Assembly (NCBI GenBank): GCA_947168965.1
Contig: CAMVNW010000004.1
Location: 1 to 50,357 of the forward strand
Direction: 5' to 3'
DNA length: 50,357 nt
Origin: an uncultured Caryophanales bacterium
GTDB lineage: Bacteria; Bacillota_I; Bacilli_A; RF39; UBA660
A program made the translations under genes and the position numbers. The notes beneath the pieces were generated by a model that was not told where the DNA came from, searched no databases, and saw nothing but the letters and a program-made list of their open reading frames with translations. The stretch's first letter is position 1, and every line of letters begins with the position of its first letter. Shown here piece after piece: positions 1 through 50,357 of the stretch.

Positions 1-45
1 AGTAAGATGACAAAAGAAGAATTAATCGAAGAATTACAAGATTAA
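1..45 (+). CDS. 3' end of a truncated CDS (..SKMTKEELIEELQD*), product unknown
   Basis: Open frame from the window edge to TAA at 43-45, ending in a terminator stem. Confidence 0.5.
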   Translation, partial: SKMTKEELIEELQD

Positions 46-57
46 TTCTTTTTTTTT
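19..57 (+). terminator. Rho-independent terminator overlapping the end of the first CDS
   Basis: GAATTAATC (19-27) / GATTAATTC (40-48) perfect 9-bp stem followed by a T run. Confidence 0.8.
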
Positions 58-87
58 GTGTTATAATTTGATTTATGGTGATTAATT

Positions 88-795
88 GTGAAAAATAATA
101 ATACATTTGGAGAAAAGATTATTGAGTTTGATAAAGAGTCATCTAAAGTTTCTTTTGACTTGCCTTCTGGTTTTAAATTGATTAATCCTTTTAATGGCGA
201 TAATAAAGAACGAATTAATGATATTGTTTGTAGATTTTATAATAAATTTTATAATGATAATAAGAAACGTCGTTTAATTATAGGAAGTTCACCTGCAAGA
301 AGAGGAACAGCTGTTACAGGTATTCCTTATGAGGATGCTGCTCATTTGCAAAATATAACAGGTATACATATTGATGATTTTTACGTTAATAAGGCTTCTT
401 CTAATTTTTTGTATGATGTTATTGAAGAATATGGTGGATGTGAAAAATTTTATTCTAATTTTTATATGAATTTTGTATGCCCTATAGGTATTGTTAGGGT
501 TAATTCTAAAGGTAATGAGTTGAATTGTAATTATTATGAAAGTAAAAAGGTATGTGAGTTGTTGTATTCTTTTATGTTAGAATCTCTTCAAAAGCAGATT
601 GAATTTGGCCTTGATACATCTGTAGTTTATTGTATAGGTAGCGGTGCAAATTACAAATTTTTATCAGAGTTAAATGAAAAGTATCGTTTGTTTGATGAAA
701 TTGTTCCTTTAGAACATCCTCGTTTTATAATGCAGTATGATTCTAGAAATAAAGAAGTTTATATGAAAAAATATTTGGATGCATTAAATAAATAA
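88..795 (+). CDS. Uracil-DNA glycosylase-like family protein (SMUG/DUF4918-like)
   Basis: 235-aa ORF, GTG start; motifs IIGSSPARRGTAVTGIPYED and PLEHPRFIMQY typical of the family. Confidence 0.7.
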   Translation: MKNNNTFGEKIIEFDKESSKVSFDLPSGFKLINPFNGDNKERINDIVCRFYNKFYNDNKKRRLIIGSSPARRGTAVTGIPYEDAAHLQNITGIHIDDFYVNKASSNFLYDVIEEYGGCEKFYSNFYMNFVCPIGIVRVNSKGNELNCNYYESKKVCELLYSFMLESLQKQIEFGLDTSVVYCIGSGANYKFLSELNEKYRLFDEIVPLEHPRFIMQYDSRNKEVYMKKYLDALNK

Positions 796-976
796 TTTTA
801 TAACTTCGAGGTAATATTTTTGTGAGATAACATACTTTTTTTATTACTGTAATGTAAGTGTAAAGTGTTTTTATTTTTTCTTTTAATATTTTTTTTACTT
901 TTTTTTTAAATCCATGGTAAAAAGTTATAAAGTATGATAAAATTAAATAGAGTTTGTTATAGAAGATGGTGATAGA

Positions 977-1762
977 ATGGGTAAGATAATTGCCTTAGTT
1001 AATCAAAAAGGTGGAGTTGGAAAAACTACATCTAGTATAAATTTAGCTGCATCTCTTGGTGCACTTGGAAAAAAAGTTTTGCTTGTGGATTTAGATCCTC
1101 AAGGAAATGCAAGTACTGGTATTGGTATTGATAAGGGTGAAATTGGTAAGAGTGTTTATGACTTATTAATAGATCAAGCTACTTTGAATGAAGCTATTGT
1201 TAAAACTAAATTTAAGAATTTAAGCGTTATTCCTGCTACTATTAATTTAGCAGGTGCTGATATTGAACTAATTGAAAAGAGTAAGTTGGATCCTAACTTC
1301 TCAAAAAATACTCAATTAAAAAAGTATTTAGATGTTGCTAGTGAGACATTTGATTATATAATATTGGATTGTCCACCAAGTTTAGGTATTTTAACAACTA
1401 ATGCTTTAACAGCTGCTAACAGTGTTATTATTCCTGTTCAATGTGAGTTCTTTGCACTTGAGGGAATTATGCAATTGTTAAATACTATTATGCTTGCACA
1501 AAAGAGTTTAAATCCTAGTCTTGATATAGAAGGAGTTCTTTTGACTATGCTTGATAATAGAACTAATTTAGGTTTAGAGGTAGTTGAAGAGATTAAGAGT
1601 TATTTCAAAGAAAGGGTTTATGATACTATTATTCCTAGACTTGTAAGATTATCTGAAGCTCCAAGTCATGGAAAACCAATAATTGCTTATGATCCTCATA
1701 GTAGGGGAACTGAAGCATACCTTAATTTAGCTAAAGAGGTGATAGATAGAAATGGAAACTAA
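977..1762 (+). CDS. parA: Chromosome partitioning ATPase ParA/Soj
   Basis: Deviant Walker A KGGVGKTTSS, DLDPQGNAS, DCPPSLG. Confidence 0.95.
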   Translation: MGKIIALVNQKGGVGKTTSSINLAASLGALGKKVLLVDLDPQGNASTGIGIDKGEIGKSVYDLLIDQATLNEAIVKTKFKNLSVIPATINLAGADIELIEKSKLDPNFSKNTQLKKYLDVASETFDYIILDCPPSLGILTTNALTAANSVIIPVQCEFFALEGIMQLLNTIMLAQKSLNPSLDIEGVLLTMLDNRTNLGLEVVEEIKSYFKERVYDTIIPRLVRLSEAPSHGKPIIAYDPHSRGTEAYLNLAKEVIDRNGN

Positions 1763-2630
1763 GAAGAGAGCATTAGGTAGGGGGTTAGAAGACTTATTTA
1801 ACAGCGAAAATCTTGATTTAGAAAGTGTTGAAGCTAAAATATATGAAAGTGCTTCTAATGAAGAAATTATTGAATTAAATTTGAATGATTTAAGACCAAA
1901 TCCATATCAACCAAGAAAAGTATTTGATGAAGAGGCTTTAAAAGAATTAGCTGATTCAATTAAGGCTCATGGTGTTTTTCAACCTATAATTGTTAAGAAA
2001 AGCATTAAGGGTTATGATATAATTGCTGGTGAACGTAGATTCAGAGCTAGTAAGATGGCTGGATTAGAAAAGATTCCTGCTATTATTCGTGATTTTACTG
2101 ATGAACAGATGATGGAGATTGCTCTTTTAGAAAATTTACAACGTGAAAATTTAAATGTTATTGAGGAAGCGTTAGCTTATAAGAGTATGATTGAACATTT
2201 GAATTTAACTCAAGAAGAATTATCTCGTCGTGTTGGTAAGAGTAGAAGTCATATTACAAACATTATAGGTTTGCTTAATTTACCTGGTGAAGTTCAACAG
2301 ATGGTTAGTGATGGACGTATTACAATGGGACACGCTAGAGCTTTGAGTAAATTAGAATCACGTGATGAAATAATTAAATTAGCTAATAGAATAGTTGATG
2401 AAAATTTAGTAGTTAGAGATGTTGAATCAATTACTGGGACTGAAGAAGTTGCAAAAAAAGTTAAGATTAATAGAAAAAAGCCTGAAAGCCAATATAAATA
2501 TGTTGAAGATTTATTAAGAGATAGATTTGATTCTAGGGTTAGTGTTAAAAGTAAAAAGATTGAAATATTTTTTGATACTTCTGCTGATTTAAATAGAATC
2601 TTGGAACTTTTAGATATTAGGGATATTTAG
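1752..2630 (+). CDS. parB: ParB/Spo0J chromosome partitioning protein
   Basis: LRPNPYQPRKVFDEEAL, GERRFRASK, LLENLQRENLN ParB box motifs; overlaps parA. Confidence 0.95.
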   Translation: METKKRALGRGLEDLFNSENLDLESVEAKIYESASNEEIIELNLNDLRPNPYQPRKVFDEEALKELADSIKAHGVFQPIIVKKSIKGYDIIAGERRFRASKMAGLEKIPAIIRDFTDEQMMEIALLENLQRENLNVIEEALAYKSMIEHLNLTQEELSRRVGKSRSHITNIIGLLNLPGEVQQMVSDGRITMGHARALSKLESRDEIIKLANRIVDENLVVRDVESITGTEEVAKKVKINRKKPESQYKYVEDLLRDRFDSRVSVKSKKIEIFFDTSADLNRILELLDIRDI

Positions 2631-2631
2631 T

Positions 2632-3432
2632 ATGAAAAAATTTTTAGATTTAATTTTGATTAAAGAAATTGTTGGACCTATTTTAATTGTTTTAGTGTCT
2701 ATTCTTTTGTATTTAATTGTTAAAAATGTTGTTAATAGAGTTTTTAGAATAAGAAACAAGTATGTTGATAGGAAAAAGTCTAAAACTATTAATAGTTTAA
2801 TTAATAATTTGTTTAAATATTTTATTATAATTATTGATGCTGTTATGATTCTTGATATTTTTGGTATCGATACTAAAACTTTAATTGCATCTTTAGGTGT
2901 TGTTGGAATAGTCGCTGGTCTTGCTGTACAAGATACTTTAAAAGATTTTGTTGCAGGTATGACTATTATATTAGAAAATCAATATCGTGTAGGGGACACT
3001 GTAACTATTAAAGGTTTTAGAGGAGAGGTAATTGATTTAGGTATTAAGTCTACTAAGATTCGTTCATTAACAGGTGAGGTTATGATTGTTCCTAATCATT
3101 TGATTGAGGAGGTTATTAATCATAGTTTAGAGAAGTCTGTTGCTATTGTAGATATACCTCTTTCTTATGATACGAATATTGAAAAGTTTGAGAAAGTAAT
3201 AAAAGATTTATTTAGTAATTTGAATAACTCAATTCCTGGTATCAGAGGCGATATTAAGTTACTTGGTATCCAAAGTTATGATGATAGTTCTATTACATAT
3301 CGAATTATATGTGATACTAATCCAATGGAACATTTACAGGTTGAGAGAGATTTAAAGAAGATTATTAAGCAATGTTTAGATAAGAATCATATTGTTATTC
3401 CTTTCCCACAGGTGGTGATTCATAATGGATAA
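2632..3432 (+). CDS. Small-conductance mechanosensitive channel (MscS family)
   Basis: GVVGIVAGLAVQDTLKDFVAGMTIILENQYRVGDTV MscS signature. Confidence 0.9.
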   Translation: MKKFLDLILIKEIVGPILIVLVSILLYLIVKNVVNRVFRIRNKYVDRKKSKTINSLINNLFKYFIIIIDAVMILDIFGIDTKTLIASLGVVGIVAGLAVQDTLKDFVAGMTIILENQYRVGDTVTIKGFRGEVIDLGIKSTKIRSLTGEVMIVPNHLIEEVINHSLEKSVAIVDIPLSYDTNIEKFEKVIKDLFSNLNNSIPGIRGDIKLLGIQSYDDSSITYRIICDTNPMEHLQVERDLKKIIKQCLDKNHIVIPFPQVVIHNG

Positions 3433-3610
3433 AGAATATAAATTAGGTAGTGTTGTAATGATGAAAAAGCCTCATCCTTGTGGTACTAATCTTTGGGAAA
3501 TTGTTAGAATAGGTGCTGATATTAAGATAAAGTGTATTAATTGTTCTAGAGTTATTATGCTTCCTCGTATTGAATTTAATAAAAAATTAAAGAAAGTTGT
3601 AACTTTTTAG
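3425..3610 (+). CDS. DUF951 family protein
   Basis: Short protein with GSVVMMKKPHPCGTNLWEIVRIGADIKIKC signature. Confidence 0.85.
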   Translation: MDKEYKLGSVVMMKKPHPCGTNLWEIVRIGADIKIKCINCSRVIMLPRIEFNKKLKKVVTF

Positions 3611-3618
3611 GAGGTTTT

Positions 3619-5118
3619 ATGAAAAAGAAAAAGAAACGTATTTTTCAGGGGGCTCTATCTACAATTTTAATAATGATTGCTATTGTTATGGGTTTATCTT
3701 TCTTGTTATCTATATTTGGTGTTGAAAGTTATCAAACATATATATCAAATGGAAGATTAGAGTCATCACTTGTAACTGTTAATAATATTTTTTCTGTTAA
3801 TGGTTTCAAGTATTTATTTAGCAATGCTCTTACAAATTTCAAATTGTTTGAGCCACTTACTTTACTAATTATTTCGTTAATTGGTATTAGTATTGCTGAT
3901 ACAAGTGGAATGTTAGATTCTATATTTTTGCCTTTTAAAAAGGTTAAGAGTTCTTTTTTAACTTTTGTTGTTGTTCTTTTAGGGGTTTGTATTACTTTTT
4001 TTGGTAATTACAGTTATGTAATGTTAATTCCACTTATAAGTATTTTGTATAAAAAGATTGGTAAAAGTCCTATATTGGGTATTTTAACTGTTTTTTTAGG
4101 TATAACATTAGGTTATGGAACAGGTATTATGTTTAATTATGATTCATATATTTTAGGTGCTTTTACTGAAGCAGCAGCTAGGGTAGAGGTTGATTCTGAT
4201 TATGTGTTTAGTCTTGTTTCTACTGAACTTATTATGATTATAAGTACTTTTGGTGTTAGTATTATTTTATCTCATTTAATTGAAAAAAGAATTGTTCCAA
4301 ATTTTAAGAAAGGTGAAGGTATAAGTTCTAATAATAGGTTTAGTTATCCTACTTTTATATTATTTATTATTTTATTATTAGTTTTAGTTTATATGATTAT
4401 ACCTGGTTTGCCTGGATCTGGTTTATTACTTGATAATAGTTCAACAAGATATATTGATAGATTATTTGGCTCTAATAGTCCTTTTTCAAATGGATTTATA
4501 TGTATATTTAGTATAATTTTAAGTATTTGTGGTTTATTCTATGGATATCTTCATAATGTTAAAATTGGTGATGTTTATTCTAAAGGAATATGTAAATCAT
4601 TTGATGGATTAGGTTATTTGTTTGTTCTTATGTTTTTTATTTCTCAATTGGAAGGTATTATTGAATGGACTAATATTGGTGTTGTATTTGGATCAAAGAT
4701 GATCGATTTTATAAGTAATTTACAATTATCTGGTGCATTTTTAATTGTTATATTCTTTATAATTATTGTTATTATGAGTATTTTTATTCCATCTACTACT
4801 GGTAAGTGGATTATTGCTTCTCCAGTTGTTGTTCCTTTATTTATGAGATCTAATATTACTCCAGATTTTACTCAATTTATTTTTCAAATTGCTGATAGTG
4901 TTGGTAAAGGTTTGACTCCTGTTTATGCATATTTTATTATAATGATTGGTTTTATGGAAAAATATGTTAAGGAAGAGGAACGATCTGTAACTATAATTGG
5001 GACTTTGAAAATGATTTTACCAATTGTATTAATTGTTGGATTTTTATGGATTGCGATTATTACTTTATGGTATATATCTGGTATTCCTATTGGAATTAAT
5101 GGATATTCTACGTTATAG
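3619..5118 (+). CDS. AbgT-family-like membrane transporter
   Basis: About 12 TM segments; overall AbgT-like pattern (SLIGISIADTSGMLDS, FIPSTTGKWIIASPVVVPL). Confidence 0.65.
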   Translation: MKKKKKRIFQGALSTILIMIAIVMGLSFLLSIFGVESYQTYISNGRLESSLVTVNNIFSVNGFKYLFSNALTNFKLFEPLTLLIISLIGISIADTSGMLDSIFLPFKKVKSSFLTFVVVLLGVCITFFGNYSYVMLIPLISILYKKIGKSPILGILTVFLGITLGYGTGIMFNYDSYILGAFTEAAARVEVDSDYVFSLVSTELIMIISTFGVSIILSHLIEKRIVPNFKKGEGISSNNRFSYPTFILFIILLLVLVYMIIPGLPGSGLLLDNSSTRYIDRLFGSNSPFSNGFICIFSIILSICGLFYGYLHNVKIGDVYSKGICKSFDGLGYLFVLMFFISQLEGIIEWTNIGVVFGSKMIDFISNLQLSGAFLIVIFFIIIVIMSIFIPSTTGKWIIASPVVVPLFMRSNITPDFTQFIFQIADSVGKGLTPVYAYFIIMIGFMEKYVKEEERSVTIIGTLKMILPIVLIVGFLWIAIITLWYISGIPIGINGYSTL

Positions 5119-5146
5119 TTTGAATTATTTATTTATTTATTGTATA

Positions 5147-5174
5147 ATGGATATCAATGGGATATCCATTTTTA
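5147..5174 (+). terminator. Terminator hairpin between transporter and ychF
   Basis: ATGGATATC / GATATCCAT 9-bp stem followed by TTTTTA. Confidence 0.6.
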
Positions 5175-5189
5175 TTTGGAGGTGTTTTA

Positions 5190-6287
5190 ATGAGTTTAAC
5201 AGCTGGTATTGTAGGTCTTCCAAATGTAGGTAAGTCTACTTTGTTTAATGCTATAACTAAAAAAAATATTTTAGCAGCAAATTATCCTTTTGCAACTATT
5301 GATCCTAATGTAGGGGTTGTTGTTGTTCCTGATTCTAGGATGGATTTTTTAAATAATTTATATATGCCTAAGAGTTTGGTTCCAACTGCTTTTGAGTTTA
5401 CTGATATTGCTGGTCTTGTCAAGGGGGCTAGCAATGGTGAGGGATTAGGTAATAAGTTTTTATCTCATATTCGTGAGGTTGATGCAATTGTAGAAGTGGT
5501 TAGATGTTTTGATGATTCTAATATAATCCATGTTCTAGATGATGTTGATCCTATTCGTGATATTGAAATAATAAATGTGGAACTTATTTTATCTGATTTA
5601 GAAATTATTATGAATCGTATTAATAAGATTGGTAAAAAAGCAAGTATGTCTAAAGATAAAGATATTCAAAAAGAGGCTGCTTTGTTGGAGAAAATTAAAA
5701 ATGCTTTGGAACAAAATATTCCTGTTAGAGGTTTATCTTTTGAGGATGATGAATGGGCGATTATTAAACATTTTAATTTAATTACTGCTAAGCCTATTAT
5801 TTATATGGCTAATGTAAGTGAGGAAGATGCTGTTAGTGGTAATAAGTATGTTGATAGTGTTCGTGATTATGCTTTAAAAGAAGGTTCTGATGTCGTTGTT
5901 GTTTGTGCTAAAATTGAATCTGAACTTAGCGAATTATCTGATGATGAGAAAAAAGAGTTTTTATCTGATTTAGGAATTGTTGAGAGTGGACTTGATAAGT
6001 TAATTAAGGCTACTTATTCATTATTGGGATTAGCTACTTTTTTTACTGCTGGTTCTGATGAGGTTCGTGCATGGACTTTTAAAAAGGGGATGAAAGCGCC
6101 AGAGTGTGCAGGAATTATTCATACTGATTTTCAAAAAGGATTTATTAAGGCTGAAGTAATGAGTTATTCTGATTTGGTTGCTTGTGGTGATGAAAAGAAG
6201 GTTAAGGAAAATGGTAAAATGCGTCTTGAAGGAAAAGAATATATAATGCAAGATGGAGATATTTGCTATTTTAGATTTAATGTTTAG
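5190..6287 (+). CDS. ychF: Redox-regulated ATPase / GTPase YchF
   Basis: MSLTAGIVGLPNVGKSTLFNAIT; start moved to ATG 5190 after RBS ggaggtg. Confidence 0.95.
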   Translation: MSLTAGIVGLPNVGKSTLFNAITKKNILAANYPFATIDPNVGVVVVPDSRMDFLNNLYMPKSLVPTAFEFTDIAGLVKGASNGEGLGNKFLSHIREVDAIVEVVRCFDDSNIIHVLDDVDPIRDIEIINVELILSDLEIIMNRINKIGKKASMSKDKDIQKEAALLEKIKNALEQNIPVRGLSFEDDEWAIIKHFNLITAKPIIYMANVSEEDAVSGNKYVDSVRDYALKEGSDVVVVCAKIESELSELSDDEKKEFLSDLGIVESGLDKLIKATYSLLGLATFFTAGSDEVRAWTFKKGMKAPECAGIIHTDFQKGFIKAEVMSYSDLVACGDEKKVKENGKMRLEGKEYIMQDGDICYFRFNV

Positions 6288-6296
6288 GGAGGATTT

Positions 6297-7199
6297 ATGG
6301 AAAAAACATTATTAATTATGGCTGCTGGTATGGGTAGTCGTTTTGGAGGGCTAAAACAAATTGAGCCAGTTGGTCCAAGTGGAGAGTTTATTATTGATTA
6401 TTCAATTTATGATGCAGTTAAGGCTGGATTTAATAAGGTAGTATTTGTTATTAAGAAGGAAAATTTTGATATTTTTAAAGAGACTGTTGGGAATAGGGTT
6501 TCTCGTCATATTAAGGTGGAATATGCATTCCAAGATATGGATGATTTACCTGCTGGATTTTCTAGGCCTGTTGATCGTGAAAAACCTTGGGGTACTTCTC
6601 ATGCTATTTTATCTGCTAAGAATTTGATTTCTGGTCCTTTTGCAATTATTAATGCTGATGATTTTTATGGTCGTGATGCTTATTATGTAATGTCTGACTT
6701 TTTAGATAAGGATTTTTCTACTAATACATATTGTGTTGTTGGTTATAAAATTAAAAATACTTTGTCTAATAATGGTTCTGTTAAAAGAGGTGTATGTCAT
6801 GAGAAAAATGGTTTTTTAACTGAACTTATTGAGAGTAAGGTTGAGATGGTTGGAAATGATATTGTTGCTTCTCCTTTGAATGGTGCTCCATCTTTTAATA
6901 TTACTCCTGATACTTTAGTAAGTATGAATATGCTTGGGTTTAATGCTAGTATATTTAATTATATTGAAGATAATTTCCCAAAATTTTTATTAGATAATAA
7001 GGATAATATTTTAAAGTGTGAATATTTAATTCCTGATACTGTTTTTGATGCGATGAAAAATGGTTTTGCATCTGTTAAGTTGTTAAGTACTACTGCTAAA
7101 TGGCAGGGAATTACATATAGAGAGGATAAACAATTAGTTGTTGATGAAATAAAGAAATTGGTTGATGATGGCGTTTATCCTGAAAAACTATGGAATTAA
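6297..7199 (+). CDS. NDP-sugar nucleotidyltransferase family protein
   Basis: AAGMGSRFGGLKQIEPVGPSGEFIIDY nucleotidyltransferase signature. Confidence 0.8.
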   Translation: MEKTLLIMAAGMGSRFGGLKQIEPVGPSGEFIIDYSIYDAVKAGFNKVVFVIKKENFDIFKETVGNRVSRHIKVEYAFQDMDDLPAGFSRPVDREKPWGTSHAILSAKNLISGPFAIINADDFYGRDAYYVMSDFLDKDFSTNTYCVVGYKIKNTLSNNGSVKRGVCHEKNGFLTELIESKVEMVGNDIVASPLNGAPSFNITPDTLVSMNMLGFNASIFNYIEDNFPKFLLDNKDNILKCEYLIPDTVFDAMKNGFASVKLLSTTAKWQGITYREDKQLVVDEIKKLVDDGVYPEKLWN

Positions 7200-7202
7200 T
7201 AT

Positions 7203-8585
7203 ATGATTAATAAGAAACTATCTAATTTATTTTTATATTTATCTATTATAGTTTTTGCTTTTGTTCTATTATTATATTTATTTACCAATAATTTTATATT
7301 GTTTATTGTTTATTTAGGATTATGTATTTTTATTGCTAAAAATGAAAAAATTAAACATTTTGGTTTGATATTATTTCTTGTTAGTTTTTTTACTAGGTTA
7401 GTTTTTATTCTTATTTTTGACTTTCCTCAAGTATATGATTTTGCTACTTTATTGGATGCATCTAACATGTTTTCTCGTGGGGACTATAGTTTTAATCAGT
7501 GGTTTCATTTTCATACTTGGGGTTATCAAACTGGTTTTGTAATTTATCAAGGTTTATTACTTAAGTTATTTCATAGTGAATTTTTGCTTAAGTTGTTGAA
7601 TGTTTTATATTCTTCTTTTCTTGTTTTATTTATTTATAAGTTTAGTAAGAAGATTAGTGATTATAGAAGTGCTAGAATTGTATCATTATTATATATGGTT
7701 TTTCCTTTTTATTTGTTTTTGAATACTGTTTTGGTTAATTCTCATCTAGCAACTTTATTAATGTACTTAGGAATATTATTTTTGATTAAACAGGATAAGT
7801 CGTTTAAGGATTATGTGTTTGGTTCTATATTGATTGCTTTGGGTAATATAATTAGACCTGAGGGTATTATTGTTGTTTTAGCTTTATTGGTGTATGAATT
7901 TTTCTTACTTGATAAATCTAAAATTATTAATACTTTTATACGTATTTGTTCTTTCTTGATTATATATTTTTCTATTGGATTCTTAGCTTCTAATTTGGTT
8001 ATTAGGAGTGGTGTTAATCCTAGTGGTTTAGAGAATAAAGATCCTTTATGGAAATTTATTTTAGGTTTTAATTATGATACGTGTGGTTATTATTCTGATG
8101 ATGATTCTAAGTATCAGGTAGATCGTGAAACTGAATTAGCTATTATTAAGGAAAGGGCTTTAGGAGATTTACCTCGTACAGGTAAATTGATGTTATGTAA
8201 GGTTAATCATTTTTGGCTATCTAGTGATTTAGATATTGAAGCAGGAAGTTTTAGCGATAAAAAAATTAATATTTTAGGTTTTGATTTAGGTTTTAACTCT
8301 ATATTTGGAACTGCTGTTAGTTTTAATTCAAATATTAATATATTTATCCTTGTTATGTTTTTTATGGGTCTTTTATTTAATTATAAAAAGATTTCTAATG
8401 ATGCATTATTTTTCCTGATTATGACTATTATTACTTTCTTTGTATTCTTATTTATTGAAATACAACCTAGATATGAATATTTTATACATGTATCATTGTT
8501 TATACTTGCATCAATGGGGATAAAGTTTATTTGGAATTTTCTAGGTTACATTAATATAAAAAATATTTTAAAAAAGGTATTGTAA
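7203..8585 (+). CDS. Multi-TM glycosyltransferase (GT39/ArnT-like)
   Basis: Polytopic protein with GT-C style N-terminal region and RPEG motif. Confidence 0.55.
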   Translation: MINKKLSNLFLYLSIIVFAFVLLLYLFTNNFILFIVYLGLCIFIAKNEKIKHFGLILFLVSFFTRLVFILIFDFPQVYDFATLLDASNMFSRGDYSFNQWFHFHTWGYQTGFVIYQGLLLKLFHSEFLLKLLNVLYSSFLVLFIYKFSKKISDYRSARIVSLLYMVFPFYLFLNTVLVNSHLATLLMYLGILFLIKQDKSFKDYVFGSILIALGNIIRPEGIIVVLALLVYEFFLLDKSKIINTFIRICSFLIIYFSIGFLASNLVIRSGVNPSGLENKDPLWKFILGFNYDTCGYYSDDDSKYQVDRETELAIIKERALGDLPRTGKLMLCKVNHFWLSSDLDIEAGSFSDKKINILGFDLGFNSIFGTAVSFNSNINIFILVMFFMGLLFNYKKISNDALFFLIMTIITFFVFLFIEIQPRYEYFIHVSLFILASMGIKFIWNFLGYINIKNILKKVL

Positions 8586-8602
8586 AATATCTTTTTATTT
8601 GT

Positions 8603-8608
8603 TATAAT
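8603..8608 (+). promoter_or_regulatory. -10 box of the rpsF operon promoter
   Basis: TATAAT upstream of the structured leader. Confidence 0.6.
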
Positions 8609-8626
8609 TTCATACGAGTATTTATT

Positions 8627-8666
8627 ACTCCTTGCTTTTTAGAAAGCCGAGAGACCAAAGGGAGGT
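8627..8666 (+). ncRNA. S6:S18-binding leader motif upstream of rpsF
   Basis: CTTT-TTAG-AAAG hairpin followed directly by CCG; CTCCTT (628-633) can pair with AGGGAG (659-664), occluding the rpsF SD. Confidence 0.65.
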
Positions 8667-8673
8667 GTAGAGA

Positions 8674-8961
8674 ATGAAAAAATATGAAATAATGTTCATT
8701 GTTAAAACTACAATTGGAGAAGATGAAGTTAAAGCTACTTCAAAAAAATTCCAAGATGTTTTAAAGAAAGATGGAGCTAAGAATATTGAAGTTGAAGAAA
8801 TGGGTCAAAGAGAATTAGCTTATGAAATTAAGGACTGCAAAACTGGATTTTATTTTGTAATTACTTGTGATGCAGAAGATAAAGCTGTTAAAGAATTTGA
8901 TCGTTTAGCTTTAATTGATTCTAACATTATTAGACATTTGATTGTTAAAAAAGAAAAATAA
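8674..8961 (+). CDS. rpsF: 30S ribosomal protein S6
   Basis: MKKYEIMFIVKTT; operon with ssb and rpsR. Confidence 0.97.
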   Translation: MKKYEIMFIVKTTIGEDEVKATSKKFQDVLKKDGAKNIEVEEMGQRELAYEIKDCKTGFYFVITCDAEDKAVKEFDRLALIDSNIIRHLIVKKEK

Positions 8962-8972
8962 TGAGGTAATGT

Positions 8973-9428
8973 ATGAATAGAGTAACTTTAGTAGGAAGAT
9001 TAACTGCTAAGCCTGAGCTTAGATATACAGGTTCAAATTTACCTTATGCAAGATTTACTATTGCGGTAAATAGAACTTTTAGAAATAATGATGGTCAAGC
9101 CGAAGCTGATTTTATAAGTGTTATTGTTTGGAGAAAACAAGCAGAAAATGTTTGCAATTTTCTAGATAAGGGTAGACTTGTTTCAGTTGATGGTAGACTT
9201 CAAACAGGAAGTTATACTGATAAGGATGGTAATCGTAGATATACTACTGATGTAGTTGCAGACAGTGTTCAATTTTTAGAGGGTAGAAATTCTCGTAATG
9301 ATATATCTTCTAATTCAGAACCAAGTCCTTATGATTATCAAGATTCGCCAAGTGAGGTAAATGTTTCTGATGATCCTTTTGCTGATTTTGGTGATAGTGT
9401 TTCAATAGATGATAACTTCTTAGATTAA
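8973..9428 (+). CDS. ssb: Single-stranded DNA-binding protein
   Basis: [19 protein letters not shown]; acidic C-terminal DDNFLD tail. Confidence 0.95.
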
Positions 9429-9442
9429 TAAGGAGGATTAAA

Positions 9443-9661
9443 ATGGCTGAATTTAATAGAAGAAGAAAAAAAGTGTGTCAAATGTGTGCTGGTAAAGATG
9501 TTGATTATAAAAATGTTGACGTTATATCTAAATATATAAGTCAAGAAAGTAAAAAGATCTTACCAAGAAGAGTAACAGGATGTTGTGCTGAACATCAAAG
9601 ACATGTTGCTCGTGAAGTTAAGAAAGCACGTTTAATGGCTTTAATTCCATTTGTTAAATAA
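9443..9661 (+). CDS. rpsR: 30S ribosomal protein S18 (Cys-containing form)
   Basis: KVCQMCAGK...DYKNVDVISKYISQESKKILPRRVTG. Confidence 0.95.
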   Translation: MAEFNRRRKKVCQMCAGKDVDYKNVDVISKYISQESKKILPRRVTGCCAEHQRHVAREVKKARLMALIPFVK

Positions 9662-9668
9662 ATTTAAA

Positions 9669-9698
9669 AGTGAGAAATTATTTCTCATTTTTTTTAAT
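9669..9698 (+). terminator. Terminator after rpsR
   Basis: GTGAGAAATTATTTCTCA stem followed by T run. Confidence 0.75.
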
Positions 9699-9764
9699 TT
9701 ATATTTTTTATATATTATTTTAATTTTAATCTTTTTACAAATTTTAAAAAATTGTAAAAAAGTG

Positions 9765-9793
9765 TTGCATTTTCTTGTTAAATCAGATATAAT
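9765..9793 (+). promoter_or_regulatory. Sigma-A-type promoter of the S10 supercluster
   Basis: TTGCAT (9765-9770), 17-bp spacer, TATAAT (9788-9793). Confidence 0.75.
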
Positions 9794-9799
9794 TTTGAA

Positions 9800-9926
9800 T
9801 GTGTGGCATGCATTGATGTGTGAGGTTGCTGATACGCTAGGTTAAGTTGTTATAAAATTTATGCCTTGCGTCAGGTTTTTACACGGAGCAAGTCTATACT
9901 CGATATAGGCGAAGGGAGGATACAAT
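9800..9926 (+). ncRNA. Structured leader of rpsJ (candidate S10 operon leader)
   Basis: About 127-nt leader with nested pairing GCCTTGC...GCAAGT[CTATActcgaTATAG]GC just before the RBS. Confidence 0.55.
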
Positions 9927-10235
9927 ATGGCTAATACTAAAGTTCGTATTAAGTTGAAAGCATTTGAACACAAAAGTTTAGATAACGCTTGTGCTAAAAT
10001 AATTGAAACTGTAAAAAGAACTGGTGGAGAAGTTAGTGGTCCAATTCCACTTCCAACTGAAGTAGAAAAGATTACTATCTTAAGAGCTGTTCACAAGTAT
10101 AAAGATTCTCGTGAACAATTCGAAAAAAGAACACACAAGAGACTTATTGATGTTATCAATCCAAGTAAGGAGACTATTGAGGCATTAACTCATTTAGATA
10201 TTCCAAGTGGTGTTGATATCAAAATTAAATTATAA
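9927..10235 (+). CDS. rpsJ: 30S ribosomal protein S10
   Basis: [20 protein letters not shown]. Confidence 0.97.
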
Positions 10236-10249
10236 TAGGAGGAAAATTT

Positions 10250-10990
10250 ATGAAAAAAGGAATCTTAGGTCGTAAATTAGGAATGACTCAAGTATTTACT
10301 AAATCTGGTAAATTGATTCCTGTAACTGTTATTGAAGTTGAACCTAATGTTGTTACTCAAATTAAGACAATTGAAAATGATGGTTATGAGGCTGTTCAAT
10401 TAGGATTTGATACAAAGAGAGAAAAGTTAGCGACTAAAGCTTCTATTGGTCATACCAATAAAGCAAACACTACACCTAAGCGCTTCTTTAGAGAAATTAG
10501 AGGTGTAGAAATTAACAATTATTCTTTAGGTCAAGAAATTTCATGTGATATTTTTGAAGCTGGAGAAGTTGTTGATGTTACAGGAACTACAAAAGGTCAT
10601 GGGTTCCAAGGTGTTATTAAAAGACATGGACAAAGTAGAGGACCTATGGGACATGGTTCACATTATCACAGAAGACCTGGATCAATGGGTACTATGAGAC
10701 CAATGCGTGTATTTAAGGGTAAGAAATTACCAGGACATATGGGAGTTTTAACTGTTACAATTCAAAATTTAGAGATTGTTTCAGTAGATAAGGAAAATAA
10801 TGTAATTTTAGTTAAGGGTAACGTACCAGGACCTAAAAAATCATTAGTTATTATTAAGTCTTCAGTTAAGAATCCTGGAAAGGTTAATCCTTCTGAAGAA
10901 TTAAATTCTTATGTTGAAGAAGTAACTCCAGTTGAAACTGAAGTTAGTACTGAAGAAGTTGCTGAAGCAACTACAGAAAGTGCTGAATAG
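10250..10990 (+). CDS. rplC: 50S ribosomal protein L3 with acidic C-terminal extension
   Basis: [31 protein letters not shown]. Confidence 0.97.
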
Positions 10991-11002
10991 GAGGAATTTT
11001 AA

Positions 11003-11626
11003 ATGGGTAAATTATCTGTTTTAAATATTAAAGGTGAAAAAACTAGTGATATTTCTTTAAATAAAGAATTATGGGCTATTGAACCAAATGATGCGGTATT
11101 ATATGACGCAATTACATTATCAAGAAACTCTTTAAGACAAGGTACAGCAAGTACTAAAACACGTAGTGAAGTTAGTGGTGGAGGAATTAAACCATGGAGA
11201 CAAAAAGGAACTGGTAGAGCTCGTCAAGGATCTACTCGTGCACCACATTGGAGACATGGTGGAGTTGTATTTGGACCACATCCAAGAGATTACGATAAGA
11301 AAATGAATCGTAAGGAAAGAAGATTAGCTTTAAAGTCTGCTTTAGCTTATAAAGCAATTGACAATGAATTAGTTGTTGTTGATTCATTCAAGTTAGAAAG
11401 TTCTAAGACTAAAGAAGTTGTTGGAATTTTAAATAATTTAAAAGTTAGCAAGAATGTATTAATCGTTGTTGATGAATTAGATGAAAACATGGTTTTAGCT
11501 ACTCGCAATTTAAGTAATGTTATTTTATTAGAAGCTAATGAAATTAATGTTTTAGATATTATTTCATCTGACTACATGGTTATTACTGAAAAAGCTATCA
11601 AAATGATAGAGGAGGTGCTTGTTTAA
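11003..11626 (+). CDS. rplD: 50S ribosomal protein L4
   Basis: [39 protein letters not shown]. Confidence 0.97.
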
Positions 11627-11904
11627 TGAGTAATTATAGAGATGTTATTAAAGCACCAATTATTACTGAAAAAAGTTCTGATTTAGCTCAAAACAATAAT
11701 ACTATAGTATTTAGTGTTGATGTTAAAGCTAATAAGACACAAATCAAACAAGCTGTTGAAAAAATATTCAACGTTAAGGTAGAAAAAGTTAACACTGTTA
11801 ACGTTAAACCTAAGAAAAAAAGAGTTGGTCGTTACGTTGGTAAGACTAATAAAGTTAAAAAAGCAATTGTTAAGTTAAGTGAAGGAAGTTCTATTGAACT
11901 TTAA
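11626..11904 (+). CDS. rplW: 50S ribosomal protein L23
   Basis: [14 protein letters not shown]; position in operon. Confidence 0.95.
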
Positions 11905-11920
11905 TTAAAGGAGGGTATAT

Positions 11921-12751
11921 ATGGCGATTAAAACTTTTAAATCAATAACTAACGGAACTCGTAATATGTCTAAGTTAGTTAATGAAGAAATTACAAGTAG
12001 TACTCCAGAAAAATCTTTATTAGTTTCTTTAAAGAAAAATGGAGGACGTAATAATCAAGGTAGAATTACTCTAAGACATCGTGGTGGTGGAGCTAAGAGA
12101 AAATATCGTTTAATTGATTTCAAGAGAAATAAAGATGGTGTTGTTGGAACTGTAGCTTCTATCGAATACGATCCAAATAGAACTGCTAACATTGCTTTAA
12201 TTAAATATGCTGATGGAGAAAAAAGATATATTCTTGCTCCAAAAGGATTAAAAGTTGGGGATAAAGTTGAAAGTGGTGTTAAAACTGATATTAAAGTTGG
12301 TAATACACTTGAACTTGGAAATATTCCTGAAGGTACTTTAGTTCATAATATTGAGTTAAAGGCTGGTAAGGGTGGACAAATCGTTCGTTCTGCTGGTTCT
12401 AGTGCTCAAATATTAGGAAGTGAAGGAAGATATACATTAATTCGTTTAACTAGTGGAGAAGTTCGTAAAGTATTAAGTACTTGTCGTGCTACTATTGGTG
12501 AAGTAGGAAATGCTGACCATGAATTAGTTAATATTGGTAAAGCAGGTCGTAAAAGACATATGGGTATTAAACCACATGTAAGAGGATCTGTTATGAACCC
12601 TAATGATCACCCTCATGGTGGTGGTGAAGGACGTACACCAGTTGGTCGTAAAGGTCCAGTTACTCCTTGGGGTAAACCTGCATTAGGATATAAGACACGT
12701 AGCAATAAGAAACAATCTGATAAGTTAATTGTTCGTCGTCGTAAAAAATAG
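11921..12751 (+). CDS. rplB: 50S ribosomal protein L2
   Basis: [36 protein letters not shown]. Confidence 0.98.
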
Positions 12752-12768
12752 GGAAAGGATTGAAGATA

Positions 12769-13041
12769 ATGGCTAGAAGTTTAAAAAAAGGACCTTTTGC
12801 TGATAAAAACTTATTAGCTAAGGTTGCTAAGGTAAATGAATCAGGTAAAAAAGAAGTTATTAAAACTTGGTCTCGTCGTTCAACAATTTACCCTGAATTT
12901 ATAGGACTTACATTTGCTGTTCACAATGGTAAAGATTTTATTCCTGTATATGTTACAGAAGATATGGTTGGACACAAATTAGGTGAGTTTGCTTTAACTC
13001 GTAAGTTTGGTGGACACGGCGAAAATAAAGATAAGAAATAA
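12769..13041 (+). CDS. rpsS: 30S ribosomal protein S19
   Basis: [12 protein letters not shown]; start moved from TTG 12760 to ATG 12769. Confidence 0.97.
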
Positions 13042-13061
13042 TACCGGGAAGGAGGACTAAA

Positions 13062-13394
13062 ATGGAAGCAGTAGCGATTGCAAAAGGAGTTAGAATTGCA
13101 CCTCGTAAGGCTCGTTTAGTTATAGATTTAATACGTGGTAAGAGTGTTATTGAAGCTGATAAGATTTTAAAGAATATTAATAAAGAATCAGCTAGAATAT
13201 CAAGAAAAGTTTTAGTTTCTGCTGTTGCAAATGCTGAAAACAATATGGGTTTGAAAAAAGAAAACTTATTTGTTAAGGAAGCAATTGTTAACGAAGGACA
13301 AACAATGAAAAGAATGAAATTTGGTTCTCGTGGTCACGTAGATCCAATTAAGAAAAGAACAAGTCACATTAAAATAGTAGTGAGTGAAAAATAA
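13062..13394 (+). CDS. rplV: 50S ribosomal protein L22
   Basis: RIAPRKARLVIDLIRGK. Confidence 0.97.
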   Translation: MEAVAIAKGVRIAPRKARLVIDLIRGKSVIEADKILKNINKESARISRKVLVSAVANAENNMGLKKENLFVKEAIVNEGQTMKRMKFGSRGHVDPIKKRTSHIKIVVSEK

Positions 13395-13412
13395 TACAAA
13401 GGAGGAAAACTC

Positions 13413-14093
13413 GTGGGTCAAAAGGTTAGTCCAGTCGGACTTAGAATTGGCATCAATAAAACTTGGGAATCTAAGTGGTATGCAGATAACAAAGATTTCG
13501 CTAAGTTTTTAAATAATGATGTTAAAATTCGTAAATTTTTATCTAAGAAATTAAAAGATGCAGCAGTTGCTAGTATTTTAATTGAAAGAACTAGTAAAAA
13601 GACTGATGTTATCATCAATACAGCAAAACCTGGCGTTGTTATTGGTCATGGTGGAGATGAGATTGAAAAACTTAAAAAAGAATTATCTAAGTTAGTTAAC
13701 GAAGATGTTCAAATTTCTATTATGGAAATTAAAAACCCTGATGTTGTAGCTGCATTAGTAGCTGAGAACATTGCTCATCAAATTGAAAATCGTGTTTCAT
13801 TTAGAATTGCTCAAAAGAGAGCTATTAGAAATGCTATGAAAGCTGGAGCTAAGGGTATTAAAACTGCAGTTTCTGGTCGTTTAGCTGGTGCTGATATGGC
13901 AAGAACTGAAGGTTATACTGAAGGAAATATTCCTCTTCATACTTTAAGAGCTGATATTGATTATGCTCATAAAGAAGCTGATACTACTTATGGTAAGATT
14001 GGTGTTAAAGTATGGATTTATAAAGGAGAAATCCTTCCTGAGAAAAAGAACAAGGGAGGTAATGTAGATGGCAGTCATTCCAAAAAGAACTAA
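13413..14093 (+). CDS. rpsC: 30S ribosomal protein S3
   Basis: [26 protein letters not shown] start. Confidence 0.97.
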
Positions 14094-14499
14094 ATACCGT
14101 CGTCCACATAGATTACACTATGATGGTGTTTCAAGAGGAAATACTGAGTTACATTTTGGTGAGTATGGTCTTCAAGCTTGTGAAGGAGCTTGGATTACTC
14201 AACAACAAATTGAAGCAGCTCGTGTTGCTATGACTCGTTATATGAAACGTGGTGGTAAAGTATTTATTAATATTTTCCCTCACTTATCATTAACTAAAAT
14301 ACCTCTAGAAACTCGTATGGGTAAAGGTAAAGGTCAACCAGAAGTGTGGGTTGCAGTTGTTAAGAAAAATAAAATTATGTTTGAAATAAGTGGAGTTACT
14401 GAAGATGTTGCTCGTGAGGCTTTAAGACTTGCTATGCACAAACTTCCTATCAAATGTAAATTTGTAAAGAAAGAAAGTGGTGAGACACGTGAAAAATAA
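14068..14499 (+). CDS. rplP: 50S ribosomal protein L16
   Basis: [20 protein letters not shown]; 26-bp overlap with rpsC. Confidence 0.96.
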
Positions 14500-14683
14500 T
14501 GAAATTAGAAATTTAACTAATGAAGAAATATTAGCTAAAATTGAAGAATATAAAGAAGAATTATTTAACTTACGTTTAAGTCAAGCTACTGGTAATCTTG
14601 AAAAACCTTCAAGAATTAGAGAATTAAGAAAGTTAGTTGCACGTATGAAAACTGTTCTACGTGAACGTGAACTACAAGATTAG
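14489..14683 (+). CDS. rpmC: 50S ribosomal protein L29
   Basis: [13 protein letters not shown]; probable GTG start 14489 rather than 14477. Confidence 0.9.
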
Positions 14684-14693
14684 GAGGTTTATA

Positions 14694-14951
14694 ATGGAAA
14701 AAAGAACTCAAGAATTAGTAGGAAAAGTTGTAAGTGCTAAAAATGATAAAACTATTACAGTTTTAGTTGAGACTTATAGAAAAGATCGTTTATATGGTAA
14801 ACGTGTTAAATATTCTAAAAAATATGCTGCACATGATGAAAAGAATGTTGCAAATGTAGGTGATACAGTTCGTATTGCTGAAACTAGACCACTATCTAAG
14901 ACTAAGCATTTCCGTTTAGTTGAAGTAGTTGAAAAAGCAGTTGTTTTATAA
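14694..14951 (+). CDS. rpsQ: 30S ribosomal protein S17
   Basis: [29 protein letters not shown] 14694 after RBS aggaggt. Confidence 0.96.
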
Positions 14952-14979
14952 TTGCTAAGACGAATAGGAGGATTAATAT

Positions 14980-15348
14980 ATGATTCAACAACAAAGTCGT
15001 TTAAAAGTTGCTGATAACTCAGGTGCTCGTGAACTTATGGTTATTAGAGTAATGGGTGGAAGCCACGTTAAGACAGGAAATATCGGTGATATTGTAGTTG
15101 GAACTGTAAAAAAAGCTACTCCTGGCGGTACAGTTGAACGCGGTAAAGTTGTTAAGGCTGTAGTCGTTAGAAGTAAATTTGGTCTAAGAAGAGAAGATGG
15201 ATCTTATATTAAATTTGATGATAACGCTTGTGTTATTATTAAGGATGATAAGAGTCCAGTTGGAACTCGTGTATTTGGACCAGTAGCACGTGAATTACGT
15301 GATAAAGATTTTATGAAAATTGTATCACTTGCTAAAGAAGTGTTATAG
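14980..15348 (+). CDS. rplN: 50S ribosomal protein L14
   Basis: [20 protein letters not shown]. Confidence 0.98.
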
Positions 15349-15362
15349 GTTGGAGGAATAAT

Positions 15363-15668
15363 ATGAACTTTAAAAAAGGAGATAAAGTAGTTGTTATTTC
15401 TGGAAAATCTAAAGGTACTGTTGGAACAATTTCTAATATCTTAAAGGATAATAAAGTTATTGTTGAAGGTGCTAATATGGTTAAAAAGCATATTAAACCT
15501 AATGGTCAAACTGCTGGAAGTATAGTTGAAGTTGAAGCTCCAATTAATGCTTCTAATGTAATGATCGTTGATCCAAAGACAAACAAGAGAACCAGAATTG
15601 GTCATACTACTGATAAAAAAGGTAATAAAGTTAGAGTTAGCAAAAAATCTAATGAACAACTTAATTAA
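15363..15668 (+). CDS. rplX: 50S ribosomal protein L24
   Basis: [18 protein letters not shown]. Confidence 0.96.
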
Positions 15669-15685
15669 TTGGAAGGAGGGTATTT

Positions 15686-16225
15686 ATGAACCACCTAAGA
15701 GAAAAATACAATAAAGAAATCATACCTAGTTTAAGAGAAAAATATGGTTATAAAAGTGTTATGGAAACTCCTAAGTTAGATAAAATAGTAGTTAATATGG
15801 GTGTAGGTGATGCTACAACTAATTCTAAATTATTAGAAGCTGCTATGAATGACTTAGAAATCATAACAGGTCAAAAACCAGTTGCTACTAAGGCTAAGAA
15901 GGCTATAGCTGGATTTAAAGTAAGAGAAGGTCAAGCAATTGGATGTAAAGTAACACTTCGTGGAGAAAATATGTACAATTTCTTAGATAAATTGATTAGT
16001 ATTACATTACCACGTGTTCGTGACTTTAGAGGTATATCATCTAAAGCATTTGATGGTAGAGGAAACTATACTTTAGGTTTAACTGAACAACTTATTTTCT
16101 CAGAAATCGAATATGATAATGTTGTTAAAGTTCGTGGGATGGACATTGTGTTTGTAACTACTGCAAAGACTAATGAAGAAGCTTACGATTTACTAAAAGG
16201 TTTCGGAATGCCATTTAAGAAATAA
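15686..16225 (+). CDS. rplE: 50S ribosomal protein L5
   Basis: [22 protein letters not shown]. Confidence 0.97.
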
Positions 16226-16241
16226 TTTATAGGAGGATTAT

Positions 16242-16427
16242 ATGGCTAAGAAAAGCATGATTGTAAAAGCTAGTCGTAAACCAAAATTCAAAGTACGTGA
16301 ATATACACGTTGTGAAAGATGCGGAAGACCTCATTCTGTATTAAGAAAATATGGGATTTGCCGTATTTGTTTTAGAGAATTAGCTTATAAAGGACAAATA
16401 CCAGGCGTTAAAAAATCTAGCTGGTAG
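16242..16427 (+). CDS. rpsN: 30S ribosomal protein S14, zinc-binding type
   Basis: 61 aa with [21 protein letters not shown]. Confidence 0.97.
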
Positions 16428-16446
16428 GATGAAGGGAGGATTAAAT

Positions 16447-16848
16447 ATGGGATTTGCAAATGATCCAATCGCAGATATGCTTACAAGAATTCGTAATGCT
16501 AATCAAATGCGATATAAAGAAGTTGAAGTACCCGCTTCAAAAATTAAAATTGAAATAGCAAGAATACTTAAAGAAGAAGGATTTATTTCTGATTATAAAA
16601 TTAAGAAGAATGATGTTCAAAGTATTATTGTTTTAAATTTAAAATATGGAGATAAGAAGGAACGTGTAATTACTGGATTAAAGAGAATTTCTAAACCAGG
16701 ATTACGTGTTTATGCGAAAGCTCAAGAACTTCCACGTGTTTTAAATGGTTTAGGTATTGCTATCGTGTCTACTTCTCATGGAGTTATGACTGATAAAGAT
16801 GCTAGAAATCAATCACTTGGTGGAGAAGTAATGGCTTACATTTGGTAG
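16447..16848 (+). CDS. rpsH: 30S ribosomal protein S8
   Basis: [15 protein letters not shown]; start moved to ATG 16447 after RBS agggagg. Confidence 0.96.
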
Positions 16849-16863
16849 AAAGAGAGGATTAAT

Positions 16864-17394
16864 ATGAGTCGTATTGGAAATAGAATACTTACAATACCAG
16901 CTGGTGTTACTGTTAGTGTTGATGGATCTAACGTAACTGTAAAAGGTCCTAAAGGTGAACTTTCTACTGTAATTGATAAAAATATCAATGTTGAAGTTGA
17001 AGGAACTGAGTTAAAGGTTACTAGAGTTAATGATAACTTTAAAACTGCTCATGGGACTGTAAATGCTAATATTCGTAATATGATTATTGGTGTTTCAACT
17101 GGTTTTGAAAAGAAATTAGAAGCTGTTGGTGTAGGATATCGTTTTGCACTTAAAGGAAATGAATTAGTTGTTTCTGCTGGTTATTCTCACCCAGTTAATG
17201 TAAAAATACCTGCTGGTATTACTCTTGAAAGTCCAAGTAATACTGAATTATTTGTTAGAGGTATTAGTAAACAAGCAGTTGGACAATTTGCTGCAGAGGT
17301 TAGAAGTATAAGAGAACCTGAACCATATAAAGGAAAAGGTATTCGTTATGCTGATGAACACATTATCCGTAAGGAAGGTAAGAAAGCTGCTTAA
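16864..17394 (+). CDS. rplF: 50S ribosomal protein L6
   Basis: MSRIGNRILTIPAGV; EPYKGKGIRYADE. Confidence 0.97.
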   Translation: MSRIGNRILTIPAGVTVSVDGSNVTVKGPKGELSTVIDKNINVEVEGTELKVTRVNDNFKTAHGTVNANIRNMIIGVSTGFEKKLEAVGVGYRFALKGNELVVSAGYSHPVNVKIPAGITLESPSNTELFVRGISKQAVGQFAAEVRSIREPEPYKGKGIRYADEHIIRKEGKKAA

Positions 17395-17418
17395 TAATTA
17401 AGTAAAGGAGAGTTATTC

Positions 17419-17781
17419 ATGATTAAGAAAGTATCTCGTAATCAAGCACGTGTTGCTAGACATGCTCGTGTAAGATCTAAGGTTGTTGGTACTACTGAAG
17501 AACCAAGATTAAATGTATTTAGATCTAATGGAAATATTTTTGCTCAAATCATTGATGATAGCTGTGATAAAACATTAGTTAGCGCTTCTTCTGTTGACAA
17601 GGAATTAAAACTTGAAAATGGTGGAAATGTTGAAGCAGCTAAAAAAGTTGGTGAATTATTAGCTAAAAGAGCTAAGAAGGCAAAAATTACTAAGGTAACT
17701 TTTGATAGAGGTGGTTACCTATATCACGGACGTGTTAAAGCTTTAGCTGACGCTGCACGTGAGAATGGATTAGAATTCTAG
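17419..17781 (+). CDS. rplR: 50S ribosomal protein L18
   Basis: [44 protein letters not shown]. Confidence 0.97.
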
Positions 17782-17792
17782 GAGGAAATTAG

Positions 17793-18296
17793 ATGGAAAA
17801 TAAGAAAAGAGAGCCACGTCAAAAACAATTTGAAGAAGAAATTGTTAATATTGGACGTGTTACTAAGGTAACTAAAGGTGGTCGTGATTTCCGTTTCTCT
17901 GCTACAGTTGCTGTAGGTGATAGAAAGGGTCGTGTAGGTATCGGTACTGGTAAGGCTAAAGAAGTACCAGATGCTATTAAAAAGGCTTCACAAGCAGCTG
18001 TTAAAAATGTAGTAAGAGTTTCTATCGTTGATGGAACTATCCCACATGAAGCAATTGGTGTTAGAGGAGCTAGTAAGGTTATGTTAAAACCTGCAACTGC
18101 TGGTACTGGTGTTAAAGCTGGTGGTCCAGTTAGAGCTGTTCTAGAACTTGCTGGTGTTAAAAACATTTTATCTAAATCACTTGGATCAAACACTAAGATT
18201 AATATGGCATTCGCTACTTTAGAGGCTTTAAAGAGTCAAAGAACTATTGAAGAAATTGCTAAATTACGTGGTAAGAAAGTTGAGGAAATTAGATAA
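17793..18296 (+). CDS. rpsE: 30S ribosomal protein S5
   Basis: [23 protein letters not shown]. Confidence 0.97.
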
Positions 18297-18739
18297 TGAA
18301 ATTACATACTGTTCATCCTGCTGAAGGTGCTACTTTCTCTAAAAAGAGATTAGGTAGAGGTGTAGGTAGTGGATTAGGAAAAACTTCAGGTAAAGGTCAT
18401 AAAGGACAAAACGCTCGTAGTGGTGGTGGAGTTAGACCTGGATTTGAAGGTGGTCAATTACCATTATTTAGAAGATTACCAAAACGTGGATTTAGTAATG
18501 CTAAGTTTAAAGTTAGATATGCTGTAATTAATTTAAGTGATTTAAACAAGTTTGAAGATGGAGCTGTTGTTACTCCAGAATTATTAAAAGAAATGGGATT
18601 AGTAAAAAATCAATTAGATGGTGTTAAAGTTTTAGGAAATGGGACTTTAGAAAAGAAATTAACTGTTAAAGCTCACAGATTTTCTGATGTTGCTTATGCA
18701 GAAATAGAAAAATTAGGTGGAAAAGCTGAGGTGATTTAA
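18296..18739 (+). CDS. rplO: 50S ribosomal protein L15
   Basis: [27 protein letters not shown]; abuts rpsE with no rpmD between. Confidence 0.97.
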
Positions 18740-20010
18740 TGTTTGCAACAGTAAAGCAAATATTTGCACCAAAGAATAAAGATATAAGAAAAAGAATATT
18801 ATTTACATTGGCTGTATTATTTGTTTTTAGATTAGGAACTGCTATTGTAATTCCAGGAGTTAATGTATCAAGCATTAATAATTTAGGTTTTCTTGAATTA
18901 TTAGATGTTATGGGTGGAGGAGCCTTATCAAATGTTTCTATATTTGCATTAGGTGTTTCACCATACATTACTGCTTCAATTATTATTCAGTTATTAGAGA
19001 TGGATATTGTTCCATATCTAGCTGAGTTATCTAAACAGGGTGGTACTGGTAGAGCTAAGTTAAATCAAATAACTCGTATTACTGGTATTGTTCTTGCATT
19101 TATTCAAGGTTATATGTTCTCATTTACATATTTAAAAGGTCATGCTGTTATGGAATACATGTTATTCTCATTAGTTTTAACAGCTGGTACATGTTTTGTA
19201 ATGTGGATGGCAGATCAGATAACTAGTAAAGGTGTTGGTAATGGTACTAGTATGATTATCATGGCTGGTATTGTTTCTGGATTACCTAATATGTTTAAAA
19301 GTGCATGGGTAGGTTTTACAGGCAATAGTGGTAGTGTTGGAATTTTACTATTTAGTGTTTATGTTTTAGTTTATATAGCACTTATTATTGGTATTATATA
19401 TATTGAAACTTCTGAAAGAAGAATTCCTATTCAATATTCTAATAAAACTACAGGAACATTTAGTAAAAATCAAAATTATATTCCTTTTAAATTAAATTCG
19501 GCAGGAGTTATGCCTGTAATATTTGCGTCAGCACTTGTTACTATTCCTGGTGTAATTGCTGGATTTGTTAATAAACCTGGAATAACTAATTTTGTTAATA
19601 AATGGTTATCCTTATATAGTGATAAATCTAATGGTTTTGGTTTTGTACTATATATTATATTTATTTTTGCTTTTTCATATTTTTATACATTCTTACAAAT
19701 TAAACCAAAAGAAATGGCTGAAAATTTGAATAAGAATGGTGGTTACATTCCTGGTGTTAGACCTGGAACTGAAACTATAAATTATGTTACTAAGGTACTT
19801 AAGAACTTAACTGTTGTTGGTGCTTTAGGATTAGCTGTTATTGCAGCACTTCCTATTATATTTGGTGTTGTGACTAAATTAAGTCGTAATATTAGTATTG
19901 GTGGTACTGGTATGCTAATTGTTATAGGTGTTTGTTTGGAAACATATAAACAAATTGAAAGCAAACTTGTTAGCCATACATATAAGAAAGGAAGACGAAG
20001 AAATCGATGA
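18739..20010 (+). CDS. secY: Preprotein translocase subunit SecY
   Basis: Polytopic; GVSPYITASIIIQLL; GTSMIIMAGIV; KPKEMAENLNKNGGYIPG. Confidence 0.97.
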   Translation: MFATVKQIFAPKNKDIRKRILFTLAVLFVFRLGTAIVIPGVNVSSINNLGFLELLDVMGGGALSNVSIFALGVSPYITASIIIQLLEMDIVPYLAELSKQGGTGRAKLNQITRITGIVLAFIQGYMFSFTYLKGHAVMEYMLFSLVLTAGTCFVMWMADQITSKGVGNGTSMIIMAGIVSGLPNMFKSAWVGFTGNSGSVGILLFSVYVLVYIALIIGIIYIETSERRIPIQYSNKTTGTFSKNQNYIPFKLNSAGVMPVIFASALVTIPGVIAGFVNKPGITNFVNKWLSLYSDKSNGFGFVLYIIFIFAFSYFYTFLQIKPKEMAENLNKNGGYIPGVRPGTETINYVTKVLKNLTVVGALGLAVIAALPIIFGVVTKLSRNISIGGTGMLIVIGVCLETYKQIESKLVSHTYKKGRRRNR

Positions 20011-20657
20011 GAAGTATTATTCTTATAGCCCCTCCTGCTGCAGGTAAGGGGACTCAATCCGATATGCTTGTTGAAAAATATGGTTTTGCACATATTTCTA
20101 CAGGTGATATGTTAAGGGAAGTAGCTAAGCATGATGAAGCTATTAAGACAAAGTTAGAGAATGGCGAATTAATTAGTGATGATATTGTGTTTAGTTTACT
20201 TCATGACAGATTGGAATCTACTGATTGTAAAAAAGGATTTATACTTGATGGTTTTCCAAGAAATGTTAATCAAGCTATCAAATATGATGAAATGATTAAA
20301 GATATGGATGTTACTTCTAATGTTGTAATATTCTTGGACATTGATAAAGAAATTGCTTGTAAGCGTATTGTTGGAAGAATTTCTTGCCCTGATTGTAAAC
20401 GTGTTTATAACGATATGATTGAGGAGTCAATGCCTAAAGTTTCTGGAAAATGTGATGATTGTGGCGGAATACTTGTTAAAAGGTCTGATGATAATAGTGA
20501 GACTTTTGGTAAGCGCTACGATGTTTATTATGAAAATACTGCTCCATTAATCAACTATTATGAGGAAAAAGGTATTCTATATAAAGTTGATAGTGGAATG
20601 AGTAAAGATGTTGTTTTTAATAATATAGAAAATATCTTAGCTGATTTAGTTGATTAG
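20007..20657 (+). CDS. adk: Adenylate kinase (zinc-finger lid type)
   Basis: APPAAGKGTQSDMLVEKYGFAHISTGDMLR; CPDCKRVYND..CDDCGG. Confidence 0.97.
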   Translation: MRSIILIAPPAAGKGTQSDMLVEKYGFAHISTGDMLREVAKHDEAIKTKLENGELISDDIVFSLLHDRLESTDCKKGFILDGFPRNVNQAIKYDEMIKDMDVTSNVVIFLDIDKEIACKRIVGRISCPDCKRVYNDMIEESMPKVSGKCDDCGGILVKRSDDNSETFGKRYDVYYENTAPLINYYEEKGILYKVDSGMSKDVVFNNIENILADLVD

Positions 20658-20658
20658 C

Positions 20659-20838
20659 GAGTATATTAATTTTTTGAGAGTTGCTAGTAATAGCAGTTGA
20701 ACCTATTTAGGTACTCCTAAGATTTATATTTTAGATGATGACTGGACAATTATAACAGCTTACGATAAACCATCTGCCCACTTTGAACATACTGTACTTG
20801 TTACAAAGGATGGGTATGAAATTTTAACAAAGAGGTGA
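20659..20838 (+). pseudogene. map: Methionine aminopeptidase remnant (N- and C-terminal ends retained, interior lost)
   Basis: One frame reads [58 protein letters not shown]; the C-terminus is MAP-like (SAxxEHTxxVTxxGxEILT) and lies at the canonical adk-map-infA position. Confidence 0.85.
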
Positions 20839-20842
20839 TTTG

Positions 20843-21061
20843 ATGGCTAAAGATGATGTTATTGAAGTAACTGGTAAAGTAATTGAAGCCTTACCAAATG
20901 GTGAATTTAAAGTAGAACTAGAGAATAAACATATTGTAAATGCTCACGTTTCTGGTAAAATCCGAATGTATAATATTCGCATTTTAGTAGGGGATACAGT
21001 AACTCTAGAATTATCTACGTATGATTTAACACGTGGGCGCATAACCTATAGGAAAAATTAG
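20843..21061 (+). CDS. infA: Translation initiation factor IF-1
   Basis: [33 protein letters not shown] 20843 rather than TTG 20840. Confidence 0.97.
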
Positions 21062-21071
21062 GAGGTAAATT

Positions 21072-21185
21072 ATGAAAGTAAGAGCATCTGTAAAAAAGAT
21101 TTGTCCAAAATGTAAAATTATTAGACGTAGGGGTAAGATTTATGTAATCTGTGAAAACCCTAAACATAAACAAAGACAAGGTTAA
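21072..21185 (+). CDS. rpmJ: 50S ribosomal protein L36 (zinc-binding form), below ORF-track size cut-off
   Basis: ATG 21072 after ggaggtaaatt; [37 protein letters not shown]. Confidence 0.97.
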
Positions 21186-21199
21186 TAGGAGGTGTTAAT

Positions 21200-21565
21200 A
21201 TGGCACGTATTAAAGGTGTGGATGTACCAAATAATAAGAGAAGTGAAATCGCTTTAACTTATATTTATGGTATTGGAAGAAGTTTATCAAATAAAATATT
21301 AACTGACGCTAAAGTTGATGTTAATAAGAAGGCAGGAGATTTAACTAATGACGAATTAGCTCGTATTCGTGATGAAGTTAACAAGTACACTACAGAAGGA
21401 GATTTACGTCGTGAAGTTAATATGAATATTAAGACTAAGATGGAAATCAATTCTTATGAAGGTACTCGTCATAAAAAAGGTTTACCTGTTCGTGGACAAA
21501 GAACAAATAGAAATGCAAGAACTCGTAAGGGAAAAGGAAAAGTTGTTGCTAATAAGAAGAAATAA
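21200..21565 (+). CDS. rpsM: 30S ribosomal protein S13
   Basis: [25 protein letters not shown]. Confidence 0.97.
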
Positions 21566-21588
21566 TGATTTAAAAGGAGGTTATTTAT

Positions 21589-21972
21589 ATGGCTTATAAA
21601 TCAAGAAAACGTAAAGTTAAGAAGAATGTACCACAAGGTAAAGCATTTATTCATACAACTTTCAATAATACTATCGTAACTGTTAGTGATTTAGAGGGTA
21701 ATGTAATAAGTTGGGCTTCTGCTGGTACTTTAGGATTTAAAGGTAGTAAAAAGTCTACTCCATTTGCTGCTGGTATGGCTGCTGAAGCTGCAGGTCGTGC
21801 TGCTGTAGATATGGGAATGAAAACTGTTAAGGTTTTTGTTAAAGGATTAGGATCAGGACGTGAGACAGCTATTAGATCACTTCAAACAGCTGGACTTGAA
21901 ATTGAAACAATCTCTGATGTAACACCTATTCCACATAATGGATGTCGTCCACCAAAACGTCCACGTGGATAA
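21589..21972 (+). CDS. rpsK: 30S ribosomal protein S11
   Basis: [28 protein letters not shown]. Confidence 0.98.
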
Positions 21973-21992
21973 AAGAAAAGGAGTGTTAAATA

Positions 21993-22943
21993 ATGTTGAA
22001 TTTTGAAAAACCAATGTATAAGATAACTGATTATATTGAAAGTAATAATTTTGGTAAGTTTGAACTTGAACCTCTAGAAAGAGGATTTGGTACTACTTTA
22101 GGTAACGCTCTTAGAAGAGTTATGTTATCTTCTATGCCAGGAAGTGCAATTGTTGCTTTTAAAGTTGATGGTGTAATGCATGAATTTACAACTATAGAAG
22201 GTATAGTTGAAGATGTAACTACTATTGTTTTAAACTTAAAGAGTATTGTTGTTAAAAATAATACTGATGAGGTTAAAAAGTTAACTTTATCTGTTAATGA
22301 GGAAAAAGTTGTTACTGCTGGTGATATAGTACTAGATGATGGTGTTGAAATTATTAACCCTGATCAAGTTATTTGTACTATTTCTAAAGGCGGTAAATTA
22401 GATATGGAATTATTAGTTGCGAATGGTCGTGGATATGTTCCTTCTAATGAAAATAAATCTTTTGTTGAAAATCAAAAGGTTGGTTATATTCCTATTGATG
22501 CACTATATTCTCCAATTGAGAGAATTAGCTATGAAGTTGATTCTGCTCGTGTTGGACAAGACGCAAGTTATGATAAGTTAATTATGAATGTTCAAACTAA
22601 TGGGTCTATTAAACCAGAGGAAGCTATGGCTTTATCTGCTAAGATTTTAATTGAACATTTAAATATAGTTACTAATTTAAGTGAAATTGCTGATATGACT
22701 GGTATTATGAATGCTAAACAAGAAGATAGTAAGTTGAAAAAATTAGAAACTTCTATTGATGATTTAGATTTCTCAGTTAGAGCTTATAATTGTTTGAAAA
22801 GAGCTGGTGTTAATACACTTGGTGATTTAACAGAAAAATCAGAGTTAGAAATGATGAAAATACGTAATTTAGGTAAGAAGTCTTTAAAAGAAGTTATGGA
22901 TAAGATTAAAGATATGGGACTTAAATTCCGTGATGAAGACTAG
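21993..22943 (+). CDS. rpoA: RNA polymerase alpha subunit
   Basis: [26 protein letters not shown]-terminal domain LGKKSLKEV. Confidence 0.98.
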
Positions 22944-22957
22944 TTAGGAGGAGTAAT

Positions 22958-23314
22958 ATGGCTTACAGAAAATTAGGTCGTACTAATAAACATAGAAGAA
23001 GTATGCTTGCTAATTTAACTAAGGACTTAATTAATAATGAAAGAATTGAAACAACTGAAACTAGAGCTAAAGAAGTTCGTAAGTTTGTTGATAAGATGAT
23101 TTCTTATGGTAAGGATGGTTCTTTAGTAGCAAGAAGAAATGCGTTAGCTTTCTTACAAAATGATAAAGAAACTGTTAAAAAAGTTTTTGATGATTTAGCT
23201 AAAAGATATGAATCACGTAATGGTGGTTACACAAGAATCTTAAAGTTAAATGAAAGAAGAGGAGACGACGCTTTAGTTGTTATTCTTGAATTAGTTGAAG
23301 GAGATGCTAAATAG
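22958..23314 (+). CDS. rplQ: 50S ribosomal protein L17
   Basis: [20 protein letters not shown]. Confidence 0.97.
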
Positions 23315-23363
23315 TATCTTCTTTTTTTTTGTATTTTTTGATATAATGATTAAGGTGATAAAT

Positions 23364-23687
23364 ATGAGTTCTAATACAAATGGATTTAATTATTATTCTG
23401 AATATCAAGGTCATGGTAATTCTCATATTATTATTATAGTTATTTTGTTTTTTGGAATTGTTCTTTTAGGATCTTCCTTTAAAAATAATAAAAACAATGA
23501 TTCTAATTATAATAATCAAATTGATAATAATAATAATGTAAATAATTATAATCAAGATAATAATAATACTGATGATGATAATCATAACAATCAAATTGAT
23601 AGTGGAATTAACACTAATAATTCTACTGATAAGTCTGATGAAAATGGCACTTCTACTGGCGGTGCATTTGAGTATTATCAAGGTTAA
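23364..23687 (+). CDS. Single-TM protein with Asn/Asp-rich tail, unknown function
   Basis: ATG 23364 after aaggtgata; TM segment HIIIIVILFFGIVLLG then N/D-rich low-complexity tail. Confidence 0.6.
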   Translation: MSSNTNGFNYYSEYQGHGNSHIIIIVILFFGIVLLGSSFKNNKNNDSNYNNQIDNNNNVNNYNQDNNNTDDDNHNNQIDSGINTNNSTDKSDENGTSTGGAFEYYQG

Positions 23688-23794
23688 TATATTAATAAGA
23701 AAGGTAATGTTTTTTGAAAATAATATCTTTTTTTGTTTTCTTTCTTTTAATTTTTTTTATTTGTGTTATAATCTTGTTTAGTGAGGCGGATTTT

Positions 23795-24676
23795 ATGAAA
23801 AGGAAAGAGATAGGTTCTAATTATGGTATTTTAGTAATTATATTATTTTCAACTGTTTGTTTTTTGACTGATTATATTGTTATTGATAGAAAAATTAATA
23901 AAAAGGTTATTGTTGAGCCGGAAGTTATTGTTAATGATTCTGATCAAGAAGATGTTGAGTCTATAAGAGAAAAAAACATTAAGATTGATTATAATAGAGA
24001 TTATGTTTATGATGCAGGATATCATAATAATAATAAGTATAAGGAATATGATTATTGCGATGGTACTACTTACACTCAAGATGGATTTGATATTATTAAG
24101 TGTGATAAAGGTAGTATGAGATTAAGTAATTTAATTGTTCCTTATATAAATATTAAGTCTAATGATGCTTATCGTGTTAATAGGGAACTTAAGGATTTGT
24201 ATGATGAATATGCATCTCGTTTTGATGATTTTTATATTGGTTTAGAGAATAGTAATGGTGGATCTGAAATATTAGGTTATTCTTCTTTTTTAAGCGATAA
24301 AGTTTTAAGTGTTGTTGTTATTTATGGTTATCAACAAACTGATATTTTATATCCTAATTATAAGGTTTATAATTTTGATTTAAGTACTGGTAATTTGATT
24401 GATTATGATGATTTGATTAAGTTATTGGATGTTGATACTGATTTGGTTTATTCTAATGTTTCTGATAATATTTCTTCTAATGATTTTAGTTTTGATATTT
24501 TTTATGATGAAACAATAAATGAGTTTAATTATTCTACTAGTAATGGAAATGTTTTATGCTTTGTAAATGATAATGGTGTTTTAGAGTATATTGTTAAGGT
24601 ATATGTTCCTGGTGGTAGAGGTAATATTTATTATAGATTTAGTAGCGAAAAAGTAATAAATTCTGAAGATAATTAA
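23795..24676 (+). CDS. Membrane-anchored extracytoplasmic protein, DUF4163/DUF3298 (RsiV/PdaC)-like
   Basis: N-terminal TM then a domain with VYNFDLSTGNLIDYDDL pattern; ATG 23795 after a TATAAT at about 23767. Confidence 0.55.
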   Translation: MKRKEIGSNYGILVIILFSTVCFLTDYIVIDRKINKKVIVEPEVIVNDSDQEDVESIREKNIKIDYNRDYVYDAGYHNNNKYKEYDYCDGTTYTQDGFDIIKCDKGSMRLSNLIVPYINIKSNDAYRVNRELKDLYDEYASRFDDFYIGLENSNGGSEILGYSSFLSDKVLSVVVIYGYQQTDILYPNYKVYNFDLSTGNLIDYDDLIKLLDVDTDLVYSNVSDNISSNDFSFDIFYDETINEFNYSTSNGNVLCFVNDNGVLEYIVKVYVPGGRGNIYYRFSSEKVINSEDN

Positions 24677-24692
24677 TTTTATCTTTTTTTTT
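24668..24692 (+). terminator. Terminator
   Basis: AGATAATTAATTTTATCT stem followed by T run. Confidence 0.65.
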
Positions 24693-24738
24693 GTTTACTT
24701 TACATTTTGTTTTTTTATATAATTATTGTGGTGATAAT

Positions 24739-25350
24739 ATGATTAAGTTTATTGACAAGAGTAATTGTTATATTGATGATAGTGTTAAGATTGGTGATGG
24801 ATGTACAATTTACCCTGGTGTTGTAATTGAGGGTAATAGTTTTATTGGACGTAATTCTGTTATTGGTCCTGGTTGTTTTATTAAAGATAGTAATATAGGT
24901 GAAAATTGCCAGGTTTATTGTTCTCATATTTTTTCTAGTAATGTAGGGGATAGTTCTCTTATTGGACCTTATGCTTTTATTCGTGATGGTGTAAGTGTTG
25001 GTAGTAGTTGTAGAATTGGTTCTTTTGTTGAGGTTAAAAAAAGTAATATTGAATCTAACAGTAAGGTTGCTCATTTATCTTATATAGGAGACGCTACTAT
25101 TGGAAGTGGTGTTAATATTGGTGGTGGTGTTATTACTGCTAATTTTGATGGTGTTATGAAAAATAAGACTATTATTCATGATAACGCTTTTATAGGTTCT
25201 AATAGTACTTTAATTGCACCTGTTTCTATAGGGAAAAATAGTGTTGTAGGGGCTGGCTCTTGTATTGAAAGTGATGTTCCTGATAATAGTTTGGGAATCG
25301 CACGTAGTCATCAGATTAATAAGAATGGTTATTATAATAATAAAATATAA
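24739..25350 (+). CDS. Stand-alone left-handed beta-helix acyltransferase resembling the C-terminal domain of GlmU
   Basis: Hexapeptide repeats; FVEVKKS..SKVAHLSYIGDATIGSGVNIGGGVITANFDGV..KTIIHDNAFIGSNSTLIAPV. Confidence 0.8.
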   Translation: MIKFIDKSNCYIDDSVKIGDGCTIYPGVVIEGNSFIGRNSVIGPGCFIKDSNIGENCQVYCSHIFSSNVGDSSLIGPYAFIRDGVSVGSSCRIGSFVEVKKSNIESNSKVAHLSYIGDATIGSGVNIGGGVITANFDGVMKNKTIIHDNAFIGSNSTLIAPVSIGKNSVVGAGSCIESDVPDNSLGIARSHQINKNGYYNNKI

Positions 25351-25426
25351 TTTTTTATTGTGAAAGTGTGTTTAATTTTATTGTAAAAAAAAGATATTTA
25401 TACTAAAATGTATATAGGGTGGTAGT

Positions 25427-26230
25427 ATGGACAATATGATTGTTATAGATAATTTAAATTTTAAATATGATAATAATATTGTTTTTAAGAATTTATCTTT
25501 ATCTATAAAAAAAGGATCATTCACTACTATTCTTGGTAATAATGGCTGTGGAAAGAGTACGCTTGTTAGATTATTAACTGGGTTAGAGAAGGCTAATTCT
25601 ATTTTTATTGATGGTGTTTTTTTATCTGATGATAGTATTAGTTCTATTAGAAAAAAGATGAGTGTTGTTTTTGAAAATCCTGATAATTGTTTAATTTCTG
25701 AGACTGTTATTGAGGATTTATGTTTTCCTTTGGAAAATTTAAATTATTCTAGTGATTATATTTATTCACGTGTTAATGAAATTAGTTCTTATTTAGGTAT
25801 TAATCATTTGCTTCAAAAAAATCCTCATGAATTGAGTGGTGGAGAAAAACAGTTAGTAAGTTTAGGTTGTGCTTTAGTTACAAAGCCTGATTTGTTAATT
25901 CTTGATGAGGCATTATCTATGATTGATGATGTTAGTAAAAAAAATATTTTGCATTTGTTAAAACGTATTAACAATGATTTTAATACTACTATATTAAATA
26001 TTACTCATGATGTAGAGGAAAGTATTTATGGTAGTGATATTTTAATTCTTGATCATGGTGTTTTAGTTCATGATTCCAAGGATAATGTTTATAAACAAGA
26101 AAAGCTATTAAAGAAAAATGGATTTGATTTACCTTTTATGGTTAATTTGTCTAATAAGTTATCTTATTATGATATGTTAGATGATGTTATTTTTGATATG
26201 GATGAGATGGTAGATTTATTATGGAAATAA
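25427..26230 (+). CDS. ecfA1: ECF transporter ATPase EcfA1
   Basis: Walker A GNNGCGKSTL, LSGGEKQ signature, LDEALSMID; ecfA-ecfA-ecfT-truA order. Confidence 0.88.
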   Translation: MDNMIVIDNLNFKYDNNIVFKNLSLSIKKGSFTTILGNNGCGKSTLVRLLTGLEKANSIFIDGVFLSDDSISSIRKKMSVVFENPDNCLISETVIEDLCFPLENLNYSSDYIYSRVNEISSYLGINHLLQKNPHELSGGEKQLVSLGCALVTKPDLLILDEALSMIDDVSKKNILHLLKRINNDFNTTILNITHDVEESIYGSDILILDHGVLVHDSKDNVYKQEKLLKKNGFDLPFMVNLSNKLSYYDMLDDVIFDMDEMVDLLWK

Positions 26231-27030
26231 TGTTTAATGATGTTTCTTTTTCATATGTAGATAATAATATTTTTAATAATTTTTCTTGTAAAATAAATAG
26301 TAATCTTATAAGTGCGATAGTTGGTGCTTCTGGAAGTGGGAAAAGCACAATGCTTGATTTAATGGATGGACTTATAAGTTGTGATCGTGGATATGTCAAA
26401 ATTGGTTCTTATAATGTATCTGATAAGGTTAGGAAGAATATTGGTTATTTGTTTCAATTTCCTGAAGAACAAATTTTTAATTCTAGTGTTTATATGGAGA
26501 TTGAATTTGGTTTAAAGTGTTTTAATTGTTCTGATATTGATGAAAAGATTAGAAAAAGTATTAAATTAGTTGGTTTAGATGAAAGTTATCTTTCTTTAAA
26601 TCCATATAAACTTAGTCATGGTGATATGAGAAAGGTTGCTTTAGCATCAGTGCTTGCATATGATCCTGATATTTTAATTTTGGATGAGCCTACTGTTGGT
26701 CTTGATAATAAAAGTAAGAATGATTTGATTAAGTTACTTAAGAGTTTAAAAAATGAGTATGGTAAGACTATAATTATTGTTAGTCATGATATTAATTTCT
26801 TACTTAAATTTGTTGATTATGTTTATTTGATGAAAGATGGACGTATCTATTTAGAGGGTAATAAGTTTGATGTTTTTTCTAATGAGGATGCGATGAATAC
26901 ATGTGGTTTAATTGTTCCAAATCTTTTGCACTTTTCAAATTTAGTTTTTGAGAAGAAAGGTATTAAAATTGGTTATAGAGATGAAATAAATGATTTGATA
27001 AAGGATGTGTATAGGTATGCGAAATGGTAG
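26221..27030 (+). CDS. ecfA2: ECF transporter ATPase EcfA2
   Basis: GASGSGKSTMLDLMDGL; LSHGDMRKVALASVLA; LDEPTVGLD. Confidence 0.88.
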   Translation: MEIMFNDVSFSYVDNNIFNNFSCKINSNLISAIVGASGSGKSTMLDLMDGLISCDRGYVKIGSYNVSDKVRKNIGYLFQFPEEQIFNSSVYMEIEFGLKCFNCSDIDEKIRKSIKLVGLDESYLSLNPYKLSHGDMRKVALASVLAYDPDILILDEPTVGLDNKSKNDLIKLLKSLKNEYGKTIIIVSHDINFLLKFVDYVYLMKDGRIYLEGNKFDVFSNEDAMNTCGLIVPNLLHFSNLVFEKKGIKIGYRDEINDLIKDVYRYAKW

Positions 27031-27769
27031 CTTTTCAAGATATTATAATACTGATTCTTTTATACATTCAATGAATCCTTTATGTAAGGTTTTAGGATTA
27101 TTAATATTTGTTTTAATGACTATGCTTGCTTCTAATATTAGGGTTATATGTGGTTTGTTTTTAATTCTTTTATTTATTATTGTTATATCTGATGTTCCTT
27201 TGAAAAATTATATTAAACCTTTGTGGGGAATGAAAATACTTTTTATATTTATATTTATAATAAACATTCTATTTGGTGTTAGTGTTTATAATAGTTTTGT
27301 TATGGTTTCTAAGGTATGTTTGGTTGTATTATATTCTAGTGCGTTACTTTATACTACTACTACTAATGAATTGGCATATGGTTTTTCTTCTTTATTAAGA
27401 CCATTGGGTGTTTTTGGCTTTCCTGTTTCAAAGGTATCTATGGCAATTGCGTTGTCTTTAAATTTTGTTCCTAGTTTATTCATTGAATCAAATAAGATTA
27501 TTAAATCTCAATCAAGTCGTGGTTTTAATTATAATAATGGGTCTTTTAAGGATAAGATAATTGGTATTAAAAGTATTATTATTCCTATGTTTATTATGTC
27601 TATTAAGAGGGCTGATTCTATTAGTGACGCGATGGAATTAAAACATTTTAGTTTTGAAACTGATAGAAATAGTATTAAAGGTTTTAAGTGGCATTTATCG
27701 GATTTTTATATGATATCTTGTCATTTGTTTGTTTTGATTTTAGTTTTAATTAAGGAGTTGGTTTTATGA
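27017..27769 (+). CDS. ecfT: ECF transporter transmembrane subunit EcfT
   Basis: DSFIHSMNPLCKVLG; SQSSRGFNY; ADSISDAMELKHF. Confidence 0.88.
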   Translation: MRNGSFSRYYNTDSFIHSMNPLCKVLGLLIFVLMTMLASNIRVICGLFLILLFIIVISDVPLKNYIKPLWGMKILFIFIFIINILFGVSVYNSFVMVSKVCLVVLYSSALLYTTTTNELAYGFSSLLRPLGVFGFPVSKVSMAIALSLNFVPSLFIESNKIIKSQSSRGFNYNNGSFKDKIIGIKSIIIPMFIMSIKRADSISDAMELKHFSFETDRNSIKGFKWHLSDFYMISCHLFVLILVLIKELVL

Positions 27770-28509
27770 GATATTTGATTACAATTTCCTATGATGGTTC
27801 TAAGTATAGTGGTTATCAAAAGCAACCTAATGGTAATACTATCCAGGATAGATTAGAGGAGGCTTTGACTTCTATTAATGGGGGTAAAAAAGTAAGCGTT
27901 AGTGCTTCTGGACGTACTGATAGTGGTGTACATGCTTTGAATCAAAAAGTTCATTTTGATTTAAATATTAAAATTACATGTGATAATTTAAAAAAGGCTC
28001 TTAATAGTTTGTTACCTGGTGATATTTATGTAAGGGATTCTATTACTGTTGATGATGATTTTCATGCTAGATTTGATGTTAAGGCTAAGGAATATATATA
28101 TAAGATTAATATGGGAGAATATAATCCTATTGAAAAAGATTATGTATATCAGTATTGTAAAAAGTTAGATGTTGTTGAGATGGAAAGGGCATTAAAATAT
28201 ATTGAAGGAACTCATGATTTTAAGTCTTTTACTTCTGGCGATGATGTTAGGGACGATTATGTTAGAACTATTATTCAAACTAATTTGATTAGAGATTTAA
28301 AGAATGTTAATATGATTACTATTTCTTTTTTAGGTACAGGTTTTATGAGATATATGGTTCGTAATTTGGTTGGAACTCTTATTCAGATTGGTGAGGGTAA
28401 GTGCAAAAGTACTGATATTATTGATATTCTAAATGCTCGTGATAGACGCAAAGCAGGGATGTGTGCTGATGCATGTGGTCTTTATTTAAAGGATGTGTTT
28501 TATAGATGA
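27766..28509 (+). CDS. truA: tRNA pseudouridine(38-40) synthase TruA
   Basis: ISYDGSKYSGYQKQPNGNTIQ; SGRTDSGVHAL. Confidence 0.96.
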   Translation: MRYLITISYDGSKYSGYQKQPNGNTIQDRLEEALTSINGGKKVSVSASGRTDSGVHALNQKVHFDLNIKITCDNLKKALNSLLPGDIYVRDSITVDDDFHARFDVKAKEYIYKINMGEYNPIEKDYVYQYCKKLDVVEMERALKYIEGTHDFKSFTSGDDVRDDYVRTIIQTNLIRDLKNVNMITISFLGTGFMRYMVRNLVGTLIQIGEGKCKSTDIIDILNARDRRKAGMCADACGLYLKDVFYR

Positions 28510-29321
28510 GATTAGCGGTTATTAGTGATGTTCATGGAAATTTACCTGCGTTAGAAAGAACTTTTGATTTTATTGAAAAAGCAAAAATTGATGGTATTAT
28601 ATGGTGTGGAGATTATATAACTGATATTTTATTATCTCCAGAGGTTTTAGAATTTATTAAATTGAAGAATAAAAAGTATAAACATTGGATTATTAAGGGG
28701 AATAGGGAAGATTATATTATTGATTTTCATAATAGTGCTTCTAAGGATTTTAGTAGCATTGATGTTACTGGTAGTCTGTTGCTTACATATAATTCTTTAA
28801 GTAAAGATGATATTAAATATATTTCTTCATTGCCTGATGAGGTTGTAGTTGATATTAAGGGTTGTCCTCAAATATATGTTAGACATAAGTTAAATAGTAA
28901 TTCAAGATACAAGTATCATGTTTTTGGACATATTCATAAACAAGGTTTATTTGTAAAAAATGATTGTAAGTTTATTAATCCTGGTAGTGTTGGTCAATGT
29001 TGTTCTGGCACACCTGGTTTAGAATTTGCATTGATGGAACTTGTAGATGGTGAATGGAATACTCATTTTTATCACATGAATTATAATCTTGAGTATGTTA
29101 TTAAGTTTATCCGTAATAGTGATTTATCTGGTTGTAAGTATCATTGGGATGATGTTTTGATTAAGACATTGTCTACTGGCCATAATTATGTAGAAGATTA
29201 TATAAATTTTGCTAAAGATGTTGCTAAAAAGTGCAATGTTGATGTTAAAACACTTGGTGATATTCCTGCTAAGATATGGGATTATGTTTATAATAAGTTA
29301 GATATTGTTGAAAAAAGTTAA
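28506..29321 (+). CDS. Metallophosphoesterase (YfcE/calcineurin-like)
   Basis: MRLAVISDVHGNLPALE; WCGDYI; FGHIHKQ; NPGSVGQ. Confidence 0.85.
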   Translation: MRLAVISDVHGNLPALERTFDFIEKAKIDGIIWCGDYITDILLSPEVLEFIKLKNKKYKHWIIKGNREDYIIDFHNSASKDFSSIDVTGSLLLTYNSLSKDDIKYISSLPDEVVVDIKGCPQIYVRHKLNSNSRYKYHVFGHIHKQGLFVKNDCKFINPGSVGQCCSGTPGLEFALMELVDGEWNTHFYHMNYNLEYVIKFIRNSDLSGCKYHWDDVLIKTLSTGHNYVEDYINFAKDVAKKCNVDVKTLGDIPAKIWDYVYNKLDIVEKS

Positions 29322-29338
29322 CTATTTAATGTTTTTGG

Positions 29339-29367
29339 TTGACTTTTTCTTTGTTTTTTAGTAGAAT
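29339..29367 (+). promoter_or_regulatory. Promoter of rplM-rpsI
   Basis: TTGACT, 17-bp spacer, TAGAAT. Confidence 0.7.
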
Positions 29368-29374
29368 TATTCTT

Positions 29375-29440
29375 GGTACATTTATTTATCCCACATTTTA
29401 ATAAGTCCTGGGAAAACTTATTAAATTGTAATGGAGAAAG
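29375..29440 (+). ncRNA. L13 leader (5' UTR of rplM) with H-type pseudoknot potential
   Basis: TCCCA (389-393)/TGGGA (409-413) interleaved with TTTAATAAGT (397-406)/ACTTATTAAA (416-425). Confidence 0.65.
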
Positions 29441-29449
29441 GAAATATTT

Positions 29450-29878
29450 ATGAAAGATTCTTATATGCAAAGAAAAGAAGATGTAGTACGTAATTGGTAT
29501 GTTATCGATGCTGAAGGTATGAATTTAGGTCGTTTAGCTACTAAAGCTGCTCATATCTTAAGAGGTAAGCATAAACCTACATTTACTCCTCATGTTGATT
29601 GTGGAGATTATGTTATCGTTGTTAATGCTTCAAAAGTTAATTTAACTGGTAATAAGTTAGATGACAAAATTTATTATAATCACAGTGGATATACTGGTGG
29701 ATTAAGAGAAAGAACTGCTCGCGAAATGAAAGAAAATTATCCTGTTGAAATGGTTGAAAGAGCTATCAAAGGAATGCTTCCAAAAGGAAGATTAGGACGT
29801 TCTACTTACAAAAAATTATTTGTTTATGCAGGTAGTGAACATCCTCACATGGCACAAAAGCCTGTAAAGATGGACTAA
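29450..29878 (+). CDS. rplM: 50S ribosomal protein L13
   Basis: [28 protein letters not shown]. Confidence 0.97.
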
Positions 29879-29890
29879 GGAGGGTTTTAA

Positions 29891-30307
29891 ATGGCTAATA
29901 AAAGAGTTTTTTTAGGAACAGGTAGAAGAAAAGCATCTGTTGCTCAAGTTAAAATGGTTCCTGGTAAAGGAAAAATTACTGTTAATGGTAGAGATGTTAG
30001 AGATTTCTTTCCATATGAAACTAATGTTATGGATTTAAAACAACCTTTAGTTGCTACAGGAACAGAAGAATCATTTGATATTGATGTTAAAGTAAACGGT
30101 GGAGGATTTACTGGTGCTACTGGAGCTATTAGATTAGGTATTACTCGTGCATTGTTAGAGTATGATAAAGCTAATGAAGATAGTGAAAATAGTTTTAGAA
30201 AAATCCTTAAGAGAGCTGGATTTATTACAAGAGATTCTCGTGTTAAAGAACGTAAGAAACCAGGTCTTAAAGCAGCACGTCGTGCTCCACAATTTTCAAA
30301 GAGATAA
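29891..30307 (+). CDS. rpsI: 30S ribosomal protein S9
   Basis: [18 protein letters not shown]-terminal QFSKR. Confidence 0.97.
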
Positions 30308-30321
30308 TATATTGCAGTTTC

Positions 30322-30347
30322 AGAGATACGTTTTGTATCTCTTTTCT
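30322..30347 (+). terminator. Terminator after rpsI
   Basis: AGAGATACgttttGTATCTCTTTTC. Confidence 0.8.
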
Positions 30348-30385
30348 TTACTGTTTTATTTTGGTATAATTAGTGTGGTGATTTT

Positions 30386-31249
30386 ATGAGATTGAGTCAT
30401 GATTGGAAAGATTATAAATTAATTGATGCTGGTAATGGTGAAAAGTTAGAAAGTTGGAATGGTGTTGTTTTAAGAAGACCTGATCCTCAAGCTATGTGGC
30501 CTATAAGTAGTGATTGGGGTCATGTTGATGGCTTTTATCATAGAAGTGATAAAGGTGGAGGATATTGGGATTTTTATAAGAAGTTAGATGATTATTGGAC
30601 TGTTGATTATAAGAATTTAACTTTTAAGGTTAGTCCTACTAATTTTAAGCATACTGGTTTATTTCCTGAACAGGCTGTTAATTGGGATTTTATGATGGAT
30701 AAAATTAAGAATGCTGGCAGACCTATAAAGGTTTTGAATTTATTTGCTTATACAGGTGGTGCGACTATGGCTTGTAGTAGTGCTGGTGCTATTGAGGTTG
30801 TTCATGTTGATGCTTCCAAAGGTATGGTTTCATGGGCTAAGGAAAATATGCAGTTATCTCATTTAGAAAATAATAAGATTAGGTTTATTGTTGATGATTG
30901 TTTGAAGTTTGTTCTTCGTGAGGCTCGTCGAGGAAACAAATATGACGCAATTGTTATGGATCCTCCTAGTTATGGTAGGGGACCTAATGGTGAGGTTTGG
31001 AAGTTTGAACACAATTTATATAATTTGATTACTGCTTGTTTAGATATTTTATCTGATGAACCATTATTCTTTTTAATTAATGCTTATACTACAGGTATTT
31101 CTAGTACTGTTTTATATAATATTTTAAAGACTACTCTTGTTCCTCGTTTTGGCGGGGTAGTTGATGCTGATGAGGTGGGTCTTCCTATTGATAATAATGA
31201 TTTGATTTTACCTTGTGGTATTTGTGGAAGATGGCAATCTAATGGTTAA
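30386..31249 (+). CDS. Class I SAM-dependent methyltransferase (RlmI/RlmK-like, COG1092 type)
   Basis: VLNLFAYTGGATMACSSAGA; HVDASKGMVSWAKEN; VMDPPSYGRGP. Confidence 0.8.
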   Translation: MRLSHDWKDYKLIDAGNGEKLESWNGVVLRRPDPQAMWPISSDWGHVDGFYHRSDKGGGYWDFYKKLDDYWTVDYKNLTFKVSPTNFKHTGLFPEQAVNWDFMMDKIKNAGRPIKVLNLFAYTGGATMACSSAGAIEVVHVDASKGMVSWAKENMQLSHLENNKIRFIVDDCLKFVLREARRGNKYDAIVMDPPSYGRGPNGEVWKFEHNLYNLITACLDILSDEPLFFLINAYTTGISSTVLYNILKTTLVPRFGGVVDADEVGLPIDNNDLILPCGICGRWQSNG

Positions 31250-31892
31250 GATTCTTTTTGAAGATAATCATATTTTAGTTGTAGTTAAACCTGTAAATAT
31301 GCCTGTTTGTTCTGATGATAGTGGGGATTTAGATTTACTTAGTTATTTAAAGAATTATATTAAGGAAAAGTATAATAAGCCTGGTAATGTTTATTTGGGC
31401 CTTATTCATAGACTTGACAGACCTGTTGGTGGTGTTATGGTGTTTGCTAAGACTAGTAAGGCTGCTAGTAGGCTTAGTGAACAAGTTAGAGTTAAGAAGA
31501 TTAATAAAAGGTATTATGCTGTTGTTTGTGGTAATATGACTGGATCTGGAATTTTAAATGATAAATTATTAAAGGATAATCGTACTAATATGGTTTATGT
31601 TGATTCTCGTGGTAAGGATTCTAGTTTGGAGTATAGTGTTGTTTCTTCTAAAGATAGTTTATCTTTAGTTGATATTAATTTAATTACTGGTAGATCTCAT
31701 CAAATTAGAGTACAGTTTTCTAGTCGTGGATATCCTTTATTTGGTGATCAACGTTATAATAAAAATGCTAGAGTAGGTGAACAAATTGCATTGTTCTCTT
31801 ATTATTTAAGTTTTGAGCATCCAACAACTCATGAATTAATGGTTTTTGAGGAACATATTCCAAATAGGTATCCTTTTGATTTATTTGTGTAG
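31242..31892 (+). CDS. RluA-family pseudouridine synthase
   Basis: YLGLIHRLDRPVGGVMVFAKT; GRSHQIRVQFSSRGYPLFGD; start moved to ATG 31242. Confidence 0.9.
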   Translation: MVKILFEDNHILVVVKPVNMPVCSDDSGDLDLLSYLKNYIKEKYNKPGNVYLGLIHRLDRPVGGVMVFAKTSKAASRLSEQVRVKKINKRYYAVVCGNMTGSGILNDKLLKDNRTNMVYVDSRGKDSSLEYSVVSSKDSLSLVDINLITGRSHQIRVQFSSRGYPLFGDQRYNKNARVGEQIALFSYYLSFEHPTTHELMVFEEHIPNRYPFDLFV

Positions 31893-31916
31893 ACATTTAT
31901 TTGTCTTTTTTTTTGT
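31892..31916 (+). terminator. Terminator
   Basis: AGACatttattTGTCTTTTTTT. Confidence 0.65.
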
Positions 31917-31985
31917 TTTTTGTTTTTTTGTATGTTTTTTTAATTATTTTTTGATGTTATAATATAGTTAGAATGGGATGGTAAT

Positions 31986-33041
31986 ATGAGTGATAAAAAG
32001 TTAAATTATAAGTTATTAAATATTTTGTTAATACTTGGTATTTGTTTTTTGTTTTATAATACTGTTGGTTTATGGAAATATGTCGTTGATAAGACGCTTG
32101 CTATTTTTTCTCCTTTTATTATAAGTTTTGTTATTGCTTATGCTTTATATCCAATTTTATTAAAGTTACAGTTGAAAGGTATGAGGAAGTCTTTAGCTTT
32201 AACTTTAATTCTTGTCTGTATAATTGGTTTTTTAATTATTTTAATCAAGTTATTAATTCCAATTATTAACGAACAAATTGGTGCGTTGAGTGGATTAGTG
32301 TTAACTTTTGTTCAAGATGTTTCCAGTAAATATAATATCGATTTACATTCTATTCAGGAGAATCTTACTGATATTAATGGTCTTGTTAATAGTTATGGTA
32401 AGTCTATAAGTGATTTTTCATTTTCATTTATTTCTAAATCTATTGATTTCTTTAGTAAGTTTATTATTTGTTTTATTACTTCTATTTATTTTTTGAATGA
32501 TATGGATAGAATTAGATTTAAGTTAAAAAAGGTGCTTAAGAGACGTCATAAGCGTACTTATAATTATTTAAAGAAACTTGATTATGAAGTAAGTCAATAT
32601 TTTGTTGGCCTTGAGAAGTTTATTATTATTCAATTTTTTGAGTATACAATTATATTTTTTATAATAGGTCATCCTTATTATTTATTGTTAGGTATTTTAT
32701 GTGCGGTTACTACTGTAATTCCTTATTTTGGTGGATTATTTTCTAATATTATTGCTTGTATTACTGCATTCTTTGTTAATAAGTGGTTATTCATTTTTAC
32801 TCTTATTGTTACTTTAGTTTTCCCAAATATAGATGGTTATATTATTTCTCCTCGTGTTTATGGTAAAACTAATAATATTCCTACAATTTTAACTATATTT
32901 GCTGTATTTGCTGGTGGAATTTTATATGGTATTAGAGGTATTATTATTGCTTTACCGATTGCAATTATTCTTTTAGCAACCTATAGATTCTATGAGGAAG
33001 ACATTAATGATAAACTTGAAGAAATAAAAGTTCAAAAGTAA
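31986..33041 (+). CDS. AI-2E family (YtvI/PerM-like) membrane protein
   Basis: Polytopic; PISPRVYG-type motif (IISPRVYGKTNNIPTILTIFAVFAGG). Confidence 0.85.
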   Translation: MSDKKLNYKLLNILLILGICFLFYNTVGLWKYVVDKTLAIFSPFIISFVIAYALYPILLKLQLKGMRKSLALTLILVCIIGFLIILIKLLIPIINEQIGALSGLVLTFVQDVSSKYNIDLHSIQENLTDINGLVNSYGKSISDFSFSFISKSIDFFSKFIICFITSIYFLNDMDRIRFKLKKVLKRRHKRTYNYLKKLDYEVSQYFVGLEKFIIIQFFEYTIIFFIIGHPYYLLLGILCAVTTVIPYFGGLFSNIIACITAFFVNKWLFIFTLIVTLVFPNIDGYIISPRVYGKTNNIPTILTIFAVFAGGILYGIRGIIIALPIAIILLATYRFYEEDINDKLEEIKVQK

Positions 33042-33068
33042 TTTTATCGTGAGATAAATTACTTTTTT
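33036..33068 (+). terminator. Terminator
   Basis: AAGTAATTTTATCgtgaGATAAATTACTTTTTT. Confidence 0.8.
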
Positions 33069-33168
33069 ATTTTTTTGTCAATAAAAAGTTAAGTTATTTT
33101 TATTTTAGGGGTATTTATTTTTTGATTTTTTTGTTATAATTATTATTAGAATAATGAGGGTGGAAAAT

Positions 33169-33861
33169 ATGGATAATGTGAAAGACGTAATGTCTAAGTT
33201 TAAGACTAACTTAGATAATATTATTGTTGATTATAGAAAAAATATTTCTGATATTGAAAATGAGGAAAGTTTTATTATGACTTTAGGTGATGTTGTTAAT
33301 TACAGTAAAAGTGATTGTTTGCTTTTACCATTTTATGATGAAACAATTTTATCTAGAGTTTTTGAGCGTGTTTTTCCACTTTCTAATACTGAGATTAGTA
33401 AGATTAAGACTGCAAAGTATTTGATTGATGCTTGTAAGTCTATTGATAAGAGTAATTTTCCACAATATAATGAATCTGTTAAGGATGTTAAAAGTATCAA
33501 CGAAAAAATATCTAAATATTATGATAAATTGTTATCTGATGATAAATTAAAGAAGGATAAAGAAGAGTTTGAATCTAAAGTTGATAGTTATTCTAAACTG
33601 TTTGAAATTATTGATGAGGAAAAATTTAATGGTTTAATAGAAGATGTTGATGTTTTTGAGGAAGCAATTGATAAATGTAAGTTATCTAAAGATGAGATTA
33701 GTTTGATTTTGAATATTGCGATTAAGTGTAATTTAGAGTTTTTGGATTCTTCTGGTATAGTTGTTGATGATGTGGATGATGACATTAGTAATATGAAAGA
33801 GCAAAACAATAAGATTCAAGATCAGATAAGTGATTTAAGTAATCTTCTTGGTGATGAGTAG
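33169..33861 (+). CDS. Uncharacterised acidic, helical protein
   Basis: ORF with TATAAT-type promoter and RBS; start probably ATG 33169; no family recognised. Confidence 0.6.
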   Translation: MDNVKDVMSKFKTNLDNIIVDYRKNISDIENEESFIMTLGDVVNYSKSDCLLLPFYDETILSRVFERVFPLSNTEISKIKTAKYLIDACKSIDKSNFPQYNESVKDVKSINEKISKYYDKLLSDDKLKKDKEEFESKVDSYSKLFEIIDEEKFNGLIEDVDVFEEAIDKCKLSKDEISLILNIAIKCNLEFLDSSGIVVDDVDDDISNMKEQNNKIQDQISDLSNLLGDE

Positions 33862-33870
33862 GAGGTATTT

Positions 33871-35202
33871 ATGAAACTTAGAAATTATTTAGTTGATTTA
33901 CTTTCTAATATTATTCATGATAAATTAAAAATGTTATCTGAAACAAAAAATGAAATTAAAAAAATTGATGATTATAAAAAGGTAGAGGAATTATTTAGTG
34001 ATATTAATAATGTTGTTAATGTTGATAATGAGTCTTTGAAGAAGATATTATTAAATATTACTGATTCTGATACTGTTGATGGTATTATTTCGAATATTGA
34101 TATGATTAAAATAGTACTCAATGGTAAAAACAGTGGATTAGATCTTTCTTTAGATGAGAGTCAAGAGGATTTAGTTAAAGGTGTTTACGAGATTGTTAAT
34201 AATTACAGGGAAGAATTAGAAAATAAAAATTTGGAAACTAAGGAATATTTGGAAAGTTTTATTTCTAAATGTAAAAGTTTAAGTTCTGAAATTGGAACTG
34301 GTGTTGTTAGAGATATTGATACTCTTGATGAGATTTTTACTGATAATGATGTTTCGATTGATGATGTTTTAAAGTGTAAATTTGAAATATTACGTAATAA
34401 CAGTAAAAATTATAATTTGAATTTAGAGGGCAATGTAAAAGAGGAAATTGAATTACGAATTTTACTTAAAAAAATTGATATAGATTTTGATTCTTATAGT
34501 GATATTGAAAGAAATATACTTGTTGAATATACAAATAAGGAGAATAATGACAGTATTGTTAATTATCTTTTTGATAATAATATAACACTTAATAGTAATC
34601 AGTTATTTTTAATATTATTGTGGTCTAATGTTGATATTCTTTCTGGAATATATAATATTTCTAATCAATATGATATGAATATATCTGATTTATTTAAGAT
34701 ACCTGGTGTTTTCATTTCTAAAGATAAAGATATTTCTTCAGTATTGAATAATTTTTCTGATTCTGATCAATTCTATGTTATTGAGAATATGAAATATATT
34801 AATCCTTGCAATGAGTTATTCAATGATAATATTTCTATGTTAGAGGCAAATAACAGAAGTGTTAGTGATTGTTTTAAATATAATATGTTATCTTTGATTA
34901 CTCCTGATTTATCAAAGAATATTACTATTTTATCTGATATGGATATTTCTAATAAGGTATTTAGTATTTTAGTTATTAATCCTTTTTTAGCTACTTCTAG
35001 ATCTGGATTTACTGAATGTGGATTAAGTGATTATATTAAGAATAATCCTTTAAGATTAACAACTTCATATTATAGATTGAAGAGTATTTCTTCAAATATC
35101 ATTTTAGCTCGTAAAAATAGTAAACCTATTTTTAGAAGTTTGAATGATAAAAAAACATATTGGTTAAATAAAAATATTACAAGAAATTCAGAGGTGATAT
35201 AA
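33871..35202 (+). CDS. Uncharacterised helical-repeat-like protein (443 aa)
   Basis: Complete ORF with RBS aggaggt, translationally linked to the next ORF; no family recognised. Confidence 0.65.
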   Translation: MKLRNYLVDLLSNIIHDKLKMLSETKNEIKKIDDYKKVEELFSDINNVVNVDNESLKKILLNITDSDTVDGIISNIDMIKIVLNGKNSGLDLSLDESQEDLVKGVYEIVNNYREELENKNLETKEYLESFISKCKSLSSEIGTGVVRDIDTLDEIFTDNDVSIDDVLKCKFEILRNNSKNYNLNLEGNVKEEIELRILLKKIDIDFDSYSDIERNILVEYTNKENNDSIVNYLFDNNITLNSNQLFLILLWSNVDILSGIYNISNQYDMNISDLFKIPGVFISKDKDISSVLNNFSDSDQFYVIENMKYINPCNELFNDNISMLEANNRSVSDCFKYNMLSLITPDLSKNITILSDMDISNKVFSILVINPFLATSRSGFTECGLSDYIKNNPLRLTTSYYRLKSISSNIILARKNSKPIFRSLNDKKTYWLNKNITRNSEVI

Positions 35203-35495
35203 TGGATTTTTTGAAAAAGTATGGTTTAAGTGATGAAGATTTAAATATTATTAAAAATAATAATTATGAAAATATTATTAATGTAATTATTTATAATAAA
35301 AATGATGTTTGTAAGGTTATTGAATATTTACTTTCTATTGGTATTGAGGTTCCTACTTTGGCTCAGATTCTTTCTGATAGATTGGATTTATTTTTAAAAC
35401 CTGTTGAAGATATTACTGCTTCTTTTGATAAGTTTAATATTGAAAGTTTAGTTACTATTATAAATGATGATATTGCTAATCTTAAGTTTTTATAA
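35202..35495 (+). CDS. Uncharacterised 97-aa helical protein
   Basis: Stop/start overlap with previous CDS, RBS gaggtga. Confidence 0.65.
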   Translation: MDFLKKYGLSDEDLNIIKNNNYENIINVIIYNKNDVCKVIEYLLSIGIEVPTLAQILSDRLDLFLKPVEDITASFDKFNIESLVTIINDDIANLKFL

Positions 35496-35516
35496 CAAGG
35501 GTTTCCCTTGTTTTTA
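35492..35516 (+). terminator. Terminator
   Basis: AACAAGGGtttCCCTTGTTTTTA. Confidence 0.8.
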
Positions 35517-35548
35517 TTTTATAGTATAATATGTTAGAGGTGGGGGTT

Positions 35549-38098
35549 ATGTATATTCCTAATAAGCAAGATTATTATTTAAATCCAGATTTACGTAGTA
35601 ATTATGATTTATTATTAAAATCATTATATAAGGATCCTTCTTGTATTGTTTTTTTCGATTTTAATAATATTGATAAGTCTATTGTTAATTATGTTATGAA
35701 TAAAGATTTTAATGTTGATGAGAAAGATTTAATTATGAATCCTTCTTTATGTAATGTTTCTTTTGTGATGAGGCAAGCTGTTAAGGGTAATCCTTGTTTA
35801 ATTAGGTATTCAGGTGAAAAATGTTATTTTGATGATAATTTATTAAATGATGTTTTTAAGCAATATACTATAACTGTTTCTGATTTAAAAAATAATCCTA
35901 GTTTATGTGGTAATCGTTATATTATGAAGTTTTTACCTCAGTATGAGTTATATCGTTCATATTTAAGTGATGATGAGCGAATATCTGCGATTAATGATTG
36001 TATTAAGAATAATATACCTCTTGTTAATTTACCTTTTTTAAATGTAGATTTTGGTTCTAAGGTTGATTCTTTACTTTTAGATGATTTGGTTGATGTTTTT
36101 AAAATTAATAAGTCTCAATCTGATATTGATTTCCAAGAGGAATGTTATCATAATTTAGATAAGTTGATTAATTCTGTTATTAGTATTAGATATAATAAAG
36201 CTTCTTTTAAGTATAGTAGTATTGATAGTTTGAATGATTCTATATATTCTTCTTTTGTTAAATCAAATTCTTCTAATTATTCTCCTATTACGGATATAAT
36301 TAATGATATTTATTCTTTTACTGACCATTTTTTATCTTATGAATATATTATGAAAAATATTTATGATTTTTATATTATTTATATGTGTACTGGTTCTATT
36401 ACACTTGATACTACTTCCATTTTTTGTAATAATGTTTTAAATCGTAAGAAGGATAGTTTTTTTAGTAATCAAAAGAAGAGTATTATTAAGGATATTATTC
36501 CTAATTTTAGTCTTAATGAAAAAAAGAAAAAATTACTTTTAACTAGCAAAAAAATTAATATTGTTTCTAATTATATTAAGTTTTCTCAATATTCTTCTTT
36601 AGGTGTTAATGAAGATCAATATAATGATATTATAAATTCTATTGTACATGATATTGTTAATAATAAATATATTAATAAAAAGGGTGTAAATATTTCTTAT
36701 AATGATATGGAAAAAATTGTTAATTATTTTAATACTAATGGTTTTTTGGATTATAATTATGTTAGTGATTTGATTAATTGTTCTAATGAAAAAATTATTA
36801 GTTTCATTTGTAAAAAGTTTGAGAATTCTAAGTTAGAATTTGTTGATAATATTTGTTTACCTAGTAATTTGAACTATATTTCTTATTCTGCTTTGTCTAA
36901 GATTGGTTTTAATTATAATAATTTTTTAATATTTGATGATTTAAGGTATTATGATAATTTGTCTAAGTTAGTAAATTATATTTCTAGTGATTCTTTGGAA
37001 AAGGTTTTAGATAATAGAGAATTAATTCAACCTGTTAAATGGTTAATTTCATATATTGATTTATTTCCTGAATTAGATGTTAATACGTTTATAAATATTT
37101 TATCTCAATATGATGTTGTTAGTGAAAAGGTTTTATCTTATTCTGATAGAGATAATTTATGTGATTTAATTAATTATTCTAATATATATGCTTCTATTGA
37201 TGATATTGATGTTTGTGCTTTGGGTCAGGATATTATTTCTGTTATTGGTGTTGATATTGCTAAAGAATATTTAGATTTTTATATTAAGATGTTGTATAGA
37301 AAATCTACTCATATTCCTTCTGTTTCTTTTTCTTATGATGATCATAGTTTTGAGTCAGGTGTTTTTTCTGATATTGAAAGATTATTGATTGGTCATAAGG
37401 TGAAGGGCTATAGTTGTATTAAGATAGGAACTGATGCTTTTAACGAGGTTTTAACTGGTGATAATGGGGATGTTATTTTAGTTAGAAATGAACTTGGTGA
37501 ATTGGATTCTCGGATTTTTGTTTTTCGTAGGGGAAATGTCATTCAACTTGTTTCTAATTTAAACACTAAATATTCTATTAAGGTTTATGAAGAAATTGCT
37601 AAACAGATTGTTTCTAAATCTGTTGATGATAATATAGATTATATTTTTGTTAATACTTCTTCTTGTAATGATAATAAGTCTTATGATGTAGTAGAGGATT
37701 CTAGATTTGTTACATTGTTTCCTCATGCTGATTTATATAATAGGGCTATTAAAGTTTTTTCTAAAGAAGGTGTTGATTTAGATTTTGATGCCTCTATTAA
37801 GAATGTTTATTATAAGAAGAGAGGTAGTATTATTAATAAACCAAATCCTTCTATTATAACAAGGCTACGTGCTCTTGATGTTATTATGGAAACTGATTCT
37901 TCTATTTATGAAAAAAAGAAATGTTTATTTGAACCTTTTTATCCTCAAAAGTATAAGGATTATTATTGTGGTGAGGATTGGTATGTCGCTATTGGTGTTG
38001 ATGGTTCTTATGAGGAGGTTTTACTTCCTATTGATGAGGAAATTAGTTATTCTGAGATTTTATCTTTAAATGATAAATTATTTCCAAAGACTAGATAG
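35549..38098 (+). CDS. Large uncharacterised protein (849 aa) with N-terminal repeat-like NPSLC units
   Basis: Complete ORF; start ATG 35549 after gaggtggggg; no family recognised. Confidence 0.7.
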   Translation: MYIPNKQDYYLNPDLRSNYDLLLKSLYKDPSCIVFFDFNNIDKSIVNYVMNKDFNVDEKDLIMNPSLCNVSFVMRQAVKGNPCLIRYSGEKCYFDDNLLNDVFKQYTITVSDLKNNPSLCGNRYIMKFLPQYELYRSYLSDDERISAINDCIKNNIPLVNLPFLNVDFGSKVDSLLLDDLVDVFKINKSQSDIDFQEECYHNLDKLINSVISIRYNKASFKYSSIDSLNDSIYSSFVKSNSSNYSPITDIINDIYSFTDHFLSYEYIMKNIYDFYIIYMCTGSITLDTTSIFCNNVLNRKKDSFFSNQKKSIIKDIIPNFSLNEKKKKLLLTSKKINIVSNYIKFSQYSSLGVNEDQYNDIINSIVHDIVNNKYINKKGVNISYNDMEKIVNYFNTNGFLDYNYVSDLINCSNEKIISFICKKFENSKLEFVDNICLPSNLNYISYSALSKIGFNYNNFLIFDDLRYYDNLSKLVNYISSDSLEKVLDNRELIQPVKWLISYIDLFPELDVNTFINILSQYDVVSEKVLSYSDRDNLCDLINYSNIYASIDDIDVCALGQDIISVIGVDIAKEYLDFYIKMLYRKSTHIPSVSFSYDDHSFESGVFSDIERLLIGHKVKGYSCIKIGTDAFNEVLTGDNGDVILVRNELGELDSRIFVFRRGNVIQLVSNLNTKYSIKVYEEIAKQIVSKSVDDNIDYIFVNTSSCNDNKSYDVVEDSRFVTLFPHADLYNRAIKVFSKEGVDLDFDASIKNVYYKKRGSIINKPNPSIITRLRALDVIMETDSSIYEKKKCLFEPFYPQKYKDYYCGEDWYVAIGVDGSYEEVLLPIDEEISYSEILSLNDKLFPKTR

Positions 38099-38175
38099 TT
38101 ATTTTACATTTATAAATTATTAATTATTATCTTGTAAAAATATTACTTTTGTGATATATTTGAGTTGGTGAGATT

Positions 38176-38514
38176 ATGGAAAAAAATAAGGAAGAAGCTG
38201 TTAAGTTAATAAAAAGAAAGCTTAATAATGAATCATTTTTATCTTACATTGAGATTGCTGAAATTACTGGTTATCATCCTAAATATATTTTGAAATTAAA
38301 AAAGGATGTAATTGCTAATAATGTTAGTTTTGTTCATGGTAATAAGAATAGAAAGCCTATTAATACTATAAGTGATGATGAAAAGAGAAAAATAATTAGT
38401 TTATATAAGAGAAGTAATGCTAGTATAAGACAGTTTTGTAAGTTTTATGCAAGACGTAGTTATTCTTGTATTTATAATGTTATAAAGGAATATGAAGATA
38501 GTCAACAAAAATAG
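38176..38514 (+). CDS. Helix-turn-helix protein resembling the N-terminal part of ISNCY-type transposases
   Basis: GNKNRKPINTISDDEKRKIISLYKRS...SYSCIYNVIKEYE; no DDE catalytic domain follows. Confidence 0.55.
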   Translation: MEKNKEEAVKLIKRKLNNESFLSYIEIAEITGYHPKYILKLKKDVIANNVSFVHGNKNRKPINTISDDEKRKIISLYKRSNASIRQFCKFYARRSYSCIYNVIKEYEDSQQK

Positions 38515-38524
38515 TTGAGGTGAT

Positions 38525-39268
38525 ATGATGATTAATTATAAATTTTATAGTAAGTTTTTTGCTTTTTTAACAAGTGGTGTTGTTATTTTTTCTGTATGTG
38601 GTTGTTCTAAAAAAAAGGATTCAGTTAGTTCTTCTGTTTCTTCATTAGGTAATGTTGTTACAACTTTGAATACTACTGTTGTAACTACTAGTTCTACTAT
38701 TAATTCTACTACTAGTTCTTCTAAAAAGTATATTGATACTGTTGTTGGCACTTTTCCTACATATTCTTATAATGATATGGTTGTTATGAATCGTTTTAAG
38801 TATTTGGGTGATGAAATAAAAGAGAATTATAATTCTGAAGTTTTATTGGAAAAGGGGAAATTGTATTTTATTTATTGTGTTGATTTCTTATTTTATGATG
38901 GTGAGATTAATGGAGTTAAGTTTGATGATATGACTGATATGGCTCGTCAACAATTACTTTCTGATATTTCAACTATTGATTCTCTTATTTGTTCTAAGTA
39001 TCCTGATTATAAGGAAAAGATTTCTAGTGGTAGTGGTTTAGCTTATGATAAGGCAAGTGAATTGATTTCTTCCGGTAGTGAGAATATTAAGGAATTTTCA
39101 AAGGATATGTTGGGAGAAGAAAATTATTCTAAATTAGAGAAGTACAAGGATTTATTTATTGAACAGACTGTTGATGATTATAATTCTTTTACTGATTTAT
39201 TAGATAGTGGATATAATAAGGGAAAGTCAAAGTTTGATGATTGGTATAATCAATTTAAAGGACAATAG
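38525..39268 (+). CDS. Putative lipoprotein with Ser/Thr-rich linker
   Basis: Signal peptide ending VCGC (lipobox-like), then S/T-rich linker and a helical domain. Confidence 0.6.
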   Translation: MMINYKFYSKFFAFLTSGVVIFSVCGCSKKKDSVSSSVSSLGNVVTTLNTTVVTTSSTINSTTSSSKKYIDTVVGTFPTYSYNDMVVMNRFKYLGDEIKENYNSEVLLEKGKLYFIYCVDFLFYDGEINGVKFDDMTDMARQQLLSDISTIDSLICSKYPDYKEKISSGSGLAYDKASELISSGSENIKEFSKDMLGEENYSKLEKYKDLFIEQTVDDYNSFTDLLDSGYNKGKSKFDDWYNQFKGQ

Positions 39269-39279
39269 TCCTTTTTTTG
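39258..39279 (+). terminator. Terminator
   Basis: AAAGGACaataGTCCTTTTTTT. Confidence 0.85.
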
Positions 39280-39340
39280 TCGATTAGTTTTTTAAATATT
39301 ATTTGTTTTTCTTAAATATATTTTTTTAGGAGGGACATGC

Positions 39341-41929
39341 ATGGATATTAAAAATGGTCTTAGTGATGAAGAGGTTATAATAAATAGAGAAAAATATGGA
39401 AAAAATACTATTATTGGTAAAAATAAGGATGGTTTTTTTAAATTATTTATTTCTTCTTTTGGTGATCCTATAATTAAAATATTATTAATTGCTTTAGGTG
39501 TTAAGATTGTTTTTTTATTTAAGAATTTTGATTGGTATGAAACTATTGGTATTGTTATTGCAATCATGATTGCTTCTTTGATTTCGACGATTTCTGAGTA
39601 TGGAAGTGAAAAGGCTTTTTTAAAATTACAGGAGGAGTCATCTAAGTTAAGATGTAGAGTTAGAAGAAATGGTGTTGTTTCTTCTATTAGTATTGATGAT
39701 ATTGTTGTTAATGATATTGTTTTACTTGAAACTGGTGATAAGATTCCTGCTGATGGTGTTATTGTTAGTGGTTCTTTAAGTGTTGATGAATCTTCTATAA
39801 ATGGTGAGGCTAGGGAAGCTCATAAGTCTATTTCTTCTGACAAATCTTTGTTTAAGGGAACTGTTGTTTATTCTGGTGAGGCTATTATGTTGGTTACAAA
39901 GGTTGGGGACAAAACTTTTTATGGTGAAATTGCTCTTGAGCTTCAGGAACAACAACCTGAAAGTCCATTAAAGATAAGATTACGTGATTTGGCTCAATCT
40001 ATTAGTAAATTGGGATATGTTGGTGCTTTACTTGTTAGTTTTTCATATTTATTTAATGTTATAGTTATTGATAATGGTTTTAATTTTAATCAAATTTTAA
40101 ATACTGTTTTTAATTTTCGTGTTATGTTTGGTTATATTTTATATGCTCTTACTTTAAGTGTTACTGTTATTGTGGTAGCTGTTCCTGAAGGTCTTCCTAT
40201 GATGATTACTCTTGTTTTATCTTCTAATATGAAGAGAATGGTTAAGAATAATGTAATGGTAAGAAAAATGGTTGGTATTGAAACTGCTGGTAATATAAAT
40301 ATTTTATTTTCTGATAAAACTGGTACTTTGACTAATGGTAAATTAGAGGTTGTTAGTTTTATGAGTGGTGATTTTAAAGAGTATAAGTCGGAGACTGATT
40401 TGTTAGGAAGTCAATTATATGATATGGTTAAAATGTGTTCAATTTATAATAATTCAAGTAGTTATGGTGTGAATGGTATTGTTGGAGGTAATATTACTGA
40501 TAGAGCAGTTCTTGGATTTTTTAATGATAACTTTAGAGATGTTTTAAAAATTTCTAATGTTCCTTTTGATAGTGAAAGTAAGTTTTCTAGTACTTATGTT
40601 AACGACAATTGCAAAAAGTATAATTTGATAAAGGGTGCTCCGGAGGTGGTTTTATCTAAATGTAGTAAGTATTATAGTGAGTCTGGTATTATAAGGACTT
40701 TATATGATAAAAAAAAGATTAATGAGATTATTGGTATTAAGGCAAGTTCTGGTATAAGGGTTTTGGCTTTTGCTTATGGTAATACTAATAGTATGGATAA
40801 TTTAGTTTTTTTAGGTTTAATGTTTATTAAAGATGAGATTAGGAAGGAAGCAATTGATGGTATTAGGCTTGTTAATAGGGCGCATATACAAACTGTTATG
40901 ATTACTGGTGATAATAAGAATACTGCTGTTTCTATTGGTAAGGAGGTTGGTATTTTAAATTCTTTTGATGATGTAATTCTTACTAGTGATGAATTGTCTG
41001 CTTTGTCTGATGATGAAGTTAAGAAAATTATTCCTAAATTGAGAATTGTTGCTAGATCTCTTCCAAGAGATAAAAGTAGGTTAGTTCGTCTTAGTCAGGA
41101 ATTAGGTCTTGTTGTTGGTATGACTGGTGATGGTGTTAATGATGCTCCTGCTTTAAAAAAGGCTGATGTTGGGTTTGCTATGGGAAGTGGTACTGAGGTA
41201 GCTAGGGAAGCAAGTGATATTATTATTTTAGATGATAATTTTATGTCCATTTCTAAGTCAATTTTATTTGGCAGAACTATTTTTAAAAGCATTAGAAAGT
41301 TTATTATTTTTCAGCTTACTGTTAATATATGTGCTGTTGGTTTATCTATAATAGGTCCTTTTATTGGTATTGAAACTCCTGTTACTGTTATTCAGATGTT
41401 ATGGATTAATATGGTAATGGATACTTTAGCTGGTATAGCGTTTTCGTATGAACCTCCATTACTTGAGTATATGGATGAGTATCCTAAAAAAAGGGATGAA
41501 CCTATTATTAATAGTTATATGAAAAATGAGATTATTCTTACTGGGCTTTATTCTTCTATTTTGTGTTTATTGTTTTTAAAATTACCTATTATTTCTTCTA
41601 TATTTAGAGATGGGGAGAATAATGAATATTTGATGAGTGCTTTTTTTGGGTTGTTTATTTTTATTGGTATTTTTAATAGTTTTAATGCAAGGACTAGTCG
41701 TATTAATATATTTGCTAATTTATTTAAGAATAAAGTTTTTTTAAGTGTTATTATTTTTATTGCGATTGTACAAATTATTTTAATTTATTATGGGGGAAGT
41801 TTGTTTAGAACTGTTGGATTAAATTTTCGTGAGTTTAATTTTATGTTGTTACTTTCAATGAGTGTAATACCTTTTGATTGGATTAGAAAATATTTTATAA
41901 AGAGGAAAAAAGTTAACTATGGTGTTTAA
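39341..41929 (+). CDS. P-type ATPase, calcium-translocating (P2B/PMCA-like)
   Basis: SDKTGTLTNGKLEV, PEGLPMMITL, TGDGVNDAPALKKADVGFAMG. Confidence 0.92.
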   Translation: MDIKNGLSDEEVIINREKYGKNTIIGKNKDGFFKLFISSFGDPIIKILLIALGVKIVFLFKNFDWYETIGIVIAIMIASLISTISEYGSEKAFLKLQEESSKLRCRVRRNGVVSSISIDDIVVNDIVLLETGDKIPADGVIVSGSLSVDESSINGEAREAHKSISSDKSLFKGTVVYSGEAIMLVTKVGDKTFYGEIALELQEQQPESPLKIRLRDLAQSISKLGYVGALLVSFSYLFNVIVIDNGFNFNQILNTVFNFRVMFGYILYALTLSVTVIVVAVPEGLPMMITLVLSSNMKRMVKNNVMVRKMVGIETAGNINILFSDKTGTLTNGKLEVVSFMSGDFKEYKSETDLLGSQLYDMVKMCSIYNNSSSYGVNGIVGGNITDRAVLGFFNDNFRDVLKISNVPFDSESKFSSTYVNDNCKKYNLIKGAPEVVLSKCSKYYSESGIIRTLYDKKKINEIIGIKASSGIRVLAFAYGNTNSMDNLVFLGLMFIKDEIRKEAIDGIRLVNRAHIQTVMITGDNKNTAVSIGKEVGILNSFDDVILTSDELSALSDDEVKKIIPKLRIVARSLPRDKSRLVRLSQELGLVVGMTGDGVNDAPALKKADVGFAMGSGTEVAREASDIIILDDNFMSISKSILFGRTIFKSIRKFIIFQLTVNICAVGLSIIGPFIGIETPVTVIQMLWINMVMDTLAGIAFSYEPPLLEYMDEYPKKRDEPIINSYMKNEIILTGLYSSILCLLFLKLPIISSIFRDGENNEYLMSAFFGLFIFIGIFNSFNARTSRINIFANLFKNKVFLSVIIFIAIVQIILIYYGGSLFRTVGLNFREFNFMLLLSMSVIPFDWIRKYFIKRKKVNYGV

Positions 41930-41938
41930 CTTTTTTTT
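41906..41938 (+). terminator. Terminator after the P-type ATPase
   Basis: AAAAAAGTTAACtatggtGTTTAACTTTTTTT. Confidence 0.75.
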
Positions 41939-42041
41939 GCTTTGTTATTGGAAAAATTTGGATTGATTTATTTTTTTAGTTGTGATACTATTATAATTGT
42001 GCGGGATTAACTTTAAGCAACCAATTAGTAAGGTGAGATTT

Positions 42042-42752
42042 ATGATTAATTTTATTGTTGTTGATGATATTAAGAAGTTTTCTGATATTATCTGTCAGGT
42101 TATTACAAAACTTATGATGAAGAATAAGTTTATTTATAAAACTCATGTTTTTGATGAATATGATTCTAGTTTTAATTCTATTATGAAGTCTGATTTACCT
42201 AATAAGATTTATATAATGGATATAGAAACTAAAAATTCATCAGGTATAGATGTTGCGAGAAAGATTAGAAAGTTTGATGTTGATAGTATTATTATTTTTG
42301 TTACTGTTCATAATGAAGCAGGTATGGTATTGCTTCAGGATGATTTAATGTTTTTAACTTTCTTATCTAAATTTGATGATTTTGAGAATAAGCTTTATAA
42401 TTCATTAAGTAAGGCTTTGGAATATATTCATCATAAAGTATCTATTAAATTTAATGATAGGGGTACAATTTATACTATTCCTTTGAATGATATTTTATAT
42501 GTTACAAAAGAATCTAATTCAAGAAGAAGTATTATTAAGACTAGTTATACTCAATATAGTGTTAGCTTAACTTTACGTGATGTACTTGAATTATGTGATA
42601 ATTGTTTGGTTCAAACTCATAGAAGTTGTTTTGTTAATATGAGTAGAGTAAGGGTAATTGATAAACATAATAATATTATTGAATTTGATGATGGTAGTAC
42701 TATTGATTTGTTGTCTTCTAATTATAAGAAGGGATTGGTATTAAGTGATTAA
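42042..42752 (+). CDS. agrA: AgrA-like LytTR-family response regulator
   Basis: Receiver (VVDDIKK, IMDIETKNSSGID) plus LytTR domain (RSIIKTSYTQYSVSLTLRDVLE..FVQTHRSCFVNMSRV-like); start moved to ATG 42042 after RBS aaggtgag. Confidence 0.88.
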   Translation: MINFIVVDDIKKFSDIICQVITKLMMKNKFIYKTHVFDEYDSSFNSIMKSDLPNKIYIMDIETKNSSGIDVARKIRKFDVDSIIIFVTVHNEAGMVLLQDDLMFLTFLSKFDDFENKLYNSLSKALEYIHHKVSIKFNDRGTIYTIPLNDILYVTKESNSRRSIIKTSYTQYSVSLTLRDVLELCDNCLVQTHRSCFVNMSRVRVIDKHNNIIEFDDGSTIDLLSSNYKKGLVLSD

Positions 42753-44055
42753 AACTTTTAATTGTATTTCTTTTTTAGTTTTATGTTTTGCTCAGATTTT
42801 TAGTTGGTCTCAATTTTATAAAGAGAAAATCAATTTTAAAAACATTATTTTTTATCTTTCGTTATTAGTTATGTTTTTTCTTGGCTTTTTAACTTATTTT
42901 TATACAAGTGCTTATGTCAGAATGATTCTTGACATGTTGTTGTTTTGCTTATGTAATTTTCTTATTTTTAGAAAAAAGCTTAATGAGGTTATAGTAAGTA
43001 CTATTTATAGTCATTTTTTACTTACTATTTCTGATGTATTGTGTGCTTTACTTGTTATGTGTTTTTTTAGAGTAAGTGCTTCAGAAATAAGTGATGATGT
43101 GTTCTTTACTTCTTGCGGTAATCTCTTGACTTCTTTTGTTTTCATATTTTTCTGTAGCAGATCATTTATAGTAATGTTTTATACTAAATTATTAAATTTA
43201 ACTTCAAAAATAAAATTTAAATATTTATTTTTAATTTGTTTATTTGTAATGCTTTGTATAAATTTTTTGATGGCTACTATTTATTATAGATTGAATTCAA
43301 TTCTTATTATTTTGATTAATTCTTTTTTAGTGGTTATTTATTCATATATTATATATAGAAGTTTAAATGAGAGAAATAATAGTATTCTTATAAAAGCTGA
43401 GAATGATTCTTTAATGGAGAGTCTTCATCAATATGAAGATATGGTTGATCGTCAGAGAGTTGATAATCATGAGAATAAGAATCAATTATTAATTATTAAA
43501 AATATGATTAAGAAGAATGATAAGGATGTTGTTAAGTATATTGAGACTATTGTTAAGGATCAAATGGAAGATGATGAGTCTTTATATACTAGGGTAATGA
43601 CTATTCCTTCTGGTGGTTTACAGGGTATTATTTATCAGAAAATGTTGGTTATGAAGGATGAAAATATTTTATTTAGTTTGGATGTTAGTCGTGATGTACG
43701 TAAGATTGATCTTGAAGATTTAGGCATGGAAGATAATTATAGATTGTGTAAGATTGTTGGTGTTTTACTTGATAATGCGATTGAAGAAAGTAGAAATATT
43801 GATGATAAACGTATAATGATATGTTTATATGTAGATGATAATAAACTAGTTATTGATATATCTAATAGATTTAATGGGAATATTGATTTTGAAAGATTGG
43901 ATGAAGAAGGCTATACTACTAAGGGTGATGGTCATGGATATGGCTTATCGTTAGTTAAAAAGATATTATCTGAAACTGATATTTTTGAGAATGAAAGAAG
44001 CGTTAAAAAAGATGTATTTAAACAAATTGTTAAGGTTAAAATAAAAAATACTTAG
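42745..44055 (+). CDS. agrC: AgrC-like sensor histidine kinase (GHKL, HPK10)
   Basis: Polytopic N-terminus; H-box RVDNHENKNQLLIIKNMI; LCKIVGVLLDNAIEES; GDGHGYGLSLVKKI. Confidence 0.88.
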   Translation: MIKTFNCISFLVLCFAQIFSWSQFYKEKINFKNIIFYLSLLVMFFLGFLTYFYTSAYVRMILDMLLFCLCNFLIFRKKLNEVIVSTIYSHFLLTISDVLCALLVMCFFRVSASEISDDVFFTSCGNLLTSFVFIFFCSRSFIVMFYTKLLNLTSKIKFKYLFLICLFVMLCINFLMATIYYRLNSILIILINSFLVVIYSYIIYRSLNERNNSILIKAENDSLMESLHQYEDMVDRQRVDNHENKNQLLIIKNMIKKNDKDVVKYIETIVKDQMEDDESLYTRVMTIPSGGLQGIIYQKMLVMKDENILFSLDVSRDVRKIDLEDLGMEDNYRLCKIVGVLLDNAIEESRNIDDKRIMICLYVDDNKLVIDISNRFNGNIDFERLDEEGYTTKGDGHGYGLSLVKKILSETDIFENERSVKKDVFKQIVKVKIKNT

Positions 44056-44076
44056 AAAATTTCTAAGTATTTTTTT
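44043..44076. terminator. Bidirectional terminator between the convergent agrAC and agrBD operons
   Basis: AAAAAATACTTAGAAA / TTTCTAAGTATTTTTT, overlapping the agrC stop. Confidence 0.85.
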
Positions 44077-44078
44077 AT

Positions 44079-44198
44079 TTATTTGATTAAGCTTTCTGGG
44101 CATTCTGGTTCGTCAAACATTACAAACATACAAGCTTTTGAACTTGTGTCAGCTAGAGCTCCACCAATGTTAGATAAAATATTAGCTAAGAATTCCAT
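44079..44198 (-). CDS. agrD: AgrD-like autoinducing peptide precursor (39 aa), absent from the ORF track
   Basis: Reverse strand ATG 44198, RBS aggagg (44205-44210); MEFLANILSNIGGALADTSSKACMFVMFDEPECPESLIK*. Confidence 0.92.
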   Translation of the reverse strand: MEFLANILSNIGGALADTSSKACMFVMFDEPECPESLIK

Positions 44199-44230
44199 AT
44201 TATACCTCCTTTTTATTCTCTATGTTTAAA

Positions 44231-44845
44231 TTAATAATTTAAACCATGTGTTTTAATGTATGTCTTATAGTTGTTATAAGGCATTTTAAATAATTTATAT
44301 GTAATTGGTGATATTAATATATTTTGTAGTATTGTTGCATAGAAGAAGCAATTTGATATGAAATTATCTTTTATTATTATTGAAAGTAGTATATATGTTG
44401 ATGCGATAATTGTTGAGAGTATTTTATAAATTCTTCTTCTTTTTTTATTTATTATAGGTTTTTTATGTGTATCTGCTGGTGAAAAAAGTGCGATACCTAT
44501 TATTGATAATAACCCTATTATTAGTTTTGTTGTTATATTTAGTTTTATGTATATTGCGATAAGTGGTATTCCTATGAATGACATTGTAGATGTTAGTAAG
44601 CATATCCAACTTTTTTTAGCGTGTATTCCAAATGATGGTGTTCTCATAATTGAGTAAATTATCATAAATATTAAATATTCTTTTGTAATTTTTAATATTA
44701 TGGCTATTGTTGTAATTACTATTAATTTGGTAATCATTAAGTATAATCCTTCTAGCCCATATTTTATTTCTGCAAGTTTTGTTTCATCTAGTTGTTTGTT
44801 TTGTTTAATTATTTCCATACATTTATCCAATACAAACTTCTTCAT
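44231..44845 (-). CDS. agrB: AgrB-like accessory gene regulator peptidase
   Basis: Polytopic; FGIHAKKSWIC keeps the His-x6-Cys spacing of the AgrB active site; SPADTHKKPI motif. Confidence 0.93.
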   Translation of the reverse strand: MKKFVLDKCMEIIKQNKQLDETKLAEIKYGLEGLYLMITKLIVITTIAIILKITKEYLIFMIIYSIMRTPSFGIHAKKSWICLLTSTMSFIGIPLIAIYIKLNITTKLIIGLLSIIGIALFSPADTHKKPIINKKRRRIYKILSTIIASTYILLSIIIKDNFISNCFFYATILQNILISPITYKLFKMPYNNYKTYIKTHGLNY

Positions 44846-45023
44846 ATTTTTACCTCTTGATGCAAGTATAATTCTATTTTTTTTAATATTTTTTTATTTG
44901 TCGTTTAAGGTTATTTGAAGAGTTTTAATTATTGTTTTTTAATTTTATGTTAATTATTTTTATGTTTTGTGTATTATTCTTTTTTGTTTATGCTTTTAAT
45001 TTTTTTTGTGTATTTTACGCATA

Positions 45024-45149
45024 GTATAATGGTAATGTTGCACGGTAAAAAATATGTCGAATTTTGATGATTCGTTTTTATTGAATTTATTGTGTTAAAT
45101 GATGTATATTTTTAATGTAAGCGATTTTACTAGAAGGGAGATTTTTGAT
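45024..45149 (+). promoter_or_regulatory. Promoter -10 and long 5' UTR of csp
   Basis: TATAAT near 45024 and about 115 nt before the csp RBS; local CGAAT/ATTCG hairpin. Confidence 0.4.
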
Positions 45150-45362
45150 ATGAAAGGTAAAGTAAAATGGTTCAATAATGATAAGGGTTTTGGTTTCATT
45201 GAATATAAGGAGGGTGAAGATATTTTTGTTCATTATTCTTCAATATTGTCTAGTGGTTATAAGACTTTAGTTGAAGGACAATATGTTGAATTTGAACTTG
45301 TTAGAACTGATAAAGGTCTTCAAGCTAAAAATGTTGTTGAAATTAAAACTGCTTTGGTGTAG
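45150..45362 (+). CDS. csp: Cold-shock protein
   Basis: MKGKVKWFNNDKGFGFIEYKEGEDIFVHYSSI; start moved to ATG 45150. Confidence 0.97.
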   Translation: MKGKVKWFNNDKGFGFIEYKEGEDIFVHYSSILSSGYKTLVEGQYVEFELVRTDKGLQAKNVVEIKTALV

Positions 45363-45453
45363 TAGTTTTTTTTTTGATATTTTTGTGAATTTTTTTTCTT
45401 TTATGGACTTTACTTGTTTTATAATGGTATAATAATATTGGGAGGATGATATT

Positions 45454-45975
45454 ATGAAATTTAATATCCATGGAAAGAATATAGAGGTTACTGACGCAAT
45501 TAAGGGTTATGTTGAATCTAAGATTGGAAGAATTGAAAAGTATTTTAAGGATACTGATTTAACTGCTACTATTAATCTTAGAGTTCGTGGCAAGGAACAA
45601 ATTGTTGAGGTCACTATTCCTGCAAGTAAGATGGTTTTAAGGGCTGAGGAAAAGAATGTTGATTTATATGCAGCTATTGATTTGGTTTCTGATAAATTGG
45701 AAAGACAAATTCGTAAGAATAAAACTAAGGCTCGTAAGAATTTAAAACAAACTATTGTGTTTAATGATTTTGATGTTGATGCATCAGAGGACGTTGATGA
45801 TACAATTGTTAAGAGAAAAGTCATTGATACTAAACCTATGAGTGAGGAAGAAGCAATTTTACAAATGGAGTTAATTGGTCATGATTTCTTCTTATTTAAA
45901 AATGATAAAACTGGCGCTTTTTGTGTCGTTTATAAGAGAAAAGATACTGGTTATGGTATTTTAGAGGCAAAATAA
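45454..45975 (+). CDS. hpf: Ribosome hibernation-promoting factor, long form
   Basis: MKFNIHGKNIEVTDAIKGYVESKIGRIEKYF; C-terminal VIDTKPMSEEEAILQMELIGHDFFLF. Confidence 0.95.
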   Translation: MKFNIHGKNIEVTDAIKGYVESKIGRIEKYFKDTDLTATINLRVRGKEQIVEVTIPASKMVLRAEEKNVDLYAAIDLVSDKLERQIRKNKTKARKNLKQTIVFNDFDVDASEDVDDTIVKRKVIDTKPMSEEEAILQMELIGHDFFLFKNDKTGAFCVVYKRKDTGYGILEAK

Positions 45976-45989
45976 TTGCCTTTTTTTCT
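45964..45989 (+). terminator. Terminator after hpf
   Basis: AGGCAAaataaTTGCCTTTTTT. Confidence 0.8.
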
Positions 45990-46066
45990 TGAAATACTGT
46001 TATTTTTTATTTTTTTTTGATAAAATGTTTAATGTACTAGGAAAAATGTAGAAAGGATGGGTCAAG

Positions 46067-48556
46067 ATGAATTTTTTTAAGAAGATATTTGACCATGAAT
46101 ATAAGGAATTACAAAAGTTTGAATCAATTGCTCGTGAGATTGATGCTTTGGATTCTGAATATAGTAAATTAAGTGATGAAGAATTAAAGGGGAAGACTCT
46201 TTTATTTAAGGAGAGACTTGCTAATGGTGAGACTTTAGAGGATATTAAGGTTGAAGCTTTTGCGACTGTTCGTGAGGCTGCTTATCGTACTATTGGTGAG
46301 AAACCTTTCTTTGTTCAAATTTTAGGTGGTTTAGCAATTCATTATGGTAATATTGCTGAGATGAAAACAGGTGAAGGTAAAACTTTAACTTGTACTATGC
46401 CTGCTTATTTGAATGCTTTAACAGGTGAAGGTGTTCATATTGTTACAGTTAATGAATACTTAGTTGGTGTTGCTGCTGATTGGATGGGAAAAGTTTATGA
46501 ATTTTTAGGTCTTACTGTTGGTAAGAATTATAGAGATTCTAGCATTGAAGAAAAAAAGGCTGCATATAATTCAGACATTATGTATTCAACTAATAATGAA
46601 ATTGGTTTTGATTATTTGAGAGATAATATGGTTATTAAAGCTAGTGACCGTGTTATGAGACCTTTTAATTTTGTTATTGTTGATGAGGTTGACTCTATTT
46701 TAATTGATGAGGCTAGAACTCCATTAATTATTTCTGGTGGGTCTATGCATTCTGCAAATCTTTATAAACAAGCTGATAGTTTTGCAAAGAAATTAAAAGA
46801 AAATGACGGTTATGTTTATGATGAAAAGTTAAAGGCTGTTACACTTGATGATAAGGGTGTAAGTGAGGCTGAAAAGTATTTTAGAGTAAATAATTTATAT
46901 GATATTAATAATTCAACTTTAGTTCATTTTATAAATCAAGCGCTTCGTGCTAATTTTGCTATGAAGAGGGATTTTGATTATGTTGTTGAGAATGGTGAAG
47001 TAATTATTGTTGATCCATTTACTGGTCGTTTAATGAAGGGGCGTAATTATTCTGATGGATTGCATCAAGCTATTGAAGCTAAGGAAGGTGTTCAAATTCA
47101 AGAGGAAACTAAGACTTTAGCTACTATTACATTCCAAAATTTATTTAGAATGTATAAGAAAATTTCAGGTATGACTGGTACTGCTAAAACTGAAGAAGAG
47201 GAATTTAGAGATATCTACAACATGTATGTTATTCAAATTCCTACTAATAAACCAGTTATTCGTGAGGATTTTGGTGATTTATTATTTGCGACTAAAAAAG
47301 GTAAATATAAAGCAATTGTTAATGAAATTAAAGAAAGACATGCTAAAGGACAACCAGTATTAGTTGGTACTATTGCTGTTGAAACTAGTGAATTATTGTC
47401 TGATATGCTTAAGAAGGCTCATATACCTCATGAAGTATTAAATGCTAAGAATCATGCACGTGAAGCTGAGATTATTGCTAAAGCTGGTGAAAAAGGTGCT
47501 GTAACTATTGCTACTAATATGGCTGGTCGTGGTACTGATATTAAGTTAACTGATGAAGTTAAGGAATTAGGTGGTCTTGCTGTTATTGGTACTGAGCGTC
47601 ATGAATCTCGTCGTATTGATAATCAGTTAAGAGGTCGTAGTGGACGTCAAGGAGATCCTGGATTTTCTCAATTCTGTGTTTCTTTTGAAGATGATTTATT
47701 AGTAAGATTTGGTACTGATAGAGCTAAAACTATATTACAACGTGTTGGTTTTAATGATGAAATGTCTATAAGAAATAAAATGTTATCTTCTTCTGTTGAA
47801 ACTGCTCAAAAAAGAATTGAAGGTAATAACTATGATATGAGAAAGACAATACTTCAATATGATGATGTTATCAATAAACAAAGAGAAGTAATATATGGTA
47901 TGCGTAATGAAATATTAGATACTGATGATATTCATAGTGTTGTTGTAGAAATGATAAAGAATTATATTTCTTCATTGGTTGAAGATCATATTGAACCTGA
48001 AGGATATTTAACTTTAAATGATTTATCTGAGATAATTGAAGCTGTTAATCAAGTTGTTAAGACTGATATTTCAATGGAAGATTTAGATAATCAAAGTGCT
48101 GAAAGTGTTACTGATGTATTAAGTCAAAAAGTTTTATCTGAATATGATGAAAAATTATCTAGTATTCCTTCAGAAATTGTTTCTGAATTTGAAAAAGCTA
48201 TTTCTTTAAGAGTTATTGATACATATTGGATGGAACATATTAATACTATGAGTATTTTAAAAGAAGGTATTCATTTAAGAGGATATGCTCAAGAGAATCC
48301 TTTACGTGCATATACTACTGAAGGATATGAATTATTTGAAGATTTATTAGATACTATTGATAAGGAAACAACAACTTTCTTACTTAGAGCTGAGGTTAGA
48401 CAAAATGCAGAGAGAAAAGAAGTTGTTAAGGGTAAGGCTGCTGATGATGAATCTAAGGTAGCTAAGAAAACTCCTAAGAAATCTGAAAAAGTTGGTCGTA
48501 ATGATCCATGTCCATGTGGGAGTGGACGCAAGTATAAAATGTGCCACGGCAAATAA
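46067..48556 (+). CDS. secA: Preprotein translocase ATPase SecA
   Basis: MKTGEGKTLT, DEVDSILIDEARTPLIISG, GRGTDIKL; C-terminal SEC-C GRNDPCPCGSGRKYKMCHGK. Confidence 0.98.
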   Translation: MNFFKKIFDHEYKELQKFESIAREIDALDSEYSKLSDEELKGKTLLFKERLANGETLEDIKVEAFATVREAAYRTIGEKPFFVQILGGLAIHYGNIAEMKTGEGKTLTCTMPAYLNALTGEGVHIVTVNEYLVGVAADWMGKVYEFLGLTVGKNYRDSSIEEKKAAYNSDIMYSTNNEIGFDYLRDNMVIKASDRVMRPFNFVIVDEVDSILIDEARTPLIISGGSMHSANLYKQADSFAKKLKENDGYVYDEKLKAVTLDDKGVSEAEKYFRVNNLYDINNSTLVHFINQALRANFAMKRDFDYVVENGEVIIVDPFTGRLMKGRNYSDGLHQAIEAKEGVQIQEETKTLATITFQNLFRMYKKISGMTGTAKTEEEEFRDIYNMYVIQIPTNKPVIREDFGDLLFATKKGKYKAIVNEIKERHAKGQPVLVGTIAVETSELLSDMLKKAHIPHEVLNAKNHAREAEIIAKAGEKGAVTIATNMAGRGTDIKLTDEVKELGGLAVIGTERHESRRIDNQLRGRSGRQGDPGFSQFCVSFEDDLLVRFGTDRAKTILQRVGFNDEMSIRNKMLSSSVETAQKRIEGNNYDMRKTILQYDDVINKQREVIYGMRNEILDTDDIHSVVVEMIKNYISSLVEDHIEPEGYLTLNDLSEIIEAVNQVVKTDISMEDLDNQSAESVTDVLSQKVLSEYDEKLSSIPSEIVSEFEKAISLRVIDTYWMEHINTMSILKEGIHLRGYAQENPLRAYTTEGYELFEDLLDTIDKETTTFLLRAEVRQNAERKEVVKGKAADDESKVAKKTPKKSEKVGRNDPCPCGSGRKYKMCHGK

Positions 48557-48597
48557 GCTCACAAAGCCTTATAAATAAAGGACTTGCGAGCTTTTTC
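48551..48597 (+). terminator. Terminator after secA
   Basis: AAGCTCaCAAaGCCTTataaataAAGGaCTTGcGAGCTTTTT. Confidence 0.8.
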
Positions 48598-48637
48598 TTG
48601 ATTACAATTTTTAGGTAATTATACCTCAAAAAAGGCG

Positions 48638-48659
48638 TTTAGATAAGTTTTAGATAAGT
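48638..48659 (+). repeat. Perfect tandem 11-bp direct repeat TTTAGATAAGT x2
   Basis: TTTAGATAAGTTTTAGATAAGT read directly. Confidence 0.9.
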
Positions 48660-48722
48660 TTTTTATCCTAAATCAACCTTTAAAAGACATGTGCATGATA
48701 TAATTAATAAAGGAGTGGTTAT

Positions 48723-49913
48723 ATGAACAAAAACTATAAAAAAACATTATTGGCGTGTTATTTAGGATTTATTACACAAGCAATATCTGCTAATTTTGCC
48801 CCATTACTATTTATAACATTTTATAAAACATATAATATATCATTTGGGGAATTGGCTCTTATTCCTACTTGTTTCTATATTACACAGATTGTAATAGACT
48901 TTGCATGCACAAAATTTGTAGATAAAATTGGCTATAGAATAAGTATTATAATATCTGAAATAACCTCTGCAATTGGACTTATTGGTTTGGCAATCTTACC
49001 TAGTATTTTGCCTAACCCTTTTATAGGAATTATTATTTGCGTTATTATCTATGCTATTGGAAGTGGATTGATTGAAGTTTTATGTAGTCCAATAGTAGAA
49101 GCATGTCCTTTTGAAAATAAGGATGGAATGATGAGTTTATTACATTCATTTTATTGCTGGGGTGCAGTAGGAGTAATTTTAGGTTCAACATTATTTTTTA
49201 CAATATTTGGATTAGAACATTGGCGTATTTTAGCATGTATATGGGCATTAATACCACTTTTAAATGTATATAATTTTGCAACTTGTCCTATTGAACCTAT
49301 TGTAGAAGATGGAAAAGGAATGACTATTAAAGAACTCTTTAAGACAAATATATTTTGGATATTAATTGTCTTAATGGTTTGTGCAGGTTCATCTGAAGCC
49401 GTTATAGCTCAATGGTCTTCTGCATTTACTGAATCATCATTAAATGTTTCAAAAACTATAGGTGATTTAGTAGGACCATGTGGATTTGCATTTTTTATGG
49501 GACTAAGCAGAGTTTTATATGTAAAATTTAATAAAAAAATAGATTTGACCATATTCATGACATTTTCTGGACTTTTATGTTTTTGTTGTTATCTTTTAGC
49601 TGGATTAACCAATATTCCAATTTTAGGTTTAATTGGATGCATGTTATGTGGCTTTTCTGTTGGAATAATGTGGCCTGGATCCATAAGTATTTCTTCATCA
49701 ATACTTCCAAAAGGCGGGACAACAATGTTTGCTCTCTTAGCTTTAGCTGGCGATATGGGTGGATCGATGGGTCCTATGATAGTAGGAAATGTATCACAGA
49801 TTATGGGAGATAATTTGCAAATTGGTATTCTTTCAGGTATTGGATTTCCAATTATACTTGGCATAAGTGCTTTAGTAATAAGAAGATGGAAATTAAAAAA
49901 TATTCAAACATAA
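48723..49913 (+). CDS. MFS transporter (FucP-like sugar MFS)
   Basis: 12-TM pattern; FHSFYCWGAVGVILG-type and MWPGSISISSSILPKGGTTMFALLALAGDMGGSMGP. Confidence 0.8.
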   Translation: MNKNYKKTLLACYLGFITQAISANFAPLLFITFYKTYNISFGELALIPTCFYITQIVIDFACTKFVDKIGYRISIIISEITSAIGLIGLAILPSILPNPFIGIIICVIIYAIGSGLIEVLCSPIVEACPFENKDGMMSLLHSFYCWGAVGVILGSTLFFTIFGLEHWRILACIWALIPLLNVYNFATCPIEPIVEDGKGMTIKELFKTNIFWILIVLMVCAGSSEAVIAQWSSAFTESSLNVSKTIGDLVGPCGFAFFMGLSRVLYVKFNKKIDLTIFMTFSGLLCFCCYLLAGLTNIPILGLIGCMLCGFSVGIMWPGSISISSSILPKGGTTMFALLALAGDMGGSMGPMIVGNVSQIMGDNLQIGILSGIGFPIILGISALVIRRWKLKNIQT

Positions 49914-49987
49914 CAATCTATTAATATTAAAGTGAAATTTTTATAAATCGTAATACTTAAGATTTTGTGACATATTAAATAGATTTT

Positions 49988-50010
49988 TTTAGATAAGTTA
50001 TTAGATAAGT
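49988..50010 (+). repeat. Second copy of the tandem 11-bp repeat (12-bp spacing)
   Basis: TTTAGATAAGT t ATTAGATAAGT. Confidence 0.8.
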
Positions 50011-50105
50011 TGTACGAAAAAAACTTACAATTATCAAACAAATAATTATAAGTTTTAAATAAAAAATACCAATTTAAAAGGAAAAAATTACTTGGTTGTT
50101 TTAAT

Positions 50106-50156
50106 ATTTTACCATGTGGCAGTGGTAAAAAATACAAACAATGTTGTGGTAAATAA
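50106..50156 (+). pseudogene. Displaced SecA-type SEC-C tail fragment (..PCGSGKKYKQCCGK*)
   Basis: In-frame GCFNILPCGSGKKYKQCCGK* followed by a terminator and repeat block as after secA. Confidence 0.7.
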
Positions 50157-50161
50157 TGCTT

Positions 50162-50197
50162 AAACCCTTGCAAAATAAGACTTTACAAGGGTTTTTG
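50162..50197 (+). terminator. Terminator after the SEC-C fragment
   Basis: AAACCCTTG...CAAGGGTTTTT. Confidence 0.75.
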
Positions 50198-50236
50198 TAA
50201 TTCAACATTTTGAGTAATTTTTATCAAAAAAAGGCG

Positions 50237-50258
50237 TTTAGATACGTTTTAGATAGGT
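50237..50258 (+). repeat. Third copy of the tandem 11-bp repeat (TTTAGATACGT TTTAGATAGGT)
   Basis: Read directly; preceded by the same AAAAAAGGCG as the copy after secA. Confidence 0.85.
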
Positions 50259-50357
50259 TTTTTTGTTAATTTGAAACTTATTCAATCGCGATATAGTAAT
50301 CATGCGATCATTTAAATTTACAAGAGGAACGTATAATTTTATGATAAAATATTAGTA

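Follow-up and report, generated by a model that had tools for sequence, protein, structure and literature searches.

The AIPs of Staphylococcus aureus are five-residue rings (sequences listed in PMC12312760) that carry an exocyclic tail. Its agr genes form a single agrBDCA operon, with RNAIII on the divergent side, and AgrA direct repeats at the divergent P2 and P3 promoters are centred near -60 (PMC4227749). Listeria monocytogenes also has a single agrBDCA operon and a Cys-led, hydrophobic five-residue ring ([CFMFV]), for which recent work supports a tail-less form (PMC11297923). Cys thiolactones that lack a tail are capable of an S-to-N shift, which rearranges them to a homodetic peptide (PMC11297923). 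In Clostridium acetobutylicum, the AIP [CVLVTL] has a six-residue ring (PMC12312760) and agrBD and agrCA lie in separate operons (PMC12312760, PMC10301443). A synthetic peptide used in that species was named R6T0 (PMC10301443), a name that we take to stand for a ring of 6 and a tail of 0. Ser-lactone AIPs are found in Staphylococcus pseudintermedius and Enterococcus faecalis (PMC12312760), providing a precedent for Ser in place of Cys.

Here, we describe an agr locus in the window, that is, the whole stretch of 50,357 nucleotides analysed. The source genome, a Bacilli MAG of 1.08 Mb from an uncultured gut-type bacterium, encodes a single AgrB and a single LytTR regulator. The locus shares with S. 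aureus its AgrD layout, the His/Cys pair of AgrB, and a DExxxP tail; with L. monocytogenes a Cys-led hydrophobic ring; and with C. acetobutylicum a predicted six-residue ring and the separation of agrBD from the receptor genes. Unlike C. acetobutylicum, the window belongs to the class Bacilli, its agrBD genes converge with a unit that has agrA ahead of agrC, a cold-shock gene (csp) is divergent, and no lanthipeptide-synthetase-like neighbour is seen. The peptide is of an already known agr type, albeit with a predicted ring of the less common six-residue size, and the locus departs from known systems in its arrangement and its probable output. Nothing relevant to agr in RF39-type Bacilli was found in the literature searched, which included few subscription papers.

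Features of the agr locus in the window (positions count from the first nucleotide of the window)
Feature	Position	Strand	Remarks
agrA-like LytTR response regulator	42042..42752	+	LytTR 6.4e-13, Response_reg 2.2e-6
agrC-like histidine kinase	42745..44055	+	HATPase_c_5 4.1e-13
Hairpin between convergent agrD and agrC ends	44043..44075	.	-14 kcal/mol, z -6.2
agrD, 39 aa, MEFLANILSNIGGALADTSSKACMFVMFDEPECPESLIK	44079..44198	-	TIGR04223 and PF05931 above curated cut-offs
AgrD C-terminal recognition tail DEPECPESLIK	44082..44114	-	D/E/P/x/x/P conserved
Predicted AIP ring Cys23-Met-Phe-Val-Met-Phe28	44115..44132	-	Nucleophile at -6 in family
AgrD leader, residues 1-22, amphipathic, Ser-Lys-Ala end before Cys	44133..44198	-	Hydrophobic moment
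AGGAGG ribosome-binding site of agrD	44205..44210	-	From sequence; few bases 5' of ATG
agrB, 204 aa, His75 and Cys82 catalytic pair	44231..44845	-	PF04647 118.5 bits
agrB -10 element TATACT	44865..44870	-	154 bp from divergent csp -10
Degenerate LytTR-type direct repeat AGCATAAACA-N11-TACACAAAAC	44964..44994	-	Position as family operator
Divergent csp -10 element TATAAT	45025..45030	+	154-bp spacing to agrB -10
TGTCGAA, matches Spo0A box, csp leader	45055..45061	+	Only occurrence in window
Cold-shock protein gene (csp), divergent from agrB	45150..45362	+	

We consider it likely that the locus encodes a complete agr quorum-sensing system in which AgrB makes a six-residue CMFVMF thiolactone. AgrB, through His75 and Cys82, would cut AgrD just before Asp29, and the acyl group would then move from the AgrB Cys to Cys23 of AgrD, closing the ring. 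A second protease, which could be signal peptidase I or any of the three membrane proteases of the MroQ family, would cut after Ala22 to release a ring without a tail. Outside the cell, the ring would be detected by AgrC, which would in turn phosphorylate AgrA.

An earlier sequence-only reading of this stretch had proposed an unannotated AgrD, at coordinates and with a translation that we recover exactly. The AgrD profile search it called for supports the AgrD assignment: the ORF scores 30.5 bits against TIGR04223 (NCBIfam AgrD; cut-off 19) and 25.5 bits against PF05931 (Pfam; cut-off 22.7), and is the sole AgrD match genome-wide. It lies immediately 3' of agrB on the same strand, as in relatives. 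Its reading frame is intact in same-genus relatives, where changes fall mostly at the third codon position (counts over the three positions: L003, 10/3/17; L004, 9/7/17) and those in the tail are almost all synonymous (0/0/3 and 1/0/4, respectively). These scores, the strong ribosome-binding site, and the conserved frame indicate that the ORF is a genuine agrD and not a chance frame.

To place the ring, we assembled 129 distinct AgrD peptides, of which nearly all come from the window's GTDB family, together with a control set from other families in its class. The control set numbers 14 distinct AgrDs, four of them (L157, L161, L163, and L164) read by eye from sequence. Peptides were aligned on the tail, [D]-E-P-x-x-P, and positions were counted from the tail Asp. 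In the family set, the nucleophile lies at -6 in 120 of 129 AgrDs (106 Cys, 8 Thr, and 6 Ser, with Thr and Ser counted only where no other core Cys was at hand); the remainder have Cys at -5 (3), -7 (5), or -9 (1). By comparison, the nucleophile lies at -5 in all 14 control AgrDs. The window AgrD follows its family, with Cys at -6 and CMFVMF running directly into DEP, and does not have the five-residue spacing. The ends of the S. aureus AIPs (PMC12312760; tail sequence from the earlier reading) fall where this anchor predicts, and the same rule gives CMFVMF here. Our best prediction from these alignments is therefore a tail-less six-residue thiolactone, CMFVMF (computed [M+H]+ 759.303), rather than CMFVM (612.234).

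The ring favoured by the sequence-only reading was CMFVM, which the same agr system would produce if AgrB cut between Met27 and Phe28. Rings of five residues are much more common than any other size (PMC10301443), three family members do have Cys at -5, and a fixed distance between Cys and Asp would, by itself, also be compatible with a cut one residue earlier. However, known systems cleave at the first residue of the conserved tail, and the residue before the tail Asp is not conserved as the tail is. Instead, it is variable and hydrophobic like the ring interior, where the five columns after the nucleophile are hydrophobic and hypervariable (Ser, Thr, and Cys together at 2-6% in each column). 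The consistency of -5 in other families also speaks against CMFVM here. We consequently think CMFVM improbable and prefer CMFVMF, which the earlier reading had offered as its alternative. In five relatives (L009, L020, L029, L031, and L066), the AgrD Cys lies seven residues before the tail, which suggests seven-residue rings.

On either side of the ring, the layout of leader, core, and tail proposed earlier is supported by an amphipathic leader (hydrophobic moment 0.39, shuffle p 0.007), Cys23, and the DEPECP tail. In most relatives, the nucleophile is directly preceded by Ala or Gly, with Ser or Thr a further two residues back, a pattern that would fit a signal-peptidase-like cut leaving no exocyclic tail. 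In the genome, a single signal peptidase I scores above cut-off, and there are three Rce1-like proteins, members of the family to which S. aureus MroQ belongs. Tail conservation is strong among the 129 AgrDs (D in 119, E in 126, P in 114, and the second P in 115). At position +4, where the window has Cys, 48 AgrDs also have Cys, 49 have Met, and 18 have Ala. Thus, the second Cys, which had been flagged as unusual, is an ordinary feature of the window's family. Overall, the earlier interpretation holds for the identity and layout of AgrD and for the AgrB pair, but not for the five-residue ring or the oddity of the second Cys.

Some relatives depart from Cys altogether. Eight AgrDs (L022, L026, L039, L084, L098, L107, L116, and L136) have Thr exactly at the nucleophile position and no core Cys, predicting threonine-lactone signals, and six (L016, L067, L075, L126, L130, and L148) have Ser. 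These six are comparable to the Ser-lactone AIPs of S. pseudintermedius and E. faecalis, from which the window AgrD differs in having Cys. For Thr-lactone AIPs, we found nothing relevant in the literature searched, in which few subscription papers were covered. An AgrB tree built by a quick method has long branches, and support is weak at many of its forks. Over all rows of this tree, parsimony requires about five changes for Thr. Several origins of the Thr nucleophile are likely rather than proven, since the starred branches force only two Thr changes among the non-standard rows. The tail Cys is present in seven of the eight Thr-type AgrDs, which may reflect shared ancestry. In L161, an AgrD from another family of the class, the nucleophile of the five-residue core appears to be Thr (TWGGL, followed by YQP).

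The region between agrB and csp shows a recurrent architecture across the family. Upstream of agrB, we find a TGYnTnAAAT direct repeat with a period of exactly 21 bp. It is present in 61 of 122 loci, where about 3.7 would be expected; other periods give counts of 0-16. The count of 61 is somewhat optimistic because motif and threshold were refined on the same 122 sequences; positions were not fitted, and the sharp 21-bp peak was visible before any motif was defined. Where both operator orientations are present, the repeat starts are 64-66 bp apart (12 of 12 loci). A TATAAT-like box lies 29-30 bp outside the operators, with 35 matches among 51 loci for csp and 18 among 21 for agrB, and divergent -10 boxes are separated by the modal family distance of 154 bp in 26 loci, against 0.6 expected. 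Clear inverted 21-bp operators with a symmetric pair of divergent promoters are found in L050, L061, and L089, among others. From the -10 spacing, the operator centre would lie near -57, not far from the value of about -60 reported for AgrA at S. aureus P2 and P3 (PMC4227749).

In these relatives, the arrangement resembles the divergent S. aureus promoters with their AgrA-type direct repeats (PMC4227749). Across the wider family, AgrA probably binds the two inverted 21-bp direct-repeat operators and would activate agrBD in one direction and the cold-shock gene in the opposite one. The 154-bp geometry is retained in the window and L003, whose repeats are weak. The window repeat, although positioned like the family operator, scores only 1.8 bits (p 0.019), so AgrA control is less certain in the window's genus than across the family. 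Divergent csp itself lies within 900 nt in 63 of the 75 loci with enough upstream sequence. An Rfam scan of 43900-45500 returned no RNA, and thus no RNAIII relative is evident there. An operator search of 22 genomes returned mostly agr sites and scattered single matches, with none in the window's genome, and we therefore claim no regulon.

The sequence TTCGACA (TGTCGAA on the csp strand), which matches the Spo0A box, occurs in 41 of 122 upstream regions (2.1 expected), and Spo0A is itself encoded in the window's genome (137 bits). It is plausible that agr may be connected with the control of sporulation. In L026 and L151, TGTCGAA is in tandem with a 10-bp period.

The remaining genes are also recognizable. 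The His and Cys of AgrB, at the spacing noted earlier (HAKKSWIC), are invariant in 126 of 126 AgrBs, and AgrB is present in 80 of the 118 genomes of the window's GTDB family. An AgrC-type GHKL kinase and a LytTR regulator are linked to agrBD. The kinase has a hydrophobic N-terminal half and an H-box, NHENKNQ, with His242. The regulator, whose ORF opens at TTG 41997 and likely starts at ATG 42042, is the only LytTR protein in the genome. Among the points that count against a complete agr system making CMFVMF are the degenerate operator of the window and AgrC and AgrA scores far below the staphylococcal equivalog cut-offs (55.5 bits against NF046015, AgrC, with a cut-off of 500; 24.7 bits for the regulator, with a cut-off of 400). 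By these scores, the two proteins are related to AgrC and AgrA but are not the staphylococcal equivalogs.

It could be argued that the AgrBD peptide acts on something other than the neighbouring AgrC-AgrA, for example as an antimicrobial or an interspecies signal, and that the pair is an unrelated two-component system. The separate, convergent units would allow this, as would the existence of Clostridium agrBD loci without agrCA (PMC12312760). Nonetheless, the convergent pair remains linked across the family, the kinase matches AgrC models, the LytTR regulator is unique in its genome, and relatives carry LytTR-type operators upstream of agrB. We therefore regard another target as very unlikely and favour signalling of the peptide through the adjacent pair. 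A decayed or chance ORF beside agrB, which its shortness and the degenerate operator in the window's genus might suggest, is rejected because the HMM matches, ribosome-binding site, third-position bias, and conserved tail already contradict it.

With this locus, a predicted signal of exact mass becomes available for uncultured Bacilli with small genomes. The approximately 130 AgrDs also form a natural series that varies in ring size (5, 6, and 7) and nucleophile (Cys, Ser, and Thr) while the catalytic residues of AgrB are invariant, so that what AgrB measures during cleavage could be tested directly. Most worth pursuing are the replacements by Thr seen in relatives and the promoter that faces csp. 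A repeated swap of Cys for Thr would give threonine-lactone signals with six-residue rings, and if the divergent promoter is AgrA-driven, the second output of agr would be a cold-shock gene of RNA-chaperone type and not a regulatory RNA. That both hold in this small-genome lineage, with a P3-like promoter driving csp in place of RNAIII and repeated replacement of Cys by Thr in AgrD, is a tentative proposal that may well prove wrong.

The layout of the locus is widely retained. The closely related genomes are Bacilli MAGs, of which one carries the label goat colon and another goat jejunum. In nearly all loci with enough sequence, agrBD converges with agrC, and with agrA too where the contig is long enough, and most relatives examined retain csp-hpf-secA, in that order, beyond agrB. 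The hairpin between the convergent ends is probably a bidirectional terminator common to both units. A consensus terminator scan found no terminator, probably owing to the A/T-rich stem, and a consensus promoter scan was uninformative. In L080 and L094, two AgrD-like genes lie near each other within one locus. L017 is an exception to the shared layout, with its kinase upstream of agrB, a very divergent AgrB, and an AgrD with a C. perfringens-like five-residue core (CMWAS before YQPEEP), together suggesting a separate, possibly horizontal, acquisition.
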